Made by a program: the position numbers and the translations under genes. DNA of 64,000 bases from contig NZ_CP065938.1 in NCBI RefSeq assembly GCF_025232395.1, forward strand, positions 372,001 through 436,000, given 5' to 3'. The notes beneath the pieces are model-generated. The model made no database searches and was not told where the DNA came from. It worked only from the letters and a program-made list of their open reading frames with translations. How positions within the stretch are numbered: position 1 is the first letter of the stretch; the number at the start of each line of letters is the position of its first letter. The DNA comes from Taurinivorans muris. Lineage in GTDB: Bacteria > Desulfobacterota > Desulfovibrionia > Desulfovibrionales > Desulfovibrionaceae. Shown one piece after another: positions 1 to 64,000 of the stretch.

Positions 1-80
1 AAATAATTATAGTTTTATGTTATTTTTAGTAAAAATAAGTTATTATGATGTAAGTTGTAATCTCCCCCTTGCACAATAAA

Positions 81-99
81 CCACCTGCTATGCAGGTGG
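81..99 (+). repeat. IS200-like left-end hairpin
   Basis: A perfect 8-bp stem (CCACCTGC and GCAGGTGG) closes a 3-nt loop. Its place just inside the left end of a Y1-transposase element fits the subterminal hairpin that TnpA recognises in this family. That role is inferred from position and family. Confidence 0.65.
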
Positions 100-122
100 A
101 ATTAAAAATCTTTAGATACAAG

Positions 123-181
123 AATGTCCTCCTTTGGTATACATTTGTTGTGTTCGCTAATGATAACCAAAGGAGGACATT
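123..181 (+). promoter_or_regulatory. Leader hairpin that hides the tnpA ribosome-binding site
   Basis: AATGTCCTCCTTTGGT (123-138) is perfectly complementary to ACCAAAGGAGGACATT (166-181), giving a 16-bp stem over a 27-nt loop. The right arm contains the Shine-Dalgarno AGGAGG (171-176), 8 nt before the tnpA ATG at 185. Translation from a transcript carrying both arms should therefore be blocked. IS200 tnpA of enterobacteria is known to be held down by a leader structure of this kind. Confidence 0.75.
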
Positions 182-184
182 TCT

Positions 185-649
185 ATGTCTGGAAATCAAA
201 GTTTATCTCATACCAAATGGAATTGCAAATATCATATAGTGTTTGCCCCAAAATATTGTCGTCAAATAATTTATAATAAATTAAAAGAAGATATTGGCAG
301 GATTTTACGTCAGCTCTGTGAACAAAAGAAAGTAGAAATATATGAAGCCAATGCGTGCAAAGACCATATCCACATGTTAGTATCTATTCCTCCCAATCTA
401 AGTGTATCGTCATTTATGTGGTACTTGAAAGGAAAGAGTTCTTTGATGATATTTGATAGACATGCCAATTTAAAATACAAGTATGGCAACAGACATTTTT
501 GGTGCAGGGGCTATTATGTTGATACAGTAGGACGCAATAGAGAAAAAATAGCGGAATACATTCGAAATCAATTGAATGAAGATATAATCAATGACCAAAT
601 GACGTTCAAAGAATACTTTGACCCGTTTACGGGCAGTAAGAATAATTAA
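185..649 (+). CDS. tnpA: IS200/IS605 family Y1 transposase TnpA
   Basis: This single-strand transposase of 154 residues has the usual IS200 length. The HUH motif is visible as H61-I-H63 in CKDHIHMLVSIPP, and the catalytic tyrosine is Y125 in EKIAEYIRNQ. The Y1 REP-like domain fills nearly the whole protein, so the gene looks intact. The start at 185 follows an AGGAGG that sits inside a 16-bp hairpin. No accessory TnpB nuclease gene follows; the stop codon runs straight into the structured right end. Family assignment is firm; current activity is not known. Confidence 0.93.
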   Translation: MSGNQSLSHTKWNCKYHIVFAPKYCRQIIYNKLKEDIGRILRQLCEQKKVEIYEANACKDHIHMLVSIPPNLSVSSFMWYLKGKSSLMIFDRHANLKYKYGNRHFWCRGYYVDTVGRNREKIAEYIRNQLNEDIINDQMTFKEYFDPFTGSKNN

Positions 650-711
650 GGCAATGGTGAGCTACTTTAGTAGCAGCTTGTGAATGTAATGCGATTGGCG
701 AACACTTCAAA

Positions 712-780
712 ACGCCTTTAGGCGTAAGCCAGTAATATGCCCTTACAGGGCTGGAGAAAACCACCGGCTTAGCCGGTGGT
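712..780 (+). repeat. IS200/IS605-type right end with three hairpins
   Basis: Three stem-loops follow each other: ACGCC/GGCGT (712-725), a CCAG...CTGG stem with inner GCCCT/AGGGC (about 729-754), and CCACCGGC/GCCGGTGG (761-779). The last mirrors the left-end hairpin in size and should be the terminal TnpA-binding hairpin. About 90 nt of this end (from about 670 to 760) is recognisable again, diverged and on the other strand, at 26003-26095. Confidence 0.65.
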
Positions 781-790
781 ACTTATTTGA

Positions 791-1187
791 GTGGGTTTTA
801 TTTCGTATTCGTTCGTTATCATTCGTTTACATTCGCAAAGATTGAGATATGAAAGGGGCATAGACAAAACTGAAAAAAGGAGTGCGTATCCCTAGTCTGT
901 CTTTGGCCGATAGTATAAAAAAGCGGGGTAAAAATTTATTCAGCTTGCTTTTTTATATTTTTTATTTCAATATTTGCAATGCCATTCCAAAACCATATCC
1001 CGCTATGGCCTATCATATCTTGGACTATTCCGGTTTTTGATATAAAATATCCCACTTTCGTTCACGATATGAAAGGCAAGGGGTGAAGCGCTATAAGATG
1101 AGCCGTATCAGGTAGTTGCCGGCAACAGGTCATATGTTTATGTAACTCCTGACGAGGGACAGAAAGGGCGTATCAGATATTTTATTA
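791..1187. other. Stretch between two insertion sequences, no gene recognised
   Basis: I see no convincing coding frame. There is a run of degenerate ATTCGT units at about 801-834, an 11-bp direct repeat GATATGAAAGG at 846-856 and 1066-1076, and a perfect 12-bp palindrome GTTGCCGGCAAC at 1115-1126. CGTATCAG occurs twice (about 1104 and 1169). The stretch may be old mobile-element or intergenic debris. Confidence 0.4.
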
Positions 1188-1898
1188 GGCTCTTGACTAG
1201 TATCTCATATAGAAATTATATATAACTATATGGAATACAATAGAATAAGCAAGTATAAAATAAAAAAAATTATTAAATGCTTTGCAGAGGATTTAACTGC
1301 AACATCTACGAGTAATTTACTTGGTATAAATCGTAATACCATAAATGCATATTACAATCTTTTAAGGGAAAAAATTTTTCTTTTCTCTCTGGAAGAAGAG
1401 AGAAAAGAATTGGGTGAATTTGAACTTGATGAAAACTATTTTGGTGCCAGAAGAGTGGGAGGTAAACGCGGACGAGGAGCAGCTGGAAAAACACCTGTAT
1501 TTGGAGTGCTGAAACGAGAAGGAAAGGTGCATGTCAACATAGTTCCACGATGTTCCAAAGAAGAATTAATGCCTATAATTCAGGGTAAAATCCTTGAAGG
1601 TTCTACAATTCATACAGATGGTTGGAGAGCATATGACGGATTAATTTTAAATGGTTATACCCATTATAGACTATTTCACCATGAAAATGAATTTACAAGG
1701 GGAAAATCTCATGTGAACGGAATAGAAAGCTTCTGGAGCTTTGCTAAAAGACGATTAGCAAAGTTTAATGGTCTAACAGATGAAAAGTTTATCTTGCACT
1801 TAAAAGAATGTGAGTGTAGATTTAATTTTAGAAATGAAAATTTTGAGCAATTTTTAATTGAAATCTTCTTTCAAAAATAGAGATGATAGTCTAAACCC
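1188..1898 (+). mobile_element. Complete IS1595-family (IS1016-type) insertion sequence
   Basis: The left end GGCTCTTGACTAGTATCTC (1188-1206) and the reverse complement of the right end GGGTTTAGACTATCATCTC (1880-1898) match at 14 of 19 positions. The element is flanked by an exact 8-bp direct repeat TTTTATTA at 1180-1187 and 1899-1906. Eight bases is the duplication length known for the IS1595 family. One transposase gene fills the element. The intact duplication argues for a fairly recent insertion that has not been rearranged. Confidence 0.9.
1230..1880 (+). CDS. IS1595 family transposase (IS1016 group)
   Basis: This 216-residue DDE transposase moves the surrounding element. A helix-turn-helix-like N-terminus (residues about 8-45) is followed by the ISXO2/DDE domain. 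Candidate catalytic residues are D67 in FELDENYFG, D130 in IHTDGWRAY and E166 in HVNGIESFW, the last two 36 residues apart. The basic stretch GGKRGRGAAGK and the SFAKRR motif are typical of the group. The length is normal for IS1016-type proteins and the frame is uninterrupted. The stop codon overlaps the inner edge of the right inverted repeat. Confidence 0.9.
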   Translation: MEYNRISKYKIKKIIKCFAEDLTATSTSNLLGINRNTINAYYNLLREKIFLFSLEEERKELGEFELDENYFGARRVGGKRGRGAAGKTPVFGVLKREGKVHVNIVPRCSKEELMPIIQGKILEGSTIHTDGWRAYDGLILNGYTHYRLFHHENEFTRGKSHVNGIESFWSFAKRRLAKFNGLTDEKFILHLKECECRFNFRNENFEQFLIEIFFQK

Positions 1899-1939
1899 TT
1901 TTATTATAATGGCAAAGGGAATATCTGCATGATACGTGC

Positions 1940-2869
1940 TTATTTAAGCCGGTAAGAGGTAATTCCTTTATATTTGATGCAATTGATTTCCGGGTCTTCT
2001 TCCAGTCTTTTTTTATATGTTTCAATATCCGCAACATTACGTGATGATAAAAACGTTTCCAGTTCAAAGCTGTTCATGGGGTGTCGTTGGCAGATGTTTT
2101 TTATTGCTTCGTAGTGGTCGGACACATCGCTGAAAAAATTACCGGTGCTCAGCATGTCGATAGAAATGGCGGATAATTTTTCAACCGCTTTTTGAATTTG
2201 TTCCTTGCTTGGGGGCTCTGCGAAGGATTCCGCAGGAGGGCGGACAGGAGTATTGATATAAACCCTGTCGTATTTGATTTTCGGAAGTATGGCGGCAAAT
2301 TTGCTTAGCGAAGCGTCGTCGTCATTCATACCTGCAAGAAGCATGATTTCAAGCCAGAGTTGCCCTTTGTATTTATGGGAAAATTCAATCAATCCTTTTT
2401 GCGTATCTTCGTATTTTACGGAAAAATGCGGGCGGTTGATTTTGCGGAACGTTTTTTCGTCGTAAGCATCCATGGATGGCAAAACGATATCGGCATTCAG
2501 GAGGGCGTTTTGCACGGCGCTGTCTGCAAGCAGGGAGCTGTTGGTTATTACCGCAACGGGAACATCTGAAATTTCTTTTATTTTATCGATAAGTTCGCCC
2601 AATCCGCTGTACAGCGTAGGTTCGCCTTCCCCCACAATGGAAATGACATCAAGTTTTTGCAAGCTTTTTTGGTAATGGATAAATTCATCAACTATATCGC
2701 GCACCGGAAAAAACAGTTTTCGTTCTGACTGCATGTGTTTCGTCCTGCCCAGTTGGCAGTAAACGCAGGAATAGGAACAAGTCCTTTCCGGAATGGGGCT
2801 TATTCCCAGTGAAACGCCCATGCGCCGGGAAGGAACAGGACCGAATAAATATTTATATGAGTTTTCCAT
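1940..2869 (-). CDS. Radical SAM protein (COG0731-like)
   Basis: This 309-residue radical SAM enzyme has the cluster motif C31-x3-C35-x2-C38 (CSYSCVYC) that binds the [4Fe-4S] cluster cleaving S-adenosylmethionine. Downstream, VGEGEPTLYSGL is the glycine-rich SAM-binding strand (GGE-like) and VITNSSLL follows in the barrel. The N-terminus FGPVPSRRMGVSLGISPIP is characteristic of the COG0731 group, whose archaeal members include wyosine-synthesis enzymes; the bacterial members have no settled function. It stands alone, read toward the IS1595 element, which has inserted just behind its stop codon. The substrate is unknown. Confidence 0.85.
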   Translation of the reverse strand: MENSYKYLFGPVPSRRMGVSLGISPIPERTCSYSCVYCQLGRTKHMQSERKLFFPVRDIVDEFIHYQKSLQKLDVISIVGEGEPTLYSGLGELIDKIKEISDVPVAVITNSSLLADSAVQNALLNADIVLPSMDAYDEKTFRKINRPHFSVKYEDTQKGLIEFSHKYKGQLWLEIMLLAGMNDDDASLSKFAAILPKIKYDRVYINTPVRPPAESFAEPPSKEQIQKAVEKLSAISIDMLSTGNFFSDVSDHYEAIKNICQRHPMNSFELETFLSSRNVADIETYKKRLEEDPEINCIKYKGITSYRLK

Positions 2870-3058
2870 TTGAAATCCCCTTTGAAATCTTTCTGATGTG
2901 CTGCATAGTCTATTCTTAATAATGGCAAATGTTAAGAGTTAATTTCGGTGTATCACCGGATGATGATTTTACCTGTTTTGCAATGATAAAAAATTTGCAC
3001 TTGTTACTTTCTATTGGGCATGTTTTTTGCTGTTTACGATTAATATAAGGAGTTAAAT

Positions 3059-3442
3059 ATGGATGTAAATACTACGGATTTGGTTTTGCCTGCGGGGTTA
3101 CAGGATTTTTTGGAAGAAAATGCGTTGATATGTCCGCCAATTCCGTTGGCGATTTTTCCTCTTTTGGAAGAAAGGGAAGAGAATTTTTTTGCAACGGATT
3201 GGTCTGTTGTTTCACAGCCTTTGAATTTTAATGAACATTGGGCTGGAAATTATAAAGTAAAATACTGGCTTGAACCATGGCACGCAATTCTTTATAAGGG
3301 TGATAACTCTTATTTATCCAAAATTCTTAATGCAGGTTTTGACGGCGTGTTCCTTGATGTTATCGACGCGTTTGCTTATTTTGAAACCAAAGCATTTTCG
3401 TATGATATTCATAATGCTTATGCCATATCATCATATTTTTAG
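3059..3442 (+). pseudogene. Truncated MJ1477/TM1410 (GH114-like) glycosidase fragment
   Basis: The 127-residue frame has a good ribosome site (AAGGAG) before its ATG. Residues about 65-115, with VKYWLEPWHAIL followed by SYLSKILNAGFDGVFLDVIDAFAYFE, resemble the barrel strand and catalytic-site region of the TM1410/MJ1477 family of presumed glycoside hydrolases, normally about 250-330 residues. There is no signal peptide, the N-terminal 60 residues do not look like the family, and the frame stops one base before an 86-bp palindrome. I read it as the remains of a gene damaged by deletion and probably by the palindrome insertion. A short expressed derivative cannot be excluded. Confidence 0.55.
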
Positions 3443-3443
3443 A

Positions 3444-3529
3444 AGATTGCTTTGCCGTTAACTTCCCGCAGTGACGCTGGATATACAGTCCCTCCCGCTT
3501 TATCATTGCGGGCGTTAGAAAAGCAATCT
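3444..3529. repeat. 86-bp imperfect palindrome, MITE-like
   Basis: AGATTGCTTT (3444-3453) pairs perfectly with AAAGCAATCT (3520-3529). An inner pair, CCCGCAGTGA (3465-3474) with TCATTGCGGG (3503-3512), matches at 9 of 10. The layout, with nested inverted arms and no coding capacity, suits a small non-autonomous repeat or REP-like element. It begins right after the stop of the truncated gene. No second copy is visible in the window. Confidence 0.55.
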
Positions 3530-3546
3530 ATTACGGCTTCAGCGTA

Positions 3547-3603
3547 AAAAACACCGGTTTAGTTACTGTCCCCAAAAGTTGGACAACGCCGGTGTTTTTT
3601 TTA
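3547..3603 (+). terminator. Terminator-like hairpin, bidirectional, with unusual loop
   Basis: AAAAACACCGG (3547-3557) pairs with CCGGTGTTTTT (3589-3599), followed by a T-run that continues to 3606. The stem reads as a rho-independent terminator on either strand. The 31-nt loop is unusually long and holds ACTGTCCCCAAAAGTTGGAC, which resembles the outer end of IS3-family (IS150-group) elements. Confidence 0.6.
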
Positions 3604-3812
3604 TTTTTAAATTGGTTTAAAATGGTTCATATGGCTATTTTTAAATTCAATACGATATTGTACCAAACAATGAGCAGTGATAAAAGTTTAAAAATTGGTC
3701 TCACTTTTGGTTTGTTTTGGTTTTTAAGTTTTATTATAATAATATTCAATTATTTTATAATATTAAATTATATATTATAATTATTTTTCAAAAATATATT
3801 TAAATTTTTTAT

Positions 3813-3847
3813 AATTGGTTGACAAATTGGTTGTAATTGGTTATTAA
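3813..3847 (+). promoter_or_regulatory. Promoter of the GntR operon with three direct repeats
   Basis: TTGACA (3819-3824) and TATTAA (3842-3847) are 17 bp apart, close to a sigma-70 consensus. AATTGGTT occurs three times, at 3813-3820, 3825-3832 and 3835-3842, overlapping the -35 box, the spacer and the first base of the -10 box. Repeats in this place are likely binding sites for a regulator, most simply the GntR protein encoded 30 bp downstream. The 3604-3812 stretch before it is very AT-rich and holds no convincing gene. Confidence 0.65.
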
Positions 3848-3877
3848 AAAATCATAGATAATAAAAAGGTAAAACCA

Positions 3878-4579
3878 ATGAGTGAAATGCAATATGCCAA
3901 ACTATCGACAAATAGTTTACTCAATCAATTAAAACAGTTTTTGACCGCCAATAATTTCCAGGTCGGCGATAAGCTTCCTGCTGAACGTGCGTTGGCGGAA
4001 GAGTTTAAAGTGAGCCGTTCAAGCATTCGAAAAGCTTTAAAAACGTTGGTGGATAAAGGAATAATCGAAAGCAGGCAAGGGGGGGGCAATTATTTGAAAA
4101 TTCCCGATGTCGACCCTATCGCCAGTGAAATTTTGGATGCTGTCAATCGTGAAAGTTCGTTGTTTGAGCAGGTGACCGAATACAGGTATTATCTGGAGCC
4201 GATAATCGCGCGGTTAGCGGCGCAAAAAAGAACGGAAAAGCAACTTAATCAGTTGAAATTAATTGTTTTTGAACAGCAAAGGCGTAAAAGTTTGGAACTT
4301 CCTTTTGACGGCAAGCTGGATGCGAATTTCCATTTGCAGCTGGCGAACTGTACCGGAAATTTTTTGTTTATCGAAACGATGAAAAGGCTCAATAGGATTT
4401 ATTCCGAAGGCAGAAGCGATGAAGTGAGAGATGATGAATGGAAGGAATTTTCCATTAAGACGCATTTGCAAATCATTGATGCGATTGAAAATCGGGATTC
4501 CGATCTTTGTGAGAATTTATTGCGGGAACATATTCTGACTGTGAAGGATAAGCACATTTTTGCAAATAAGAAAGAGTGA
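3878..4579 (+). CDS. GntR family (FadR subfamily) transcriptional regulator
   Basis: This DNA-binding regulator of 233 residues has an N-terminal winged helix (about 12-78; GDKLPAERALAEEFKVSRSS followed by IRKALKTLVDKGIIESRQGGG). An all-helical FCD ligand-binding domain follows (about 95-220; FHLQLANCTGN contains a metal/ligand-site histidine typical of FCD). FadR-type regulators usually sense a small organic acid and repress the genes beside them. It is the first gene of the TTT/M20 operon, 3 bp before the exporter gene, so it most likely controls its own operon. Candidate operator repeats overlap its promoter. The effector is unknown, possibly the transported substrate. Confidence 0.9.
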   Translation: MSEMQYAKLSTNSLLNQLKQFLTANNFQVGDKLPAERALAEEFKVSRSSIRKALKTLVDKGIIESRQGGGNYLKIPDVDPIASEILDAVNRESSLFEQVTEYRYYLEPIIARLAAQKRTEKQLNQLKLIVFEQQRRKSLELPFDGKLDANFHLQLANCTGNFLFIETMKRLNRIYSEGRSDEVRDDEWKEFSIKTHLQIIDAIENRDSDLCENLLREHILTVKDKHIFANKKE

Positions 4580-4582
4580 GTC

Positions 4583-5380
4583 ATGTTGGTACCTGTTGTC
4601 ATATATGCCTGTTTGGGGGCTGTTGCCGGTATTTTGGCGGGCTTGTTGGGGGTCGGCGGCGGAATTGTCATTGTTCCCATGCTCAGTGTCACTTTTGCGA
4701 TGCAAAATTTGCCTCATGAATTGATAATGCATTTGGCATTGGGCACCTCAATGGCGAGCATTATTTTTACTTCTTTTTCCAGCGCGATGGCGCATAATGG
4801 AAGACAGTCCGTCTTATGGAACCTTGTGAAAATAATAACACCAAGCATTATACTAGGAACGTTTTTCGGGTCTTTTATCGCTTCAAAAATTCCGACGCGG
4901 TATTTGCAACTTTTTTTTGCATTGTTTTTATTGGTTGTGGCTTTTCAAATGTTTTTCGGAAAAAATCCGAAAGCGAACAGGCAGCTGCCTGACTCCTTGG
5001 GAATAAGTCTGTTCGGAGCAGTCATAGGTATCATTTCCAGTTTGGTCGGTATCGGAGGCGGCACAGTATCCGTTCCTTTCATGGTTTTTCATAATGTCGA
5101 GCTGCGAAAGGCAATCGGAACATCTTCTGCAATAGGCATTCCTATTGCCGTTGCCGGAGCTGCGGGATATTTGATAAATGGTTTGTCAAATCCTGATTTG
5201 CCTGAATATTCTTTGGGATATATTTATTTGCCTGCTTTATTCGGGTTGGTTTTGTTCAGCTCCCTGACTTCACCCGTAGGCGCCAAACTGACCCATTCAT
5301 TGCCGGTGCATAGGATTAAAAAGTATTTTGCGTTCTTACTCTTGGTTGTCAGTATAAAAATGTTTTTAGAAACAATTTAA
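4583..5380 (+). CDS. TSUP family (TauE/SafE) membrane exporter
   Basis: This 265-residue integral membrane protein belongs to the sulfite exporter TauE/SafE family. It shows the family's internal duplication: GVGGGIVIVPML near residue 30 is echoed by VGIGGGTVSVPFM near 155, each opening a four-helix half. Characterised relatives export sulfite, sulfoacetate or related sulfur anions, but many members are uncharacterised. It starts 3 bp after gntR and is 24 bp before tctB, so it is co-transcribed with an uptake system. This suggests it exports a product or by-product of the imported compound. The substrate is not determined by sequence. Confidence 0.85.
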   Translation: MLVPVVIYACLGAVAGILAGLLGVGGGIVIVPMLSVTFAMQNLPHELIMHLALGTSMASIIFTSFSSAMAHNGRQSVLWNLVKIITPSIILGTFFGSFIASKIPTRYLQLFFALFLLVVAFQMFFGKNPKANRQLPDSLGISLFGAVIGIISSLVGIGGGTVSVPFMVFHNVELRKAIGTSSAIGIPIAVAGAAGYLINGLSNPDLPEYSLGYIYLPALFGLVLFSSLTSPVGAKLTHSLPVHRIKKYFAFLLLVVSIKMFLETI

Positions 5381-5404
5381 TCTTGAAAGGGATAAGGGGG
5401 TCAT

Positions 5405-5890
5405 ATGAAAAACACAGCTGATATTTTTTGCGGGGTATTTTTTCTCCTGATTTGCGCAGTCGCTGTTTGGAGCGTTTCTTCCCTGCCTGAGGCTTCCGGG
5501 GTTGATTATGTCGGTCCTGGAACACTGCCTAAGTTTGCCATCGCCATATTGGCTCTTTGCAGTTGTTATCTTATTTTGAAAGGTTTCATGGTCAAAGCTC
5601 CCAAAAAATATTTACCGGAAAAGAAAGTATTTTTAAAAATTTGTATGGTTTTGATTTTATTTTATCTTTATTTGGCTTCCGTAACATGGCTCGGTGATTA
5701 TTTTTTGAGTATGGAAAATCCCGTTTTTCTTTACGGCGGCGGTTTTGGAATAAGCACCGCACTGTTTCTTATGATTATTTTGCCTTTTTTGGGACGCAAA
5801 AATCCTGTTGAAGTCATTGCGGTTTCCCTTGTCACAACCGCATTGCTGATTGTTGTTTTCGGAATGTTTTTTAAAGTCTTGTTACCATAA
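5405..5890 (+). CDS. tctB: Tripartite tricarboxylate transporter small membrane subunit TctB
   Basis: This 161-residue protein is the small membrane subunit of a TTT carrier. It has a predicted helix at the N-terminus (about 8-28), a second after the conserved VGPGTLPKFAIAILAL stretch, and further hydrophobic helices toward the C-terminus, including ALLIVVFGMFFKVLLP, which is typical of TctB. It partners with TctA, encoded 17 bp downstream, and the periplasmic TctC further along the operon. A second, distinct tctB is at 13906. The specificity of the system cannot be taken from this subunit. Confidence 0.85.
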   Translation: MKNTADIFCGVFFLLICAVAVWSVSSLPEASGVDYVGPGTLPKFAIAILALCSCYLILKGFMVKAPKKYLPEKKVFLKICMVLILFYLYLASVTWLGDYFLSMENPVFLYGGGFGISTALFLMIILPFLGRKNPVEVIAVSLVTTALLIVVFGMFFKVLLP

Positions 5891-5907
5891 CATTTACGGA
5901 GTGGAAT

Positions 5908-7398
5908 ATGTTTGCCGAAGTATTGGAAGGAATTTTAAATGCGATGTCTTTAAGCAGTTTGCTTGCGAATTTAATGGGTGTCGTGTTAGGGATTATTTTT
6001 GGAGCATTGCCCGGACTGACTTCCGCCATGGGAGTAGCCCTGCTTATTCCGTTAACTTTTGGAATGCCCTCTATTGACGCGTTTTCCGCTTTGCTCGGAA
6101 TGTATGTCGGCTCTATCTACGGAGGGTGCATCACTGCGATTTTGGTAGGTACGCCCGGAACCGTCGCGGCGGCGGCAACCATGCTGGAAGGACCCGCACT
6201 AACGGCAAAAGGGGAATCAAGAAGAGGTCTCGATATGGCGACAATAGCTTCCTTTATAGGCGGTATATTCAGTTCCTTGGTTCTTGTCACTATCGCACCG
6301 TTGCTTGCGAAAGCGGCGATGTCTTTCGGCGCGCCTGAATATTTCGCCGTGGCGGTTTTCGGTCTTGCCATTGTGTCTTCCTTATCTTCCGGAGAGGTTA
6401 TCAAAGGGCTTATCGCCATGTCTTTGGGCTTATTGTTTTCATGTATCGGGTTGGACCCTATCACCGGCGACATGCGCAATACCTTTGACAATCCCAATCT
6501 TTTCAACGGGCTTTCACTGGTACCAGTTTTAATCGGTTTATTTGCCGTATCGCAAGTTCTTGTCACCATTGAAGACGTGATTGCGGGAAAAGGAATAAAA
6601 GAAGCGCGGGTAACGCAAAAAGGCTTGACCATAAAAGACATAACAAGCAATACCGTGAATTTTTTCCGCTCCTCGATAATCGGAACAATTATCGGCATTA
6701 TTCCGGCAACCGGGGTAAGCGCCGCGTCATTTCTGGCGTATTCCGAAGCCAAAAGAAATTCTAAAACGCCTGAACAATTCGGCAAGGGGTGTTTGGAAGG
6801 CATTGCCGCAACCGAATCTTCCAATAACGCGGTTTGCGGCGGGGCGTTAATTCCTTTATTAACGCTCGGTGTTCCCGGTGACATTGTCACGGCTATCATG
6901 CTTGGGGCATTGATGATACAGGGGTTGACTCCCGGACCGCTGCTTTTTGTTGAACATCCCGTTACGGTTTACGGTTTGTTCGCGGCTTTTGTCATCGCCA
7001 ATATTTTTATGCTCGGCACCGGATTGCTGACCGTCCGCGTTGCGGGCAAAATCATCGCTATTCCGGGAAATTTGCTTATGCCCGTGGTGCTGACGCTTTG
7101 CGTCGTCGGCGGGTATGCGGTGAACAATTCAACCTTTGACCTTTTGGTTGTCGCAATTTTCGGTACCTTGGGATATTTCATGCAAAAATTCGATATTCCG
7201 CAGCCTCCGTTATTGCTTGCAATGATTTTATCACCGATAGCCGAAACCAATTTCAGAAGGGCATTGTCTATTTCCCAAAATGATTACAGCATATTTTACA
7301 CCAGCCCGGTAACCTGCATTATTTTGTTTGTCAGTTTGTTGATTGTTTGCAATCCGATTATCACAAAGGCTGTCCGTCATATCAAATCCAAAAAATAG
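5908..7398 (+). CDS. tctA: Tripartite tricarboxylate transporter large permease TctA
   Basis: This 496-residue permease has about a dozen hydrophobic segments and moves the substrate using an ion gradient. The family signatures are present: GALPGLTSAMGVALLIPLT near residue 31, YGGCITAILVGTPGT near 70-85, and the internal repeat GIIPATGVSAASFLAYSEAK followed by FGKGCLEGIAATESSNNAV. The second half of the first motif (VGTPGTVAAAATMLEG) departs from the commoner NTPGTPESAATTxDG seen in the other TctA here (14360). The two systems may therefore carry different compounds. It lies 17 bp after tctB and 9 bp before an M20 peptidase. Confidence 0.9.
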   Translation: MFAEVLEGILNAMSLSSLLANLMGVVLGIIFGALPGLTSAMGVALLIPLTFGMPSIDAFSALLGMYVGSIYGGCITAILVGTPGTVAAAATMLEGPALTAKGESRRGLDMATIASFIGGIFSSLVLVTIAPLLAKAAMSFGAPEYFAVAVFGLAIVSSLSSGEVIKGLIAMSLGLLFSCIGLDPITGDMRNTFDNPNLFNGLSLVPVLIGLFAVSQVLVTIEDVIAGKGIKEARVTQKGLTIKDITSNTVNFFRSSIIGTIIGIIPATGVSAASFLAYSEAKRNSKTPEQFGKGCLEGIAATESSNNAVCGGALIPLLTLGVPGDIVTAIMLGALMIQGLTPGPLLFVEHPVTVYGLFAAFVIANIFMLGTGLLTVRVAGKIIAIPGNLLMPVVLTLCVVGGYAVNNSTFDLLVVAIFGTLGYFMQKFDIPQPPLLLAMILSPIAETNFRRALSISQNDYSIFYTSPVTCIILFVSLLIVCNPIITKAVRHIKSKK

Positions 7399-7407
7399 GA
7401 GGAACTT

Positions 7408-8619
7408 ATGGAACTGCGAGATAAAGCGAAACTGCTCTTCGCATGGTTTAATGACCATTATGAGGAAATGCTGGGAAAAATCGAATTGATTGTCAATATG
7501 GATTCTTTTTCCCATGACGGAAAAGATGTGAATGTTCTCGGTGAAACGGTATGCTCATTTTTTGAAGGGACAGATTTTATCACGGAGAAAGCTGCGAAAA
7601 AGGAATGCCCGGAAGATGAGCCGTGGCAAGCGGAGTTGGGAAATGTTTTTACAGCAAGGACCCATAAGAAAGAAGATGGTGCAGGCATTGTTTTTCTGGC
7701 GCATATGGATACCGTATTTCCCAAGGGCACGGCAGGCAAGCGTCCGTTTTATTTCGATAAAGAAAATGACAGGGCCTACGGCCCCGGAATTGTGGATATG
7801 AAATCCGGTTTGATAATGAATATTTTTGTTGCCAGGGCATTGAAAGAATTAGGCTTGGTTTCTTGTCCGATCACATTGACGTTTTCGCCTGATGAAGAAA
7901 TCGGTTCCCCCTCGGCTTTGCCGGTTTTGCAGGATGAACTGAAAAATGCATTGGTTTCTTTTTGTTCCGAGCCGGGATATGTAGGAAACGGGGTTACGAT
8001 CGAACGAAAGGGATCCGGACATATTTTATTGGAAATTACGGGTAAATCTTCTCATGCGGGCAGAGCTTATGCGGAAGGGGCTTCCGCAATTTTGGAGCTG
8101 GCGCATAAAATTTTGGCATTTGACAAATATGTTGACTTATCAAGGGACAAAACCGTCAATACCGGAATCATAAAAGGCGGCACTTCTGCCAATTCTGTCG
8201 CTCCCAACGCAATGGCAAGGATACATCTTACGTACAAAACCTTGGAGGAAGGCGAGCGGCTTGTCGAAGCGATAAAAGAAGAAGCGGCAAAAACATATGT
8301 GGAAGGAACCCGCACTTCTCTTAGCGGCGGTTTGCGCTTGCCGCCTTTGGTTCCAAATGCGGGTGCGAAAAAATTATATGAATTTGTAAAAAACGCAGGG
8401 GAAATGATACAGTATGTCCCGTTTGTCGAAGCGTCAAAAGGTGCAGCCGAATCCGGGTTTTGCTCAAGTGTTTTAAAAATTCCCAGTATTTGCAGTATGG
8501 GACCTGAGGGAGGTTTTTTGCACAATGAAAAGGAATATATCATTCCGTCGACCATTATTCCGCGCTGTGAATTAATTGCGCTGGCAAGCATACAGGCAGC
8601 CGATTATTTCCATAAATAA
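7408..8619 (+). CDS. M20 family metallopeptidase (carboxypeptidase G2-like), copy 1
   Basis: This 403-residue enzyme is of the M20 dizinc amidohydrolase type that cleaves terminal amino acids or related amines from N-acyl conjugates. All expected site residues are visible: H99 and D101 (AHMDT), bridging D130 (YGPGIVDMKSG), the glutamate pair E163-E164 (SPDEEIGS), E188 (SEPG) and C-terminal H372. The lid/dimerisation domain lies between about 195 and 305 (GKSSHAGRAYAEG). No signal peptide is seen, so it should act in the cytoplasm after import. A paralogue is three genes downstream. The substrate is unknown; an amide or peptide conjugate brought in by the TTT system is the simplest idea. Confidence 0.88.
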   Translation: MELRDKAKLLFAWFNDHYEEMLGKIELIVNMDSFSHDGKDVNVLGETVCSFFEGTDFITEKAAKKECPEDEPWQAELGNVFTARTHKKEDGAGIVFLAHMDTVFPKGTAGKRPFYFDKENDRAYGPGIVDMKSGLIMNIFVARALKELGLVSCPITLTFSPDEEIGSPSALPVLQDELKNALVSFCSEPGYVGNGVTIERKGSGHILLEITGKSSHAGRAYAEGASAILELAHKILAFDKYVDLSRDKTVNTGIIKGGTSANSVAPNAMARIHLTYKTLEEGERLVEAIKEEAAKTYVEGTRTSLSGGLRLPPLVPNAGAKKLYEFVKNAGEMIQYVPFVEASKGAAESGFCSSVLKIPSICSMGPEGGFLHNEKEYIIPSTIIPRCELIALASIQAADYFHK

Positions 8620-8634
8620 CAACAGGAGAGTATT

Positions 8635-9609
8635 ATGAAAAAGATGAACAAATTGTTAGCCGTGTTCCTTGGGATAAGCTTATTGGGCTTTGGTGCGCCC
8701 GATATGGCCAAAGCCGCTTATCCTAACCGTCCCGTAACCATTATCATTCCTTTCGGACCAGGAGGGGCTGTTGATATCGCGGCGAGAATTTTAGCGGAAT
8801 ATTTTCAAAATAAACATCAAATCACTTTGAATATCGTATGCAAAGGTGGCGGGGCGGGAGCGCCTGCAATGCTTGATGTCGCAAGGGCAAGACCAGACGG
8901 GTACACATTCGGTTTTCCTGCCTTGGCGACATTTTCCGCAACGCCTCAAATCAGGAAAACCGGATACACTATCGGTGATTTCAAAGCGGTGGCGCAAGTG
9001 ACAAATATGTGGCTCAGCCTTTCCGTCAATAAGGATTCCGGCATTGCGAATTTAAACGAATTTTTTGAAATGGCGAAAAAAGAACCCGGAAAGTACAATT
9101 ATGCCACCCATGGCGCTCTTTCGACCCAACGTATTTTCATGACGAATATTTTAAAAGCGTACCCTGATGTTAATTTGCCCCATATCAGTTATACAAGCGG
9201 ACACGACGTATCGACAGCCCTTCTCGGCAAGCATGTCAGCGCCGCTTTTGGCGTGACAATCAATCAGAAACCGTATGTCGATTCCGGTGACTTCACAATG
9301 ATTGCGGTAAGCAGCGACAAAAGGCTTGAAGAATTTCCGGATGTTCCGACGTTTAAAGAACAGCTGGGGGATAACGACACGTTTGTTTTCGCTTCTTCCC
9401 ATGGATTGCTCGCACCAAAAAGAACGCCTGATTCCTGTATTATTGCGATGCAGGATTTAATCAAAGAAGCATTGGAAGACAGCTCCGTACAGGAAAAATT
9501 CAAGAAAGCGGGGCTTACCGCGGATTATTTGCCTGCTGCCGAATTTCAAGTTGTCATGGAAACTATTTGGGATTATATCGGAAAAACGTTAAAAGAAAAT
9601 AATTTTTAA
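8635..9609 (+). CDS. tctC: TTT substrate-binding protein TctC (Bug family), copy 1
   Basis: This 324-residue periplasmic binding protein has a signal peptide (residues 1-28, cleaved near AKA). The mature start YPNRPVTIIIPFGPGGAVDIAARI is the hallmark Bug-family ligand-loop region. Further family features are LDVARARPDGYTFGF and the C-terminal VPTFKEQLG stretch. Bug proteins bind small carboxylates and occasionally other anions and deliver them to TctAB, here encoded upstream in the same operon. Reading stops 50 bp before the next gene, and a strong hairpin lies between. Confidence 0.9.
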   Translation: MKKMNKLLAVFLGISLLGFGAPDMAKAAYPNRPVTIIIPFGPGGAVDIAARILAEYFQNKHQITLNIVCKGGGAGAPAMLDVARARPDGYTFGFPALATFSATPQIRKTGYTIGDFKAVAQVTNMWLSLSVNKDSGIANLNEFFEMAKKEPGKYNYATHGALSTQRIFMTNILKAYPDVNLPHISYTSGHDVSTALLGKHVSAAFGVTINQKPYVDSGDFTMIAVSSDKRLEEFPDVPTFKEQLGDNDTFVFASSHGLLAPKRTPDSCIIAMQDLIKEALEDSSVQEKFKKAGLTADYLPAAEFQVVMETIWDYIGKTLKENNF

Positions 9610-9610
9610 A

Positions 9611-9648
9611 AAATAAGGCAAGCCGTTTTATGACGGTTTGCCTTATTT
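9611..9648 (+). promoter_or_regulatory. Strong intercistronic hairpin
   Basis: AAATAAGGCAAGCCGT (9611-9626) pairs with ACGGTTTGCCTTATTT (9633-9648) at 15 of 16 positions over a 6-nt loop. It directly follows the tctC stop and precedes the next gene's ribosome site. There is no long T-run beyond the stem, so partial termination or protection of the upstream message is more likely than full termination. That would raise TctC relative to the downstream genes. Confidence 0.6.
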
Positions 9649-9659
9649 GCGAGGTTGCT

Positions 9660-10709
9660 ATGAAAAATTTAAAATTTTTTTCATTTATACTGGCATGTAT
9701 TGTTTCCGTATTTTTTACCTTTCCGGTCCATGCCCGGGATTTGCCCGGAATAAAAACAGCATGGCTTGGTGAGCATGAAAAATTCATTGTCTGGTATGCG
9801 CAAAAGCACGGGTGGGATGAAGAGCACGGTTTTAAACTGGACGTATTGAATTTTGATTCAGGCAAGAGCATTCTTGACGGAATGAAAGCCTATGGCTGGG
9901 AAATTGCCGGCATGGGCGCCGTTCCCGCATTGACCGGATATTTCAATAAGGAAATAAAAATTATTGCGATAGCGAATAATGAGTCAAATTCCAATATGCT
10001 CTATGTGCGAAACAACAGCCCTCTTTTGCGGCAAAAAGGATATGATCCAGCATATCCCGATGTTTACGGCTCCCCTGAACTTGTTCGTAATGCGAAAATA
10101 CTGTGTGCTAAAGGTTCTTCTGCCCATTACTTGGTGGATTCATGGCTGAAACTGTTTGATTTGACGGAAAAAGACGTCAAAATGCAGTTTATGGAAATGA
10201 CACCCGCTTTCGGAGCTTTTAAAGGCGGTTTCGGGGATATTGCCGGAGTATGGTCCCCATATGTTTTTGAAGCCGATAAAATGGGGTTCCAAGCGATAGC
10301 CGATGGCGAGACCTGCAATGTTTTTCAGCCGGTTCTCATTGTTGTGAATGTTGAATATGCTGAAAAAAATCCGCAGCTGGTGACGGCGTTTTTAAAAATG
10401 TATATGCAAGGCATAGAATTGCTGCGAACCAAGCCGTTGGAAGATCTCGCCCCTGAATATCAAACGTTTTTTAAAGAAGAATTGAATTTGGATATAACGC
10501 GGGACGAGGCTCTTTTTGATTTGCGCAATCACCCTGTTTTCACCCTTGACGAGCAAAAAGTCATGTTCAATGATAAAAATCAAACAAGCGTGGTTTATGA
10601 TTGGTTAAACGAAATTGTGGAGTTTTACAAGGCGAATAACGGTGTCATGACGGAAACGAAAGAGAAACTCAATGCGCTTGACCCGACGTGGATCAACCAA
10701 ATTCAGTAA
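9660..10709 (+). CDS. Orphan SsuA/TauA-like (NMT1-type) substrate-binding protein
   Basis: This 349-residue protein resembles the periplasmic binding proteins of sulfonate, nitrate and related ABC importers. The start at 9660 is preferred because it gives a clean signal peptide (MKNLKFFSFILACIVSVFF, cleaved near VHA) and follows a GAGG; an in-frame start at 9630 lies in the loop of a hairpin. Fold features include WLGEHEKFIVWYAQKHG at the mature N-terminus and GSSAHYLVDSWLKLF in the middle. No ABC permease or ATPase is nearby, so it is an orphan in a TTT operon. It may feed TctAB, act as a sensor, or use an importer elsewhere. Family call is fairly firm; ligand unknown. Confidence 0.75.
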   Translation: MKNLKFFSFILACIVSVFFTFPVHARDLPGIKTAWLGEHEKFIVWYAQKHGWDEEHGFKLDVLNFDSGKSILDGMKAYGWEIAGMGAVPALTGYFNKEIKIIAIANNESNSNMLYVRNNSPLLRQKGYDPAYPDVYGSPELVRNAKILCAKGSSAHYLVDSWLKLFDLTEKDVKMQFMEMTPAFGAFKGGFGDIAGVWSPYVFEADKMGFQAIADGETCNVFQPVLIVVNVEYAEKNPQLVTAFLKMYMQGIELLRTKPLEDLAPEYQTFFKEELNLDITRDEALFDLRNHPVFTLDEQKVMFNDKNQTSVVYDWLNEIVEFYKANNGVMTETKEKLNALDPTWINQIQ

Positions 10710-10712
10710 GTT

Positions 10713-11939
10713 ATGGCTATGCATGCGAAAATAATCGAAGATTTTTTTTCTGATAAGGAAGCGCAGATGCTCAATATGCTGGAGCATATTGTTAATTTGT
10801 GTTCCTTTACCGGTGACAGGGAAGGGGTTGAAAAGGTCGGGCGGTATTTAATGGATTTTCTTTCCGCCCATGGTTTTTATACGAAGCAAATTGAAAAAAC
10901 GGAAATTCCGGAAAACGAGGCATGGCTCAATACGCATTGTGATCCGTTTGTTGCAAAATCCCATCCCTTTGATTCGGAGGCGGGAATTGTTCTTGCGGGA
11001 CATCTTGATACGGTTTTTCCCCGTGCATATTGCAGGGAGCGCAGGTTTAGGATTGATTTTGAAAAGGATAGGGCTTACGGTCCCGGAGTCGCGGATATGA
11101 AAGCGGGATTGATTGCGAATATCTTTGCGGCTCTGGCATTGAAAGAAAACAATTTGCTTGTTTGCCCGATTACCTTAGCTTTTTCAACAGATGAAGAACT
11201 TGGCTCTCCGGTTTCCTCACGGGCGATAAAACAATATGCCGCAGGGGCGAGGGCAGCTATCAATGCCGAACCCGGTGGCATCGGCGGTTTTGTAACCCTT
11301 TCCCGCAAAGGGTCCGGGCATATCACATTAAATGTAAAAGGAAAGTCTGCGCATGCCGGAAGGAATTATCAGGACGGCGCCTCGGCTATTTTGGAATTAG
11401 CCCATAAAACCCTTGAGATTGATAAATTTCTCGACATTTCTAAAAGCATTACTGTCAATACGGGACTTGTCGAGGGGGGAATATCTGCAAATTCCGTTGC
11501 TCCCGCGGCGAGTTCCAAAATCCATATCACCTATCAAACCCGCGAACAAGGGGAAGAGCTTGTTAAAAATATTCGGACTGTCGCCAATTCGGTTTTTATT
11601 GAGGGAACAGAAACGGAAATGACGGGCGGTTTGCGTTTATATCCATTGGAGCGGAGCGAAAAAGGGGATATGTTATTTGAATTGGCAAGAGAAGCGGGAA
11701 AATGTTTCGGAATGGAACTGCGGGGACAGCATTATGAAAGCGCTTCGGATTCCGGTTTTTATTCCTCTGTTTTAAATATTCCCACAATTTGCTGTATGGG
11801 ACCGGAAGGGGACAACATCCATACGCCGGATGAATATTTAATCCCCTCAACCATTTTAAAACGGAGCAAATGCATTGCATTGACCGCCTTATATGCCGCT
11901 CGGAAATTTAAAAAGCCATGCAGCAGTGAATTTCATTGA
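10713..11939 (+). CDS. M20 family metallopeptidase (carboxypeptidase G2-like), copy 2
   Basis: This 408-residue paralogue of the peptidase at 7408 shares most motifs. Metal and catalytic residues are H97 and D99 (GHLDT), D128 (YGPGVADMKAG), E161-E162 (STDEELGS), E186 (AEPG) and H370. The lid domain carries GKSAHAGRNYQDGASAI. It starts 3 bp after the binding-protein stop, so it is translationally close-coupled; a second ATG 6 bp further is possible. Two such enzymes in one operon suggest two steps on one conjugate, related substrates, or a heteromer. It is the last gene of the operon; no clear terminator follows. Confidence 0.87.
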   Translation: MAMHAKIIEDFFSDKEAQMLNMLEHIVNLCSFTGDREGVEKVGRYLMDFLSAHGFYTKQIEKTEIPENEAWLNTHCDPFVAKSHPFDSEAGIVLAGHLDTVFPRAYCRERRFRIDFEKDRAYGPGVADMKAGLIANIFAALALKENNLLVCPITLAFSTDEELGSPVSSRAIKQYAAGARAAINAEPGGIGGFVTLSRKGSGHITLNVKGKSAHAGRNYQDGASAILELAHKTLEIDKFLDISKSITVNTGLVEGGISANSVAPAASSKIHITYQTREQGEELVKNIRTVANSVFIEGTETEMTGGLRLYPLERSEKGDMLFELAREAGKCFGMELRGQHYESASDSGFYSSVLNIPTICCMGPEGDNIHTPDEYLIPSTILKRSKCIALTALYAARKFKKPCSSEFH

Positions 11940-12083
11940 ATAAAAACACACCGTTTCCATTCGCACCCGCATTCACTTTTTTGCGTTCCCAATAGGATTT
12001 ATTGCCGGTTGAAATGATATATGATTGATGATACGCTAAAAGGAAAGAGCGGGAGAATATTTTTTTACAGCGTTGAGGGTGCG

Positions 12084-12782
12084 ATGGAAAACCAATGGTA
12101 TTGGAAGAATAAGGATTTTTTTGAAGCGTTTGACGCTCAGAAAGAGAAGTTTTTGCGTGTTTCCCAAAAAATGGAAATAGATAAAAATACGATGATATTT
12201 TTTGAAGAGGATTTGGGGGATTGTTGTTTTTATCTGTCAAAAGGTTTGGTGAGAATTTTCAGTGTTTCGGATTCAGGAAAAGAGCCTATTTTTTTCCTGC
12301 GCAGGCAGGGGGATTTGTTCGGATTGTCGGAAGTTTTGGGAAATGTGCCGCGTAAGGCGAACGCACAGGCTTTAACAAGCTGCGAATTGTATAAAATACA
12401 CAGTGCCGAATTGGAAAAATTATTAAAAGAAGATTATCTGCTGGCCCGGCGGATCATATCCTTATTAGGTGCGAGGGTGCGGTATTTGGGAGATTATGTC
12501 AGTAATTTAATGACGTGCACGGTTAAAATACGACTGGTTAAAGTATTCATTGCATTAATTTATGACAGCATCCCTTCCGCCGAGGATTGGAATAATCCCG
12601 TTACGATACCTATTAAAATTTCACAGGAACAGCTTGCTTCCATGACCGGCTCGACGCAGCCGACCATTTCTGATTTATTGCAGGAACTACAAAAGGACGG
12701 AATCATAACGATAGCAAGAAAGCAAGTTTGCGTGTGTAAACCGTATATGCTTTTAAATATTATCGAATCGTGCGAAATATGA
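12084..12782 (+). CDS. Crp/Fnr family transcriptional regulator
   Basis: This 232-residue regulator has an N-terminal cyclic-nucleotide-type beta barrel (GLVRIFSVSDSGKEPIFFLRRQGDLFG region), a long dimerisation helix, and a C-terminal Crp-type helix-turn-helix (residues about 180-205: ISQEQLASMTGSTQPTISDL). The start at 12084 has a GAGG 7 nt upstream; an in-frame ATG at 12021 has none. No N-terminal cysteine set typical of the oxygen sensor FNR is seen, so the ligand is open. It has its own terminator and lies just before the second TTT operon, whose promoter carries a matching-type palindrome. It probably activates that operon. Confidence 0.85.
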   Translation: MENQWYWKNKDFFEAFDAQKEKFLRVSQKMEIDKNTMIFFEEDLGDCCFYLSKGLVRIFSVSDSGKEPIFFLRRQGDLFGLSEVLGNVPRKANAQALTSCELYKIHSAELEKLLKEDYLLARRIISLLGARVRYLGDYVSNLMTCTVKIRLVKVFIALIYDSIPSAEDWNNPVTIPIKISQEQLASMTGSTQPTISDLLQELQKDGIITIARKQVCVCKPYMLLNIIESCEI

Positions 12783-12814
12783 TGAAAAAACAGAGCAAGA
12801 TCGGAGAATATCGG

Positions 12815-12843
12815 GCTGACAGTATTTGTGTCAGCTTTTTTTT
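12815..12843 (+). terminator. Rho-independent terminator of the Crp/Fnr gene
   Basis: GCTGACA (12815-12821) pairs with TGTCAGC (12829-12835) over 7 nt and is followed by eight T residues. It separates the regulator transcript from the tctC operon. Confidence 0.85.
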
Positions 12844-12858
12844 ATTAAATTCCATTTT

Positions 12859-12901
12859 TATCATCTGGCTGATAGAACGGAAATTTTTAATTGAGTATAA
12901 A
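12859..12901 (+). promoter_or_regulatory. Crp-type palindrome and promoter of the second TTT operon
   Basis: TATCA-N6-TGATA (12859-12874) is a perfect 5-6-5 palindrome of the spacing used by Crp-type dimers. A -10-like TATAAA lies at 12896-12901, with no good -35 box. If transcription starts 7 nt later, near 12908, the palindrome is centred at about -41.5, the classical class II activator position. The neighbouring Crp/Fnr protein is the obvious candidate. The start site is predicted, not measured. Confidence 0.6.
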
Positions 12902-12930
12902 AGAGTCATACATCAAAAAGGAGAAAGATT

Positions 12931-13893
12931 ATGAGTTTGAAAAAAATTCTTGTTTCCTGTTTTGTGCTGGGTATGTTTTTGGCTTTTGGTGCTGATCAGG
13001 CTGAAGCTGAAAACTACCCAAACCACCCTGTAAAACTTTTAACCATGACCGGTCCGGGGGCTCAAATTGATTTGGTGGCGCGCTCATTTGCTGAACAATT
13101 AAAAAATATCTTGGGGCAACCCGTATTGGTGACCAATATGCCGGGCGGTTCACATGGCAGCGTTATGGCTTCTGAATTGTCAACAAGCCCGAAGGATGGA
13201 TATACGGTTGGTATTTCCGCGACAGGCGCGTTTAATTATTCGCCGTATTTCATAAAAACAAAATATACGAAAGATGATTTTGATTATTTAAGTTTAATTG
13301 CTTTAAATCAAAGCGGTATCATAGCCCGTCCCGACAAGCCTTGGAATACTTTAAAAGAAGCCTTCGCGTGGGCGAAAAAAGAGGAAAAAGGTTTGACGTA
13401 TATGTTCCAAGGCTCTGACGACAGGGACGCAATGGCGAGAATTGCAAAACAAGAAGGCATAAATCTGTCTTTAATGCCAAGTACGGGAGGTCCTTCCATC
13501 ATAACCGCCGTAATGGGCGGGCATGCTGATTTGGGACATGTTGGAGCGATATTGTTTGATTATGTTGAAAGCGGAAAACTGAAATTATTGGCGGCGACAA
13601 CTCCCGTCCGCTTAAATCCTTTATCTGATGTTCCGACACTGAAAGAGCAGGGTTGGGATGAGTCGGTTGAAATGTATGTTGTTTTTGTAACGCCGAAAGG
13701 TTTGCCCGCTGATGTGAGAGCAAAATTGGCGGATGCCACGCAAAAAATCGTTAACGATGAACAATTTATCGATTTTGTCGGGAAGAAATTAAAAATGGCT
13801 CCGGTTGATTCAACGAGCGAATACGCTGTGAGATATATCGAAGAAAGTTCCCTCAGGAATAAGGCGATCATAGGACAACGTGAACAACAATAA
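12931..13893 (+). CDS. tctC: TTT substrate-binding protein TctC (Bug family), copy 2
   Basis: This 320-residue secreted binding protein has a signal peptide of about 26 residues ending at AEA. The mature start NYPNHPVKLLTMTGPGAQIDLVARS aligns with the Bug signature, but the usual PFxxGG loop is replaced by MTGPGAQ, which touches the ligand-binding loop. TSPKDGYTVGISATG and the VPTLKEQGWDES region are standard. AAGGAG precedes the ATG. It heads an operon with tctB and tctA at 12-13 bp spacings and two redox genes, so the ligand should be the substrate or precursor of the AprA-like enzyme. Confidence 0.9.
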   Translation: MSLKKILVSCFVLGMFLAFGADQAEAENYPNHPVKLLTMTGPGAQIDLVARSFAEQLKNILGQPVLVTNMPGGSHGSVMASELSTSPKDGYTVGISATGAFNYSPYFIKTKYTKDDFDYLSLIALNQSGIIARPDKPWNTLKEAFAWAKKEEKGLTYMFQGSDDRDAMARIAKQEGINLSLMPSTGGPSIITAVMGGHADLGHVGAILFDYVESGKLKLLAATTPVRLNPLSDVPTLKEQGWDESVEMYVVFVTPKGLPADVRAKLADATQKIVNDEQFIDFVGKKLKMAPVDSTSEYAVRYIEESSLRNKAIIGQREQQ

Positions 13894-13905
13894 AACGAGG
13901 GAATT

Positions 13906-14346
13906 ATGTCAATATATCAACGGGATATAATCGGATATGCAATAATTCTCATACTCTCTTGCTCATTATATTTTTGGGGAATACCGGCGTATTCCCCGGA
14001 ATATCCAGGGTATGGCGTTCCGGCGTCCTTTATGCCCGATATTGCGGCTGTTTGTATGGGGGGATTGAGCATTTTGGGATTGGTTCAAACAGTTAAAAAG
14101 CGAAACAAAGAAACAAAAGCCGGCAAAATCAATTGGATTCATTTGATAAAGTTTTTTGTTCCATGTTTATTGTTAATGCCTGCCATGGCGACAATAGGAT
14201 ATTTAATTTCCGGAATGCTGTTTTTATCTCTCATTCAATTCTTTTGCGGACAAAGGAACGTGTTGTGTTTGGTTCTTGTTTCCATAGTGCCTGTTGCCGT
14301 GTTCTATGCATTGATGGTGTATGCTTTGGGTGTGCCTTTGCCATAA
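13906..14346 (+). CDS. tctB: Tripartite tricarboxylate transporter small membrane subunit TctB, copy 2
   Basis: This 146-residue membrane protein has four likely helices: DIIGYAIILILSCSLYFWG at the N-terminus, one after FMPDIAAVCMGGLSILGLV, and a C-terminal pair ending MVYALGVPLP. The C-terminal P-L-P ending is usual for TctB. It lies between tctC and tctA with 12-13 bp gaps. It is too divergent from the TctB at 5405 to be a simple recent duplicate. Confidence 0.85.
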   Translation: MSIYQRDIIGYAIILILSCSLYFWGIPAYSPEYPGYGVPASFMPDIAAVCMGGLSILGLVQTVKKRNKETKAGKINWIHLIKFFVPCLLLMPAMATIGYLISGMLFLSLIQFFCGQRNVLCLVLVSIVPVAVFYALMVYALGVPLP

Positions 14347-14359
14347 ATAAGGAGTTCGT

Positions 14360-15841
14360 ATGGTTGAAAGTATGTTAGCAGGCTTTATGGATTCCCTGCA
14401 ATGGACAAATTGTCTGTTTGTGCTTGCGGGAGTGATTTTGGGGGTTATCGCAGGGGCAATTCCCGGAGTGAACGGAACGATGGCGATAGCGTTATGCATA
14501 CCCCTTTCTTATTATATGTCGGCAGCTGCCGCCATCGGCTTTTTGGTTGGTCTGAACAAAGGGGCGTTTTTTGGCGGTTCAATTTCCGGAATATTGCTCA
14601 ATACTCCCGGAACGCCTGAATCCGCCGCGACGACGTGGGACGGGTACCCTTTGGCGGAACAGGGAAAAGGCGAAAAAGCCTTGAAAATGGCATTGTTTTC
14701 TTCTGTGACCGGTGATGCGTTCGCAACCATGGTTTTGGTTTTGGTTGCCGCTCCTTTGGCGGCTGTCGCTCTGTATATGGGACCGCCTGAAATTTTCGCC
14801 CTTATTTGTATGGCTATGACCATTATCGCAGGGCTCGGCAACGGGTCCATGCTGCGCGGTTTGATTGCCGCGTGCATGGGCTTGCTTATCGGTTCTGTCG
14901 GTATTGAATCTGTTTCAGCCATGCCCCGCTTGACATTCGGAATAACAGCGCTGGAAAGGGGAATTTCGCTTATTCCTATCGGTATCGGCATGTTGGCGTT
15001 TTCGGAAATCATTCTTCAGCTGGAAAGAAAATTCATTCATGGTGATACTGCCTGTTCCATGTTTTTTTCAGAAAAAAAAGAAGATAGGAGCATTACGGCA
15101 AAAGAATACGGTTCCTGTATGAAAACATTGATCCGTTCTTCATTGGCGGGAACCGTCGTCGGGGCTTTGCCCGGGCTCGGAGCGCCGGTCGCGTCTTTTT
15201 TTGCTTATGACCGTGCCGTAAAAAAATCAAACATGCCGGAAACATTCGGAAAAGGCAATATCGAAGGCATTGCGGCTTCGGAAGCAGCCAACAGCGCTGT
15301 TGTCGCTTCAAGCTTAATTCCTTTATTCACGCTTGGTATTCCCGGAAATATGGCTTCGGCATTGTTGGTCGGCGCTTTCGTTATTCATGGTATGATACCG
15401 GGACCTTTGATGTTCGAGCAAAATGCCCAATTTATTTATTCCATATACGGCAGTTTGATTTGGGCGAATATTTTTTTGCTGGGAGTCGGACTGTTCAGTT
15501 TGAAAGCCTCTTGCCGTTTGGTGCAGGTTCCTTCCGATATTTTGTATCCGGTCATTATTTTCACGTGTATTATGGGTGCTTATCTTTCCCAGTACGCCGT
15601 TTTTGATGTGACGCTGATGCTTTGTTTCGCCATTTTGGCATATTTTATGAAAAAATTCGATTATTCCTTTATTTGCCTGATAATCGGATTTATTTTAGCA
15701 CCTATTTGGGAAACGTCTTTACAGCAACTGATTATTTCTTCTGAACAAAATCCTTTCATGATTTTTCAAAGACCCGTGGCTCTTGCATTGCTGGGGCTGT
15801 CCCTTTGGGTGACGTTCAGGGCTGTAAGGAATAAGAAATAA
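14360..15841 (+). CDS. tctA: Tripartite tricarboxylate transporter large permease TctA, copy 2
   Basis: This 493-residue multi-helix permease carries the standard motifs: GAIPGVNGTMAIALCIPLS near residue 35, FFGGSISGILLNTPGTPESA near 72-90, and the repeat GALPGLGAPVASFFAYDRA with FGKGNIEGIAASEAANSAV. It therefore follows the family consensus more closely than the TctA at 5908. It should form an ion-coupled uptake system with the tctC and tctB products encoded upstream. The next gene, 12 bp on, encodes the AprA-like flavoprotein. Confidence 0.92.
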   Translation: MVESMLAGFMDSLQWTNCLFVLAGVILGVIAGAIPGVNGTMAIALCIPLSYYMSAAAAIGFLVGLNKGAFFGGSISGILLNTPGTPESAATTWDGYPLAEQGKGEKALKMALFSSVTGDAFATMVLVLVAAPLAAVALYMGPPEIFALICMAMTIIAGLGNGSMLRGLIAACMGLLIGSVGIESVSAMPRLTFGITALERGISLIPIGIGMLAFSEIILQLERKFIHGDTACSMFFSEKKEDRSITAKEYGSCMKTLIRSSLAGTVVGALPGLGAPVASFFAYDRAVKKSNMPETFGKGNIEGIAASEAANSAVVASSLIPLFTLGIPGNMASALLVGAFVIHGMIPGPLMFEQNAQFIYSIYGSLIWANIFLLGVGLFSLKASCRLVQVPSDILYPVIIFTCIMGAYLSQYAVFDVTLMLCFAILAYFMKKFDYSFICLIIGFILAPIWETSLQQLIISSEQNPFMIFQRPVALALLGLSLWVTFRAVRNKK

Positions 15842-15853
15842 AAGGAGTGTATT

Positions 15854-17614
15854 ATGGCAAATTTTAGTGCGAAAAGAATGCGGCAATGGGCGCCGAAATC
15901 CGTAAGCGAAATTGAACGTGTTGAAATTACGTGCGACATTCTTGTCATCGGCGGCGGAAATGCCGGATGTTTCGTTGCCGTCGAAGCTGCGAAAAAAGAA
16001 CCTGCCGCAAAAGTCGTCATTATGGAAAAAGCCGAAATTATGCGTTCCGGAGCATGTTCCGCCGGTATGGACGCTATCAATACCTACATTCCTAAAGGAA
16101 AAACTCCTGAAGATTTGGTTCGCTGGAGCAGGGAACAGGTTGGCGGGGGACCGCTGCGGGAAGACTTGGCTTTATCCAATGCGCGGGAATTGAATGAAGC
16201 TGTTGAAGATTTAGAGCGCTGGGGACTGCCTGTTTTACGGGATGAATACGGAAATGTGCGGTATAGGGGCAAGTGGGATATTTCCATTCACGGAGAACAA
16301 TTAAAACCTATTATGGCGGAAAAAGCCCTTGAAAGCGGAGCAGATGTTTATAACCGTGTTACGGCGACAGCGTTATTGATGGAAAAGGATAAATGTGTCG
16401 GGGCGATAGGTCTGGGGATTCGTGACGGCAAACTATATGTTTTTAAAGCAAAAGCCACCGTTCTTTCAACAGGCGGCGCCGCCACCTTGTATAAATCGTA
16501 CACGGCGGATTCAACGGACTGCGGCGCGCAAATATGGATGTGCCCTTATTGCGTCGGAACCGGTTATGCGATTGGTTTCAGGCAGGGCGCCGAACTGACA
16601 AGCTTGGAGCAGCGCTGGGTGGCGACACGCACAAAAGATTTTTGCGGACCTGTCGATACCATTTCCCAAGCTTACGGGGCTGCGATTATTAATGCGAAGG
16701 GCGAAAGGGTTATGAGCCGGTATGAGCATTTAGGCGGTGAAAATGCTCCCCGGTATATCCGTGCGAACGCTCCTATGGAGGAATGGCTGGCAGGGCGCGG
16801 TCCGTGTTATTGTGATACGACGCATATGTCTGAGGAACAAACAAAACACATGCTCGAAGATTATCTCAACGAACGCCCGTCTTTTGTTTTGTTTTTAGCA
16901 GGCAGGGGACAAAATCCGGCAAAAGAACCCATTGAAATTTACGGATCGGACCCGTATATTGTGGGCGGCCATACGGGAAGCGGTTTTTGGGTTGATGAAA
17001 ACCGCATGACAACGGTAAAAGGTTTGTTTGCCGCCGGTGAAACAGCAGGCGGAAATCCCAATAAATTTGTCGGCGGCTGCTGTGCGGAAGGAAAATTGGC
17101 GGCGCGCGGAGCGTTGGAATATATCAAAACTCATCCTGTTGATTTGGATACGCTTACTTGTGAAGAGCAAATCAAAAAAGAAACAGAGCGGGTATTTATG
17201 CCCATGCTTGCGAAAGATGAAGCCGGCATTACTGCCGTGGAGATGAAAGAAAGGCTGCAAAGGCTGATGGATGAATATGCGGGAGGAATAAGCCAATTTT
17301 ACAGAACAAATGAGGAACGCTTGGATTATGCCTTAAAACATATTGCAATACTGAAAGAGCAGTTTCAGTATCTTCGGGCACAGGATTTACATGAGTTGAT
17401 GCAAGTTTTGGAAACAATGGATAGGGTTGAGGTTGCCGAAGCAGTTATCCTTCACTTGAAAGCGCGCAAGGAAACCCGTTGGGCGGGTTGGCAGACCCGT
17501 TCCGATTATCCTGAACGGGATGATAAGAATTATAATTGTTTCATTGAAACGAAAAAAGATCCTGAAACCGGTGAAATTTCCGTATTCACCAGACCTTATG
17601 AAAGAATTGTATAA
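15854..17614 (+). CDS. AprA-like FAD-dependent oxidoreductase, probable reductase
   Basis: This 586-residue flavoprotein belongs to the fumarate reductase/succinate dehydrogenase superfamily and is closest in pattern to adenylylsulfate reductase AprA. The FAD Rossmann motif is VIGGGNAG (31-38). AprA-like blocks follow: MRSGACSAGMDAINTY (63-78), GKWDISIHGEQLKPI (139-153), R254 in LEQRWVATRTKD, H373 in GGHTGSGFW and KFVGGCCAEGK. R254 and H373 fall where AprA has substrate-site residues. True AprA is about 660 residues, so this is shorter. No signal peptide is present. It pairs with an AprB-like ferredoxin 15 bp downstream and sits behind a TTT importer. It likely reduces, or oxidises, the imported compound; which one is unknown. 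Confidence 0.75.
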   Translation: MANFSAKRMRQWAPKSVSEIERVEITCDILVIGGGNAGCFVAVEAAKKEPAAKVVIMEKAEIMRSGACSAGMDAINTYIPKGKTPEDLVRWSREQVGGGPLREDLALSNARELNEAVEDLERWGLPVLRDEYGNVRYRGKWDISIHGEQLKPIMAEKALESGADVYNRVTATALLMEKDKCVGAIGLGIRDGKLYVFKAKATVLSTGGAATLYKSYTADSTDCGAQIWMCPYCVGTGYAIGFRQGAELTSLEQRWVATRTKDFCGPVDTISQAYGAAIINAKGERVMSRYEHLGGENAPRYIRANAPMEEWLAGRGPCYCDTTHMSEEQTKHMLEDYLNERPSFVLFLAGRGQNPAKEPIEIYGSDPYIVGGHTGSGFWVDENRMTTVKGLFAAGETAGGNPNKFVGGCCAEGKLAARGALEYIKTHPVDLDTLTCEEQIKKETERVFMPMLAKDEAGITAVEMKERLQRLMDEYAGGISQFYRTNEERLDYALKHIAILKEQFQYLRAQDLHELMQVLETMDRVEVAEAVILHLKARKETRWAGWQTRSDYPERDDKNYNCFIETKKDPETGEISVFTRPYERIV

Positions 17615-17629
17615 AAAAGGAAGTGGAAT

Positions 17630-17953
17630 ATGCCGCCAATTGTGAATTTAAAAAAATGTACAGGCTGTCAGGGCAGGGAAGAATCGTACTGCGAAAATAT
17701 CTGCCCCGGAGATTTAATGGCTGTAAATCCTGAAACTGGAAAGGCGTATTGCCGTTCAGCAAAAGAATGCTGGGATTGCATGTCGTGCGTGAAAGCGTGT
17801 CCCAATGGGGCATTGGAAACGAAAATACCGTATCAAATCGGATATTATAAAGCGACGCTTCGTCCCATCATGGGAAAAAATACCGTAACGTGGAAAAGTA
17901 AGGATATTTATGGCAATGAAAGCACGTATAAAACCAAAAACAGGAATGCATGA
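17630..17953 (+). CDS. AprB-like 2x[4Fe-4S] ferredoxin subunit
   Basis: This 107-residue protein has two cluster-binding cysteine sets, C10/C13/C21/C25 and C47/C50/C53/C57. CTGCQGREESYCENICP, with its 7-residue insert, and ECWDCMSCVKACP match AprB, and W48 corresponds to the tryptophan placed between cluster and flavin in APS reductase. Classical AprB is about 150-165 residues; the long C-terminal tail that wraps around AprA is missing here. It should carry electrons to or from the flavoprotein. It is the last gene of the operon before a strong terminator. Confidence 0.8.
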   Translation: MPPIVNLKKCTGCQGREESYCENICPGDLMAVNPETGKAYCRSAKECWDCMSCVKACPNGALETKIPYQIGYYKATLRPIMGKNTVTWKSKDIYGNESTYKTKNRNA

Positions 17954-17985
17954 TAAAAAAGTCAATTAAAATACGGTACAAAAAA

Positions 17986-18017
17986 GTCCTGCTTTTTTAA
18001 GCAGGACAAATTTTTTT
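17986..18017 (+). terminator. Bidirectional terminator between the AprB-like gene and aspA
   Basis: GTCCTGCTT (17986-17994) pairs with AAGCAGGAC (17999-18007) over a 4-nt loop. A T-run follows on the plus strand (18011-18017), and the preceding A-run gives a T-run on the minus strand. It can end both converging transcripts. Confidence 0.88.
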
Positions 18018-18043
18018 ATTTATGAAATTGTTTTTTGTTGCGA

Positions 18044-19462
<1,419 letters not shown>

Positions 19463-19661
19463 ATAATCACCTTTTTTTATTTTTTACTTCTTTTAAAGGC
19501 TCGCCGGCATAAAGTCAAGCTTGCTCTGTGAAACTTGTTTGAATACCATCAACAAATGAAACGGGATTTTTTTTTATATAAAATTAAATGATTGAAACTT
19601 TTTGGTGTTTTCAATATACTTAAAATACATTTGTATAAAAAACTTTTATTGGGAGCAGTCT

Positions 19662-20300
19662 GTGAAAAAATTATATTTATTCGTTTTATTTGTTTTTTTG
19701 GGGCTGCAATGCGCTTGTTCCGCAAATCCAAAAGCCGGTATTTTGCATGGTGATAATTCCGGCATGCAGAAAACTGCAAGCCAACCGCAAAAAACGGTTT
19801 TTCTTGTGCCAAAGCAAACAAAATCGGAATATTTTGCTTTAATGTTTCAGGAATTGACACCGTATATCGAGAATGCATTGGTTGAAAATAATTTTATTCC
19901 CGCAAAGGAAAGCAAACATGCCGATTATATTGCGGTTGTTGATTTTGGAACGCTCGGAAGCAAGGTGATAACCAAGACCTATTCTGAACCCCGTTACCGT
20001 TACCCGCTTTCTTTTTATGAGTATGACGATCATATCGGAACCGGGGCGTATTTTGATAACGGACAAGAATACCGTACGAAACAGTACCAGGTTTATCCTC
20101 ATTTTTTAACTCTTGCATGTTATAAGCAAAAACAGCAAAACAATGCGGAGCCGATTTGGCAGACAACCTTGGTTTTGCAAAGTTTAAGCGATGATTTCCG
20201 TGCCAGTATCCAGCCTTTGCTTGTGCCGCTTTCCAAAAACATACGCCAAGCGGTTTTATGGAATGATACCGTTTATTATGAATTTACTGATATCAAGTAA
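19662..20300 (+). CDS. Probable lipoprotein, DUF4136-like
   Basis: This 212-residue exported protein is best started at the GTG at 19662, which has GGGAG 7 nt upstream and opens a hydrophobic signal (KKLYLFVLFVFLGLQCAC). An earlier in-frame start at 19602 has no ribosome site. The signal ends in cysteines (C17, C19) consistent with, though not a textbook, lipobox. The mature part resembles DUF4136-type envelope lipoproteins in layout: variable N-terminus, VENNFIPAKESKHADYIAVVDFG, then a tyrosine-rich segment. No catalytic motif is seen. It is 109 bp before an RND efflux operon and may or may not share its transcript. Confidence 0.55.
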   Translation: MKKLYLFVLFVFLGLQCACSANPKAGILHGDNSGMQKTASQPQKTVFLVPKQTKSEYFALMFQELTPYIENALVENNFIPAKESKHADYIAVVDFGTLGSKVITKTYSEPRYRYPLSFYEYDDHIGTGAYFDNGQEYRTKQYQVYPHFLTLACYKQKQQNNAEPIWQTTLVLQSLSDDFRASIQPLLVPLSKNIRQAVLWNDTVYYEFTDIK

Positions 20301-20409
20301 TATATTGTAATTACAGTATTTTTATTGATGCATATAATTATGCGTTTGACTGATTTCTTGAATGGGCATATATTGAACGTATTGTTTTAATACAGCATTG
20401 CGGATATTC

Positions 20410-21795
20410 ATGAAAAAAGTTTTTATAATTATTGTTTGCTTATTAAGTGCCTGTTCAGGGAAAAATGTCTTTTTTTCCGAAGAAAATGCTGTGTTACCCG
20501 ATAGCGGTGCTGTCCGCCGGGATTTAACCGAAATCTATCATGGTACTTTGTCGCTGGAACAGCTTATCGAAATTGCGAAAGAAAGAAATCTGGATTTGCA
20601 AATTGCCGTGTTAAAACAAGAACTTGCCAGAATTGATAAGCAAATCGCCATAGGGAATTTATTGCCGCAGGTGAATATCTTGGCGGGATTTGAAAAGAAT
20701 TATGACAATTTGCATTTGGGGGTTCCGACAAAATTATTCGGATTGCCTTATAATATGGCGGTACCTTTACTTGACAGTGATTTTTATGCCTATTCCTTGA
20801 ATGCTCAGATACCTGTTTTTGTGCCCAGTCTTTGGTTTCTTGTGAGTGCGAGAAAAAAAGGGGAAGATATTCAGGAATTGCTGACTTCTTTGAGCGGAAA
20901 ATTGGTCACGCTCAATGTGATGAGTGAATATTTTTACTTTTTGGCTTTGCAAAGCGAAGAAAAAAGCCTTTACCATGAAAAACAATCCTCCCATGAGTTA
21001 TTGAGGCAGGCGGAAATTTCTTTCAGGACCGAAAGCATACTTGCATGGGAACTTGAAGAAGCCAGGGCGTATGATATGTCAAAAGAATTGGCATTGCGGC
21101 AAAACAAGCGTGCACAGGAAATTGCGTATTTGGATATTTTGAAAAGTTTGAATTTTCCTTTTGATGTGAAAATTGATTTTATACCTTTGGAAGAAAAAAT
21201 TGTTATTTTGCCGAGTGTTGAAGAATGTGTTTTGCAGGCTCTGGAACATAATGAAAAATGGAAAGTATCCAACGTATCCAAACAAATCCGGGAAGATGTG
21301 AAAAGAAGCGCGTTAAGCGAATTTTTGCCGAAAATCATACTGGGCGGAAATGTATTTGGTTTTGACAATAATTTGCTTTTGGAAGACAGCGGAAGTTTTT
21401 TGTCTGTCATTGGTTTATTCAGTGTTTTCAACGGGTTTAAAACCGTTAATGAATACCGCAAAGCTTTGCGTCAGGAAAAAATCTCAGAAATTGAGCTTAT
21501 AAAAGAATATTGGACCTTGATTGCGGAAATACATTCCGCATACAATTCCGTGCAAAATGCAAAGGAATTGTTCTTGCTTTCAAAAACAAATATGGAGGCA
21601 ATGCAGGGAAAGTTTAATCAAAAAAAAGCTGAACAAAAATATGGAGTTATTGATTTAAAAGAATATTATTCCGCATTGAAAGAATATCATGAAGCGATAA
21701 GTTTCCATGAAAAAGCGTATTTTCAGTACCGATTGGCGGCAGGCACTCTTGCTGTGGCAATGGGGCAAAACCCTTATCAAGAGACAGAATTATGA
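20410..21795 (+). CDS. TolC family outer membrane efflux lipoprotein
   Basis: This 461-residue outer membrane channel subunit of a tripartite efflux pump starts best at the ATG at 20410, giving a lipoprotein signal with lipobox LSAC (cysteine 15). A TTG at 20398 is also in frame. The TolC pattern of two internal repeats is visible: LSLEQLIEIAKERNLDLQIA early, then long helices rich in Glu, Lys and Ala, and SVEECVLQALEHNEKW opening the second half. Its last codon overlaps the adaptor's ATG by 4 bp, so the two are translationally coupled. Confidence 0.82.
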   Translation: MKKVFIIIVCLLSACSGKNVFFSEENAVLPDSGAVRRDLTEIYHGTLSLEQLIEIAKERNLDLQIAVLKQELARIDKQIAIGNLLPQVNILAGFEKNYDNLHLGVPTKLFGLPYNMAVPLLDSDFYAYSLNAQIPVFVPSLWFLVSARKKGEDIQELLTSLSGKLVTLNVMSEYFYFLALQSEEKSLYHEKQSSHELLRQAEISFRTESILAWELEEARAYDMSKELALRQNKRAQEIAYLDILKSLNFPFDVKIDFIPLEEKIVILPSVEECVLQALEHNEKWKVSNVSKQIREDVKRSALSEFLPKIILGGNVFGFDNNLLLEDSGSFLSVIGLFSVFNGFKTVNEYRKALRQEKISEIELIKEYWTLIAEIHSAYNSVQNAKELFLLSKTNMEAMQGKFNQKKAEQKYGVIDLKEYYSALKEYHEAISFHEKAYFQYRLAAGTLAVAMGQNPYQETEL

Positions 21796-22913
21796 AATAT
21801 GGAATATTGATGATCTTTTTGGGAGCCATGGTATTTGTTTCTGCCTGCGATAAAACGCGGGAGGAGCAAATCCGTCCTGTGGCTGTATATGCGTTGGCGG
21901 AACATGACGCTGTTTTCACAGCAAAGTTTCCATCGATTGTTGAAGCGGGAAATGAGGCGGTTTTATCTTTTAAAGTCGCAGGTTCGATTTTGGAATTTCC
22001 GTATGAAACGGGGGCGTATGTTCAAAAAGGGCAAGTGCTTGTCCGGCTCGATGAAAGGGATTATGCCGTTCAGCTTGAAGCAGGCAAAGAAAAAATGCTG
22101 GCGGCAGAAAATGCGTATTTGGGGGTGAAAGCCCAGGCGGACAACGCCCGCAAGCAATTTGCCCGTGCAAAGGCTTTATATATGGAAAACGCTCTTGCGA
22201 AGAAAAAATATGATGAGGCGATCGCCATGCTTGAGGGAGCGGCAGCTCAGGAAAAAGCCCGGTTCGCAAGTTATCAGGAAGCGAAGCAAGGCTATGTCAA
22301 CAGGGAAAATCAAAAACAGGATACCCGGCTTACCGCGCCTTATGATGGTTATATAAAAAGGAAATTCGCAGATGTCGGAGCTGTTGTTTCCGCCGGTTTG
22401 CCTGTTTTGGCTTTTTCTTCCGACGGACACAAAAAAGTGCAGATCAATATTTCCCAAAAAGATATGCGATATTTTGAAAATAATCCGCATTGCGTTTTTG
22501 TTCAGCAAGGCAGGGAGTATGCTTTATCCCTGCAGACAATAGGCAAAGTGAAACAAAGTTTTGATTTGGTCTATCCTGTTGTTTTTTATATTGAAAATGA
22601 CGAGGATTTATTGGTGGGCAGTGAAGGGTCGGTTTATGTCCGTTTTGCAAATACTCATTCTGATGTCTTGCTTATTCCCGTTGAAGCCGTGTTTGAAAAA
22701 AACGGCAAGTCTTATGTTTGGAATTTTGACGGAAAAACAGTGATGCTTAAAGCCGTGCAGATTGTGCGGGCGGAAGAGAACGGGCAAATTGTCGTTGAGG
22801 GGTTGAAGCTCGGCGACAGAATAGTCGTCCGCGGCGTGCATGATTTATACGAGGGACAGACCGTGCGGGCATTGGAAGAATTTTCAAAAAGCAACGTGGG
22901 CGAAGTTTTATAG
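21792..22913 (+). CDS. RND efflux periplasmic adaptor (membrane fusion protein)
   Basis: This 373-residue lipoprotein adaptor has a signal ending in lipobox VSAC (cysteine 19). The HlyD/AcrA layout follows: a lipoyl-like half (GNEAVLSFKVAGSILEFPYETGAYVQKGQVLVRLD, written as separate strands), a coiled-coil hairpin about residues 85-160, the second lipoyl half TAPYDGYIKRKFADVG, then beta-barrel and membrane-proximal domains. It links the inner-membrane pump to the TolC protein. The start overlaps the tolC-like stop as ATGA and the pump gene follows after 7 bp. Confidence 0.85.
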   Translation: MKYGILMIFLGAMVFVSACDKTREEQIRPVAVYALAEHDAVFTAKFPSIVEAGNEAVLSFKVAGSILEFPYETGAYVQKGQVLVRLDERDYAVQLEAGKEKMLAAENAYLGVKAQADNARKQFARAKALYMENALAKKKYDEAIAMLEGAAAQEKARFASYQEAKQGYVNRENQKQDTRLTAPYDGYIKRKFADVGAVVSAGLPVLAFSSDGHKKVQINISQKDMRYFENNPHCVFVQQGREYALSLQTIGKVKQSFDLVYPVVFYIENDEDLLVGSEGSVYVRFANTHSDVLLIPVEAVFEKNGKSYVWNFDGKTVMLKAVQIVRAEENGQIVVEGLKLGDRIVVRGVHDLYEGQTVRALEEFSKSNVGEVL

Positions 22914-22920
22914 GAACGCT

Positions 22921-25900
22921 ATGAAATTTATTGATTATTCCATTGATAATCCCGCAGTTGTCCGTTTTCTTGTCATTTTGTTGATTGTTGGCGGACTTTT
23001 TTCCTATGTACGGCTTGGCAAGCTTGAAGACCCGGAATTTAAAATCAAGGAAGCCTTGGTGGTGACGTTATATCCGGAAGCTGAAGCCCATAGCGTGGAA
23101 TTATATGTGACTGATGTCATTGAGCAGGCTTTGCAAAAAATTCCCAATATCGATTATACGCAAAGCGTTTCCAAGCAAGGTTATTCGCAAGTAAAAATAA
23201 AATTGAAAGAATCCGTCCCCGCCCATGAAATAGACCAATATTGGGATAATGTGCGTAAAAAAATCGCTGACGCTTCTGTGAAATTGCCCATGGGGGCGGT
23301 CGAGCCTATTGTTTTGGACGATTACGGAGCGGTTTACGGCATTTTTTTGGCTGTGACCGCTGACGAAAGTTTTACGCTGCAGGAATTGAAAAAATATACG
23401 GAATTTGTGACAAAAACATTAAATGCCGTTGACGGCGTGGCGCAGGTTTCTGAATTTGGCAAAGTTGAAAACGCACTTATTGTGCAGCTTGATAAAGAAA
23501 AAGTCAATGCCATGGGGCTGAATCCCAAAACCATTGTCGCTTCTTTGTTTTTGGATAATTTGATTACAGGGGCGAGTTCTGTCAATTTCGGCGATTTGCG
23601 TATTCCTCTTCGTTTGACCAATAAAATCGATACAAAAGAAAAATTGGAGGAGCTCGTTGTTTTTTCCCATGAACTGTCGGACGGGGCTGTGCAGATTGTC
23701 CGGCTGAAAGATATTGCTGAAATAGAAAGGGGCGTTGTCGAACCTGTTACGCAGAAGATGTTTTATAACGGGAAAAGGGCGATGGGGATTTTTTTATCTC
23801 CGGAAACCGGAAGCAATATCATTCATACCGGCAAGTCCATTGATGAAAAAATTCTTGGGCTTAAGGAAAAACTGCCTGTCGGGATAGCTATTGAAAAAGT
23901 GTATTATCAGCCTGACCTTGTGACTTCCGCCATCAATAATTTTGTTTGGAATTTGATTTTGTCTGTCATTACGGTTGTCGGCGTTTTGCTTTTCGCAATG
24001 GGAATACGCAGCGGGCTCATTATCGGAAGCGGTTTGGTTTTTTCAATTCTGGGTACGCTTATTTGCATGCTTTTACTGCATATTGACCTGCAGCGTGTTT
24101 CTTTGTCCGCATTCATCATCGCCATGGGTATGCTTGTGGATAATTCCATTGTCGTTGTGGACAGGGTGCTTGTTTTGCGGCAGCAAGGTCTTGCCATGCG
24201 GGATACTTTGCTTGAGGCTACGAAAAAGACGGCGATTCCGCTGCTCGGGGCGACGGCTATCGCAAGTCTGGCTTTTTTGCCGGCTTATTTGATGCCCACG
24301 TATTTGGGGGAATATGTCGGTTCTGTTTTTGCGGTTGTCGGCATTTCCCTTATGCTCAGCTGGGTGCTTTGTTTGACGCAGACCCCGGTTTATTGCGATA
24401 CCTATTTATCCGCTGTGCAAATTCCGCCAGTTTCTGAACGGGAACGGAAATTTTACCGCAAATGTCGCCGCATTTTGTATGTGTTATTAAAAAATCAAAA
24501 GAAAACGCTGGCGCTTACCTGTTTGGCGTTCATGATAGCCATGGTGCTTTTTCTTTTTATTCCCAAAATCTTTTTTCCGCCGTCGGATAAAAAAGGATTT
24601 ACCGTGAACCTGTGGGTTGCCGAGGGAAGCCGTGTTGAACGGGTGGAAAAAATTGGCAGGGATATAGCTGAGTATGTGCAAAACCAAGAGGGCGTTTCTT
24701 CTGTGGTGCTTGCGACCGGAGCATCGGTCCCCCGTTTTTATGTGGCGGTGATTCCGCAATATCCCAACACTTCTTATGCCCAGCTTGTCGTCAATCTTGA
24801 AGATTTACGATATTTAGAGGAATTGTGCGCAAAGCTCATGCAGTTTGCCGGACGTTCTTATCCTGAAGTTATGGTCGGCATAAGGAAATATCCGAATGGA
24901 ACGCCGGTGCAGTATCCTGTTGAATTGGCTTTTTCCGGTCCCGACCCTCAAATATTGCGGGAACTTGCTGATAAAGCCATTGCGGTTTTTCAGAAAAATT
25001 CCAAAATTTCCAGCGTGACGACGGATTGGCGGAACAAGATTATGGTTTGGGAAGGGGAGTATTCCGATATTTTGGCAAAACAGGCGCACATTATGCCGTC
25101 AGACATCGCTGTTGCATTAATGGCTAACGGGGACGGCATGCTTATCGGAAAAATCAATGAAAACGGAAATACCGTTTCCGTATTGCTGAAAGAAAATCTG
25201 CTTAAGGGAAGTTCCGATTTGGTCAATATCGGGCAAACGCCCGTTTGGGGCATGAATGCGTCCTCGCTTCCTTTATCCGCCGTACTGCGGAATGAAACCA
25301 TGAAATTTGAAGAGGGGCAAATTTGGAGAAGAAACAGGGTGCGGACTGTCACGGTGCAGTGCGATGTTGTTTTAGACGCCATGCCAGATACCGCAAGGGG
25401 GGAAGTCTTGGAAGAGCTTGAAGCGATTTTTCTTCCTAAGGGGTATTCCATGTTTTGGCTTGGCGAACACCATGAACAAATAAAAAATGTTTTTGCAATA
25501 CTGGATTACGTTCCTCTTGCAGGACTTTTCATGTTCATTATTTGCGTGTTGCTTTTTGCCGATTTAAAAATTCCTTTTATGATTTTTGCTTCTTTGCCCT
25601 TCGCTTTTATCGGCATTGTGCCCAGCTTATTGCTTTTTGGTATGCCTTTCGGTTTCATGTCCATTGTCGGAACCGTTTCGCTTACCGGAATGATGATAAA
25701 AAATATCATTGTGCTTGTTGATGAAATTAATTTTGAAATAAAGGAATTGCGGAAAAATCCGTTCATGGCTCTCATCGATTCTGCGGTCAGCCGTATCCGT
25801 TCCGTTTCATTGGCTGCCCTTACGACGATTTTCGGTATGTTTCCGCTCATTTTCGACCCGTTGTTCGGAGGAATGTCCGCAACCATCATTTTCGGACTTT

Positions 25901-25977
25901 TTGTTTCAACGGTTTTGACATTATTCATTTTTCCCGTTTTTTACGCGTTCGTATTTCATATCGGTTTGAAAAAATAA
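22921..25977 (+). CDS. RND efflux transporter permease
   Basis: This 1018-residue inner-membrane proton-driven pump has the twelve-helix RND plan with two large periplasmic loops. The start at 22921 (MKFIDYSIDNPAVVRFLVIL) matches the family N-terminus; a longer frame from 22840 overlaps the adaptor gene and is rejected. The proton-relay segment AMGMLVDNSIVVVDRVL is in the fourth helix, and SLTGMMIKNIIVLVDEIN mirrors it in the second half. It groups with the hydrophobe/amphiphile exporters. Candidate cargo are bile acids, drugs or other amphiphiles; sequence does not say which. Confidence 0.9.
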   Translation: MKFIDYSIDNPAVVRFLVILLIVGGLFSYVRLGKLEDPEFKIKEALVVTLYPEAEAHSVELYVTDVIEQALQKIPNIDYTQSVSKQGYSQVKIKLKESVPAHEIDQYWDNVRKKIADASVKLPMGAVEPIVLDDYGAVYGIFLAVTADESFTLQELKKYTEFVTKTLNAVDGVAQVSEFGKVENALIVQLDKEKVNAMGLNPKTIVASLFLDNLITGASSVNFGDLRIPLRLTNKIDTKEKLEELVVFSHELSDGAVQIVRLKDIAEIERGVVEPVTQKMFYNGKRAMGIFLSPETGSNIIHTGKSIDEKILGLKEKLPVGIAIEKVYYQPDLVTSAINNFVWNLILSVITVVGVLLFAMGIRSGLIIGSGLVFSILGTLICMLLLHIDLQRVSLSAFIIAMGMLVDNSIVVVDRVLVLRQQGLAMRDTLLEATKKTAIPLLGATAIASLAFLPAYLMPTYLGEYVGSVFAVVGISLMLSWVLCLTQTPVYCDTYLSAVQIPPVSERERKFYRKCRRILYVLLKNQKKTLALTCLAFMIAMVLFLFIPKIFFPPSDKKGFTVNLWVAEGSRVERVEKIGRDIAEYVQNQEGVSSVVLATGASVPRFYVAVIPQYPNTSYAQLVVNLEDLRYLEELCAKLMQFAGRSYPEVMVGIRKYPNGTPVQYPVELAFSGPDPQILRELADKAIAVFQKNSKISSVTTDWRNKIMVWEGEYSDILAKQAHIMPSDIAVALMANGDGMLIGKINENGNTVSVLLKENLLKGSSDLVNIGQTPVWGMNASSLPLSAVLRNETMKFEEGQIWRRNRVRTVTVQCDVVLDAMPDTARGEVLEELEAIFLPKGYSMFWLGEHHEQIKNVFAILDYVPLAGLFMFIICVLLFADLKIPFMIFASLPFAFIGIVPSLLLFGMPFGFMSIVGTVSLTGMMIKNIIVLVDEINFEIKELRKNPFMALIDSAVSRIRSVSLAALTTIFGMFPLIFDPLFGGMSATIIFGLFVSTVLTLFIFPVFYAFVFHIGLKK

Positions 25978-26002
25978 TGACATTCATCGGATAAGTTGTT
26001 AT

Positions 26003-26164
26003 TTTTCTCCAGTCCTATAAGGGAACAATACTGGTTTGCGCTTCAAGGCGCTCTGAATTATTGTTTGTCACATTACATTCACAGACTGCTGCTAAGCAAT
26101 GCTGTTTATTCTTCCCAATGATAATTTTTCACACTATTCAAATCACCATTATCTTCTGTTACGC
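26003..26164 (-). mobile_element. Decayed IS200/IS605-type right end
   Basis: Read on the minus strand, 26095 to 26003 aligns with the right end of the element at 61-790: TGTGAATGTAATG is identical, CGCCTT and CCAGTA recur, and the tail CTGGAGAAAA is identical, with roughly 70% match by eye. The first hairpin keeps its outer pair by an A-T to G-C change. Before it lies the last part of a reading frame (26164-26106) ending VKNYHWEE and a stop, which differs from the TnpA tail of the first element. It is a remnant of a related element, possibly one with another gene. This accounts for much of the 354-bp gap at 25978-26331. Confidence 0.65.
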
Positions 26165-26274
26165 CATTTTTTTTGGGGATTGACGGATACATCGAAACAT
26201 GCCAAAGGAGGACAGGCGCGTATCCGAAGTTTTTTTGTTCCGCCGGCTCAGCCGTTTTTTATGCTGACGGGACA

Positions 26275-26305
26275 ATAAAAAAGACTTTCCGTTTTGCGGA
26301 AAGCC
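26275..26305 (-). terminator. Terminator of the carboxylase operon
   Basis: On the minus strand CTTTCCG and CGGAAAG (26303-26297 and 26291-26285) form a hairpin with a 5-nt loop. The minus-strand sequence then runs into TCTTTTTT. It lies 26 bp beyond the stop of the BCCP-like gene. The rest of 26165-26274 shows nothing recognisable, apart from a short match to the IS200 leader arm near 26200. Confidence 0.75.
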
Positions 26306-26331
26306 TTATGAATTTTTTGTTACGTTACGGA

Positions 26332-26982
26332 TCAGTGTTGTTCTATCCATTCATGGTTGACATGGCTGACAACATCTTCGATGGTTTGCAGCTGGTCAGG
26401 GGAGCAAACACCGATAAGGGGCTGATTGATGTCGATATTTTGATTGTGTTTAAAATACACTTGATAAATAATTCCTTCAGGACCGGTGTAAAGAAGAGGA
26501 ACTTCGCGCTTCATGCGTGAAACAATGAACAATTCCATGCCGTTTGTCACCGTGACTGTTTGGCTTCCGGAAATTTTAACTTTTTTATCGATTTCAGGCG
26601 TAAAATAATACTTAGCCCTTTCAGGCGCATAAAAGAGGTGCAGAGCTTTTTGCAAAATGATTTCAATGACTTCTTCCTTGGAAAGGAAGTGCCGTAAAAT
26701 TCCGATTTCAGTGCCGGCTTCCACAAATTGCTTATTGTATTCCTTATGCATTTTTTGAATAATGCCTTTTTGGGCGGCATGAATGAAACGCGGATTGTTT
26801 TCACGCGTGATGACAGCGATTTTCGTACCCGGAATTTCTTTAAATTCACCGCTCACGTCTTTCACTTTATTGCCTTCTTCAATGTCGGTAAACTCTATAA
26901 TTCCGGTATGAGGGGTTTTTATGCTCACATCCAGATACGGATGTTGCTTTATTTCATCTAAAAGTGCAGTAATATCTAACAT
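26332..26982 (-). CDS. Biotin carboxyl carrier-like protein of an acyl-CoA carboxylase
   Basis: This 216-residue protein appears to have two biotinyl/lipoyl-type barrels. The first (about 18-98) has no candidate lysine. The second (about 135-195) has SRMKREVPLLYTGPEGIIYQVYF, where M157-K158 lines up with the biotinylated MK of the usual EAMKM motif. The following Met is replaced by Arg, so modification is likely but not certain. The start at 26982 is preferred over a more upstream in-frame one at 27015 that overlaps the next gene. It follows the fused carboxyltransferase gene by 7 bp and would carry carboxybiotin between AccC and AccA-AccD. Confidence 0.7.
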   Translation of the reverse strand: MLDITALLDEIKQHPYLDVSIKTPHTGIIEFTDIEEGNKVKDVSGEFKEIPGTKIAVITRENNPRFIHAAQKGIIQKMHKEYNKQFVEAGTEIGILRHFLSKEEVIEIILQKALHLFYAPERAKYYFTPEIDKKVKISGSQTVTVTNGMELFIVSRMKREVPLLYTGPEGIIYQVYFKHNQNIDINQPLIGVCSPDQLQTIEDVVSHVNHEWIEQH

Positions 26983-26989
26983 AATATAC

Positions 26990-29236
26990 CTATCTGTAAT
27001 AAAGATTGCGTCCACCCATAGTGAGCAATGCTTGTTTTAGGTTCGTACGGGTGTCGCGCCTATCCCAAACACCTTGGATATGCCCGCGTGAAAGGGCTTT
27101 ATAGCAATTATGGTGATCGGGGGGAACATCCATGCCGGTAGTGTTTTTAATAACAGCAGGCCCGGCAAAGCCGAGGTTGGAAGAACGCATTGCGAATTGA
27201 TAGTGGGCGCAGCCCAGGAAACTTGCAACCGGTCCGCCGAAACTGTTGGTATCGTAAAGGACGAGATAAAGTCCCCCTGCCCTCATATATCGGCGAATGG
27301 CAATGGTTACGCGGGGCATTTGGATAACTCCGTGCGTTCCTTCCTGAATACGTATCCCTGCCGTGCCGTGTGAGTAAATGATTAAAGGATAGCGTTTTCT
27401 GCGGGCTTTGTCTATGGCGGAAATAAGTTTCGCTCCCTCCGCAGCTCCGACAGAACCGCCTCTGAACGGTGCGGTTAAAATGGCAACAATGCACTTTATG
27501 CCTTCAATTCTTGCTTCATAGGTGATACAGGAAGATTTTAATTTTGTTTTTTCACGGGCTTCTTGTAAGCGTTCATCAAAATCGGGGAATTTCAACGGGT
27601 TGCCCGCTTCCCACTCGTTATTGAATTCATGGATTGAATTTTCATCAAAGCAGTTATGCATGAACCATTGGTATTCCATTTTGAAATGATGACCGCAGTT
27701 TGTGCATACGCCTGCAAATTCATTGTAAAGATCCGGAGCCCAAAGGTCGATACAGCCGTGCACGGCACTGTTCGGACAAGTGACAGCTTTATCTTCCTTC
27801 GCTTTCGGGCTTACCCATTTCCACGCGTTGTTTCTGCTGTTTTCGTCTTCCCATTTGGAAAGCGTTGTCAGTTCTTCCTCTGCGGCAGGGTCGATACGGC
27901 GGACTTTATTATAGGCGTTTTTGAACGGTTTTGAGGTTTTTTGCTTGAAACTAATCCATTCCGCTTCGATTTCTTCACGCAGGCGCACGTATTTTTTGCG
28001 TTGGCGATGATAAATGTCATACACGAGCCTGTTGTACACTTCACGCCATTGTTCCGCCCACGTATCCGCCAAAGCGCCTAAAATGCTTTGTCTGTTGATA
28101 TAGCTTTTTCTGGACATGCGCATGAATTTGTGCTGGCGCTCTTCAATTAAATCGCTGCGCAAACTGCGTTTGATATGCCAGCGGACATAGGTTTCGTCAA
28201 GATTGATATCGGGGTTTTGCAAACGGCGGAGTTTGCTGAAATTGAATATCGAAAACTCGCTGGATTTGAGCATGACTTCGTCGGTAGCCCTGATGATTTC
28301 TTGGCGGAGGGTACGGAAAAAATCATAATGATAAGGTCTTGCCCCAAGAAGCGGCTCCTGAATGATTTTATCGATATAGCCGAAAGAAAGGTTGTCTTGG
28401 GCTGTTAAATGCAAATTTTTGGCGCATTGTTCAATAAGTTCGGCGCTTGCCCGTTCACCTCGTTTCAGCCTGCCCTCAATGGCTGCCGCTCCTTCCGGAG
28501 AAATGACGGAATAATAGCCATGGGAAAGCATGAGTCTTTTGTCCGCCAAGCCGAAAGCTTCGGCGCCGCCCGATCCGCCTTCTGAAATAAGGGAAATGAT
28601 AGGCACGGAAAGCCCCGCCATTTCATAAATGTTTTTTGCGATTTGCTGCGCCGCTCCGGGGTATTCTTCCACCGGGTCGCCCCCCGGCGTAAAAATATAG
28701 GAATGCACGGGAATACCTTCGGTTTCCGCAACATGCATATAGTGCAGCGCTTTTGCGTTGCCCCATGGCTTTGCTGAACCGCCGTTTCTAAATTCTTCGC
28801 CGTGCCCCTTTTCATGCCCGATGACCATGACGGACTGGTGATAGGTTTTCTTGCCGTAACGGCGTGTGATATAAGCCCGTGCGATAAGAACGGCAGGGTC
28901 GTTGGTGTGTTCGTTTTGCCCACCGATTTCCGTATAGTTGTCGTAAACGTTTTCAAGTATATCTTTAAGACAAATGCGCTGCGGATGGCGGACAATGCGC
29001 ACTTTATCCATGGGAGTGAGCTTGGCTTCGAGCTTTTTTTCCATAAAGGAAAAAAGGTCTTCAATGGTGGCAGCCGCTTCATCGATATTTTCTGTCTCGC
29101 CTGTTTTAAATTCGTTTAAACGGGTTTCCAAAAGCGAAATATCCTCTTGATGTTTACCGCCGAAAATATCTTTTATATAATTCAATCTGTCTGTCAATTG
29201 CTGTGCTTTTTTTGATAATTCCATAATAGTTCTCAT
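26990..29236 (-). CDS. Fused acetyl-CoA carboxylase carboxyltransferase (AccA-AccD order)
   Basis: This 748-residue protein joins both carboxyltransferase subunits in one chain. Residues about 1-330 are AccA-like (VIGHEKGHG, FTPGGDPVEEYPGAAQ, ISEGGSGGAEAFGLADK). Residues about 490-748 are AccD-like, starting with a cysteine zinc ribbon (CPNSAVHGC, CTNCGHH), followed by RGGSVGAAEGAKLISAIDKA and GTHGVIQMPR. A charged linker of about 150 residues joins them. The order alpha then beta is the reverse of the usual accD-accA gene order. The start ATG overlaps the AccC stop as TAATG; an alternative ATG is 12 bp inside. It transfers carboxyl from biotin to an acyl-CoA, most likely acetyl-CoA. Confidence 0.85.
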   Translation of the reverse strand: MRTIMELSKKAQQLTDRLNYIKDIFGGKHQEDISLLETRLNEFKTGETENIDEAAATIEDLFSFMEKKLEAKLTPMDKVRIVRHPQRICLKDILENVYDNYTEIGGQNEHTNDPAVLIARAYITRRYGKKTYHQSVMVIGHEKGHGEEFRNGGSAKPWGNAKALHYMHVAETEGIPVHSYIFTPGGDPVEEYPGAAQQIAKNIYEMAGLSVPIISLISEGGSGGAEAFGLADKRLMLSHGYYSVISPEGAAAIEGRLKRGERASAELIEQCAKNLHLTAQDNLSFGYIDKIIQEPLLGARPYHYDFFRTLRQEIIRATDEVMLKSSEFSIFNFSKLRRLQNPDINLDETYVRWHIKRSLRSDLIEERQHKFMRMSRKSYINRQSILGALADTWAEQWREVYNRLVYDIYHRQRKKYVRLREEIEAEWISFKQKTSKPFKNAYNKVRRIDPAAEEELTTLSKWEDENSRNNAWKWVSPKAKEDKAVTCPNSAVHGCIDLWAPDLYNEFAGVCTNCGHHFKMEYQWFMHNCFDENSIHEFNNEWEAGNPLKFPDFDERLQEAREKTKLKSSCITYEARIEGIKCIVAILTAPFRGGSVGAAEGAKLISAIDKARRKRYPLIIYSHGTAGIRIQEGTHGVIQMPRVTIAIRRYMRAGGLYLVLYDTNSFGGPVASFLGCAHYQFAMRSSNLGFAGPAVIKNTTGMDVPPDHHNCYKALSRGHIQGVWDRRDTRTNLKQALLTMGGRNLYYR

Positions 29237-30660
29237 TAAAATTTCAATATGCGGTCAGTGTTTTTCAATAGAAAAGGAATATTGGATTTCAGGCTTTCAC
29301 CTTGGGCGTTGCTTCCTGATATGGTAAGGTTGTTCAGAAATTCCTTTCCCTGCTGCTTGGCGTTTTCAAGGTCGGTTCCCCAAATAATGCCAAGGGCCAA
29401 GTTGGGGTCGAATTCCGTAGGGATAGTGTAGGGATTTTCTTTGCTTATTTCAGGCAAATGGGTGTGCAGGGAAAGCCAAGGAGCTTTTTCATACGTGAAT
29501 GTGTCGATATCGCCTACCCAAGGGGTGAAATTATTGTCAGTATCTTCGGCAATGAGGCGATATTCAATTCCGACTCCGTCAAAGGTGATATCTTGCTGGG
29601 TGTACCCTAACGGTTCGCCAAGCCCCGTTCTGATTTGTTCGGCGATAAGGTCGATGCCGCCTTTGCCGTTTATGCGTGAAATAGCGGCGGAAACGCCGTT
29701 TTCAACCTGAATGCGGGTATTGACTTCCATAAGAAACGGATTTCCGTCTTTTGTCACTATCCATTCCCATGTGCCGACGCTGTCATAATTCACTTTGCGC
29801 GCCAAGGCGAGGGAATGTTCAATAATGTCACGCATCACTTTTTCGGCATCGAAAGTATATTGGATAGTGCTCGGAGCGAAACCCGGAGCGATTTCAATAC
29901 GTTTTTGCAGCCCTGTTGACTGAATGGAACAGTTTCTCGTGCCAAAATGAACCGGATTTTTTCCTGTTCTGTCCGCAATGATTTGTACTTCCAAGTGGTT
30001 GAAATTGGTTATTTTTTGTTCAATAAGGACTCCGTCGTCCTTAAACTGGCGCATGGCGTAGTTTCGTATTCTTCTGTAAATGGAACGGAATAAATCAAGG
30101 TCATGTATTTCTTCAATGCCCATTCCGCCGCCGCCTGCTGAGGCTTTGACAAGGACAAGCGGTTTGGCGACCCCTTGTTGTAGCTGGAAATCGAAAAGCG
30201 TGCGGGCTACTTTTTCCGCTTCGCTTTCATCATAAATAGGACGGTCGGAGCCAGGAACCGTGGGGACATTAAGGCTTCTTGCAATACGTTTCGTGTTGAT
30301 TTTATCACCAAGTTCACGGATAACACGCCAAGACGGACCAAGAAAAATAAGCGGTCTGTTTCTTTCTGTCACACGGCGGGCAAAACGGAAATCTTCAGCA
30401 AAAAAGCCGTATCCAGGATGAACAGCCGTTGCTTCCGCCGTATCGGCAACGCTTAATATCTCATTGGCGTCATGATAGGAGCTGATACGGTAAAGGCTTT
30501 TATCGTCACCGAGTTCTTTCGCCAGTTTAACATGACCGGAATGAATATCTTCTTGAGTATATACGGCAACAAATTTTAAACCAAGTTTGCAGCATGCTTG
30601 AATAATTCGGACTGCTATTTCTCCTCGGTTGGCAATGAGGACTTTATGTTGTTTGCTCAC
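29236..30660 (-). CDS. Biotin carboxylase subunit (AccC-type)
   Basis: This 474-residue ATP-grasp enzyme carboxylates biotin with bicarbonate and ATP. KVLIANRGEIAVRIIQACCKLG opens the pre-ATP-grasp domain, KASAGGGGMGIEEI is the glycine-rich ATP loop, and EVNTRIQVENGVSAAISRI closes the active site. The GTG start at 30660 is chosen because AAAGGA lies 6 nt before it; the longer frame begins with TTG inside that region. It is the first gene of the carboxylase operon and ends in a one-base overlap with the fused AccA-AccD gene. Within the operon it serves the BCCP-like protein. Confidence 0.88.
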   Translation of the reverse strand: MSKQHKVLIANRGEIAVRIIQACCKLGLKFVAVYTQEDIHSGHVKLAKELGDDKSLYRISSYHDANEILSVADTAEATAVHPGYGFFAEDFRFARRVTERNRPLIFLGPSWRVIRELGDKINTKRIARSLNVPTVPGSDRPIYDESEAEKVARTLFDFQLQQGVAKPLVLVKASAGGGGMGIEEIHDLDLFRSIYRRIRNYAMRQFKDDGVLIEQKITNFNHLEVQIIADRTGKNPVHFGTRNCSIQSTGLQKRIEIAPGFAPSTIQYTFDAEKVMRDIIEHSLALARKVNYDSVGTWEWIVTKDGNPFLMEVNTRIQVENGVSAAISRINGKGGIDLIAEQIRTGLGEPLGYTQQDITFDGVGIEYRLIAEDTDNNFTPWVGDIDTFTYEKAPWLSLHTHLPEISKENPYTIPTEFDPNLALGIIWGTDLENAKQQGKEFLNNLTISGSNAQGESLKSNIPFLLKNTDRILKF

Positions 30661-30842
30661 GGAAAATCCTTTGGACAATAAATATAGTCAATATGTGTAA
30701 GATTGTTCACATTATTTTTTTTATATACGCTTAAAAATAAAAAATTGCAAAGTTTTTTTTTGGAAAAATAAATTTTTTTTATAAAAAAAAACAGTATGTT
30801 AATGCTGTTTTGTTCAAATGGTGAGTAATTTTCTCTTGATAA

Positions 30843-31160
30843 TTAATGGGAATTGTCCCTATCTTCGATTTCAGGGAAAAAGTTTTCATTGTCTTTATGC
30901 GTTTCACTGACGAACAAGTGGCAATAGCAAGCGCCAAATTCCTTGACATCGATATTTCTGTAAGAACAGGGACAAATATTGTGTTTGTCTTTTTCCGCAT
31001 CGCCATTGGCAAGACGGCAGGGGCAATTCAAGTATCCGTAATTTTCGAGATTATCCAGCAAGCTTTGTATGATGTCCATGCAGTGCTGATAATTTTTGTG
31101 GAGATAATAGCCTTTTTCCTCTTCCTTTTTTAAAAGCGCGTAAAGTTCTTCCGGGCTCAT
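30843..31160 (-). CDS. Ferredoxin-thioredoxin reductase catalytic chain-like protein
   Basis: This 105-residue FTR beta-chain family protein shows the three CxC pairs of that family: CPCR near 46-49, CPC near 64-66 and CYC near 78-80. Together they hold a [4Fe-4S] cluster and the redox-active disulfide that passes ferredoxin electrons to a thioredoxin-like partner. Its ATG overlaps the stop of a glutaredoxin-like gene by 4 bp, so that protein is the probable partner. Anaerobic bacteria commonly carry an FTR of this kind without the plant variable chain. Confidence 0.88.
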   Translation of the reverse strand: MSPEELYALLKKEEEKGYYLHKNYQHCMDIIQSLLDNLENYGYLNCPCRLANGDAEKDKHNICPCSYRNIDVKEFGACYCHLFVSETHKDNENFFPEIEDRDNSH

Positions 31161-31573
31161 TTTATTAAAGCCTCCCTAAGTGCATGTTCTCTGAAACCGG
31201 TGATGATTTGTCCGTTTGCAAGACGTATTGTGGGATAAGAACCTCTGGGATTATAGATTTTTAATCTGTCCAATAAGTTTTTATAAAGTTGTTTCGGGTA
31301 CTTATCTATATAAATAATGGTATAGGGAACGGAGTTTTCATCTAAAAATTCCCTTGTCTTTTTGCAGTGGTGGCATGTGGAAAGGGCGTAAATAAAGGTG
31401 TTCGGAACATTTTCAGGTTTGAGCGCCATTTTATAAAGGGTTTGCTCTTCCTGAGTCAGCCGGCTTAAAATGTCTTCAATCGGCTCATCTTTTATCCTTT
31501 TGCTTTTGAAATAAAAAATGCCGAATATAATAAGAAGAAATCCTATGATAACCAATAAGTATGTTGCAGCCAC
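31157..31573 (-). CDS. Membrane-anchored glutaredoxin-like protein
   Basis: This 138-residue protein has an N-terminal membrane helix (about 3-22), a short linker, and a glutaredoxin-like domain. The active site is C67-H-H-C70, and the cis-proline loop is GSYPTIRL. The anchor has basic residues right after it (KSKRIK), which places the thiol domain in the cytoplasm. GTG is the apparent start. It is coupled to the FTR gene by a 4-bp overlap, so a ferredoxin-FTR-glutaredoxin relay at the membrane is likely. The final target is unknown. Confidence 0.8.
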   Translation of the reverse strand: MAATYLLVIIGFLLIIFGIFYFKSKRIKDEPIEDILSRLTQEEQTLYKMALKPENVPNTFIYALSTCHHCKKTREFLDENSVPYTIIYIDKYPKQLYKNLLDRLKIYNPRGSYPTIRLANGQIITGFREHALREALIK

Positions 31574-31639
31574 TTCAAAACCCCTGATGCTGTTGTTCGC
31601 TGTAATTTGTTTACATTATAATCCAATTCCGTAAAAAGT

Positions 31640-33061
31640 CTAGTGTCTTTTCTTCTTTGTGAAATTATCCTCTGCGTTTGATTGTTTAGTGCGATGAGCA
31701 TGGGTTGTTGCTTTTGGGGTCGGCTTATTTTTGTGTTTGGCTTTGTTCCTTGCATTGTTTGCTGCCGCATTTTCTTCTGCGCCGCCGTTTGTTTTGGTGT
31801 TTTTTGCGAGCGGCAATTCTTTTACGGCATCATTTGAGTTATTTTTTAAAATGCATAAAAGTGCATGCGATTTTTTATCTTTGATGATTTTTTGGGGAAT
31901 GCTCACTTCGCAAAGCGAGCCTGTCTGCACACCTGCGGAATCAAGAACGAGCAAAAGCCCTTTTTCATGGCAGGCGTAGCGGGCTCTTCCCCGGTAGTTC
32001 GGAACAACGAACGCATCGGAAATGATGCGGGCTTTATTTTTGCTTTCCCCTTTTTTCAGAATAGGTTCGGCTTCCGCTTTTTTAGCAAGGAAAAGGTAGG
32101 AGAGGCTGATGGAATCCTTATCCAGCCCCGCTTTTTGCGAAAGTTCTTTCAATTCATGAGGAATATGACTTGGTTTCGTGTTGAAGTGGCACCATGCATT
32201 TTGCGTATGGCATTGTTTTTTCAGCGGGCAGGATATGCCTGAAGGGCAAGGGCTGATGATTTGAAAAGGGGCTTCTGCGTTTTCAAATCCATCAAAGGCA
32301 AAATCCGTATTTTCATCATCTTCTTCCTGTATTTCATTTGCTGTGAGGGAACGCAGAATTTGTATCATTCTGGCGCCTTGTCTTGTTCCCGGTTCAACCG
32401 CAAAGATTTTTCCCGTATCGTCAAGAAGCCGGCAGGCTTCGGCATATATTTGCCTGATTTGTTCAAAGCTTGAAATCTTTTTCCGTTCATCGCTTTCATT
32501 GAGGACGTTGCCCATGGTGAGCAGTGAAACCGGAGAATGGATTTGCCGCAGTACTTTATGATTTGGGGCACGGAACGTTTGGATTTTCCATGTGCATTCG
32601 GGGGCGAGTTTTTGGCGGAGTTTTTCAAACAGATTTTTACCGATATGCAAGGGTTGGGGGGCGATGTCGGTGCAAATGAACGTGATGTCTTTTTGCCGCA
32701 ATTCTTTTTTCGAGAGGAAAAGAGCTAAAGGAATGGTGAGCGGTCCTGAGCCCAAGTCAATGAAATTCGCTTTTTGGGGAATGGTTCCGAAGTCCAGTTT
32801 TGGAAATAGTCTGCATAAGCGGATTAAATTCCAAACCATAAAATAATGGAAATATGCGGAGAGCAGGCGTTGGTTCGTCCAATAGGGGTATGAAAGCATT
32901 TCCCTTTCCGTGGTTAAAAATCTGGATAAATCTTTGCATGCGTAAACAAGCTCTTTTTTTTGGCTCGGTTTCATGGGGAGGAGCTCGTCAAGAGCAGGAT
33001 AGAGAACGTCAAACCCTTTTCGGGTAAACGTGTCAAATTCTGTAAAAAGTTCTTTATTCAT
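31640..33061 (-). CDS. Rsm22-type small-subunit rRNA methyltransferase-like protein
   Basis: This 473-residue protein resembles the Rsm22/METTL17 family, which has a methyltransferase fold and works on or with the small ribosomal subunit. The SAM-site motif is NFIDLGSGPLTIPLALFL near residue 100. A cysteine group, CPSGISCPLKKQC plus WC near 270-290, fits the metal or [4Fe-4S] cluster site known from the family. The last 50 residues are a basic Lys/Asn/Ala-rich tail, likely RNA-binding or disordered. It starts 11 bp after the RACo-like gene and is probably co-transcribed with it. Confidence 0.75.
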   Translation of the reverse strand: MNKELFTEFDTFTRKGFDVLYPALDELLPMKPSQKKELVYACKDLSRFLTTEREMLSYPYWTNQRLLSAYFHYFMVWNLIRLCRLFPKLDFGTIPQKANFIDLGSGPLTIPLALFLSKKELRQKDITFICTDIAPQPLHIGKNLFEKLRQKLAPECTWKIQTFRAPNHKVLRQIHSPVSLLTMGNVLNESDERKKISSFEQIRQIYAEACRLLDDTGKIFAVEPGTRQGARMIQILRSLTANEIQEEDDENTDFAFDGFENAEAPFQIISPCPSGISCPLKKQCHTQNAWCHFNTKPSHIPHELKELSQKAGLDKDSISLSYLFLAKKAEAEPILKKGESKNKARIISDAFVVPNYRGRARYACHEKGLLLVLDSAGVQTGSLCEVSIPQKIIKDKKSHALLCILKNNSNDAVKELPLAKNTKTNGGAEENAAANNARNKAKHKNKPTPKATTHAHRTKQSNAEDNFTKKKRH

Positions 33062-33072
33062 AGTACCTGCTT

Positions 33073-34614
33073 TTAAAAATGCATATTGTCAATATATAAG
33101 GCATCATATTCTTTTTGGTTGGTTAAATCAATGAGTTCTGCCGCACTGGAAAGTTTTGTGACAGTGTCGATTAATTCCGGTTTTGTGTGGTAGGTGATCA
33201 GACCTTTGAGCGAGGTATTGCCCAAAATGCTTGTTTTCGCTTTGCTGTTTTTAGGCAAAAATCCGAAGTTTTCCAATATTTCTAAAGGAATATGGGAACT
33301 TAATGCTCCTGACAGGAATATGTTTTCAATGTTGTTTCTTTCTAAAAACAATGCTATTGCGGAAGAAAACGCGGCTTTGACTTTTAAAATATTTTCAATG
33401 TCTTCGGCGCATAAATACAGTTTGTCAGTGACATAAAGCCGTTTTTCGCCGTTTGTTTCCTTTAAGTTTTTAAAAATTTTTTTCCCTAACGGACTGAGGG
33501 AGTGTTGATTGTCTTGGAATAAGCCCTGTCTGTTTATGCAGTTTGCGGATAACAGAGTATTGAGCAAATACAAGTAGGCAGCCCCGCAGATAAATTGCGC
33601 TTCCCCTTTGCAGGCATAGGATAAGCCGAACGGTGTCAAAGAAAAAGAAAGAATGATGTTTTCACCTTCGCCGTGAACGGCGCTTCCGCAGCGCATGCCA
33701 ACACCCTCGAGGGCTGGTCCGAGCGGAACGCTTGCGGCATGAATTTTTCCTTTTGAATAATGAATAAATTCTCCGTTCGTGCCTAAATCTGCAAGTAAAA
33801 AATTATCCAAATGCGGATAGGTTTGCAAAATATTCGCCAAGCCCGCACAGGCGTCAGCTCCGACAAATGCTCCAAGCTGCGGAGGAACAAACAGCGGGGG
33901 CAGTTTCGGGAATTGATAGGTTTTACCGCCTTTATTTTCTAAATAATAGGGTGCTTCCAGCAATCCTTTTGTGCTTTCGCCAAGAAACAATGCCAGCATA
34001 GCGGGATTGGCGGCAAGATATATTTTTTGGATAAAAATATTCAGTTCCGCAAGGTGCTGGCAAAGGTTTTGAAAATATTCCAATAAAACGGTTTGCAGGC
34101 GGCTCGGTTTTTCTTTTTCGATAAAATGTTCATAATGGAGCCGTGCCATGACATCCGCTCCTGCGAACATTTGCGGATTTAAAATTTTTCCTTCCGTGAG
34201 GACCGCATTGTCGCTTCGGACTTCAAACGCTATGGACGTTGTTCCCAAGTCGACGAATAATATGGCTTTTTTTTCCTGATTGCTTTTTTCAAGGTGCAGA
34301 TCGTATCGGGTCGCGTTTTGCTGCAAATCATCAAAAACAGTCAATACCGCGTTATCCTGCAAAGGGTGCTTGCAAGCCAGACGGATATTGTTTTCCTGCT
34401 CTTCCCGGTTTAGAAGCGTTTGTTCAAGCGGGCTCAGTTCCGGAATATCCGAATGGTATCTGACTTTGCAGCGTCCGCATTTTCCCATGCCGGTACAAAG
34501 AGGGCGGGGCATTATTTGCGGTAATCCGAACAAATAGCTTGCATTCGCATTCTTAGGAAGCGTTTCAAACGGAATTTCAAGCACTTGGTTTTGATAATGA
34601 ATTGTTATTGCCAT
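33073..34614 (-). CDS. RACo-like ASKHA protein with [2Fe-2S] ferredoxin domain
   Basis: This 513-residue protein combines an N-terminal plant-type ferredoxin domain (C40, C46, C49, C81) with a C-terminal actin/hexokinase-type ATPase domain. VDLGTTSIAFEV is the phosphate-1 loop and LLADLGTNGEFIHY the second. This is the architecture of RACo, the ATP-driven reductive activator of corrinoid proteins. No corrinoid methyltransferase gene is in the window, so its client is unknown. It is followed closely by the Rsm22-like gene. Divergent fliM lies 185 bp away with its own promoter. Confidence 0.82.
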   Translation of the reverse strand: MAITIHYQNQVLEIPFETLPKNANASYLFGLPQIMPRPLCTGMGKCGRCKVRYHSDIPELSPLEQTLLNREEQENNIRLACKHPLQDNAVLTVFDDLQQNATRYDLHLEKSNQEKKAILFVDLGTTSIAFEVRSDNAVLTEGKILNPQMFAGADVMARLHYEHFIEKEKPSRLQTVLLEYFQNLCQHLAELNIFIQKIYLAANPAMLALFLGESTKGLLEAPYYLENKGGKTYQFPKLPPLFVPPQLGAFVGADACAGLANILQTYPHLDNFLLADLGTNGEFIHYSKGKIHAASVPLGPALEGVGMRCGSAVHGEGENIILSFSLTPFGLSYACKGEAQFICGAAYLYLLNTLLSANCINRQGLFQDNQHSLSPLGKKIFKNLKETNGEKRLYVTDKLYLCAEDIENILKVKAAFSSAIALFLERNNIENIFLSGALSSHIPLEILENFGFLPKNSKAKTSILGNTSLKGLITYHTKPELIDTVTKLSSAAELIDLTNQKEYDALYIDNMHF

Positions 34615-34740
34615 ATTTTTTCCTTTAAAAAACTATACAGAATAAATATTCAAATGGCAACGTATTGTCTTTTCAAGAAAAAAACTGTATAGAAAACCAA
34701 AATAAAGACGATATACGTTTTTGATGAGGGTATTTCGTGC

Positions 34741-34768
34741 TTGACATTGTACTTTGTCAATGTATAAT
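34741..34768 (+). promoter_or_regulatory. fliM promoter, sigma-70 type
   Basis: A consensus TTGACA (34741-34746) and TATAAT (34763-34768) are 16 bp apart, 31 bp before the fliM ATG. TGTCAA (34755-34760) inside the spacer is the inverted copy of the -35 hexamer, so the promoter holds a small inverted repeat that could be an operator. There is no sigma-54 or sigma-28 element. Confidence 0.75.
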
Positions 34769-34799
34769 TATTTGAATTAAAACAATTAAGGCGGTTTGT

Positions 34800-35777
34800 A
34801 TGAACAAATTTCTCGCTCAAGATGAAGTAGATGCGCTTTTGAACGGTTTATCTGGTGGGGATTTGGAAGTTGAAGCGGAAGAAGAAAATTCCGATGGCAT
34901 TGTTCTTTTCGACCTTGCCAATCAAGATAGAATTATTCGCGGCCGTATGCCTGTTCTGGAAATTATCAACGACAGGTTCGCTCGGCTCTGTACCAATGCC
35001 TTAACAAATACTGTGCGCAAACGTGTTGAAATTTCTCCTATTTCTATTGATATGGCTAAATTCGGGGAATTTATGCGTTCGCTTCCCGTGCCTACCAGTA
35101 TCAATATCTTTAAAATGGAACCGCTGCGCGGCAATGCTTTGATGATTATCGACGCACGTCTTGTTTTCGCCCTTGTTGAAAACGTTTTTGGCGGAATGGG
35201 CACGCAGTCTAAGGTTGAAGGGCGTGAATTCACCCGTATAGAACAAGCCATTGTGGATAGGATCATTCGTCTTGCCCTTGAAATTATGACGGAATCATGG
35301 CGGCCCGTTCATGAAGTCAATCTTGAGCTTATCCGCTCGGAAATCAACCCCCAATTCGCTTCCATTGTTCCGCCGAGCGATGTGGTGGTTGTTATCAATT
35401 ACGAAGTGGAACTTGACAATTCCCTCGGCTCCATGCTTGTTTGCCTGCCTTATTCCACGATTGAACCTATCCGCTCCAAATTGAACGCGAACTATCAAAC
35501 GGAACGTTTGGAAGTCGACCACGCATGGTCCGGCCGTTTAAAAGACAGACTTATGGAAACTCCCGTGGAATTGAAAATCGGCATAGGAAGCACGCAAATC
35601 ACCAGTAATCAGCTGCTTCGCTTGAAAGTCGGCGATATTATCACGTTGGATACCGATATTGAACAATTATTGCCTTGCACCGTCGAGGGCGTTACCAAAT
35701 ATTGGGGTATACCCGGAATAATAAAGGCTAATAAGGCGTTTCAAATCGTAAGTGTCGACGAACCGAGATATTCATAA
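34800..35777 (+). CDS. fliM: Flagellar motor switch protein FliM
   Basis: This 325-residue C-ring protein receives CheY-phosphate and sets rotor direction. The N-terminal CheY-binding peptide is clear (LAQDEVDALLNG). The middle CheC-like domain contains ARLCTNALTN and FGEFMRSLPVPTSINIF, and the C-terminal SpoA/FliN-like domain covers about 250-325 (LKVGDIITLDTDIEQLLPCTVEG). The gene stands alone between its promoter and a terminator rather than in a large flagellar operon. It implies the organism is, or was recently, motile. Confidence 0.95.
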   Translation: MNKFLAQDEVDALLNGLSGGDLEVEAEEENSDGIVLFDLANQDRIIRGRMPVLEIINDRFARLCTNALTNTVRKRVEISPISIDMAKFGEFMRSLPVPTSINIFKMEPLRGNALMIIDARLVFALVENVFGGMGTQSKVEGREFTRIEQAIVDRIIRLALEIMTESWRPVHEVNLELIRSEINPQFASIVPPSDVVVVINYEVELDNSLGSMLVCLPYSTIEPIRSKLNANYQTERLEVDHAWSGRLKDRLMETPVELKIGIGSTQITSNQLLRLKVGDIITLDTDIEQLLPCTVEGVTKYWGIPGIIKANKAFQIVSVDEPRYS

Positions 35778-35800
35778 GACAGTGTTTGGAAATTGAAATA

Positions 35801-35828
35801 AAAAAGTGGCTTTCGGGCCACTTTTTTT
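35801..35828. terminator. Bidirectional terminator between fliM and htpX
   Basis: AAAAAGTGGC and GCCACTTTTT close a hairpin over 6 nt (35801-35826), with A and T runs on the two sides. It serves both converging genes and runs up to the htpX stop codon. Confidence 0.88.
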
Positions 35829-36672
35829 ATCTTGCCATCTGCATAAGGCGTTTAATTCTTTCCTCAATAGGAGGGTGGGTACTGAAAAGCGCCTGCATGT
35901 TTCCCGAATGGAGAGGGGAAACAATGAACATGTTTTCCGTTGCGGGATTGGCATTCAAAGGTATTTTCGCACTGTAATTGTTCAATTTGTTCAATGCGCT
36001 TGCAAGGGATTGCGGGTCGGAGCTGAAATGCGCCCCTGATTCATCCGCTGAATATTCACGGGAACGTGAAATCGCCATTTGGATAAGGCTTGCCGCAAGG
36101 GGTGCTAGGATAATCATCAAAATTGCTCCGACAGCACTAATCGGGCTTGAGTTTTCATTGTCCCTTCCGCCAAAAAGGCTTGTAAAATAAAGCATATTGG
36201 CAAGAGATGTAATGGCGGAGCCTAAAACTGCCGCACAGGATTGAATAAGAATATCCCTATTGGCGATATGGGCGATTTCATGGGCTATGACGCCGCGAAG
36301 TTCATTGGTTGAGAGAATGTGCATAATGCCTTGGGTTACGGCAACGACAGCATTTTCCGGGTTTCTTCCCGTGGCGAAGGCATTGGGGCTTGGGTCCGGA
36401 ATAATGCAGATACGGGGTTTTGGAATGCCTGCGTTTCTTGCCAATTCTTCAACTATTTCATGAAGCTGCGGTGCGTCGCTTCGCTGCAGTTCCTGCGCTT
36501 TATACATTTTAAGCACAATGGAATCGGAAAACCAGTAACTGAAAAAATTGACCGCAACGGCAAAAAACAAGGCGACAATCACTCCTGTTTTTCCTCCGAT
36601 AAGACCGCCTACAACTATGAAAAGGGTTGTCAATAACGCAAACAGCACTGCTGTTTTCATTGAGCTTGTCAT
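35827..36672 (-). CDS. htpX: HtpX-type zinc metalloprotease
   Basis: This 281-residue membrane-bound M48 protease acts in membrane-protein quality control. Two N-terminal helices (AVLFALLTTLFIVVGGLIGG and VIVALFFAVAVNFFSYWF) are followed by the catalytic motif HEIAHIAN near residue 135 and the downstream glutamate in SRSREYSADESGA. GGAG sits 6 nt before the ATG at 36672. It is convergent with fliM and has no operon partner. Confidence 0.92.
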   Translation of the reverse strand: MTSSMKTAVLFALLTTLFIVVGGLIGGKTGVIVALFFAVAVNFFSYWFSDSIVLKMYKAQELQRSDAPQLHEIVEELARNAGIPKPRICIIPDPSPNAFATGRNPENAVVAVTQGIMHILSTNELRGVIAHEIAHIANRDILIQSCAAVLGSAITSLANMLYFTSLFGGRDNENSSPISAVGAILMIILAPLAASLIQMAISRSREYSADESGAHFSSDPQSLASALNKLNNYSAKIPLNANPATENMFIVSPLHSGNMQALFSTHPPIEERIKRLMQMAR

Positions 36673-36769
36673 AACATCTCCATTTGTTTTTTATTTTGAA
36701 TTGTCGTTTCGTTCGTGTTTTATTAAATAAAATATAGCTATGATTTTTAAAAAGACAAGTATTTTCTTT

Positions 36770-37666
36770 TCAGGATTGTTTTTGGTTTTTTTGCTGCATG
36801 AAAATTCCGCCCACAATGAACAACAAGCCGATAATGCTGAGAGGATTGATGTGTTCGTTTAAGATACTGTTCGCCCATAATAAAGCGAAAAAAGGGGAAA
36901 TAAGGGGTATGGTGGCGATTTTGCTTATGCTTTTTGTGTACTGTAAGGCTTTGTCCCAAAGTATGAAAGGAATGGAAAGTTCGATCAGACCTATGTAACA
37001 AGTGGGCGGTATGGCGTCTTGCGGAAGGACAAATGGTTCATTTCTGAAAAAAAGAGTTATGAAACCCAATAGACTTGCTCCTAAAAATCCGAGAAACAAT
37101 TTGATATTGGCGGGAAGTTTCACCGCTGTATTGTAAATCCAATAGACGGCATATAAAATCGTGCTTATCAAAATATAAAAAAGGCTGAGGCTGTTTGCCT
37201 GCATTATGGTTGAAGAGTTGCCCAGACTGATAATGAGAACGCCGGTATAAGCGAATAAAATCCAGAAAATTTCCTTACCGCTGAGTTTCTGTTTAAAAAT
37301 AAAACTGCTTATCAGTGCCAGCATCAATGTCCATGAGTAATTGACAGGCTGGGCGATTTGCACGGGAAGTCCTGCATATCCTATGAAAAGGCTTTGGTAA
37401 TAAATAAAAAGAATGGAGCAAAGCAGGAAACAGGAAAAAAATTGTTTTTTGGAAAGTTTGAAAAGGAGCGCCAATTCCTTATTGATGAAAATATAGAATA
37501 ATAAGATGCCGCTTGCAATAAGCATTGCATAACTAAGAACAAGCAGGGCGCTTGCTTTTGCCAAGGCAAGTTTGAAAGCCGTTGAAACGTTCGACCACAA
37601 TAAGACTGTTCCCAAGGCATAGAAATTTGCTTTTGTTTGGTTCGGTTTTTGAATATTGCTCAGCAT
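36770..37666 (-). CDS. EamA/DMT family transporter
   Basis: This 298-residue protein is nearly all membrane helices, about ten, with the two EamA repeats of the drug/metabolite transporter superfamily. The first repeat runs from about 12 to 140 and the second from about 155 to 290, ending PLSIIGLLFIVGGIFM. The start GTVLLWSNVSTAFKLALAKA is typical. Members export or import small metabolites, and the substrate cannot be read from sequence. It stands alone. Confidence 0.85.
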   Translation of the reverse strand: MLSNIQKPNQTKANFYALGTVLLWSNVSTAFKLALAKASALLVLSYAMLIASGILLFYIFINKELALLFKLSKKQFFSCFLLCSILFIYYQSLFIGYAGLPVQIAQPVNYSWTLMLALISSFIFKQKLSGKEIFWILFAYTGVLIISLGNSSTIMQANSLSLFYILISTILYAVYWIYNTAVKLPANIKLFLGFLGASLLGFITLFFRNEPFVLPQDAIPPTCYIGLIELSIPFILWDKALQYTKSISKIATIPLISPFFALLWANSILNEHINPLSIIGLLFIVGGIFMQQKNQKQS

Positions 37667-37702
37667 GGGAGGGTAAACTTTTATTTTGTTTTATATCGCG
37701 GC

Positions 37703-37745
37703 AAAAAAAGCCCTCTTCATGTATTTTTTTGAAGAGGGTTTTTTC
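37703..37745 (-). terminator. Terminator of the GarR-like dehydrogenase gene
   Basis: CCCTCTTC (37711-37718) and GAAGAGGG (37731-37738) form the stem. On the minus strand it is followed by a seven-T run; T residues also follow on the plus strand, so it may work in both directions. It touches the stop codon of the gene it ends. Confidence 0.88.
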
Positions 37746-38609
37746 TTATTTGGAATATTTGCTGATAATGGCTTGTGTGCCGAGTTCCCCTTGTTTGCTG
37801 TCTTCCATTTCTTGATATATGGAATAGACTTTTTCCAAAACCGGCAGCTGAATATTTTTATTTTGACATTCTTCCAAGGCTATTTTCATGTCTTTGACAA
37901 AGTGTTTGATGAAAAATCCGGGAGCGAAATCATTGGCGCACATTTTAGGTCCGTTATTGCTTACCTGCCAGCTTGCCGCCGCACCGGTCTCAATGGTTTT
38001 GAGCATGGTTTCAGGGTCAATTCCCATGGCTTTGCAATAGGAAATGGCTTCGCATACTCCGGTGGTGTTAGCCGCAACGACAATCTGGTTTGCCATTTTC
38101 ACATGTTGTCCCGCCCCGGCTTTTCCTTCATAAACGATATTTTTTCCCATAGCTTTAAAAATATCTTGGCAGGCGTCAAACGCATCTTCATCACCGCCGA
38201 CCATAATGGCGAGCGTTGCGTTTTTAGCGCCGATATCGCCGCCGGAAACAGGCGCGTCAAGAGCTTTCAGCCCTTTTGCCTTCGCTTCTTCATAAATGCG
38301 TTCGGCAAGTTTCGGGCTGGAAGTTGTCATATCGATAAGGTATGCATGCTGCGGGGCATTGGCGATAATGCCATGGTCTGAAAAATAAACTTCTTCTATG
38401 TCTTTGGGATAACCGATCATGGTGATGACCGCATCTTTGTTTTGAATGCAGTCCTTTATGCTGTCACAAACCACCGCTCCGTCTTTTTGCAAAGCTTCCG
38501 CTTTTGCCCGCGTGCGGTTGTACACACTTACGGAAAAACCTTGTTTCAAAAGATTGCGGACCATGGACGCCCCCATTACGCCTATGCCGATGAATCCTAT
38601 GTTTTTCAT
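37746..38609 (-). CDS. NAD(P)-dependent 3-hydroxyacid dehydrogenase (HIBADH/GarR family)
   Basis: This 287-residue beta-hydroxyacid dehydrogenase uses NAD(P) to interconvert a 3-hydroxyacid and the semialdehyde, as in tartronate-semialdehyde or 3-hydroxyisobutyrate metabolism. GFIGIGVMGASMVRNLL is the dinucleotide motif. DAPVSGGDIGAKNATLAIMVGG is the family substrate signature, and the catalytic lysine is in GQHVKMANQ. GGGAG precedes the ATG. It is followed by its own terminator; the upstream DUF362 gene is close enough (15 bp) for a shared transcript. In sulfonate users this family includes sulfolactaldehyde reductases, but nothing here singles that out. Confidence 0.82.
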   Translation of the reverse strand: MKNIGFIGIGVMGASMVRNLLKQGFSVSVYNRTRAKAEALQKDGAVVCDSIKDCIQNKDAVITMIGYPKDIEEVYFSDHGIIANAPQHAYLIDMTTSSPKLAERIYEEAKAKGLKALDAPVSGGDIGAKNATLAIMVGGDEDAFDACQDIFKAMGKNIVYEGKAGAGQHVKMANQIVVAANTTGVCEAISYCKAMGIDPETMLKTIETGAAASWQVSNNGPKMCANDFAPGFFIKHFVKDMKIALEECQNKNIQLPVLEKVYSIYQEMEDSKQGELGTQAIISKYSK

Positions 38610-38624
38610 AGCGTTCTCCCAGAA

Positions 38625-39737
38625 TCATATGTTGATAAGTTCGTAATCCAAAGAGCCGAGACCGATTTCAGCCGCATGCTCGATTTGATGATAGCCGTGC
38701 GTATACCCCCACTGACGGGTGAATTTATCAATGCCGATACCGTTATTTTCCATCGGTATCAGGCTTTGCGCTTTGGTGACGAGGTCATAGCTCGCTTTAT
38801 CGATAGCGACCGGGTCCGTGGAAGCCAAAATTCCGATATCCGCAATCAACGGTGCGTCGCTCCAAGCCACGCAGTCGCAGTCAGGAGTCACATTCAAAAC
38901 AAAGTTGATATAAATGACCTTTTCTTTTTTATTTTGAACCGCACCGTAAGCATATTCGGCAATTCTTTCGACAAAGGCGTAAAGCTCGGTTTCCCATTCG
39001 GCGGTAATCGCTTTCGGTCCGCAAACGGTTATGCATTCAAAACAGCCGATACATTTGCCGGGATCGGCGTGAGCTGTTTTTTTGCCGTTTTCATCTTTCG
39101 CCATGCTTATCGCGTGTGCGGGGCAAACTTTGGCGCAGCTTGCGCAGCCGATGCAACTTTCCTTATTTATGGAAACTTTTGTTTGGTGCTGGTCGCGTTT
39201 TCCCCAAAAAGAAGCGCAGCCCATGGCGAGATTTTTTATCGCTCCGCCGAAACCCGCCATTTCATGCCCTTTCACGTGGGATAAAACAACCATGCTGTCG
39301 GCGTCATGAATTTCACGGGCGATATGGGTTTCTTTGAAATGCCTGAGATTGACAGGCACATCGATTTGGCTCAGTCCGTTCAGTCCGTCTGCGATAATGA
39401 CCGGAGCATTGACGGTGCATGGGGCGAAACCGTGCGCATAGGCGGTGTTTAAATGGTCGACGGCGTTTCGGCGTGAGCCGCTGTACAGGGTTGTCGTGTC
39501 CGTAAGAAAAGGTTTTGCCTTTTCCTGCTTGACCAAATCAACGACTTTACGCACAAGCTGGGGGCGAATATGGGTATCGTTGCCCATTTCTCCGAAATGC
39601 AGTTTTATCGCGGTTAAATCATCACGTTTTATTATGGAGTTTAAACCAATCGCTTGGCAAAGTTTTTCAATTTTGGCAGATTTGTTGTCTTCTTGCTTTC
39701 TGCAATGCATATCTGCGAAATAAACTTTTGATTTCAT
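38625..39737 (-). CDS. DUF362 protein with two [4Fe-4S] ferredoxin motifs, copy 1
   Basis: This 370-residue protein has a DUF362 domain interrupted by a bacterial ferredoxin module near residues 190-235: CIGCASCAKVCP and CIGCFECITVCG. DUF362 flanks it on both sides (KLHFGEMGNDTHIRPQLVRKVVDL early; DCDCVAWSDAPLIADIGILAS late). The domain has no settled biochemical role; such proteins are common in anaerobes. A close paralogue of the same length lies 9 bp upstream in the transcript, which points to a tandem duplication. Confidence 0.85.
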   Translation of the reverse strand: MKSKVYFADMHCRKQEDNKSAKIEKLCQAIGLNSIIKRDDLTAIKLHFGEMGNDTHIRPQLVRKVVDLVKQEKAKPFLTDTTTLYSGSRRNAVDHLNTAYAHGFAPCTVNAPVIIADGLNGLSQIDVPVNLRHFKETHIAREIHDADSMVVLSHVKGHEMAGFGGAIKNLAMGCASFWGKRDQHQTKVSINKESCIGCASCAKVCPAHAISMAKDENGKKTAHADPGKCIGCFECITVCGPKAITAEWETELYAFVERIAEYAYGAVQNKKEKVIYINFVLNVTPDCDCVAWSDAPLIADIGILASTDPVAIDKASYDLVTKAQSLIPMENNGIGIDKFTRQWGYTHGYHQIEHAAEIGLGSLDYELINI

Positions 39738-39746
39738 TTTTTCTCC

Positions 39747-40859
39747 TTATATTTTTATGAGTTCATAGTCCAATGAGCCCAAACCGATTTTTTCACCGTG
39801 GGTAAAAATATTATAACCATGTGTTTTTTCCCATCTATGGGCGAACTTATCAATGTTTATTCCGTCATTTTCCATTGGCTGCAAGCTTTTTGCACGGGTT
39901 ACGAGGTCGTAGCTCGCTTTGTCGATGGCAAGAGGGTCTGTCGAAGCCAAAATGCCGATGTCCGCAACCATCGGGGCGTCGCTCCATGAAACGCAATCGC
40001 AGTCAGGAGTGATGTTCAGCAGGAAATTGACATAAAAAACCTTGTTTTTTTTGTTTTGTATTGCTGAATAAGCGTATTCCGCAATCCTTTCCACAAAGGA
40101 AGAAAGGTCTGAATCATGTTCGTTGACAATGGCTTTCGGTGCGCAAACGGTTTGACATTCAAAACAGCCTATGCATTTGTTCCTGTCAACGAAAGCATGT
40201 TTGGCATTTTCTTCTTTTTTCATGCTTACGGCATGGGCGGGGCAGATTTTGAGGCAGTTTCCGCATGCTATGCAATTTTCGGCATTGACTTTAACTCTCG
40301 TATCGTGCTGGGCTCTTTTTCCCCAAAAGGAAGCGCAGCCCATGGCGAGGTTTTTTATCGCTCCGCCGAACCCCGCAACCAAATGCCCCTTGAAATGGGA
40401 TAAAACAATCATGGAATCAGCTTCGTAAATTTCACGGGCGATAAAGGTTTTTTGAAAGTATTTTAAATTTTCGACGGGTACTTCCATGGTATTTTTGCCG
40501 TTTAAACCGTCGGCAATGATAATGGGCGCGTTCATGGTCGCAGGACCGAACCCGTGGGCGTAAGCGGTTTCCAAATGATCGACGGAATTTTTGCGGGAAC
40601 CGGAATAAAGGGTGTTGGTATCCGTTAAGAACGGATTCGCCCCTGCCTGTTTTGCCAAGTCCACCACTTTGCGCACCAGCTGCGGACGCAAATGGGTATC
40701 GTTTCCAAATTCCCCGAAATGGAGTTTTATAGCTGTCAAATCATTTTTTTTAATAAAATTATTTATTCCGATATGTTCGCAAAGCTTTTCAACTTTTGCC
40801 GTCTTATTTTCAGCTTCTTTTCTGCAGCGCATATCCGTAAAATAAACTTTTGCTTTCAT
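39747..40859 (-). CDS. DUF362 protein with two [4Fe-4S] ferredoxin motifs, copy 2
   Basis: This 370-residue protein mirrors the copy downstream block for block: LHFGEFGNDTHLRPQLVRKV, then CIACGNCLKICP and CIGCFECQTVCA, then DCDCVSWSDAPMVADIGILAS. The start at 40859 follows GAGGG by 4 nt and gives the same length as the paralogue; a longer frame from 40880 would overlap the LarE-like gene. The two copies differ mostly in surface residues and the first cysteine motif. Function is unknown, probably electron transfer or Fe-S related. Confidence 0.85.
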   Translation of the reverse strand: MKAKVYFTDMRCRKEAENKTAKVEKLCEHIGINNFIKKNDLTAIKLHFGEFGNDTHLRPQLVRKVVDLAKQAGANPFLTDTNTLYSGSRKNSVDHLETAYAHGFGPATMNAPIIIADGLNGKNTMEVPVENLKYFQKTFIAREIYEADSMIVLSHFKGHLVAGFGGAIKNLAMGCASFWGKRAQHDTRVKVNAENCIACGNCLKICPAHAVSMKKEENAKHAFVDRNKCIGCFECQTVCAPKAIVNEHDSDLSSFVERIAEYAYSAIQNKKNKVFYVNFLLNITPDCDCVSWSDAPMVADIGILASTDPLAIDKASYDLVTRAKSLQPMENDGINIDKFAHRWEKTHGYNIFTHGEKIGLGSLDYELIKI

Positions 40860-40869
40860 CGTGCCCTCT

Positions 40870-41697
40870 TCACTTATCAAAATAACCGCTTAATTTTGAT
40901 AATCGTTCAAATTTGATATCAGGTATTTTAGCCTTATTCAAGGCTGTTTGTAAAGCGATTAAATCATTATCCCTCATAGCTTGGTCGTAATGGAAGCAAA
41001 ACGTATCCTGTATGTGCCGAACCCGAAAGTCAGGACTTGGATCGCCGCAAATTTTTGTTAATTCCTTTTCAAAAAAATCTTCAAGTTCGATAAGCCGGTT
41101 CAGCATGGTTTCCTGAATGGGAACATGGTAGGGAAAACGGGTTAAAAAGCAGGGGCGGGCTTTTTGCATATGATTTTCCAAGCCTATTGCTTTGGCAAGT
41201 TCACGGATGTCCTGCTTGGAAAAATTTGCGAGGGCGAGGGGGGATTGTATGGAAAGTTCCTGCAAAGCGGCAAGTCCTGGGCGGTAGGTGTTTTTATCTT
41301 CCGCATGCGTTCCGTCGCATACCGCTGAAGGTCCGCTTTGTTGTTTTAGAATACCGAATGTGTGCAATTTGCAGTGATAACAGCGTGCAGGGTGATTGTT
41401 CCGCACGTGTTCAATTTTCAAGATGTCAACAGGTATTATGGTTAATGGAATGTTTTCCCGCTTGCTCCATTCTTTTAAATATTCCGTTTCCTTTGCGCCG
41501 ACATGCTTGCCCGCGGCATGGAGCAAAGAAAATCGGCAGCCGGTTTTCTTTGCGAAAAAAGCCAGAAAACGGCTGTCCAAGCCTCCGGAACAAGCGATAA
41601 CAAAAGGCGGGGCGAAATTGTGCAAAATTTTTTGCAATAAATAGGCTTTTTCTTTTAATGGCGAAGGGAGATTTTCGGGAAAAATAAGTGTGTTCAT
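40870..41697 (-). CDS. LarE-like ATP-dependent sulfur transferase
   Basis: This 275-residue PP-loop enzyme resembles LarE, which adenylates a carboxylate of the nickel-pincer cofactor precursor and donates a sulfur atom. CSGGLDSRFLAFFAK is the PP-loop. RCYHCK and VCDGTHAEDKN are group motifs, and the sacrificial-type cysteine lies in ARPCFLTRFPYH. No larB, larC or larA is nearby, so the client cofactor is unproven. It precedes two DUF362 genes on the same strand with a gap of 10 bp and is probably their operon leader. Confidence 0.78.
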   Translation of the reverse strand: MNTLIFPENLPSPLKEKAYLLQKILHNFAPPFVIACSGGLDSRFLAFFAKKTGCRFSLLHAAGKHVGAKETEYLKEWSKRENIPLTIIPVDILKIEHVRNNHPARCYHCKLHTFGILKQQSGPSAVCDGTHAEDKNTYRPGLAALQELSIQSPLALANFSKQDIRELAKAIGLENHMQKARPCFLTRFPYHVPIQETMLNRLIELEDFFEKELTKICGDPSPDFRVRHIQDTFCFHYDQAMRDNDLIALQTALNKAKIPDIKFERLSKLSGYFDK

Positions 41698-41820
41698 AGC
41701 TGCAATATAGGATAAGCGGATTAAAATAAAATAACTATTTCTCTCAAAAACTTGCCTAAAAATATCGTTATGTCCGTCCGGCGTTTATTGCATGCCGAAA
41801 CATTTTTATTTGCGTACCGC

Positions 41821-43194
41821 TTATTTTCTAAAGAGTTTTTGCTGCAATTCCGCAATTGTTTTGACATAAAAAGGCGATTTTTCTTCCAATGGGCAAAAAA
41901 TCGGGGCATAACCCAGTTTTGTCGCTTGGTTAAGCCGTATGCCATGGGCGCTGACGGGTCTGATTTGTCCGTTCAAATCCACTTCTCCCCAAAAAACAGC
42001 GCGTTCCGGAAGCGGAATGTCATAAAAAGAAGAAAGCACGGCGGCAACAAGCGCCAAGTCCAGTCCCGGTTCCTGCAAACGCATGCCTCCGCCGACTTTT
42101 GCATAAATGTCGACCTGTCCGAAATTGAGGCGCAGGCGTTTTTCCAAAACCGCCAGCAAAAGGTGCAGGCGGTTGACATCAAAGCCTAAGCCCGTGCGTC
42201 TTGGAATGCTTAAATAGGTTTTTGTGACAAGTGCTTGAATTTCAACCGCAAAAGGTTTTTGTCCGTCAACAGCCATGACAATAGCCGTTCCGGAGAGCGA
42301 AGAATCCCTTGCGCCCAAAAAAAACGTGGATGGGTCTTCAACAACTTCCAGACCTTTTTGCTTCATTTGAAAAACTATCAATTCCTGATTGGGGCCGAAA
42401 CGGTTTTTTAAAACCCTGAGCAAACGGAAAACTTGTTTTCTGTCACCTTCGAGCGAAATGACCGTATCCACCAAATGTTCCAAGAGTCTGGGACCTGCGA
42501 GGTCCCCGTCCTTGGTCACGTGTCCGACTAAAATAAGGGTTGTGTTGTTTTTTTTGCATGCGTCCACAAGTTCCGTCGCGCAGGCTTTCACTTGGCTGAC
42601 ATTTCCCGCCAAGCCTTCCGCCATATCGGAAGAAAGGGTTTGCACGGAATCCACGATTAAAAGGTCCGGGCTTGCCGTTTCGATAATATCCACGATGTCT
42701 TGAACCCTATTGGTCGCAATGGCTAAGAGATTGTCATGGAGAACTTCCAAACGTTCCGCTCTGGCTTTGATTTGCGGCAGCGATTCTTCGCCGCTGGCGT
42801 ATAGAACGGTGTGCGGTTCTTGGGTTTTAATGCATACATTATTTTCAATATATTTTCCGGAAGCGACCGCTCCTGCCAGCTGGAGCAAAAGTGTGGATTT
42901 GCCGATGCCCGGTTCGCCTCCGACTAAGATTGCAGAGCCAGGAACAAAGCCGTTTCCGAGGATTTTATCCAATGCTTCGAGCCCGCAGCCGAAATTTGCG
43001 TGATTATCAAAGCTAGCTTCATGTAACACTATGACTTTATTTGATTTTATCGCTTTTTTTATAAAGGAATTTGTTTTTTTCACCGTTGCAAGTTCAAGCG
43101 TGTTCCATTCCTTGCAATTGGGGCACTGCCCTTTCCACTGCGGGGATTCCGCCTTGCAATTGCTGCAAATATACGTTTCTTTCATTTTTACCAT
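41821..43194 (-). CDS. radA: DNA repair protein RadA
   Basis: This 457-residue RecA-like helicase helps branch migration in recombination. It has an N-terminal zinc ribbon (CSNCKAESPQWKGQCPNCKEW), a Walker A GGEPGIGKSTLLLQ near residue 93, Walker B DLLIVDSVQ, the RadA-specific KNRFG, and a C-terminal Lon-like domain (about 300-457). All parts are present at normal length. It stands alone on the minus strand, divergent to the Rnf locus. Confidence 0.95.
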   Translation of the reverse strand: MVKMKETYICSNCKAESPQWKGQCPNCKEWNTLELATVKKTNSFIKKAIKSNKVIVLHEASFDNHANFGCGLEALDKILGNGFVPGSAILVGGEPGIGKSTLLLQLAGAVASGKYIENNVCIKTQEPHTVLYASGEESLPQIKARAERLEVLHDNLLAIATNRVQDIVDIIETASPDLLIVDSVQTLSSDMAEGLAGNVSQVKACATELVDACKKNNTTLILVGHVTKDGDLAGPRLLEHLVDTVISLEGDRKQVFRLLRVLKNRFGPNQELIVFQMKQKGLEVVEDPSTFFLGARDSSLSGTAIVMAVDGQKPFAVEIQALVTKTYLSIPRRTGLGFDVNRLHLLLAVLEKRLRLNFGQVDIYAKVGGGMRLQEPGLDLALVAAVLSSFYDIPLPERAVFWGEVDLNGQIRPVSAHGIRLNQATKLGYAPIFCPLEEKSPFYVKTIAELQQKLFRK

Positions 43195-43274
43195 ATCAAC
43201 CTCGGCTGTAAAAACTTTAACTATTTTTCCATAAAAATAAAAGGAAAAAAATGATTATAAATAATAATGGGTTA

Positions 43275-43378
43275 TATGCTCAATGCGAAAATATTTAAAC
43301 AAAATTTTTGCAACCCATTTACAAGCAATTTTTTTATTAGTATTACCACAATATGTGTTTGAGCATATTGACATGCTC
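43275..43378 (+). promoter_or_regulatory. Inverted repeats upstream of the dhcA-rnf operon
   Basis: ATATGCTCAA (43275-43284) is perfectly complementary to TTGAGCATAT (43359-43368), and a further half-site ATGCTC (43373-43378) makes the tight palindrome GAGCAT-N6-ATGCTC (43361-43378). A TTGACA-like box overlaps the last one at 43368-43373, but no good -10 box stands 16-18 bp on. The repeated half-site suggests an operator for the operon. Confidence 0.45.
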
Positions 43379-43446
43379 TTATTCACGCATGGTTTCTATG
43401 TATTTTTCAAACTGTGACCATAGGAAACTTTGCAGAGGAGGGTCTT

Positions 43447-44262
43447 TTGAAAAATAATCTTAAGCTCATTGTTTTAGTTGTTCTTGCAGTAGTGAGTATA
43501 GGTGTTTATTGCATTCCTGGGAAGCAGGAAAAAGTTCCTACGCGGGTTCTGCTTGATAATTTGGGGGGAAAAGTCATTTTTTCCCATAAAACGCATGCGA
43601 ACAATTACGGATTTGGCTGCGGTGACTGTCATCATGAAAGTTCCGATCCCATCGAGTCAGTGCTTGCATGCGGAACATGCCATGGTTCTCTTCCTGCAAA
43701 CGCGGAGTTAGCCGAAATTGCCAAAACCGGCGACGGTAAAACTCCATTGGGACCAATGCCTTATCATGATACGAATCTTGTTACGGACAAGAATGCCTGT
43801 TTAACGTGCCACCATTTGGAATTTGTGCAAAAAGATTGGGGGCATGACAAGCATGCCGAAGAATTCGGTTTAGATTGCGACACTTGTCACCACAGCGATA
43901 CGGATATCGAGCCGGAACCGATGAACTGCAATTCCTGCCACAGCGATACGGATGCCGTCACCTTGAAAGACGCCGTGCATGCGAAATGCGAAAGCTGTCA
44001 CCAAGAATGGTTTGATGAAGGCTTGAAATCATGCAGGAAATGCCATGAAGAACTTGATACGCGCAAAGAACTTGTCAAGGACGGCGATTTTACAATGAAC
44101 ACGGATTATGCAAAATGTTCAAAATGCCATGGAACGCAGGAGCCTCAGGAATTGGTGCAAAATCGTATGGGGGCTTTCCATGCTTTTTGCATTGGTTGTC
44201 ATGAAAGCCTTCGTATAAGTTATCTTGACGGCAGCAACTGCACGCAATGTCATACTAAGTAG
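43447..44262 (+). CDS. dhcA: Rnf-associated decaheme cytochrome c DhcA
   Basis: This 271-residue protein carries ten CxxCH heme motifs (CGDCH, CGTCH, CLTCH, CDTCH, CNSCH, CESCH, CRKCH, CSKCH, CIGCH, CTQCH) behind an N-terminal signal anchor (LKLIVLVVLAVVSIGVYC). The start is most likely the TTG at 43447, which has a perfect AGGAGGG 4 nt upstream; the GTG at 43414 has none. Desulfovibrio rnf operons are known to begin with such a cytochrome, which is thought to link Rnf with periplasmic cytochrome c. It is followed by rnfC after 26 bp. Confidence 0.9.
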   Translation: MKNNLKLIVLVVLAVVSIGVYCIPGKQEKVPTRVLLDNLGGKVIFSHKTHANNYGFGCGDCHHESSDPIESVLACGTCHGSLPANAELAEIAKTGDGKTPLGPMPYHDTNLVTDKNACLTCHHLEFVQKDWGHDKHAEEFGLDCDTCHHSDTDIEPEPMNCNSCHSDTDAVTLKDAVHAKCESCHQEWFDEGLKSCRKCHEELDTRKELVKDGDFTMNTDYAKCSKCHGTQEPQELVQNRMGAFHAFCIGCHESLRISYLDGSNCTQCHTK

Positions 44263-44288
44263 TGAAATTATAAAGAAAGTGAGATAGT

Positions 44289-45497
44289 ATGCGACAACGG
44301 TTTCAAATTCTCAGTGACCCTCGGTTTCGTTTGGTTTATAATGAAACAAGGAGTTTTATTGATGGTCCGGCTCCTAAAAAAGTCCGTCTTAATCGGGAAA
44401 ACTTCAACCTTGTTGACGGAGTGAAAAAGAAAACGAAAGTATATCCCGGTATGCTTTTGGCGACCCATCCCTCAATAGATAAAGGGGATTTGCATTCCCC
44501 CATGTACGGTGAAATCACAGAAATAAATCACCGCAGTATTTTTATTGACGCAGTTGATCAGGAGGGGATAGAAGGACAGGTTGAACCTATCGATGTCCTT
44601 GCCGAAGGCAAAGAGGGCGAAGAGCTTATTTTGCAAATGAAGCAAATGGGAGTCAATACCAAGTCCTTGGGGCAAGAGGTGGACACCCTTATTATTAATG
44701 GTTTGAATCCCGATCCCGGGGTAACATGGGCGGAACCCATGCTCACGCAAAACGGGCACAACCTGCATGCCGGCATTGAACTGCATAAACGCTTGGCAAG
44801 GGCTAAACACATTGTTTTGGCAGTGCCGAAAGGCATGCATGTTTCCTATGACAATATCGATGTTGTTTGCGTCGAACCTGAATATCCCAAAAGCGTCAAC
44901 GCGCTTTTAGTTAAAGAAGTGACCGGCAAGGAAAATCCGGAAGGGGTCGGAGCTGTCGGTTTGCATAACATCTGGAGTTTGGGGCGTGTCGGGGTTACCG
45001 GGCTTCCTCTTATGGAAACCGTCATCACCATCGGTTCGCAAACGAAATGGGCTAACTATATTGTAAAAAACGGCATGTGGATCGGACAGCTTCTTGAATA
45101 TGCCGGCATTGAACTTCGTGACGGGGATATCATCTCCCGCGGCGGTCCTCTTCGCGGGGAATGTCTGGACAGGCTCGACCGTTCCATTACCAAAGGGACG
45201 ACCGGTTTGTTCGTGGTAGAATCAGGAACCGTCCCCCCCATGGAAGGGCACAGTCCCTGCATCAACTGCGGCGCTTGTGTCCAAGTTTGCCCGGCGCATT
45301 TAAATCCGAGCACTTTGAGCAGATATGCTGAATTTGCAAATTACAATGCCTGCCTTGCCGAACACAGCACCCATTGTTTGGAATGCGGGCTTTGCGGGTA
45401 TGTTTGTATCGCCCGCCGTCCGGTGCTGCAATACATCCGTCTTGCAAACGCCAAGATTAAGGAAATGCAGGAATTTGTTTGGGAAGAAAATAAGTAA
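44289..45497 (+). CDS. rnfC: Rnf complex subunit RnfC
   Basis: This 402-residue peripheral subunit binds NADH/FMN and passes electrons to membrane parts. The Rossmann-like FMN/NADH region spans about 115-270 (NGLNPDPGVTWAEPM, PLMETVITIGSQTK). The SLBB-like segment precedes two [4Fe-4S] motifs: CINCGACVQVCP near 320 and CLECGLCGYVC near 360. It lacks the long C-terminal Ala/Lys-rich repeats of enterobacterial RnfC and matches the short form of anaerobes. Confidence 0.92.
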   Translation: MRQRFQILSDPRFRLVYNETRSFIDGPAPKKVRLNRENFNLVDGVKKKTKVYPGMLLATHPSIDKGDLHSPMYGEITEINHRSIFIDAVDQEGIEGQVEPIDVLAEGKEGEELILQMKQMGVNTKSLGQEVDTLIINGLNPDPGVTWAEPMLTQNGHNLHAGIELHKRLARAKHIVLAVPKGMHVSYDNIDVVCVEPEYPKSVNALLVKEVTGKENPEGVGAVGLHNIWSLGRVGVTGLPLMETVITIGSQTKWANYIVKNGMWIGQLLEYAGIELRDGDIISRGGPLRGECLDRLDRSITKGTTGLFVVESGTVPPMEGHSPCINCGACVQVCPAHLNPSTLSRYAEFANYNACLAEHSTHCLECGLCGYVCIARRPVLQYIRLANAKIKEMQEFVWEENK

Positions 45498-45521
45498 TAT
45501 TTCAAGTAAAATGAGTTCAAT

Positions 45522-46478
45522 ATGAGTAATTTAAATCAAAAAATATTGTTTTCTATGACAGCCGCTCCTTTTTGGCATTGCGGGCGGACGGTGCAGGGAA
45601 ATAGTATCCATACCTTATTTGCCTTGTCTTTGGTTATTGCTATGGCATTTTGGCATTGGGGAATTCCTGTTTTAGGCGTGGTGGGCTTATCTGTTTTGGT
45701 TTCCGTGCTGACAGAGGAATTTTGGAATACAATCATGGGACGCCATTCCACATTCATGGACGGGACCGCTGCGGTATCAGGCGTGCTTTTAGCTTGTCTT
45801 CTTCCCTCAACCGCGCCGTTTTGGCTTGTCATTATCGGCGCATTCTGCGCGATTACTTTCGGTAAAATGGCTTTTGGCGGATATGGGGCGAATCCTGTTT
45901 CAACTGTTTGCGTCGGCTGGGCGATGATTTTTGTTTCTTTTCCGATTTATATGGACGCAAATGCGATGCTTTTGCAAACGGATTTTATTGACCCGCTTGT
46001 GCGTTTAAAATATTTCGGTCCGGATTTCATGGTAAATTCCGTAACGTGCTTGGATTTGTTTTTAGGAAAGCAAATCGGCGGACTGGGCGTTGTGCAGAAC
46101 GCGGGTATCATTCTTGGCGGAATATATCTTATCGCGAAAGGGATTGTCCGTTTGGAAATTGTTATCTCCTTTATCGCGGGCGTGCTGTTGCTCGGCGGTA
46201 TTTTGAATATTTGCAGCGCAGAGCTTTATGTCAATCCTTTTTATCATCTTTTGACGGGGTCGACGTTATTTTGTGCGTTTTTCCTCGCAACGGAATGCGC
46301 AAGCGCCCCTGACAGAGCTATCGGCATGTTTTTGTACGGATTAATGGGAGGAATGCTTGTCGTTACGATCAGAACGTTCGGTGTTTATACGGACGGCGCT
46401 CCTTTCGCTGTTATGCTCATCAATTTACTTAGTCCTTATTTCGCTATGATCCAACCAAAACCATTTGGAGTTAAGTAA
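45522..46478 (+). CDS. rnfD: Rnf complex subunit RnfD
   Basis: This 318-residue membrane subunit carries a covalently bound FMN. Eight or so helices are visible. The threonine of NSVTCLDLFLG, aligned with the SGAT-type flavinylation site of other RnfD proteins, is the likely FMN attachment residue, though the motif is not classical. TAPFWHCGRTV near the N-terminus is family-typical. It overlaps rnfG by one base (TAATG), so the two are coupled. Confidence 0.9.
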   Translation: MSNLNQKILFSMTAAPFWHCGRTVQGNSIHTLFALSLVIAMAFWHWGIPVLGVVGLSVLVSVLTEEFWNTIMGRHSTFMDGTAAVSGVLLACLLPSTAPFWLVIIGAFCAITFGKMAFGGYGANPVSTVCVGWAMIFVSFPIYMDANAMLLQTDFIDPLVRLKYFGPDFMVNSVTCLDLFLGKQIGGLGVVQNAGIILGGIYLIAKGIVRLEIVISFIAGVLLLGGILNICSAELYVNPFYHLLTGSTLFCAFFLATECASAPDRAIGMFLYGLMGGMLVVTIRTFGVYTDGAPFAVMLINLLSPYFAMIQPKPFGVK

Positions 46479-47104
46479 TGAAAAGTATCATAAAAATGGT
46501 GAGTGTTCTTTCCGTGCTTTGCGCAGTTGCCGGTTTCATATTGTCTTATTTGAAAATAAGCACGGTAACTCCTATTGAAAACCAGCTGCTTACCTACGTG
46601 CAAGGTCCGGCTATTTTGAATGTTTTCAAAGATGTTGAAAATTCTCCCATTCAGGACAGAAAGAGTTTCATTGTCGGTGACGGTAAAAAAGTCAATGTTT
46701 TTCCGGCAATAAAAGACGGTAAACTTTTCGGTGTCGCCCTCGAGGGTTTTGGACAGGGCTTTGGCGGTGATATCGGGGTTATGGTAGGGATTGATGTGAA
46801 TAACGATACGCTTGTCAGCATCGATATTACGACCCATAAAGAAACTCCGGGACTTGGAAGCCGTGTTTCGGAAGAAAGTTTCACAAAGCAGTTTAAAGGC
46901 AAGCCTTATGCTGTCGCTTTGAAAAGCCAAGGAGGAGAGATTGACGCCATTTCTGGTGCGACGGTTTCTTCAAACGGAACAGTGCTTGCTATCAATGACG
47001 CGGGCAATCAATATAACATGTTAAAAGATGAAATTATTAAAACTTGGAATAGTGGAGCTAAAAATGAGTTTTTACAAGGAATTCACCAAAGGGCTGTGGA
47101 GTGA
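46478..47104 (+). CDS. rnfG: Rnf complex subunit RnfG
   Basis: This 208-residue protein has one N-terminal membrane helix (VSVLSVLCAVAGFILSYL) and a periplasmic FMN-binding domain. The flavinylation motif is SGATVSSNG near residue 165, where threonine takes FMN by a phosphoester bond. GDIGVMVGIDVNNDTLVSI is standard. It continues electron flow between RnfC/B and RnfD. Its 3' end overlaps the rnfE start by about 40 bp. Confidence 0.92.
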   Translation: MKSIIKMVSVLSVLCAVAGFILSYLKISTVTPIENQLLTYVQGPAILNVFKDVENSPIQDRKSFIVGDGKKVNVFPAIKDGKLFGVALEGFGQGFGGDIGVMVGIDVNNDTLVSIDITTHKETPGLGSRVSEESFTKQFKGKPYAVALKSQGGEIDAISGATVSSNGTVLAINDAGNQYNMLKDEIIKTWNSGAKNEFLQGIHQRAVE

Positions 47105-47747
47105 GTTACCCCCTTTTCGTTTATTGTTAGGTCTTTGTCCGGTTCTTGCTATTACCAAGACTGCGCAAAACGGGCTTGGCATGGGGCTTGCCGTTTTATT
47201 CGTGCTGGTATTGTCCAATATGACCGTTTCGCTTGTTCGGGGCATTATTCCTAAAAAAGTGCGTATTGCCTGTTTTATTATCATTGCTGCGACCTTGGTT
47301 GTTGCTGTTGAGCTGTTGATGCAAGCCTATGCGTACCCACTTTATCAGCAATTGGGTATTTTTGTTCCTCTTATTGTTGTGAACTGCATCATTTTAGGCC
47401 GTGCGGAAGCTTTTGCGGCGAAAAACCCTGTCAACCTCGCTATTGCCGACGGGCTGGGAATGGGCATAGGGTTCACCCTGTCCCTGACTTTTCTTGGTTC
47501 TGTCCGTGAAATCTTAGGTTCCGGAACGTGGTTTGGAATAAATCTTTTCGGAGAAAGTTTTGAGCCTTTTGCGGTTATGGTCGAAGCCCCGGGCGCATTT
47601 ATTTGCTTAGGCATTATTTTGGCTTTTATGAACCATTTGAGCAAAATCCAAAATCGTAAACGCGGGCTGACGAATGAATCAGCAGGCAGGGGCTGTTCCG
47701 TATGCGGCGGCTGCACTGCTTGCGCAAGAGGCAAGGCTTCCGCCTAA
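47064..47747 (+). CDS. rnfE: Rnf complex subunit RnfE
   Basis: This 227-residue membrane subunit starts best at 47064, with GGAG 6 nt upstream inside rnfG; 47028 is also in frame. Six helices are seen, with C in LGLCPVLAIT and in VVNCIILGRAEAF, the half-channel cysteines that share a [2Fe-2S] cluster with RnfA. The C-terminus ends with an extra cysteine-rich tail, RGCSVCGGCTACARGKASA. This is not a normal part of RnfE as I know it and may hold a metal. Confidence 0.88.
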   Translation: MSFYKEFTKGLWSELPPFRLLLGLCPVLAITKTAQNGLGMGLAVLFVLVLSNMTVSLVRGIIPKKVRIACFIIIAATLVVAVELLMQAYAYPLYQQLGIFVPLIVVNCIILGRAEAFAAKNPVNLAIADGLGMGIGFTLSLTFLGSVREILGSGTWFGINLFGESFEPFAVMVEAPGAFICLGIILAFMNHLSKIQNRKRGLTNESAGRGCSVCGGCTACARGKASA

Positions 47748-47758
47748 TGGAGTGAGAT

Positions 47759-48331
47759 ATGGGTATTTTTGAATTATTTATTTCAGCCATATTTGTTAAT
47801 AACATCGTTTTAAGTCAAAACTTGGGAAACTGCCCGTATATCGGCTGTTCCAAGGAAAAGGGCGTTGCCCTCGGCATGGGCGGCGCTGTTATCTTTGTTA
47901 TTGTTTTGGCGACGATTTTTACTTGGCTTGCACAGAAATATATTCTTGTGTCTTTAAATATCGTTTATTTGCAAACACTTATTTTTATTCTGATTATCGC
48001 TTCCCTGGTGCAGTTCGTTGAAATGTTTTTGAAAAAGGCGGTACCTCCTTTATATTCCGCCTTAGGTATTTTCTTACCGCTTATTACGACAAACTGCGCC
48101 GTCATGGGGGCGACGTTGGTTGTGCAAAGGGAACAATACGACTTGCTGACAGGCATATTGTATTCCTGTGCTTCCGGTATCGGCTTTCTGCTCGCTCTTT
48201 TGCTCATGGCGGGAATACGGGAACGCCTTGAAACCCTGCGTGTTCCGAAGGCAATGGCGGGAACGCCCATTTCTTTGGTTATGGCAGGTATAATGGCTCT
48301 TGCTTTTATGGCTTTCAAGGGCATGGTTTAA
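47759..48331 (+). CDS. rnfA: Rnf complex subunit RnfA
   Basis: This 190-residue, six-helix membrane subunit pairs with RnfE. NIVLSQNLGNCPYIGC near the start and TTNCAVMGATLVV in the fourth helix carry the conserved cysteines for the intramembrane [2Fe-2S] cluster. Length is normal. It lies 11 bp after rnfE and 27 bp before rnfB. Confidence 0.93.
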   Translation: MGIFELFISAIFVNNIVLSQNLGNCPYIGCSKEKGVALGMGGAVIFVIVLATIFTWLAQKYILVSLNIVYLQTLIFILIIASLVQFVEMFLKKAVPPLYSALGIFLPLITTNCAVMGATLVVQREQYDLLTGILYSCASGIGFLLALLLMAGIRERLETLRVPKAMAGTPISLVMAGIMALAFMAFKGMV

Positions 48332-48358
48332 TAGGCGAAACAAAGAGTAGGTTTGATT

Positions 48359-49285
48359 ATGATTATTACTTCGATTCTTATTTTGGCTGTTCTCGGTTTT
48401 GCTGTGGCGATCATGCTCGGTTTTGCTTCCAAGATATTTTATGTGGAAGAAGATCCGAAAGTTGAAGCCGTTATTGAAGCGTTGCCGGGAGCAAACTGCG
48501 GCGGCTGCGGCTATGCCGGATGTGAAGGATATGCCATTGCCGTTGTCAATGTGCCCAATGTTCCTGCAAACCTTTGTGTCGCAGGCGGGGCGAAGACTGC
48601 CGCCCAAGTCGGGGAACTGACCGGAAAGGCTGTTACGGAATCCGATCCTTTATTGACATTCCGCCGTTGTGACAAAATTTCCGGCAAGGTGGCGAAGCGT
48701 TACAGTTATCAAGGTTTGCCTTCCTGTGCCGCCGCCGCAACCCTTGCGCAAGGTTCCGATATTTGCGCATATTCCTGTTTGGGCTTTGGGGACTGTGTTG
48801 TCACATGTCCTTTTGATGCCTTGTATCTGAAAGACGGCATTGTGTGCGTGCGGGAAAACCTTTGCACCGGCTGCGGAAAATGCACGCAGGTCTGTCCCCG
48901 TAATATTTTGGAACTCATTCCCCGGCGTGCCAGAGTTGCCGTTCGCTGTTCAACGCAAGAGAAATTGCGCGCCGTTATGGACGTTTGCCTTGTCGGCTGC
49001 ATACAATGCGGCAAATGTATAAAAACGTGTCCTGCGGGTGCAATCAGTTTTCAAGACAACAAAATACATATCGACCAATCCAAATGCTTGGCTTACGGCG
49101 ACGAATGCGGTCTTGCCTGCGTAGCGGCTTGCCCCCGTCAGATTTTAAGGAATTTGCGTGAAAAGCAATGTTTGCTTCCTCCTATTGAGGAAACAGAACA
49201 ACTTAACGCTGCGGATAAGGAAAAATCCGGGCAAAAGGCTGAAGATAAGAAGCCTGAAGAAAAAAGTCAGTTGACTGAAAAATAA
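48359..49285 (+). CDS. rnfB: Rnf complex subunit RnfB (ferredoxin-type)
   Basis: This 308-residue subunit is the ferredoxin-facing entry. An N-terminal helix (SILILAVLGFAVAIMLGF) precedes the CGGCGYAGCEGYA Fe-S domain (about 48-60). Further [4Fe-4S] motifs follow: CAYSCLGFGDCVVTCP, CTGCGKCTQVCP, CIQCGKCIKTCP and CGLACVAACP. The last 40 residues are a charged Glu/Lys tail. The ATG at 48359 is preferred over a TTG at 48353 by spacing to AGG. Confidence 0.92.
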   Translation: MIITSILILAVLGFAVAIMLGFASKIFYVEEDPKVEAVIEALPGANCGGCGYAGCEGYAIAVVNVPNVPANLCVAGGAKTAAQVGELTGKAVTESDPLLTFRRCDKISGKVAKRYSYQGLPSCAAAATLAQGSDICAYSCLGFGDCVVTCPFDALYLKDGIVCVRENLCTGCGKCTQVCPRNILELIPRRARVAVRCSTQEKLRAVMDVCLVGCIQCGKCIKTCPAGAISFQDNKIHIDQSKCLAYGDECGLACVAACPRQILRNLREKQCLLPPIEETEQLNAADKEKSGQKAEDKKPEEKSQLTEK

Positions 49286-49303
49286 AAAAAAGCTGAGTAC
49301 CAT

Positions 49304-50317
49304 ATGAAAGGGCTTGGGCTGTTTCGTTTTTTTGCTAAAAAAAAAGCTTTGCATAATATGGGAAATGAAAATCTGATTTTCGTTTCCGATATGCAAATAA
49401 AAATGGGGACGTTTGTAAATATCCAATGTCTTGCCGCAAGTAAGGATTTAGCGGAAGAATGCATTGCCCGGGCCTTTTTGCATATTGACCGGCTTGAGCA
49501 GGTTTTTTCAAGGCATGACGGTTCCAGCTTATTGTCGGTTTTAAACATGCAGGGTTTGCTTTGTGATTATCCTGCAGAGTTTAAGACGGTTCTCGAACAT
49601 GCCCTCAGTATTGAAAACCGAACGGCAGGGGCGTTCAATCCCTCGGTTTTGGCTGTTTTGGAATATTTGGAAAAAAATTCTCTTGTCAATGCAAAGGATT
49701 TGCAGGAGCGTTTTGCTCTGATAATAAAAAATCCTGTTGATTTTGCTGATAATAAAATCCGGTTGAAACAAAGCGGCAGTATCGTAACACTGGACGCCAT
49801 TGCCAAAGGATATATCGTCGATTTTGTGGCGAATTTTTTTGAAGAAAAAGGGATACGGAATTATTTGATAAACGCCGGCGGGGATATTCGCGTCAACGGC
49901 ATGAAATCTTTTGAAAAAGGCAATGAAAAAACTTGGAAAATCGCCATTGAAGACCCGTATAAGCAAAAAAATTATCCTGCTGTGTTTTCACTTATGCGCG
50001 GGGCTGTTGCGACTTCCGGCAATTACGAAAAGAATTTCGGTGAAAAGGGAAGCCATATCATTTTGCCGGCAATTCAGGAAAGGATAGGGCAAAAAGAATG
50101 TTTTCCGCAAGGAACAGCTGAACATGTTTCACCTTTTGTCAAAAGTGTTTCCGTAATAGCGCCTGAGGCTATGCAGGCTGACGCTTATGCCACGGCGCTT
50201 TCTTGCATGCCTGTCGATGCCGCCGTTGAATATGTCAATAAGCATGCGCGGTTAGCCTGCATGATTATTGCGGAGGATGACAGCAAACATTATTCCGATA
50301 ACTGGAAACTGCGCTGA
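49304..50317 (+). CDS. apbE: FAD:protein FMN transferase ApbE/RnfF
   Basis: This 337-residue enzyme transfers FMN from FAD to threonines of RnfG and RnfD. Family features are EQVFSRHDGSSLL, DAIAKGYIVDFVANFF, INAGGDIRVNG and the Mg-site AMQADAYATALSCM. It completes the dhcA-rnfCDGEAB-apbE set known from Desulfovibrio. No signal peptide is visible from either start (49304 or 49358), although the acceptor sites of RnfG lie outside the membrane in most models. Its last 28 bp overlap the convergent MFS gene. Confidence 0.9.
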   Translation: MKGLGLFRFFAKKKALHNMGNENLIFVSDMQIKMGTFVNIQCLAASKDLAEECIARAFLHIDRLEQVFSRHDGSSLLSVLNMQGLLCDYPAEFKTVLEHALSIENRTAGAFNPSVLAVLEYLEKNSLVNAKDLQERFALIIKNPVDFADNKIRLKQSGSIVTLDAIAKGYIVDFVANFFEEKGIRNYLINAGGDIRVNGMKSFEKGNEKTWKIAIEDPYKQKNYPAVFSLMRGAVATSGNYEKNFGEKGSHIILPAIQERIGQKECFPQGTAEHVSPFVKSVSVIAPEAMQADAYATALSCMPVDAAVEYVNKHARLACMIIAEDDSKHYSDNWKLR

Positions 50318-51465
50318 TTCTTTTTTTTGTTGAAAAGCAGCAATAACAATGCAACAACAAATAAAAGACTTCCCGTGAGCGCGAAGGCTGTTTCGTATCC
50401 GAATTCATTGGCGATAAATGCCAAGAATGCGGTTTCCATACCTTGGCCGGCGCGAAAAACCGTTGCGCTGACGGTAAAACCCAATGTGATGAGCTGCACC
50501 GGAATTGCCGTTGAAATACTGAAATTGCAGTACGGTATGATTATTCCGGAAAGGCAGAAATACGCAAAAAACGCCATAAAACCTACCGCTATGGGAAGTG
50601 CCGTAAAAAAGAGCAGGATACTTGTCGTGCATAAGCAGCAACAAAGCAAGATTTGAGGAAATTTTTTTGAAGGCAAGAGTCTTGATAAAAAGAAAAAAGA
50701 GCTGATGAACATGCCCAAATTGGCGGCGGAATAAAAAAGTCCTATTGTTGATGAGTCGTAACCGTATGTGTCGGCAGTAAATAGTGCGAAAATGCTTGGC
50801 AGGGACAAATCCAGCCCGGCGGTGAGAAAAAGGGAGGCGAAAAGTATAAAAATCAATGGGGTTTTCAATATTTCTTTTATTTGTGCAAAAGAAAACGGGC
50901 TGTGCGGATGGGAAAATTTTTCTGTCAGGTCAGTGAACGTAAGAATAAGAAGTGTGAAACATGTCGGAAGATAAAGGTAAAAAATGGAAAAACGCCATGA
51001 GTAAAGCGCAAGAAAACCTGTGACAAGCGGATTGAAAAACAGACCAAGCGCGATGATACCATTGCTTTTTCCCATAATTCTGCCCCGTTTTAAACCCCTG
51101 TAATATTCGGAAGGAAGAATATTGACCAACAGATTAATGCCGGCGGATCCTATGCCCTGGACAATTCTGAATATGAGCAGGTCAGAAAATTCCGAAGAAA
51201 AAGAAATACCAGCAATTCCGGTAAGATAAATGCAATTGATACAATAAATGAAAAATTTTTTGGGGGCTTTATTGTAAAAATAGCCCATGAACGGAGTGGC
51301 GATGAGTGCCGAATAGGAAAAATACGCTAAACAATTCGCCACTTCATAGGAATTGAGGGCAAATTCTTGCTGGAAAGTCGGCAATAAAGGAATAATTCCG
51401 GGAACGCCATGGGAAACGCTGAAACAAATAAAATAAATGAGAAAAAGCGGGGGCAGTTTTTTCAT
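50290..51465 (-). CDS. MFS transporter
   Basis: This 391-residue protein has about twelve helices and belongs to the major facilitator superfamily. MGYFYNKAPKKFFIYCINCIYL after helix 2 corresponds to the family motif A, weakly conserved. A large basic loop is found after helix 6. The start HGVPGIIPLLPTFQQEFAL resembles the sugar/arabinose-efflux or drug-resistance branch. The substrate is unknown. It is read after lpxI (9 bp gap) and converges with apbE with a 28-bp overlap. Confidence 0.83.
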   Translation of the reverse strand: MKKLPPLFLIYFICFSVSHGVPGIIPLLPTFQQEFALNSYEVANCLAYFSYSALIATPFMGYFYNKAPKKFFIYCINCIYLTGIAGISFSSEFSDLLIFRIVQGIGSAGINLLVNILPSEYYRGLKRGRIMGKSNGIIALGLFFNPLVTGFLALYSWRFSIFYLYLPTCFTLLILTFTDLTEKFSHPHSPFSFAQIKEILKTPLIFILFASLFLTAGLDLSLPSIFALFTADTYGYDSSTIGLFYSAANLGMFISSFFFLSRLLPSKKFPQILLCCCLCTTSILLFFTALPIAVGFMAFFAYFCLSGIIIPYCNFSISTAIPVQLITLGFTVSATVFRAGQGMETAFLAFIANEFGYETAFALTGSLLFVVALLLLLFNKKKNQRSFQLSE

Positions 51466-51474
51466 TTTGTTCCG

Positions 51475-52281
51475 TTATAAGGCAATGATATGGAGCCCGT
51501 GTTTATTGGCGAGGGCAAGCGCTTCTTCCCTGTCGAAAAACAGGGTTTTATTTGCTTCTATCGCCAAGCCCGCATAGTTGTATTGTATTAAATTCTCAAT
51601 AGTTTTCAGTCCGATAGAGGGTAAATCAATGCGTTCGTCCTGAATGGGTTTGATAACTTTTACGGCGATACAGCCTTTGCCGGCAAGTTCCGAAGCTCTT
51701 TTCAGAGTGGCGTCTGTTCCTTCCAGACATTCAACGGCTATGACCATTCCGTTTTTCACGACAATGCACTGCCCGATGTCATAACTGCCCATGCTTTTGG
51801 CGATAGGGAATCCATAGCGCATATCTCCAAGGATTTCTTGGGGAATGGTTCTGTTTGTCAAAATGCCTTGCGGTGATTTGAGGCTTGGAAGAAAACGGGA
51901 GGCGGAAACACATTGGAAGCCTTCTTTTTCAAACTCACCGAGGATTGCACGCAGCAGGGCGTCATCGCCTTTTGTTTTCAAAGAAAAAATAAGTTTTGCC
52001 GCCCGCAAGTCAGGACGTATATCCAAGGCTTTGGGTTTGTTTATCGTACCTGCGAAACAGATGTGGCTCACATTGTTTTTTTTGAAAAAATCAATAAGCT
52101 TAGCAAGCTGTCCAAGAGCTAGTATTTGAAATGTGTCGAAAATCTGAGAGAGGCTTTCATCGGTATTGTTGTGAAATCCGCAGCCGGCGACAAAAATTCC
52201 CCGTTTCTTCGCTTCTTCGGCGATGAGTTTGGGAAATTGTCCTCCCCCTGCGATTATTCCTAATCTTGTTATTGTTTCCAC
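51475..52281 (-). CDS. lpxI: UDP-2,3-diacylglucosamine diphosphatase LpxI
   Basis: This 268-residue enzyme cleaves UDP-2,3-diacylglucosamine to lipid X in lipid A synthesis, replacing LpxH. LGIIAGGGQFPKLIAEEAKK is the N-terminal hallmark. VAVECLEGTDATLKRASEL and GCIAVKVIKPIQDERIDLPSIG are the C-terminal domain motifs of the LpxI (DUF1009) family. It shows the organism makes lipid A. It lies 38 bp after ispDF on the same strand. Confidence 0.9.
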   Translation of the reverse strand: METITRLGIIAGGGQFPKLIAEEAKKRGIFVAGCGFHNNTDESLSQIFDTFQILALGQLAKLIDFFKKNNVSHICFAGTINKPKALDIRPDLRAAKLIFSLKTKGDDALLRAILGEFEKEGFQCVSASRFLPSLKSPQGILTNRTIPQEILGDMRYGFPIAKSMGSYDIGQCIVVKNGMVIAVECLEGTDATLKRASELAGKGCIAVKVIKPIQDERIDLPSIGLKTIENLIQYNYAGLAIEANKTLFFDREEALALANKHGLHIIAL

Positions 52282-52319
52282 ATGAAAAACCTTTTATTTG
52301 TATGCTAGTTGCCGTTTTG

Positions 52320-53513
52320 TTACCCGATTTTTACCGCGCTTACAAGCGCGACAGCTTTTATACCTTGTAAATTGCCTGTAAAACCTAAGCCTTCTTCCGT
52401 TGTGGCTTTGATATTCACCTGATTTTCGGAAAGGCTCAGGAGCCTGCAAATATTCTTTTTTATTTGCGCCGTGTAAGGCGAAATCTTAGGTTTTTGGCAA
52501 ATGACGGTTAAATCAACATGGCTTAACAGAAGTTTGCTTTGCTTCCATTTATCCATAACCTTGTCCAGTAAAATGAGAGAGGAAATATTTTCAAATTCCT
52601 TACTACTATCAGGAAAATGCTTGCCGATGTCACCCTCAGCCATGCAGGACAGAAGCGCATCCATAAGCGCATGAATAAGAACGTCTCCGTCCGAATGGGC
52701 TTCAATCTTCATATCGGTATCAAGGGCGACTCCGCCTAACACAAACGGTCTGTTTCCTTGGAATTTGTGAACATCGTAGCCATATCCGCAGCAAGGATAA
52801 AAAGACTGTTTTGTAAGCATTGACAAGTCCTCTTTATGCGTAATCTTATGATTGGAACGTTCCCCTTCGATTAAAAGAACCGGTATTCCCAGTTCCTCCA
52901 TTGCCATGGCATCATCGGTAATGGTCAGTTGTTTTTCCCGGATATGGGCGTGGGCTTGCAAAAGTTCCGCAAAAGAAAATGCTTGCGGGGTTTGGACAGT
53001 CCGCAGGAAATTACGGTTCGGGGTATTGGTGGCGAATTTCTTATATTCTTTTGTGACGGCGAATTCTTTTACCGTATCGGAAAGGGGCAGGGAGGGAATA
53101 ACGGCTTTCATGCCGCCGTTCAGTTCTTCAACAAGTTTCGTGATAAGGGACGCTGTGAAAAAAGGTCTGGCGCTGTCATGAACAAGAACATGCGTTGCCG
53201 TGCGGGGGGCTACGGAAAGGGCATTATAAACGCTGTCCTGTCTTAATGTGCCGCCTTTGCAAAAGAAAACAGGCAAGGTATGGTTATGTTCCTTTATCAG
53301 CATTTCGGCTTGCGTCACAGCTTCTTTGTAACATTGCTCCTCTTCCGGAAAAACAAGAATAATGCCGTGTATGAAAGGCGAATGGTAAAATGTGGCGAAA
53401 CTTTGCCACCAAAGAGGCTTGTTTTGATAAGGGAGAAACTGTTTTCTCGTTTCCGTCTGCATGCGGCTGCCGCTGCCGGCGGCTAAAATGATTGCATAAA
53501 TTTCTTTTTTCAT
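52320..53513 (-). CDS. ispDF: Bifunctional IspD/IspF enzyme of the MEP isoprenoid pathway
   Basis: This 397-residue fusion has an N-terminal IspD cytidylyltransferase (about 1-230; ILAAGSGSRMQTETRKQFLPY, HDSARPFF) and a C-terminal IspF cyclase (about 238-397; GYGYDVHKF, HSDGDVLIHALMDALL, IGKHFPDSSKEFE). The zinc residues of IspF are in D-V-H. It makes CDP-methylerythritol and its cyclic diphosphate. The ATG at 53513 is chosen because a longer frame to 53549 would run into the RNase P RNA. Only a few bases separate the two, and there is no good ribosome site between. Confidence 0.93.
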   Translation of the reverse strand: MKKEIYAIILAAGSGSRMQTETRKQFLPYQNKPLWWQSFATFYHSPFIHGIILVFPEEEQCYKEAVTQAEMLIKEHNHTLPVFFCKGGTLRQDSVYNALSVAPRTATHVLVHDSARPFFTASLITKLVEELNGGMKAVIPSLPLSDTVKEFAVTKEYKKFATNTPNRNFLRTVQTPQAFSFAELLQAHAHIREKQLTITDDAMAMEELGIPVLLIEGERSNHKITHKEDLSMLTKQSFYPCCGYGYDVHKFQGNRPFVLGGVALDTDMKIEAHSDGDVLIHALMDALLSCMAEGDIGKHFPDSSKEFENISSLILLDKVMDKWKQSKLLLSHVDLTVICQKPKISPYTAQIKKNICRLLSLSENQVNIKATTEEGLGFTGNLQGIKAVALVSAVKIG

Positions 53514-53515
53514 AC

Positions 53516-53862
53516 TATGAGTCGGGCATAAGCCGAGTTCTGTACACAAAATGTGTGACTGTCATTCCTCTAGGAGCAATGTTACCATTACCCTCAAGCA
53601 ACCTACCCGAAAACCATGGACTGGGCAAGTCGGTTTTCCTATTTGGTCTTGCTTCGAGTGGGGCTTGCCTAGCTTATTATGTCACCATAATAACTGGTGG
53701 GCTCTTACCCCACCGTTTCACCCTTACCATTTCTGGCGGTTTACTTTCTGTTGCGCTTGCCAAAGATCGCTCTTTCTGGGCGTTACCCAGCACTCTGCCC
53801 TGTGAAGCTCGGACTTTCCTCCCCATATTCGATGATATGCAGCGACAGTCTGCCCAACTCAA
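53516..53862 (-). ncRNA. rnpB: RNase P RNA (bacterial type A)
   Basis: The minus strand shows conserved RNase P RNA parts. GAGTTGGGC at the 5' end (53860-53852) pairs with GCCCGACTC at the 3' end (53527-53519) as helix P1. The core block AGGAAAGTCCGAGCTTC (about 53821-53805), the following CACAGGGCAGAGTGCTGG, and ACAGAACTCGGCTTATG near the 3' end are the diagnostic segments. Exact ends are approximate. It lies in a run of same-strand genes between the zinc-ribbon gene and ispDF with almost no gaps, so it is probably cut out of, or started within, that transcript. Confidence 0.93.
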
Positions 53863-53873
53863 AGTAGAAAAGA

Positions 53874-54680
53874 TTAGTTTAATGATTCACCAAGGTTCAA
53901 ATCTTCCGCAAAAACCTGCGGTTTGTTTTGCTTCGCTTTCTTTTCTTCCTGATGTTGGTCTTGGAAATGTTCTGCCCAGTAAATCAAGCGCTGGCAGTTC
54001 GGGCAGCTCCATATTTGTTGACCGCGCTGGATTTCAATGAAAGTTTGCGGTGGAATGGCAATATTGCAGCCGGTGCAGACGCTGTTTTTTACCGGAACAA
54101 TGACCGGATGTTCAAGGCGGCGATGAATAAATTCATAGCGTTCCAAAATTCTGTTCGGCACATCTTTGCCGGTTTCCTTATGAATGGCTGTCAGTTTTTC
54201 CAATTCTTGGTTTGCCGCATTGATACGTTCAATAAGGCTTTCTTCTTTGGTTGCAAGATCTATTTTAAGTTCGTCACGAACGGCTTGTGCTTCTTTCAAT
54301 AAATCTTCCTGAATGGAAATTTCTTCACGCAGGGCAATGCGTTCTTCTTCGTGATTTTTTGTGGAACGTTCCATATTGTCCATTTCTTTGGACATGGCTT
54401 GATATTCTTTGGAATTGCTTACTTGCATGAGTTTGGATTTACTTTTTTTCAGACGGGCTGTTTCGTCTTCCAAATCCATGTCAAGGCGTTTTTGCTGTTC
54501 GTGCATGTGCTGCAATTTATCGTTAATCCGCGCGATTTTCGCTTCTTCTTCATTAAAGCGTTCCCTAAGGGTTTCCACCTGCAAAGGCGCTTCTTCAAGT
54601 TCTTTTTTCACAGCATAAATTTTATCGTCAACATGCTGCAGTTCAACCAATTGTTTGATTTGTTCAAGGTATAAACTCAT
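53874..54680 (-). CDS. C4-type zinc ribbon coiled-coil protein (COG1579)
   Basis: This 268-residue protein has a long coiled coil (about 10-170; rich in Glu, Lys and Leu heptads) and a C-terminal zinc ribbon, CTGCNIAIPPQTFIEIQRG followed by CPNCQRLIYW. COG1579 proteins are widespread, predicted nucleic-acid binders without settled function; the gene neighbourhood with a Nif3-type gene is common. It starts 3 bp after the Nif3 stop and precedes rnpB by about 12 bp. Confidence 0.85.
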   Translation of the reverse strand: MSLYLEQIKQLVELQHVDDKIYAVKKELEEAPLQVETLRERFNEEEAKIARINDKLQHMHEQQKRLDMDLEDETARLKKSKSKLMQVSNSKEYQAMSKEMDNMERSTKNHEEERIALREEISIQEDLLKEAQAVRDELKIDLATKEESLIERINAANQELEKLTAIHKETGKDVPNRILERYEFIHRRLEHPVIVPVKNSVCTGCNIAIPPQTFIEIQRGQQIWSCPNCQRLIYWAEHFQDQHQEEKKAKQNKPQVFAEDLNLGESLN

Positions 54681-54683
54681 ATT

Positions 54684-55481
54684 TTACTCCATTATTTGAA
54701 TGAAAGGGTCTTTTGAGGAAATAAAACTTATACGGACCTTCGGAAGTTTTTCCTGTAAAAGAAGCGTGAAACGCCTCATCATTTCTTCTTCAAGGCTGTG
54801 GTGCCCGACTTCGATAATTGCGAAATCAGTGTTTTGTTGGCTCACATCAAGCGCCGTATGGTATTTGGTATCGCCTGTGATAAGGCAATCGGCTCCGAAA
54901 TTTTGCGCTTCTTCCAATAAGGAACTGCCGGAACCGCCGCAAATGGCGATATTTTTTATCGTTTGAGGCAGTTTTCCGATATTGAAAAACGGGCGGCTGT
55001 GGGGAATTGTCCGGCAAAGTTTTGCAAGAAAATCTTCAGCCGGCAGAGGAGTTCGCAGTTCACCGCAAACACCTATTCCGTATTGGACAGTGTCAATAAT
55101 TCCGGTCGGTTCTAAAATTTTTCTGTTTATGAGATTAAATTCGTCCGCAAGCCAAAAAGCGGCGGGCATGCTGTCCAAACTGGTATGGGCTGAGTAGAGG
55201 GGGATGTCATTTTTTAATAAAAGAGAAGCGACTTTGTAGTAATTATCTTCTAAGTTATTGAGATATTTAGGAGAAAGTAATAGGGGGTGATGGGTAAAAA
55301 TAAAGTCCGCCCCAATGGACAGGGCTTTTCGGACCGATTCAGGGCAGGGGTCCAACGTAACGGCAATATGCTTTATTTCGTCACGTTCAGCTGCGATTTG
55401 TAAACCTGAATTATCCCAAGGAGCGGCAAGAGCCTTCGGAGCTAACTCTTCGATACATGCCAAAATTTCGTTTTGTCGCAC
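54684..55481 (-). CDS. Nif3-like dinuclear metal center protein
   Basis: This 265-residue protein of the YbgI/NIF3 family binds a pair of metal ions and forms a hexameric ring. DNSGLQI near the start, FTHHPLLLSP (His pair), SAHTSLD and the C-terminal VGHHSLEEEMMRRF carry the metal ligands. The family has been linked to GTP cyclohydrolase-type folds, but the role is unproven. It is the first gene of the minus-strand run toward rnpB, ispDF and lpxI. Confidence 0.88.
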   Translation of the reverse strand: MRQNEILACIEELAPKALAAPWDNSGLQIAAERDEIKHIAVTLDPCPESVRKALSIGADFIFTHHPLLLSPKYLNNLEDNYYKVASLLLKNDIPLYSAHTSLDSMPAAFWLADEFNLINRKILEPTGIIDTVQYGIGVCGELRTPLPAEDFLAKLCRTIPHSRPFFNIGKLPQTIKNIAICGGSGSSLLEEAQNFGADCLITGDTKYHTALDVSQQNTDFAIIEVGHHSLEEEMMRRFTLLLQEKLPKVRISFISSKDPFIQIME

Positions 55482-55608
55482 TCTTCCTCTTTGTAATGAA
55501 AAAAGATATTTTTTTTTGCCTTATTTTAATACGGCAGTCAAGAAAAAAATCTTGCTTTTTTTGTTTTTCCTTTTTATTTTTGTTTGATTAGCTGCTTAGG
55601 AGTTAAAA

Positions 55609-56319
55609 ATGGCGCATTTTTTATATATTTCCGATGTTTTTTGTCCGTGGTGTTACGGATTTTCAAAAAACATCGCCAAGATCAAGAAAAAATTCGCTTT
55701 GCCTTTTGAAGTGTATGCGGGAGCGCTCGTCGAACCTGCCGTCGACTTGGAAGCCCGTGTGAAGCAAAGCCCCAACGTTCAAGCGTTCATTGATAAGTTA
55801 TACGCGGCAACAGGCGTGAAAATATCCGATGATTATGTGAATATGCTGTTTTCCGGAAATGCCAAAAATATTTTTATGGACTCGAAAAAAGCAAGCCGCC
55901 TGTTTTATGTTTTGAAACATTTCAAACCGGAGTTTGCGCTCGAAATCATGGAATTTTTGCAGTTCCGGTTTTATAATCTCGGTAAGGATATTTTCGCAGA
56001 AGATACCGTTCATTCTTTTGCTGAAACCTTTGCGGTTTCCAGCGTTGATATTTTCAAGTATTTGCATGATGAACAATCAGAAATCGCCTCGCATGAAGAA
56101 ACGGAAAAAGGCTTTGATATTTTAGGGGAAATTGTCTTATATCCGACTCTCTATTATGTTGAAAATGGTGTTAATCATTTTATTTCACGCGGTTATGTTA
56201 ATTATGAAGACTGCGAGAAAGCTATTTTCGCAGCCATGCGGGCGACGGAGAATAATCAGGACGGGCAATCTGCTGTTTTAATGGGAAAATCTTGTTCTCT
56301 TGACGGAACGTGCGGGTAG
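55609..56319 (+). CDS. DsbA family protein (COG3531-like)
   Basis: This 236-residue thioredoxin-fold protein has an inserted helical domain. The active site C12-P-W-C15 in DVFCPWCYGFSKN is at the very N-terminus and the cis-proline loop is VLYPTLYYV. No signal peptide is seen, so it should be cytoplasmic, like other COG3531/FrnE-type proteins. GGAG lies 6-9 nt before the ATG. The C-terminus ends CSLDGTCG, an additional cysteine pair. It is followed directly by an unknown gene. Confidence 0.82.
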   Translation: MAHFLYISDVFCPWCYGFSKNIAKIKKKFALPFEVYAGALVEPAVDLEARVKQSPNVQAFIDKLYAATGVKISDDYVNMLFSGNAKNIFMDSKKASRLFYVLKHFKPEFALEIMEFLQFRFYNLGKDIFAEDTVHSFAETFAVSSVDIFKYLHDEQSEIASHEETEKGFDILGEIVLYPTLYYVENGVNHFISRGYVNYEDCEKAIFAAMRATENNQDGQSAVLMGKSCSLDGTCG

Positions 56320-56324
56320 CGGTC

Positions 56325-56810
56325 ATGAAACGTGAATTATCCATGCAGGAAGCGATAGAGGTTTGTTTTATTATCTTTGAAAAAAATTGCGCAGCAGGAG
56401 CATTGCAAGCCTTTCAAAAACAGGCATTCCTTTCTTCCGTTCCTTTCGCCGAATTTGCAAAAGAATGGCAAGCCTTTGTTTTTGCCGCCGTTTACCATGG
56501 TTTTTCGCAGTATGCCCCTGCATATATGGTTTTGGAATATGTGCGTTCCATTAAATATTTTTTGAAAGAATACGGGTATGATGAAGAAGAAACCGTTCTT
56601 TTTCTTGATAATCAGTTTCAAGCCTATATTCAGCTGATTATTGAAGAAAAGGTCAAAGATTGTCCGAAATTGTTTTATAAGCGTTTGCTTGCAAAGGATT
56701 TGTCCGAAATAGGAAAGCGGTCCGCCGTGCTTTTATCCGGGGCGATGGCTATGCTTGTGGCGAATTGCCTTGATATTTTTGAAAATTATACGTATTCTTT
56801 GAACCGATAA
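56325..56810 (+). CDS. Unknown helical protein, partner of the DsbA-like gene
   Basis: I do not recognise this 161-residue protein. It looks all-helical and soluble, with alternating aromatic and acidic stretches (EYVRSIKYFLKEYGYDEEETVLFL) and a more hydrophobic C-terminal helix (SAVLLSGAMAMLVANCLDIF). No metal or cofactor motif is seen. The ATG at 56325 lies 5 bp beyond the DsbA-like stop; a GTG at 56310 would overlap it. The tight spacing suggests a joint transcript and perhaps a joint function. Confidence 0.6.
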   Translation: MKRELSMQEAIEVCFIIFEKNCAAGALQAFQKQAFLSSVPFAEFAKEWQAFVFAAVYHGFSQYAPAYMVLEYVRSIKYFLKEYGYDEEETVLFLDNQFQAYIQLIIEEKVKDCPKLFYKRLLAKDLSEIGKRSAVLLSGAMAMLVANCLDIFENYTYSLNR

Positions 56811-56835
56811 TTGAAAAAAAATATTTTTTATTCCC

Positions 56836-57591
56836 TTATTTATCAAACCATTTTTGCGCCAATTTGACGAGTACGTCCATATCGCCGCCTGCCGCAACGT
56901 TCAGAAAAGAGCGATATTGCCTGACAATATCCTGGCTGTAAGGATTGGCTTCAAAAATTCCCGTAAAAAGCGTCCCGTCTTCTTGTATGCTCGCCCTGCC
57001 GGCTTCAAGGCGGCGCATGAAAGAAGGAGTTAAAAATTCCTTTATTTCCGGCATATTGGCTGTCATGGCGAAGTAGGCGACATTGGTGACGAAGTTTAAG
57101 CCTTGCAGTGCCGCCATTGCCTTATCGTGTTCTTCCGCTTTCGCATAAAAAGGTTCGCAGCCGATTTGTTTAAAAAGTTCATAGACAGTATCTTTGATTT
57201 TTTGTTTTTCAGTATCCATAGTTTTGAAATACGAACCCAAGCAAAGGCAAATCTTCTTATAATCCAATGAGCGCGGACCGAACAGGGGGTGTGTGCCGAT
57301 AACCGGTCCTCCGTAATGTTTTTCCATGCTTTTTATGGGGAGGACTTTTACGCTTGTGACGTCCATTAAAATACAGGAGCAGGGAATATGTCCTTCGATT
57401 TTTTCGCACATTTCCTCCATGGTTTTGGCAGGAATGCAAAAAAGAATGATTTCAGTATTTCTTATGCTTTTAAAAAGCTCCGTATCGTCGTATGGAATGT
57501 CAATTCCGTTGACAAAATGTCCGGCTTCTTGAAAGCGCTTGAAAAATGTCCCCCCCATTTTTCCGTTATGTCCGATTATTGTGATATGCAT
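56836..57591 (-). CDS. tyrA: Prephenate dehydrogenase
   Basis: This 251-residue NAD-dependent enzyme of tyrosine synthesis oxidises and decarboxylates prephenate. IIGHNGKMGGTFFKRFQEAGH is the nucleotide-binding start, followed by CIPAKTMEEMCEKI, DVTSVKVLPIKSMEKHYGG and the substrate segment GTHPLFGPRSL. The ATG at 57591 is preferred over a TTG at 57603. It overlaps the aroA 3' end by 16 bp, so the two aromatic-pathway genes are coupled. Confidence 0.88.
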   Translation of the reverse strand: MHITIIGHNGKMGGTFFKRFQEAGHFVNGIDIPYDDTELFKSIRNTEIILFCIPAKTMEEMCEKIEGHIPCSCILMDVTSVKVLPIKSMEKHYGGPVIGTHPLFGPRSLDYKKICLCLGSYFKTMDTEKQKIKDTVYELFKQIGCEPFYAKAEEHDKAMAALQGLNFVTNVAYFAMTANMPEIKEFLTPSFMRRLEAGRASIQEDGTLFTGIFEANPYSQDIVRQYRSFLNVAAGGDMDVLVKLAQKWFDK

Positions 57592-58946
57592 ATTGTTTTC
57601 CAAACATCAAAAAATTCAGGAAATGATTTCGTAATTGCCATAGGGTTGTCAAACGCGGTTTTTATCCCCTTTAAATTGAGCAGGCTTAAACTCATCACAA
57701 TCCTATGGTCGCCATAGCTTGCGAATTGTATTTCTTCCGCAATATTTTTCAGGTTCGGATTTCCTTTGACAATCAAATAGTCGGTGTATTCGACAGTTTC
57801 AATTCCGATTTTTTGAAGTTCCAGCGCCATGGCGTGCAGTCTGTCGCATTCTTTTATGCGCAAGTGGGCGATATTTTCAATTTTGGTTTCACCTTCTGCA
57901 AAAGCGGCGACAGCGGCGATAGTGGGCACTATGTCCGGGCAGTCCGCCATATCCACGGCAATGCCTTTTAATTTGCTTGGAAAGACTGTTATTTCGCCGT
58001 TATCTCCGTATTTCGTTTCAGCGCCCATTTTCGTAAGGATGTCAAGGAGCGCTTTGTCTGCTTGCAGACTGTCCTTATTCAGCCCGACGACCGTAACGGG
58101 CTTTTGCCCTAAAACCCCTGCGGCAAGCAGATAGGAAGCTCCAGACCAGTCGCCCTCAACTGTATATTTTCCGCTTTTATATGTGCCGCTGCCGGCAAAG
58201 GGACGGACACGGAAACGTATTTCATGGGGAATGATTTCCGTTATTTTCCTGTAATCGACGGGTTTCCATTTTATGGTTTCGTCCGTGCTGTTTTCTTTAT
58301 CTTTAACGGAAATATCAAATCTCGCCCCGAATTTTTTCATGGTGTCAAGCGTTAAGCCTATATATGGCCAAGAAACAACATGCGTTCCGCCGATATAAAT
58401 GGTCAGCGGCTCTTTGCAAAGCGGTGCCGCTAAAAGCAGCCCTGATAAATATTGACTTGATTCTTCAAGGCTGACGGTTATTTCTCCGCCGTTCAATCCC
58501 TTTGCTTTTAAAAGAAAGGGAGGATAGCCTTCTTTTTCGAATAGGAATTTCGCTCCCAACTCTTCAAGGGCGGCGGTGAGCGTTCCGATAGGGCGTTCGT
58601 GCATGCGTTTTGCCCCGTGGATATGGAAGAACCCTTGTCCGCTTGCTAAAATGGCTGTAAGGAGGCGGCAGGTCGTGCCCGATTCATGCACATTGCAGTC
58701 TGTCGCATGTTGCATGTCTTCACCACCTCTCGGCAATGCGCCGTTAATTTTGTATGTGCCTTTATCTATTTTTTCAAAGCGGGCACCGGCATTTGACAGA
58801 ATTTCCATTGTTTGGAAAAGGTCTTGGCTTTCAAGAACATTTTCAACAACGGATTCGCCGTTTGCCAAACTTGCCCCCATGACCATGCGGTGTGAAACGG
58901 ATTTTGAGGCCGGAGCGTGGACAATAATTGGGTTTTGTGTATTCAT
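57576..58946 (-). CDS. aroA: 3-phosphoshikimate 1-carboxyvinyltransferase (EPSP synthase)
   Basis: This 456-residue shikimate-pathway enzyme joins shikimate-3-phosphate and phosphoenolpyruvate. The phosphoshikimate-binding start PASKSVSHRMVMGASLANGES is typical. ESGTTCRLLTAILASG, SSQYLSGLLLAAPL, EGDWSGASYLLAAG and ECDRLHAMALELQKIG (lysine-equivalent catalytic regions) follow. The family's IKECDRLHAMA motif is complete. It overlaps xseA by 4 bp (ATGA) and tyrA by 16 bp. Confidence 0.93.
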   Translation of the reverse strand: MNTQNPIIVHAPASKSVSHRMVMGASLANGESVVENVLESQDLFQTMEILSNAGARFEKIDKGTYKINGALPRGGEDMQHATDCNVHESGTTCRLLTAILASGQGFFHIHGAKRMHERPIGTLTAALEELGAKFLFEKEGYPPFLLKAKGLNGGEITVSLEESSQYLSGLLLAAPLCKEPLTIYIGGTHVVSWPYIGLTLDTMKKFGARFDISVKDKENSTDETIKWKPVDYRKITEIIPHEIRFRVRPFAGSGTYKSGKYTVEGDWSGASYLLAAGVLGQKPVTVVGLNKDSLQADKALLDILTKMGAETKYGDNGEITVFPSKLKGIAVDMADCPDIVPTIAAVAAFAEGETKIENIAHLRIKECDRLHAMALELQKIGIETVEYTDYLIVKGNPNLKNIAEEIQFASYGDHRIVMSLSLLNLKGIKTAFDNPMAITKSFPEFFDVWKTICISQ

Positions 58947-60430
58947 AAGGTATCCTTTGGCGATTTGTTAGGAGCAATGGTTTCGATTTTTGAAGATATT
59001 GTACCGTCACTGAGGTATAATTGCAAGGTATCGTTTATTTGCAAATCTTGGACGGATGTCACGGGTTTTTGTTCTTTTCCCGCAAGTTCGGCATAAACAT
59101 ATCCTTTTTCAAGAGGCTTACGGGGATTATTGCCTTCCAGAACAAGAGCCTTGGATTGCAGGAGAAATTCCTTATCCTGCAAATAAGCCGTAAAATTTTG
59201 CCGGAGTTGTTTTTGCAGTTTATGCAGTTTTTCTTCCTTTTCTTTTATGGTTGTGCGGGCATAACGATTAATTTCTTTATTTAATTGAAGTATTGAATGG
59301 AAAAGAACGGTGAAACCTGGCTCATGCCGTTTGATTTTTTGTTTGGCGATATAGAGTTTCGTTTGTTTGTTTTGAAAAAGGATTTGCAGAGCTTTTTGTA
59401 AACGCTGCGATACCGTCATGAGATGGTAGCTTTTTTCATTCAGCTTGTTTTTGGGGAAAATGAGTTCCAATTGTCTTTTAAGGAATGACAATTCTTTTTC
59501 ATGATGCTTGAGAAGAGCGAGAAAAGAGGACCGCATGGCATATTCCAAATCATCGGTTTCCTGGATCAGGCTGTTTTTATCTTTCCATAAAAATTGGGCT
59601 GCATGGCTTGGGGTTGCGCAGCTTAAATCGCTGACATAGTCGGCAATGGAAAAATCCGGTTCATGCCCGATACCGGTAACGACAGGAATGGAGCAGGCAA
59701 AAATGGCTCGGGCGAGTTCTTCACTGTTGAACGCCCATAAATCCTGAATTGAGCCTCCGCCGCGAATGAAAACAATACAGTCCGCCTTTTTGCCGTTTGG
59801 AAAAATATGATTTTCAGCTTTTTGCAGGGCGCTGATAAGTTTGTTCGGGGCTTCGTCGCCTTGCACAAGGCTTGGAAAAATATGAATTGTACTTTTTATG
59901 CCCCGAGTTTGGGCTATTCTTAAAAAATCATGAATAACTGCGCCTGTGGGAGCCGTGATAAGGGCGATATTCTGTAATTTGCGGGGAATCGGTTTTTTGT
60001 GTTTCGTATCGAATAAACCTTCCGAAGAAAGTTTTTGTTTGAGTTTTTCAAAGGCTTCATGCAATTGCCCGATACCGTTTTCAAGGGCATGTTCAACGAT
60101 GAGCTGATACTGTCCCCTTGCTCCGTAGACAGCCAGTTTCCCGGCACAGATGATTTCTTGTCCGTCACGCAGGCTTTGGGCAAGACTCGGTTTTTTTCCG
60201 TTTTCAAAACACTCTCCGGTCAGCGGGTCAAATGCCAGGTCTTGGTGGTAGCGTTTGAACCAAACACAATTTAAGAGTTCCTGTTCGTCTTTCAGGGAAA
60301 AATAAATATGCCCGGATGAGGCGAGCGTGCAGTTCGTCACTTCTCCTTTTATCCAAACATACGGAAAACGCGCTTCCAGAAGCTGGCTTAATTTGAAATT
60401 GAGTTCGTGAACGGTAAGTATTGTGTCCAT
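58943..60430 (-). CDS. xseA: Exodeoxyribonuclease VII large subunit
   Basis: This 495-residue single-strand DNA exonuclease subunit has an N-terminal OB fold (VHELNFKLSQLLEARFPYVWIKGEVTN region, as separate strands), then the catalytic domain with ALITAPTGAVIHDFL, DCIVFIRGGGSIQDLWAFNSE and PVVTGIGHEPDFSIADYVSD, then a long coiled coil (about 280-420). The start at 60430 fits the family; a longer frame to 60532 adds 34 unrelated residues. It leads the xseA-aroA-tyrA run. No xseB is seen beside it. Confidence 0.9.
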   Translation of the reverse strand: MDTILTVHELNFKLSQLLEARFPYVWIKGEVTNCTLASSGHIYFSLKDEQELLNCVWFKRYHQDLAFDPLTGECFENGKKPSLAQSLRDGQEIICAGKLAVYGARGQYQLIVEHALENGIGQLHEAFEKLKQKLSSEGLFDTKHKKPIPRKLQNIALITAPTGAVIHDFLRIAQTRGIKSTIHIFPSLVQGDEAPNKLISALQKAENHIFPNGKKADCIVFIRGGGSIQDLWAFNSEELARAIFACSIPVVTGIGHEPDFSIADYVSDLSCATPSHAAQFLWKDKNSLIQETDDLEYAMRSSFLALLKHHEKELSFLKRQLELIFPKNKLNEKSYHLMTVSQRLQKALQILFQNKQTKLYIAKQKIKRHEPGFTVLFHSILQLNKEINRYARTTIKEKEEKLHKLQKQLRQNFTAYLQDKEFLLQSKALVLEGNNPRKPLEKGYVYAELAGKEQKPVTSVQDLQINDTLQLYLSDGTISSKIETIAPNKSPKDTL

Positions 60431-60484
60431 GGCGCTAACTGTTGTTTTTTTTCCAAGTATAGCCTTGTTTTTTCCTGGAGTAAA

Positions 60485-60528
60485 GAAACAAAAATCCTTG
60501 TTAAAAGCGGAAACTTCCAACAAGGATT
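60485..60528 (-). terminator. Terminator of the HbpS-like gene
   Basis: On the minus strand ATCCTTGTT (60527-60519) pairs with AACAAGGAT (60502-60494) over a 16-nt loop, followed by TTTTGTTTC. It separates the small secreted protein gene from the xseA run. Confidence 0.65.
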
Positions 60529-60550
60529 GCAAAAAGGGATTTTGGCGGTT

Positions 60551-61033
60551 TTATTTGATTGCCGCCGCGCCGGCTTTGGCAACGTTCATATCTTCCTGCA
60601 CACTGCCGCCGCTGACGCCGATTGCGCCGATAATCATATTGTCACGGATAATAAGTTCGCCGCCACCGAAAACAACCAAACCGTCGTTGGTGACTTCAAT
60701 GCCGTAAAGGGATTTGTCAGGCAATGATTCTTTGCCCAATGCCTCGGTGGACATATTGAAAAGGCGGGCGGTGATTGCTTTTTTGGTTGAAACGTCGATA
60801 CTGCCCAAGAAAGCACCGTCTTGACGGAGAAAAGCCTTTAAGTTTCCGCCGGCGTCAACAACCGCGATATTCATGGGAACGCCTTGGTCAACAGCTTTCA
60901 CAAGAGCGGCGTTAAGCACTTTTTGCGCTTCTTCCACGGTAATATCCTGAGGAAGTTGGGTGAGAGGCGCTTTAGCCATTGCACTTGTTGCCATGCAGAA
61001 AATAAAAGCCAATGTCAATACTAAATAACGCAT
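60551..61033 (-). CDS. Secreted GlcG/HbpS-like heme-binding family protein
   Basis: This 160-residue protein has a clear signal peptide (RYLVLTLAFIFCMATSAMA) and a GlcG/HbpS (DUF336) domain. Family motifs are ALVKAVDQGVPMNIAVVDAGGNLKAFLRQDGA and GGELIIRDNMIIGAIGVSGGS, given here as separate strands. GGAGG lies 5 nt before the ATG at 61033, which fixes the start and rejects a longer frame. Some relatives bind heme or cobalamin; others are of unknown use. It stands alone with its own terminator. Confidence 0.82.
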   Translation of the reverse strand: MRYLVLTLAFIFCMATSAMAKAPLTQLPQDITVEEAQKVLNAALVKAVDQGVPMNIAVVDAGGNLKAFLRQDGAFLGSIDVSTKKAITARLFNMSTEALGKESLPDKSLYGIEVTNDGLVVFGGGELIIRDNMIIGAIGVSGGSVQEDMNVAKAGAAAIK

Positions 61034-61139
61034 AAAAACCTCCATTTTTACGGGCTGATACAATTCAGCTTTTTATACGGTCAATATAATTCTTTCTGAA
61101 AGCCATTACAAGAAAAAAATAATTTTTTTTGGAAATTTG

Positions 61140-61454
61140 TTAAGCCGTGAGGCTTGAATAATAGCTTTCCGCCAATTGCTGGAAGCGTTTTTGGTCCTGC
61201 GTGGTCAGAAGTTCCTCGATGTCTTCCGGTCTTATGCTTTGCGTATCATATTTGATTGTCACTGCTTGCGTAAAAAAATTGAATTTAATGTCAAGTACCG
61301 CTTTAGGCATGGAGCGCCCTTTAAATTCCGCAATAATGTTTTTTACAGCCGGGTCTGAAATGGCGGAGGCTTTCACTTTCAATGTTATCGTGCCTGCCTT
61401 ATGTTCGCTGACTGACAAGTAGTTTCGCAAAGAAGCGAGGTTCTCAAAATTCAT
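61140..61454 (-). CDS. Small conserved-looking protein downstream of rsmA
   Basis: I do not recognise a named family for this 104-residue protein. The order strand-helix-strand (TITLKVKAS, DPAVKNIIAEF, KAVLDIKFNFFTQAVTIKYD, PEDIEELL) suggests a ferredoxin-like fold similar to heavy-metal-associated domains, but the CxxC metal motif is absent. AAGGAG lies 6 nt before the ATG at 61454, which is preferred to the ATG 6 bp upstream that touches the ribosome site. It follows rsmA by about 10 bp. Confidence 0.6.
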   Translation of the reverse strand: MNFENLASLRNYLSVSEHKAGTITLKVKASAISDPAVKNIIAEFKGRSMPKAVLDIKFNFFTQAVTIKYDTQSIRPEDIEELLTTQDQKRFQQLAESYYSSLTA

Positions 61455-61464
61455 TTTCATCTCC

Positions 61465-62268
61465 TTATTTTATTGGAAAAAGCAAATCCGCAAGTTTTTG
61501 GAATTGTTTCGGACTGAGCGTTTCCGCGCGGCTTTCCTTAGGGATTTCCATTTGCTGCCAAATTGTTTCGGCATATTGGCTTGGAAAAGCTTTTTGAAAA
61601 ATGCCGTGCAGCTGTTTCCTGCGTTGTTGAAACGCTGTTTTTATGAGTGTGGCGAGATATTCGGGATGTTTGGGCAATTCTTCTTCAGGCAGAGGTTTAA
61701 AAATAATGATTTCCGAGTCCACTTTTGGGGGAGGGGTGAAAGCGCTCGGACGGATGACAAACCCTTTTTCAACTTTGCAAAAGCTTTGTATCCAAGCGGA
61801 TAACGCTCCGTATGTCTTATTGCCTTCTTTCGCCCGTATGCGTTCGGCGACTTCTTTTTGTATCATGAAAACGGCTTTGGATAATTTCGGAACTTGGCTC
61901 ACAATATCCCACATGAGCGGAGAGGCGACATTATAGGGCAGATTGCCGATGATTTTCCAGTTTCCCCGTAAATCCCGCCACGGAAAGGTAAGCGCGTCCG
62001 TATGGAAAACCCGCATATGTCCGAGTTTGTTTTCTTCGGCGTATTGCGCGTGGTTTCGGGCAAAAACATCATCCTTTTCAAGCAGCCAAAGTTTTTGGCA
62101 GTCCAAAGCCCGTAAAATGGAAGTCAACGCTCCGGGACCCGGACCGATTTCCAAGATTTGATCGGCGGCGGAAAAATCGCCAAGCTCAATGATTTTATTG
62201 ATAACACTTTCATTTTTCAGAAAATGTTGTCCCAAACTTTTTTTTGCTGGAATTTTTTCTGTGTTCAT
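61465..62268 (-). CDS. rsmA: 16S rRNA dimethyladenosine transferase RsmA (KsgA)
   Basis: This 267-residue methyltransferase dimethylates two adjacent adenines near the 3' end of 16S rRNA. KKSLGQHFLKNESVINKII is the hallmark start, ILEIGPGPGALT the SAM motif, and IGNLPYNVASPLMWDI contains the NLPY catalytic motif. The C-terminal helical domain is complete. It starts 8 bp after the EF-G-like stop and overlaps none; the ribosome site lies in the EF-G 3' end. Confidence 0.93.
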   Translation of the reverse strand: MNTEKIPAKKSLGQHFLKNESVINKIIELGDFSAADQILEIGPGPGALTSILRALDCQKLWLLEKDDVFARNHAQYAEENKLGHMRVFHTDALTFPWRDLRGNWKIIGNLPYNVASPLMWDIVSQVPKLSKAVFMIQKEVAERIRAKEGNKTYGALSAWIQSFCKVEKGFVIRPSAFTPPPKVDSEIIIFKPLPEEELPKHPEYLATLIKTAFQQRRKQLHGIFQKAFPSQYAETIWQQMEIPKESRAETLSPKQFQKLADLLFPIK

Positions 62269-62276
62269 ATTCAGCC

Positions 62277-64000
62277 CTAAAGGGTGTCATAGCGTAAAAA
62301 TTGCATGCTCAGGCTTGCTCTGCCTTGCGTGGAGGAGCGCAAATTAGTGGCAAACCCGAAAAGTTCCTGCATGGGAGCCAAAGCGACAATGCTTTTTTGA
62401 TTTTGTTTTTCAAAAAGCTGTTCAACCTTTGCTTTGCAAGTGTTCAAAAGGTTCATGACCGCACCGAGGTTTTCTTCCGGAACGGAAATTTCAAGTTTCA
62501 TAATCGGATAGAGGGTGACGACTTTGGCTTGCGCGTACGCTTCACGCAAAGCGAAATGGAGCGCATTTTGTATACCCACCAAACTCGTGTTTTCATTTTC
62601 AAGGATATTTACAAGCGTAAATTCAATATCCGCAAGCGCCAATCCATTGTTGTTCCCGCTTTCCAAAATGCTGAGGCAGTAATCTTCAACTGTTTTTACC
62701 GTATCTTCTTTACTTATGTTTTTTTGTTTTTGGATAACGGTTTTCGCTTGTTCGGAAAGGCATATCGCATTGCCTTGTCCGCGTTCGCGCTTTCGCAGAC
62801 TGATTTCGGCGTGTCCTTGGTGCAGTTTGTCGCCAAGCTCTCTTTCAAAACGGTAACTGGCTTGTATCGGCTCTGAATTATTGATACTTTCTTTCAATAT
62901 GACCTGAGGGTTGCCGATACGGGGTTTTATTTTGTATTCACGTTCGATGCGTTCCGCCAAAACGGACAAATGCAGCTCGCCCATGCCGGAAACAAGGCGG
63001 AAGCCTTCTTCATTGTTGACAAGAAGAGTCGGATCTTCGAGGGTGTATTGGGCGAGGGCATTGTCCAAAATATCGGCTTCTTCACTGTTTTTGGGTTCAA
63101 AAGCAAGAGAAATGACCGGTTGGTATTTGTTGAAATCCTCATAGGGTTCAAGGTTCGGGTCATTGGAAAGGGTGTGTCCCGTCTGCACGGTTTTCATTCC
63201 GATAACTCCAATCAAATCACCTGCATACGCTTCTTTCACCCGTTCATGATAATCCGCATGCAATTTATAGATATGGTCTATGCGTTCATGCTTTTGCAGA
63301 TTGATATTATAGAGGGTGGAGTTTTCTTTCAAAATACCGTTATATATTCTTACAAAAGAAAATCTGTGATTATTTTCAAGCATTACTTTAAAGACGAGCG
63401 TTTTTACGGTATCGGGGTTGAATGCTTCCGATTTCAGCGGTTTCGCCTCAAGAGGGCTTGGCAGGTAATCGCAAATGGCGTCAAGCAATGGCTGAATGCC
63501 GCTGTTTTTTAATGCAGAGCCCATAAGAACGGGTGTTGCCAGTTTTGCAATGGCTATTTTACGTATGCTTTCTTTTATGTCTTCAATGCCATAGGTTTTG
63601 TTAAAATATTTTTCTAGAAAATCGTCGTCCAGTTCGGCGATTTCTTCCAGCAGTTTTTCCCTCCAAATCTCGGCTTCAATACGCTCTTCGCCTTCCAGAG
63701 GGGTATAGAGCACGGTTTCGCCTTGGTCTTCTTCCGAAAATTCAATTTTTTGCAAAGTCAGCAAATCGGCAAGTCCTGAAAAGTCTTGCCCTTGCCCCAA
63801 AGGAATTTGCAGGACAAGCGGTTTTGTCTGCAAACGTGTTTGCATGGAAGAAAGAACGGTTTCAAAATCAGCGCCTATTCTGTCTAATTTATTGATAAAG
63901 GCGAGTTTTGGTATTTGCAGGGCTTCCGATTGTTTCCATACTGTTTCCGACTGCGGTTCAACCCCGCCGACCGCGCAAAAAATCCCGACCGCCCCGTCAA
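62277..64000 (-). CDS. Elongation factor G-like GTPase, 5' end cut by window edge
   Basis: The C-terminal 574 residues of an EF-G family protein are seen; the frame runs off the window. The G-domain end reads DGAVGIFCAVGGVEPQSETVW followed by FINKLDRIGADF, with NKLD as the G4 motif. Domains II to V follow (GMGELHLSVLAERIEREY, TQGRASLSMQFL). It differs from translational EF-G in domain IV: the tip loop with its key histidine (HDVDS) is absent, with NTSLVGIQNALHFALREA at that place, and the GQYGHV block is replaced by LHQGHAEISLRKRERGQGN. It is more like EF-G paralogues (EF-G2 type) than the housekeeping factor. Confidence 0.75.
   Translation of the reverse strand, partial: DGAVGIFCAVGGVEPQSETVWKQSEALQIPKLAFINKLDRIGADFETVLSSMQTRLQTKPLVLQIPLGQGQDFSGLADLLTLQKIEFSEEDQGETVLYTPLEGEERIEAEIWREKLLEEIAELDDDFLEKYFNKTYGIEDIKESIRKIAIAKLATPVLMGSALKNSGIQPLLDAICDYLPSPLEAKPLKSEAFNPDTVKTLVFKVMLENNHRFSFVRIYNGILKENSTLYNINLQKHERIDHIYKLHADYHERVKEAYAGDLIGVIGMKTVQTGHTLSNDPNLEPYEDFNKYQPVISLAFEPKNSEEADILDNALAQYTLEDPTLLVNNEEGFRLVSGMGELHLSVLAERIEREYKIKPRIGNPQVILKESINNSEPIQASYRFERELGDKLHQGHAEISLRKRERGQGNAICLSEQAKTVIQKQKNISKEDTVKTVEDYCLSILESGNNNGLALADIEFTLVNILENENTSLVGIQNALHFALREAYAQAKVVTLYPIMKLEISVPEENLGAVMNLLNTCKAKVEQLFEKQNQKSIVALAPMQELFGFATNLRSSTQGRASLSMQFLRYDTL

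What the first reader, a model, noticed from the sequence alone, without database searches (positions are those of the whole stretch)
12859..12908. Crp-type palindrome at the class II activator position
TATCA-N6-TGATA is centred at about -41.5 relative to a start predicted from TATAAA, with no -35 box, exactly as expected for Crp/Fnr activation. The gene for a Crp/Fnr protein lies directly upstream. The half-site TATCA differs from both CRP (TGTGA) and FNR (TTGAT), so it may define a separate specificity.
Basis: partly seen in the sequence, partly recalled or inferred. Interest (0 to 1): 0.65.

Follow-up and report, generated by a model that had tools for sequence, protein, structure and literature searches.

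The report
Conserved Crp/Fnr activator site, new specificity
A short palindromic DNA switch in front of an import-and-reductase operon of a gut sulfur bacterium is conserved across many related bacteria together with the neighbouring regulator gene, at the exact spot where such regulators turn genes on, and it spells a recognition word different from the textbook ones.

Summary
The palindrome is real (TATCATCTGGCTGATA, 12859-12874). Within this genome it is a one-off: 4 exact copies, the other 3 inside ORFs. Relatives show that it is functional. The Crp/Fnr gene upstream (12084-12782) is a conserved neighbour of an operon for an anion transporter and an AprAB-like reductase. All 37 of 149 family genomes with that AprA relative have the regulator. 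A TATCR-N6-YGATA-type site was listed in 50 of 62 fetched relatives; the 12 others are short contigs or variants. A -10-like TA sits 21 nt after the site in 33 of 53 sites, putting the centre at -41.5, the class II position. The middle base (A or G) tends to follow the recognition helix, on few evolutionary changes. Best reading: operator of the 12084 regulator, a local class II activator of tctCBA-aprAB-like. Binding, effector and start site are untested. The closest prior work (Desulfovibrionales Crp/Fnr regulons, 2013) is not held, so an earlier prediction cannot be excluded.

The parts
12084..12782 (+). Crp/Fnr-family regulator (REG), 232 aa; recognition helix G189-S-T-Q-P-T-I-S-D197
   Evidence: PF00027 and PF13545 above cut-off; the start at 12084 fits relatives that align from residue 1; below the curated cut-offs for CRP, FNR, NtcA, FixK
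12813..12837 (+). Intrinsic-terminator-like hairpin plus T run after the regulator gene, separating it from the operon
   Evidence: consensus match; 2 found in the region, 1.2 expected; sequence
12859..12874 (+). Operator TATCATCTGGCTGATA, centre 12866.5, predicted at -41.5
   Evidence: conserved in relatives; leave-one-out matrix score 25.8 bits
12896..12901 (+). Predicted -10 element TATAAA, 21 nt after the operator; predicted start near 12908
   Evidence: TA at offset 21 in 33 of 53 operator sites; no -35 match better than 3 of 6
12931..13893 (+). tctC-like solute-binding protein, first gene of the controlled operon
   Evidence: PF03401 E 1.3e-39
13906..14346 (+). tctB-like membrane subunit
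   Evidence: PF07331 E 1.4e-13
14360..15841 (+). tctA-like membrane subunit
   Evidence: PF01970 E 2.6e-134
15854..17614 (+). AprA-like flavoprotein reductase subunit
   Evidence: NF005331 above cut-off, TIGR02061 aprA below cut-off; best solved relative 8a8o, PAPS reductase alpha
17630..17953 (+). AprB-like 4Fe-4S subunit, last gene of the operon
   Evidence: PF00037; TIGR02060 aprB below cut-off

Best explanation
12859-12874 is the operator of the Crp/Fnr-family regulator encoded at 12084-12782. When the regulator is switched on, most likely by binding a small ligand in its beta-roll domain (inferred), its dimer sits on TATCATCTGGCTGATA centred at -41.5, in place of a -35 element, and helps RNA polymerase start at about 12908. 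This turns on tctCBA-aprA-like-aprB-like as a unit. It is a local, essentially one-operon switch, not a global regulon. Shown here: conservation of regulator, operator, operon and operator-to-minus-10 spacing, and a tendency of operator and recognition helix to vary together. Inferred: binding, direction of regulation (activation) and ligand. The ligand is most likely the imported anion or a product of it.
For: (1) Regulator and operon are linked: 56 of 62 fetched relatives (window and duplicate stretch L051 not counted) carry aprA-like and aprB-like in the fetched stretch, with a TTT, DASS or TauE-type transporter in nearly all. All 37 of 149 family genomes with the AprA relative (E <= 1e-250) are among the 41 with the regulator (compared by hand). 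(2) Operator: 43 exact TATCR-N6-YGATA sites in 776,491 bases of these loci; 40 lie 32-231 nt upstream of a cluster gene and 3 between the regulator and the next transporter gene; the reversed-sequence control gives 0. (3) Spacing: TA at exactly 21 nt after the 16-mer in 33 of 53 sites, 8 at offset 22, 6 at offset 23, at most 4 at any other offset from 8 to 35. (4) No -35: best match 2-3 of 6 in 32 of 33 sites with TA at offset 21. (5) Pairing of helix and base: helices with Gln at window position 193 go with TATCG in 29 of 29 loci with a listed site; helices with Pro go mostly with TATCA. A third helix type, TVCQ, has TATCG-N6-CGAAG in all 3 loci. (6) The same order of parts, regulator then operator then transporter, recurs in other families of the phylum (L089, L090).
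Against: No binding, expression or 5'-end data were available. The helix/base pairing rests on few evolutionary events: 2 changes of the helix residue on the tree and no significant independent-pair test. It also has exceptions: L057 and L077 have Pro with TATCG, and L080, L100, L049, L078 and L085 are mixed or degenerate. Five of 19 genera with sites (g17, g46, g68, g79, g131) lack TA at offsets 21-22. Twelve of 62 loci had no listed site; six of these are contigs that end too early or lack the operon (L054, L074, L079, L092, L094, L102), and six have variants that I recognised only afterwards by eye.
Confidence: 0.86

Rival explanations
1. The 12084 regulator binds this operator but represses the operon, blocking the promoter until a ligand releases it.
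For: Position alone does not prove the sign; the site covers the -35 region.
Against: No recognisable -35 that a repressor would need to mask is seen at the sites examined, and many -10 elements are weak, as in TAGACC or TACTCC. A centre at -41.5 is the standard class II activator position (established knowledge).
Confidence: 0.08
2. The site is bound by another Crp/Fnr protein of the cell, and the neighbouring gene is incidental.
For: Four more Crp/Fnr-type genes exist in the genome above the Pfam cut-off; a sixth hit, below it, is a GntR-like gene by eye.
Against: The AprA-like gene occurs only with this particular regulator, and operator variants go with this regulator's helix types. The other paralogues were not tested for co-occurrence.
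Confidence: 0.04
3. The palindrome is a chance match or a transcribed hairpin without regulatory role.
For: In this genome alone it is near chance.
Against: Conservation across genera and families with fixed spacing to the -10 and a reversed control of 0; it lies upstream of the predicted start, so it would not be in the mRNA.
Confidence: 0.02

Closest known systems
CRP (cAMP receptor protein) class II promoters
   Same: Crp/Fnr fold, N6-spaced palindrome, site centred at -41.5 in place of a -35 element
   Different: Half-site TATCR instead of TGTGA (recalled); the protein scores 60.7 against a CRP cut-off of 266
FNR
   Same: Crp/Fnr family; class II activation of anaerobic respiratory operons (recalled)
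   Different: FNR site TTGAT-N4-ATCAA (recalled); score 35 against a cut-off of 228; local, one-operon regulon here
CprK (chlorophenol-sensing activator of dehalorespiration genes; recalled, not tested)
   Same: Works alike in outline: a Crp/Fnr protein encoded beside a reductase operon that it activates
   Different: Different operator; ligand here unknown; homology to CprK not specifically tested
Predicted Crp/Fnr regulons of Desulfovibrionales (Kazakov et al. 2013, J Bacteriol; RegPrecise)
   Same: Same order of bacteria and same regulator family; title seen in the reference list of PMC3840689
   Different: Paper not held; whether it contains this motif is not known to me

Membership tests
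Crp/Fnr superfamily | cNMP-binding-type beta-roll domain plus Crp-type HTH | tested here: met
   PF00027 66.2 bits (cut-off 27.5), PF13545 44.7 bits (cut-off 27)
CRP equivalog | NCBIfam NF008732 score above cut-off | tested here: not met
   60.7 against 266
FNR subfamily | NCBIfam NF008365 score above cut-off | tested here: not met
   35 against 228
NtcA equivalog | TIGR03697 score above cut-off | tested here: not met
   67.5 against 244.95
Class II Crp/Fnr-dependent promoter | Operator centred near -41.5 with a -10 but no -35 | tested here: met
   Sequence geometry in the window and TA at offset 21 in 33 of 53 sites; the start itself is predicted
Class II Crp/Fnr-dependent promoter | Measured dependence on the regulator and a measured start | not testable with these tools
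   no expression or binding data
Canonical dissimilatory APS reductase AprA | TIGR02061 score above cut-off | tested here: not met
   393.7 against 641.75, while the broader NF005331 is met, 596.1 against 557
Substrate-sensing CprK-like regulator | Direct binding of the reductase substrate | not testable with these tools
   ligand unknown; conserved R73, E83, R90 in the effector domain

The most novel reading that the evidence does not exclude
The regulator defines a Crp/Fnr subfamily with its own operator code (TATCR-N6-YGATA, the middle base tuned by the recognition helix). It serves as the substrate sensor of an unrecognised anaerobic reduction pathway in which an anion brought in by interchangeable TTT, DASS or TauE-type transporters is reduced by an AprAB-like enzyme. 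In the probable host, Taurinivorans muris, the AprAB read as part of an incomplete sulfate-respiration pathway would then be an intact, inducible system for another acceptor.
Probability: 0.4. Interest if true: 0.75.

Novelty: new member of a known kind. Interest (0 to 1): 0.5.

Why it matters
It gives a precise, cheaply testable regulator-operator pair for a conserved but uncharacterised transporter-reductase cluster of this phylum, including a probable mouse gut sulfidogen. The natural operator variants that go with helix variants make Crp/Fnr DNA recognition at one base directly testable. A reporter driven by this operator could reveal the unknown substrate of the AprAB-like enzyme by screening ligands.

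Tried and rejected
A wide regulon for the motif: rejected for this genome. Exact copies elsewhere lie inside ORFs. Of 20 two-mismatch hits, 17 lie in stop-to-stop frames of at least 270 aa; the other 3, at genome positions 586487, 683003 and 1206104, were not followed. The loose pattern over 149 family genomes gave many scattered hits and no second recurrent target that I could see; I did not test it formally.

A one-residue code (Gln or Pro at position 193 sets G or A): weakened by L057 and L077, which have Pro with TATCG, and by the mixed sites, and only 2 helix changes occur on the tree. Cys or Thr at position 191 fits no better, since L073 and L077 have Thr with TATCG.

A prior report of the motif: searches in the held open-access library listed none that I recognised as such (search listings only, with passages read in PMC3840689, PMC5443562 and PMC10507020); the most relevant paper is not held. 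One search was wasted on a mistyped spacer (N5).

Full report
What is there. At 12859-12874 the + strand reads TATCATCTGGCTGATA, an inverted repeat TATCA-N6-TGATA. It lies 21 nt after an intrinsic-terminator-like hairpin (12813-12837) that closes the Crp/Fnr gene at 12084-12782, and 56 nt before a tctC-like gene at 12931. TATAAA at 12896-12901 is the obvious -10; a start 7 nt later is 12908, so the site centre is at -41.5. The best -35 match at 16-18 nt spacing is TAGAAC, 3 of 6.

Chance. One exact match in 64 kb was reached by 5 of 100 shuffles. In the whole 2,172,708-base genome there are 4 places against 1 for the reversed pattern, and the other 3 fall inside open reading frames. From this genome alone the case would be weak, and no regulon is visible: a looser consensus with up to 2 mismatches gave 20 further places, 17 of them inside frames of at least 270 aa.

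The neighbourhood. Pfam gives TctC, TctB, TctA, a fumarate-reductase/APS-reductase-type flavoprotein and a 4Fe-4S protein downstream. The flavoprotein passes the NCBIfam model NF005331 but not the curated AprA model TIGR02061 (393.7 against 641.75), and the small subunit fails TIGR02060. Its best solved relative is the alpha subunit of a PAPS reductase of Methanothermococcus (8a8o), ahead of APS reductase. It is the only such gene in the genome: the next best are about 29% identical.

Conservation of the unit. The regulator was found in 41 of 149 genomes of the family at E <= 1e-15, and at E <= 1e-30 in 64 of 348 of the order and 18 of 395 of a phylum sample, with families other than the window's own represented. 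I fetched 63 stretches around it, two of which (L051, L097) are the same place, so 62 count. In 56 of 62 the aprA-like and aprB-like genes are in the fetched stretch, with a DASS-type transporter in 31, tctA in 14 and a TauE-type protein in 10 (names by Pfam, for one DASS and two TauE examples). Gene order varies: regulator last in the operon, divergent from tctC (L059, L060, L083, L084), or first as in the window (L089, L090). All 37 of 149 family genomes with the AprA relative at E <= 1e-250 are among the 41 with the regulator (compared by hand). The four regulator hits without it are G113 (an 80% complete genome of the same species), G003, and the two weakest hits, G022 and G105.

Conservation of the operator. 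The same palindrome is upstream of tctC in L042, L043, L059 and L060 and nearly so in L041 and L049. In relatives with a different recognition helix a count of all inverted repeats of 5 bases found TATCG-N6-CGATA in 19 of 22 upstream regions; the next repeat, which overlaps it, was in 7. Over all loci there are 43 exact TATCR-N6-YGATA sites in 776,491 bases: 40 lie 32-231 nt before a cluster gene and 3 between the regulator and the following transporter gene. The reversed sequences have 0. With near matches chosen by hand, 50 of 62 loci have a listed site (52 sites; 53 with the window). Of the 12 others, six are on contigs that end too early or do not carry the operon (L054, L074, L079, L092, L094, L102). 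L081 has the same degenerate site as its near-twin L056; L066, L069 and L103 share TATCG-N6-CGAAG; L093 and L096 have looser versions. A weight matrix built from the relatives' sites without the window's scores the window site 25.8 bits; apart from its own reverse complement (15.95) the next place is at 7.65, and the reversed window reaches 12.6.

Promoter geometry. Counting TA at each distance after the 16-mer, 33 of 53 sites have it at 21, 8 at 22, 6 at 23, and no other offset from 8 to 35 has more than 4. That is the distance in the window. Fourteen of 19 genera have at least one site with TA at 21 or 22; g17, g46, g68, g79 and g131 do not. Of the 33 sites with TA at 21, 32 have at best a 2- or 3-of-6 match to a -35 hexamer. 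This is the signature of class II activation (established knowledge of CRP and FNR), although the sign of regulation is not measured.

Specificity. The helix of the window protein reads G189-S-T191-Q192-P193-T-I-S-D. Twenty-nine of 29 loci with Gln at 193 and a listed site have G at the last half-site base on both sides. With Pro at 193 there are 12 A/A, 3 with A on one side only, 3 mixed G/A, 3 G/G and 1 other. TVCQ helices go with a changed right half. On a tree built without the DNA-binding domain the helix residue changes only twice and the base three times, and the independent-pairs test has no power, so this is a suggestive pairing, not a demonstrated code.

What it probably does. The regulator keeps invariant or near-invariant charged residues in the effector domain (R73 62/63, E83 63/63, R90 63/63). 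Together with the conserved link to anion-type transporters and a reductase, this suggests that it senses the imported anion or a product and then activates uptake and reduction; this is inference. It would work like CprK (recalled), without being shown to belong to that group.

The organism. The regulator is 100% identical in a contig of Desulfovibrio sp. UBA8003 (L010). According to passages of PMC10507020 that I read, UBA8003 belongs to Taurinivorans muris, whose strain LT0009 has a complete 2.2 Mbp genome; the window is therefore probably from that species. The same passages say that LT0009 has AprAB but no Sat or QmoAB and does not respire sulfate, and that AprAB is among the transcribed genes whose proteins were not detected with taurine, sulfolactate or thiosulfate. 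Since the genome has only this AprA-like gene, those statements probably concern this operon, and they fit an operon waiting for another inducer. I did not see per-gene expression data.

Literature. Searches of the held library listed no description of this motif or pairing. The paper most likely to contain a prediction, on Crp/Fnr regulons in Desulfovibrionales (listed in the references of PMC3840689), is not held. Novelty is therefore rated conservatively.

Noticed in passing
window 3878-11939: A second transporter region just upstream: a GntR-like regulator, a TauE-like protein and a TctBA-like pair (by eye), with TctC, two M20-type peptidases (one by Pfam) and an NMT1-like binding protein; the two transporter systems stand side by side.
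   Followed up: no
window 18044-19462 (-): A FumC/aspartase-type lyase gene converges on the aprB-like gene (PF00206, PF10415); a link to the operon's substrate is conceivable.
   Followed up: no
window 185-649 and 1230-1880: Two transposase-like ORFs (named by eye) near the window's left end.
   Followed up: no
L087 and L088, oriented with the regulator on +: 4409 and 5407; 5932 and 6758: Two operators each, one just before the regulator gene and one after it: likely autoregulation plus operon control in this genus.
   Followed up: partly
L087 8496-9179 (oriented): A second, distant relative of the regulator (27% identity) lies between the transporter and the aprA-like gene.
   Followed up: no
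just upstream of the operator in L042, L043, L049, L059, L060, L078, L080: A recurrent TTTTCACGA-like stretch precedes the operator; possibly an UP element or a second protein site.
   Followed up: no

Follow-up and report, generated by a model that had tools for sequence, protein, structure and literature searches.

Several described enzymes are close to the one considered here. MtPAPSR, the PAPS reductase from Methanothermococcus thermolithotrophicus (PDB 8a8o; PMC10322725), is a two-subunit enzyme with FAD and two [4Fe-4S] clusters, and it is an existing precedent for an AprAB scaffold that handles another substrate. Dissimilatory APS reductase (AprAB; PDB 1jnr/2fja and 3gyx) has the same fold family, cofactors and sulfo-group contacts, and a Trp between cluster and FAD. 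FrdA/SdhA, UrdA and Fcc3 are members of the same superfamily; in fumarate and urocanate reductases a catalytic Arg is the essential acid (PMC10882135). In the open-access literature we found nothing on the clade described below beyond MtPAPSR and the annotation of Taurinivorans muris.

We analysed a 64,000-nucleotide stretch of the T. muris genome (the window). It contains five tandem open reading frames on the + strand at 12931-17953, with gaps of 12, 13, 12 and 15 bp, which confirms the 12-15 bp spacing in the initial annotation. A purine-rich, Shine-Dalgarno-like stretch lies 5' of every start. The first three genes encode a complete TTT importer, each product scoring above cut-off: the periplasmic binding protein TctC (12931-13893; PF03401, E 1e-39), the small membrane subunit TctB (13906-14346; PF07331, E 1e-13) and the large membrane subunit TctA (14360-15841; PF01970, E 3e-134). 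This TctA is 71-77% identical to TctA of other cassettes and 37% identical to the other TctA in the window. The fourth gene encodes the catalytic alpha subunit, an AprA-like FAD flavoprotein (15854-17614; Pfam FAD_binding_2 and Succ_DH_flav_C). The fifth encodes the beta subunit, an AprB-like 2[4Fe-4S] ferredoxin of 107 aa (17630-17953; Pfam Fer4) with eight Cys and the electron-transfer Trp (CWDC) but without the long AprB tail. Neither sat nor qmo adjoins the cassette; as first described, an organic-anion importer stands in their place. A hairpin read from the sequence at 17986-18007 (GTCCTGCTTTTTTAAGCAGGAC, flanked by A/T runs) is common to the end of the cassette and the convergent aspA gene (aspartate ammonia-lyase), and is probably a two-way terminator. 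Among the examined loci, only two records, the window genome and the near-identical L077, have aspA beside the cassette. Thus aspA is probably unrelated, and we rejected it as a partner.

The alpha subunit is 586 aa long, similar to MtPAPSR and, as noted initially, shorter than AprA (about 640-670 aa in the dissimilatory enzymes, and about 665-710 aa in open frames of relatives). It scored far below the cut-off of the aprA model TIGR02061 (394 vs. 642 bits), and the beta subunit likewise scored far below that of the aprB model TIGR02060 (80 vs. 136 bits). The FrdA/SdhA models were also below cut-off (TIGR01812, 180 vs. 567 bits; NF006131, 321 vs. 587 bits). The model NF005331, "adenylyl-sulfate reductase subunit alpha", was above cut-off (596 vs. 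557 bits), and the closest solved structure is 8a8o (E 1e-143). In phylogenetic analysis the alpha subunit and 22 orthologues formed a separate clade (support 100/99), apart from both the AprA clade (100/100) and the MtPAPSR clade (98/97), in which MtPAPSR groups with an Ilyobacter protein and others. Judged from sequence, the alpha subunit is therefore a member of its own clade, and not an AprA of the dissimilatory type or a PAPS reductase. Placement within the true dissimilatory AprAB clade, which the initial annotation had named, together with APS reductase activity, as an outcome that would speak against its proposal, was not what we found.

The residues around the flavin are partly conserved. 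N74, W234, R265 and H398 of A. fulgidus AprA, which contact the sulfo group and FAD, correspond to N76, W228, R259 and H373 of the alpha subunit; MtPAPSR shares these catalytic N, W, R and H residues. N76, W228, R259 and R303 are kept in 60 of 60 orthologues and H373 in 59, the remaining one having an X. Of the two residues first assigned to the APS site, H373 was correct (His-398), but R254 aligns to residue 260 and the equivalent of Arg-265 is R259. In contrast, the AMP-pocket residues Q145, G274, F277, L278 and H446 are replaced by D142, D268, S271, Q272 and N403. All of these replacements, as well as F261 to W255 and a T to R300, are found in 60/60 orthologues, except that the L278 position is Q in the alpha subunit and V in the other orthologues. 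An ungapped alignment pairs R300 with the Arg of "APRDIVARS" in SdhA and so places it in the column of the catalytic arginine of succinate dehydrogenase/fumarate reductase; K404 falls in the second substrate-Arg column. Unlike FrdA/SdhA, to which the similarity is only about 100 bits, the enzyme retains the AprA oxyanion site and has an AprB-type ferredoxin instead of an SdhB-type partner. Compared with MtPAPSR, R300, D268, S271 and N403 are new. K120, R121 and S122 of the MtPAPSR PAPS loop correspond to K140 (present in 39/60 orthologues), W141 and D142, so one of the three is kept. An AlphaFold2 model of the alpha subunit had a mean pLDDT of 68, with active-site loops below 50; it was too poor for side-chain placement and was set aside.

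No sat, cysD, APS kinase (PF01583) or canonical aprA was found in the complete, single-contig genome of 2.17 Mb, which leaves APS and PAPS without a known supply route. Nor was sat found in several other orthologue genomes, including G067 (98% complete) and G140 (100%). The initial annotation had held that absence of canonical aprAB elsewhere in the genome would refute its proposal. Canonical aprA is indeed absent, yet sat, cysD and APS kinase are absent too, so the absence argues against an APS role and not for one. The T. muris genome is also reported to lack Qmo (PMC10507020). The window genome has further DASS plus FRD/Apr-like flavoprotein cassettes, some with a ferredoxin.

The alpha subunit occurs in about 60 of the 288 searched Desulfovibrionaceae genomes, including Desulfovibrio piger and animal-gut relatives of Bilophila and Taurinivorans, and in other Desulfobacterota. 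Wherever the contig permits, nearly every locus has an importer gene 5' of the alpha/beta pair, but the importer varies among three unrelated families, TTT, DASS and TauE/SafE. The expectation of a clade of its own with TTT neighbours was thus borne out for the clade and for transporter neighbours, while TTT itself is not universal. The SNT motifs of the DASS importers are degenerate and no usable reference for them was found, so they gave no substrate assignment. We saw no additional catabolic genes in the cassette, and no cysC, cysD or cysN homologue was found adjoining any orthologue, unlike in the PAPSR clade. Outside the Desulfovibrionaceae an HdrA-like partner follows the cassette, sometimes also membrane HdrC/NarI- and HdrB-like proteins. 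This recalls QmoABC-linked APS reduction, but the partner is HdrA2-like rather than QmoAB, and sat is missing. In the window genome an HdrA-like donor was not found, an HdrA2-like query giving short ferredoxin matches only.

A Crp/FNR-family regulator (12021-12782, + strand; Pfam cNMP_binding and HTH_Crp_2) is encoded upstream of tctC in its own transcription unit. The gap between them holds an intrinsic-terminator-like hairpin on the + strand (12815-12835; GCTGACAGTATTTGTGTCAGC then T8, read from the sequence) and an operator-like palindrome, TATCATCTGGCTGATA (12859-12874), which matches TATCRN6YGATA. This is the single match in the window, where 0.11 are expected. The palindrome is found 5' of the cassette in 30 of 40 loci, with TTT, DASS or TauE importers alike; exact sites numbered 32 in 563 kb. 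Most loci whose flanks are long enough have a homologue of the regulator (38-55% identity) beside the cassette, either downstream of the aprB-like gene or upstream of tctC.

These data are best explained if the cassette forms a respiratory module that is complete in itself and regulated separately. We put at about one in two the chance that its enzyme is a terminal reductase acting in the cytoplasm on an imported organic anion, with proton donation like that of fumarate reductase. The Crp/FNR-type regulator would act on the 16-bp palindrome and switch on the importer (TTT here) and the AprAB-like reductase. Electrons would enter at the beta subunit, cross its two [4Fe-4S] clusters and reach the FAD of the alpha subunit by way of the conserved Trp. 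The oxyanion site that the enzyme retains (N76, W228, R259, H373 and K404) would bind the anion for reduction by FADH-, with R300 as the likely proton donor and D268 perhaps as a relay. The substrate would be an organic anion other than APS or PAPS, most likely an alpha,beta-unsaturated carboxylate. Of the original suggestion of a new cytoplasmic reductase or dehydrogenase for an imported organic compound, the reductase is thus the best reading. T. muris has a comparable arrangement in the SlcHFG cluster, where a TTT sulfolactate importer likewise accompanies a respiratory catabolic set, but sulfolactate is handled there by SlcC-ComC-SuyAB without an AprAB-like enzyme (PMC10507020).

The four retained contacts to the APS sulfo group speak against this reading, since a plain C=C reductase has no obvious need for them. 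The relay role of D268, drawn from sequence alignment, and the missing HdrA-like donor in the window genome weigh against it as well. The near invariance of the sulfo-group contacts fits the main rival, reductive desulfonation, in which reduced FAD, as in APS reductase, attacks the sulfur of an imported organosulfonate or S-sulfonate and the N5-sulfite adduct releases sulfite for respiration by DsrAB. DsrA is present in every one of the 18 genomes in the phylum sample that bear an orthologue, as compared to 188 of 395 over cut-off sample-wide and 0 of 10 PAPSR-clade genomes; this too fits a sulfite-releasing reaction, although kinship confounds the association. Moreover, the importer families (Na_sulph_symp, TauE/SafE and TTT) include sulfate, sulfite or sulfonate members, and orthologues are present in sulfonate-respiring lineages (Taurinivorans, Bilophila). 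On the other hand, the leaving group of an alkyl sulfonate, a carbanion, is a poor one, which would limit the reaction to activated sulfonates, and such chemistry offers no evident part for the acquired R300. Proteomes of cells growing on taurine, sulfolactate or thiosulfate are reported to lack AprAB (PMC10507020, if that genome is of the same species) and so give no hint of when it is used; this counts against both desulfonation and the C=C reductase. A thiosulfate reductase was considered because T. muris has no known one, and was rejected on the same thiosulfate result. We give desulfonation something over one chance in five. A shade lower stands the wider proposal that this scaffold with swappable importers frees sulfite from organosulfonates through an N5-sulfite flavin adduct, replacing glycyl-radical or lyase routes and feeding DsrAB.

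Flavoproteins of this superfamily can catalyse either direction, and operons that pair an importer with a catabolic enzyme are common. The cassette might then oxidize an imported saturated acid, and its ferredoxin subunit would carry the electrons away, in some loci to a membrane HdrA/HdrC-like partner. We regard such a dehydrogenase as doubtful, because the APS and PAPS reductases, its nearest relatives of known function, work in the reductive direction, its hosts respire anaerobically, and other catabolic genes were not seen in the cassette. The current annotation, which would make it a variant APS or PAPS reductase (whether dissimilatory, assimilatory or sulfite-oxidizing), is the least probable. 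The NF005331 and 8a8o matches favour it, as do R138 and K140, which match R118 and K120 of the PAPSR loop, and the Ilyobacter relative, which adjoins cysC, cysD and a DASS importer. We rejected this identity on the basis of the clade, the replaced pocket residues and the missing sat, cysD and APS kinase; in place of sulfate-activation genes, the cassette has a dedicated importer and regulator.

What annotation presents as an enzyme of sulfate respiration in this taurine-eating gut bacterium is a separate, widely shared module of importer, flavin enzyme and small electron carrier under one probable switch, and it probably lets the cell breathe an imported organic compound. Because standard annotation calls it APS reductase, the alpha subunit can be mistaken for a marker of sulfate reduction where sulfate cannot be activated, and it was read in this way in the published T. 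muris genome. An APS-reductase site carrying the fumarate-reductase arginine offers a direct test case for a change of chemistry on one flavin scaffold. If the sulfite-releasing reading is true, Desulfobacterota of gut and sediment would possess, in this cassette, a form of respiration that has gone unrecognized. A new terminal acceptor, if true, would alter the view of what feeds these hydrogen- and lactate-consuming bacteria.

The five genes of the cassette are arranged in tandem in the order tctC-tctB-tctA-aprA-like-aprB-like with gaps of 12, 13, 12, and 15 bp, as the initial annotation had described (spacing of 12-15 bp). TctA (P0003) is encoded at 14360..15841 (+), the AprA-like FAD flavoprotein or alpha subunit (P0004, 586 aa) at 15854..17614 (+), and the AprB-like 2[4Fe-4S] ferredoxin or beta subunit (107 aa) at 17630..17953 (+). 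A Crp/FNR regulator gene (12021..12782, +) lies upstream of tctC, with a terminator-like hairpin of its own in between, and a convergent aspA follows the aprB-like gene. A Desulfovibrio sp. UBA8003 record matches the flavoprotein end, ferredoxin and aspA at 99.8-100%. The published genome of Taurinivorans muris LT0009 (2.2 Mbp, 43.6% G+C) contains "AprAB" and lacks Sat and QmoAB (PMC10507020). Just upstream of the cassette, a second TTT locus (4583-11939) consists of tandem genes for TauE/SafE, TctA, an M20 peptidase, TctC, an NMT1-like binding protein and another M20 peptidase, which suggests that an amide-linked compound is imported and hydrolysed.

In profile searches, the alpha subunit scored above the cut-off of NF005331 ("adenylyl-sulfate reductase subunit alpha") and below that of TIGR02061, and the beta subunit scored below the cut-off of TIGR02060. 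Among solved structures, the alpha subunit comes closest to Methanothermococcus thermolithotrophicus PAPS reductase (MtPAPSR, PDB 8a8o; E 1e-143), followed by Archaeoglobus fulgidus APS reductase (E 1e-102). MtPAPSR has the architecture of APS reductase and specificity for PAPS (PMC10322725). In a maximum-likelihood tree of 63 rows, P0004 grouped in one clade (100/99) with 22 orthologues from across Desulfobacterota, Desulfovibrionaceae included, bearing out its predicted separation from canonical AprA. The latter formed a clade of its own (100/100), next to which stand A. fulgidus and a second AprA type. MtPAPSR, an Ilyobacter plasmid protein and others made up a third clade (98/97). This three-way split is surer than the exact root, because the branch uniting the canonical AprA and MtPAPSR clades is only moderately supported (85/79) and the outgroup, FRD, lies far off. 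A 21.8-kb record titled "Klebsiella pneumoniae plasmid" (NZ_CP061967.1), which bears no annotation, encodes at 8545-10884 an AprAB that falls among Desulfobacterota rows next to canonical AprA; the sequence is probably a foreign contig in that record.

An importer precedes the gene pair in nearly all loci with enough contig, two (L059 and L066) being left undecided. The TTT importer proposed as the neighbour of this clade was found at 13 loci including the window, and others carry DASS (3 subtypes) or TauE/SafE (Nitratidesulfovibrio, L052) instead. P0003 is 71-77% identical to TctA of other cassettes vs. 37% to the second TctA in the window. A Crp-family gene accompanies the cassette in most loci whose flanks are long enough. 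An exact palindrome, TATCRN6YGATA, is present upstream of the first cassette gene in 30 of 40 loci; loci from one genus do not count as independent, and among the other 10 several have incomplete or uncertain upstream ends. It reads TATCA...TGATA at TTT loci and TATCG... at DASS and TauE loci, and only 32 sites occur in all 563 kb of these 40 loci. The sole site in the window is at 12859-12874 (0.11 expected). Of all the findings, this common palindrome points most strongly to a single function for cassettes that differ in their importer.

Site residues of the A. fulgidus enzyme (PMC2211403) were mapped onto P0004. The sulfo and FAD contacts are retained (N74 to N76, W234 to W228, R265 to R259, H398 to H373, and also D361 to D336). 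Thus, H373 was correctly placed at the APS site, but the APS-site arginine is R259 rather than R254. The AMP pocket is altered (Q145 to D142, G274 to D268, F277 to S271, L278 to Q272, H446 to N403, Y95 to W91, and E141 to R138). These replacements are invariant over 60 orthologues except at position 272, which is V in the 59 besides P0004. AprA consistently has other residues at all these positions. So does the PAPSR group, except that some of its members share R138 and Q272. Genes for sat, cysD, APS kinase and canonical aprA are all missing from the genome of the window (a single contig of 2,172,708 bases, 99% complete, in which the window spans 372001-436000), and the annotated role as APS reductase is unlikely. 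A sat search across 59 genomes likewise gave no hit in the orthologue carriers G067 (98% complete), G140 (100%), G097 (91%) and three others of lower completeness. In contrast to the genome of the window, which lacks cysD and APS kinase, some PAPSR-clade members adjoin cysD/cysN or cysC (Ilyobacter L154, L144, L146, and L147). APS or PAPS is therefore unlikely to be the substrate by any known route. The Ilyobacter polytropus plasmid pILYOP02, which is predicted to be conjugative and comes from a Fusobacterium, carries an operon DASS-cysC-AprA-like-AprB-like-cysD-GTP-binding protein (6973-13742), which likely encodes an assimilatory PAPS reductase of MtPAPSR type outside archaea.

All 60 orthologues have Arg at position 300, where AprA and PAPSR relatives carry Thr or Ala. 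Because the profile alignment to succinate dehydrogenase 6lum is gap-free ("aaPRyiranapmeewlagRG" over "lAPRDIVARSMVLEVLEGRG"), R300 is placed by sequence in the catalytic-arginine column. That Arg is the substrate-protonating acid of urocanate and fumarate reductases, and urocanate reductase without it loses hydride transfer (PMC10882135). D268 aligns close to fumarate reductase's Thr/Glu loop, a region in which the alignment is uncertain by 1-2 residues. Of the two candidate reactions that remain, we favor, at about an even chance, reduction of an imported unsaturated acid, to which R300 would donate the proton. Several further sets of DASS importer and FRD/Apr-like flavoprotein in the same genome (1821500-1841400, 1457500-1466500, and 482500-490500) count toward this reading. 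Their flavoproteins have 548-614 aa, and some sets include a 72-78-aa AprB-like ferredoxin and have a Crp or LysR regulator nearby; they suggest importer-coupled cytoplasmic reductases as a general strategy.

A reductive desulfonase, using the retained sulfo site and passing sulfite to DsrAB, would agree with the presence of DsrA in every one of the 18 phylum-sample genomes that bear an orthologue (the match is weaker in one). In that sample, 188 of 395 genomes exceed the DsrA cut-off, and a strong match is lacking in all 10 PAPSR-clade genomes. Outside the family of the window, DsrA was found in 9/9 orthologue genomes (hypergeometric P about 0.001). However, kinship between genomes weakens this association, and sulfo transfer offers no evident role for R300, which also speaks for the unsaturated-acid reductase; we consider the desulfonase rather improbable. 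Since the AprAB protein of T. muris reportedly escaped detection with taurine, sulfolactate or thiosulfate (PMC10507020), these compounds are unlikely inducers of the cassette.

Eight cysteines and the electron-transfer Trp are conserved in the beta subunit. In cassettes from outside Desulfovibrionaceae, the aprB-like gene is followed by one for an HdrA2-like protein that contains an MvhD/FlpD domain, and in L137 and L138 also by genes for a NarI/HdrC-type membrane protein and HdrB. This pairing parallels that of Qmo/Hdr with AprAB. An HdrA-like query against the genome of the window returned nothing beyond short ferredoxin matches. The HdrA-partnered cassettes (L136, L137, L138, L141, and L143) contain or adjoin a gene for an orphan periplasmic binding protein that is PhnD-like (PF12974) and has weak similarity to the tetrathionate sensor TtrS as well.

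Apart from R254, the core idea of the initial annotation largely holds: the cassette enzyme belongs to a distinct AprAB-like clade coupled to an adjoining importer in nearly every case. This clade carries annotation as APS reductase, although such a role is unlikely.
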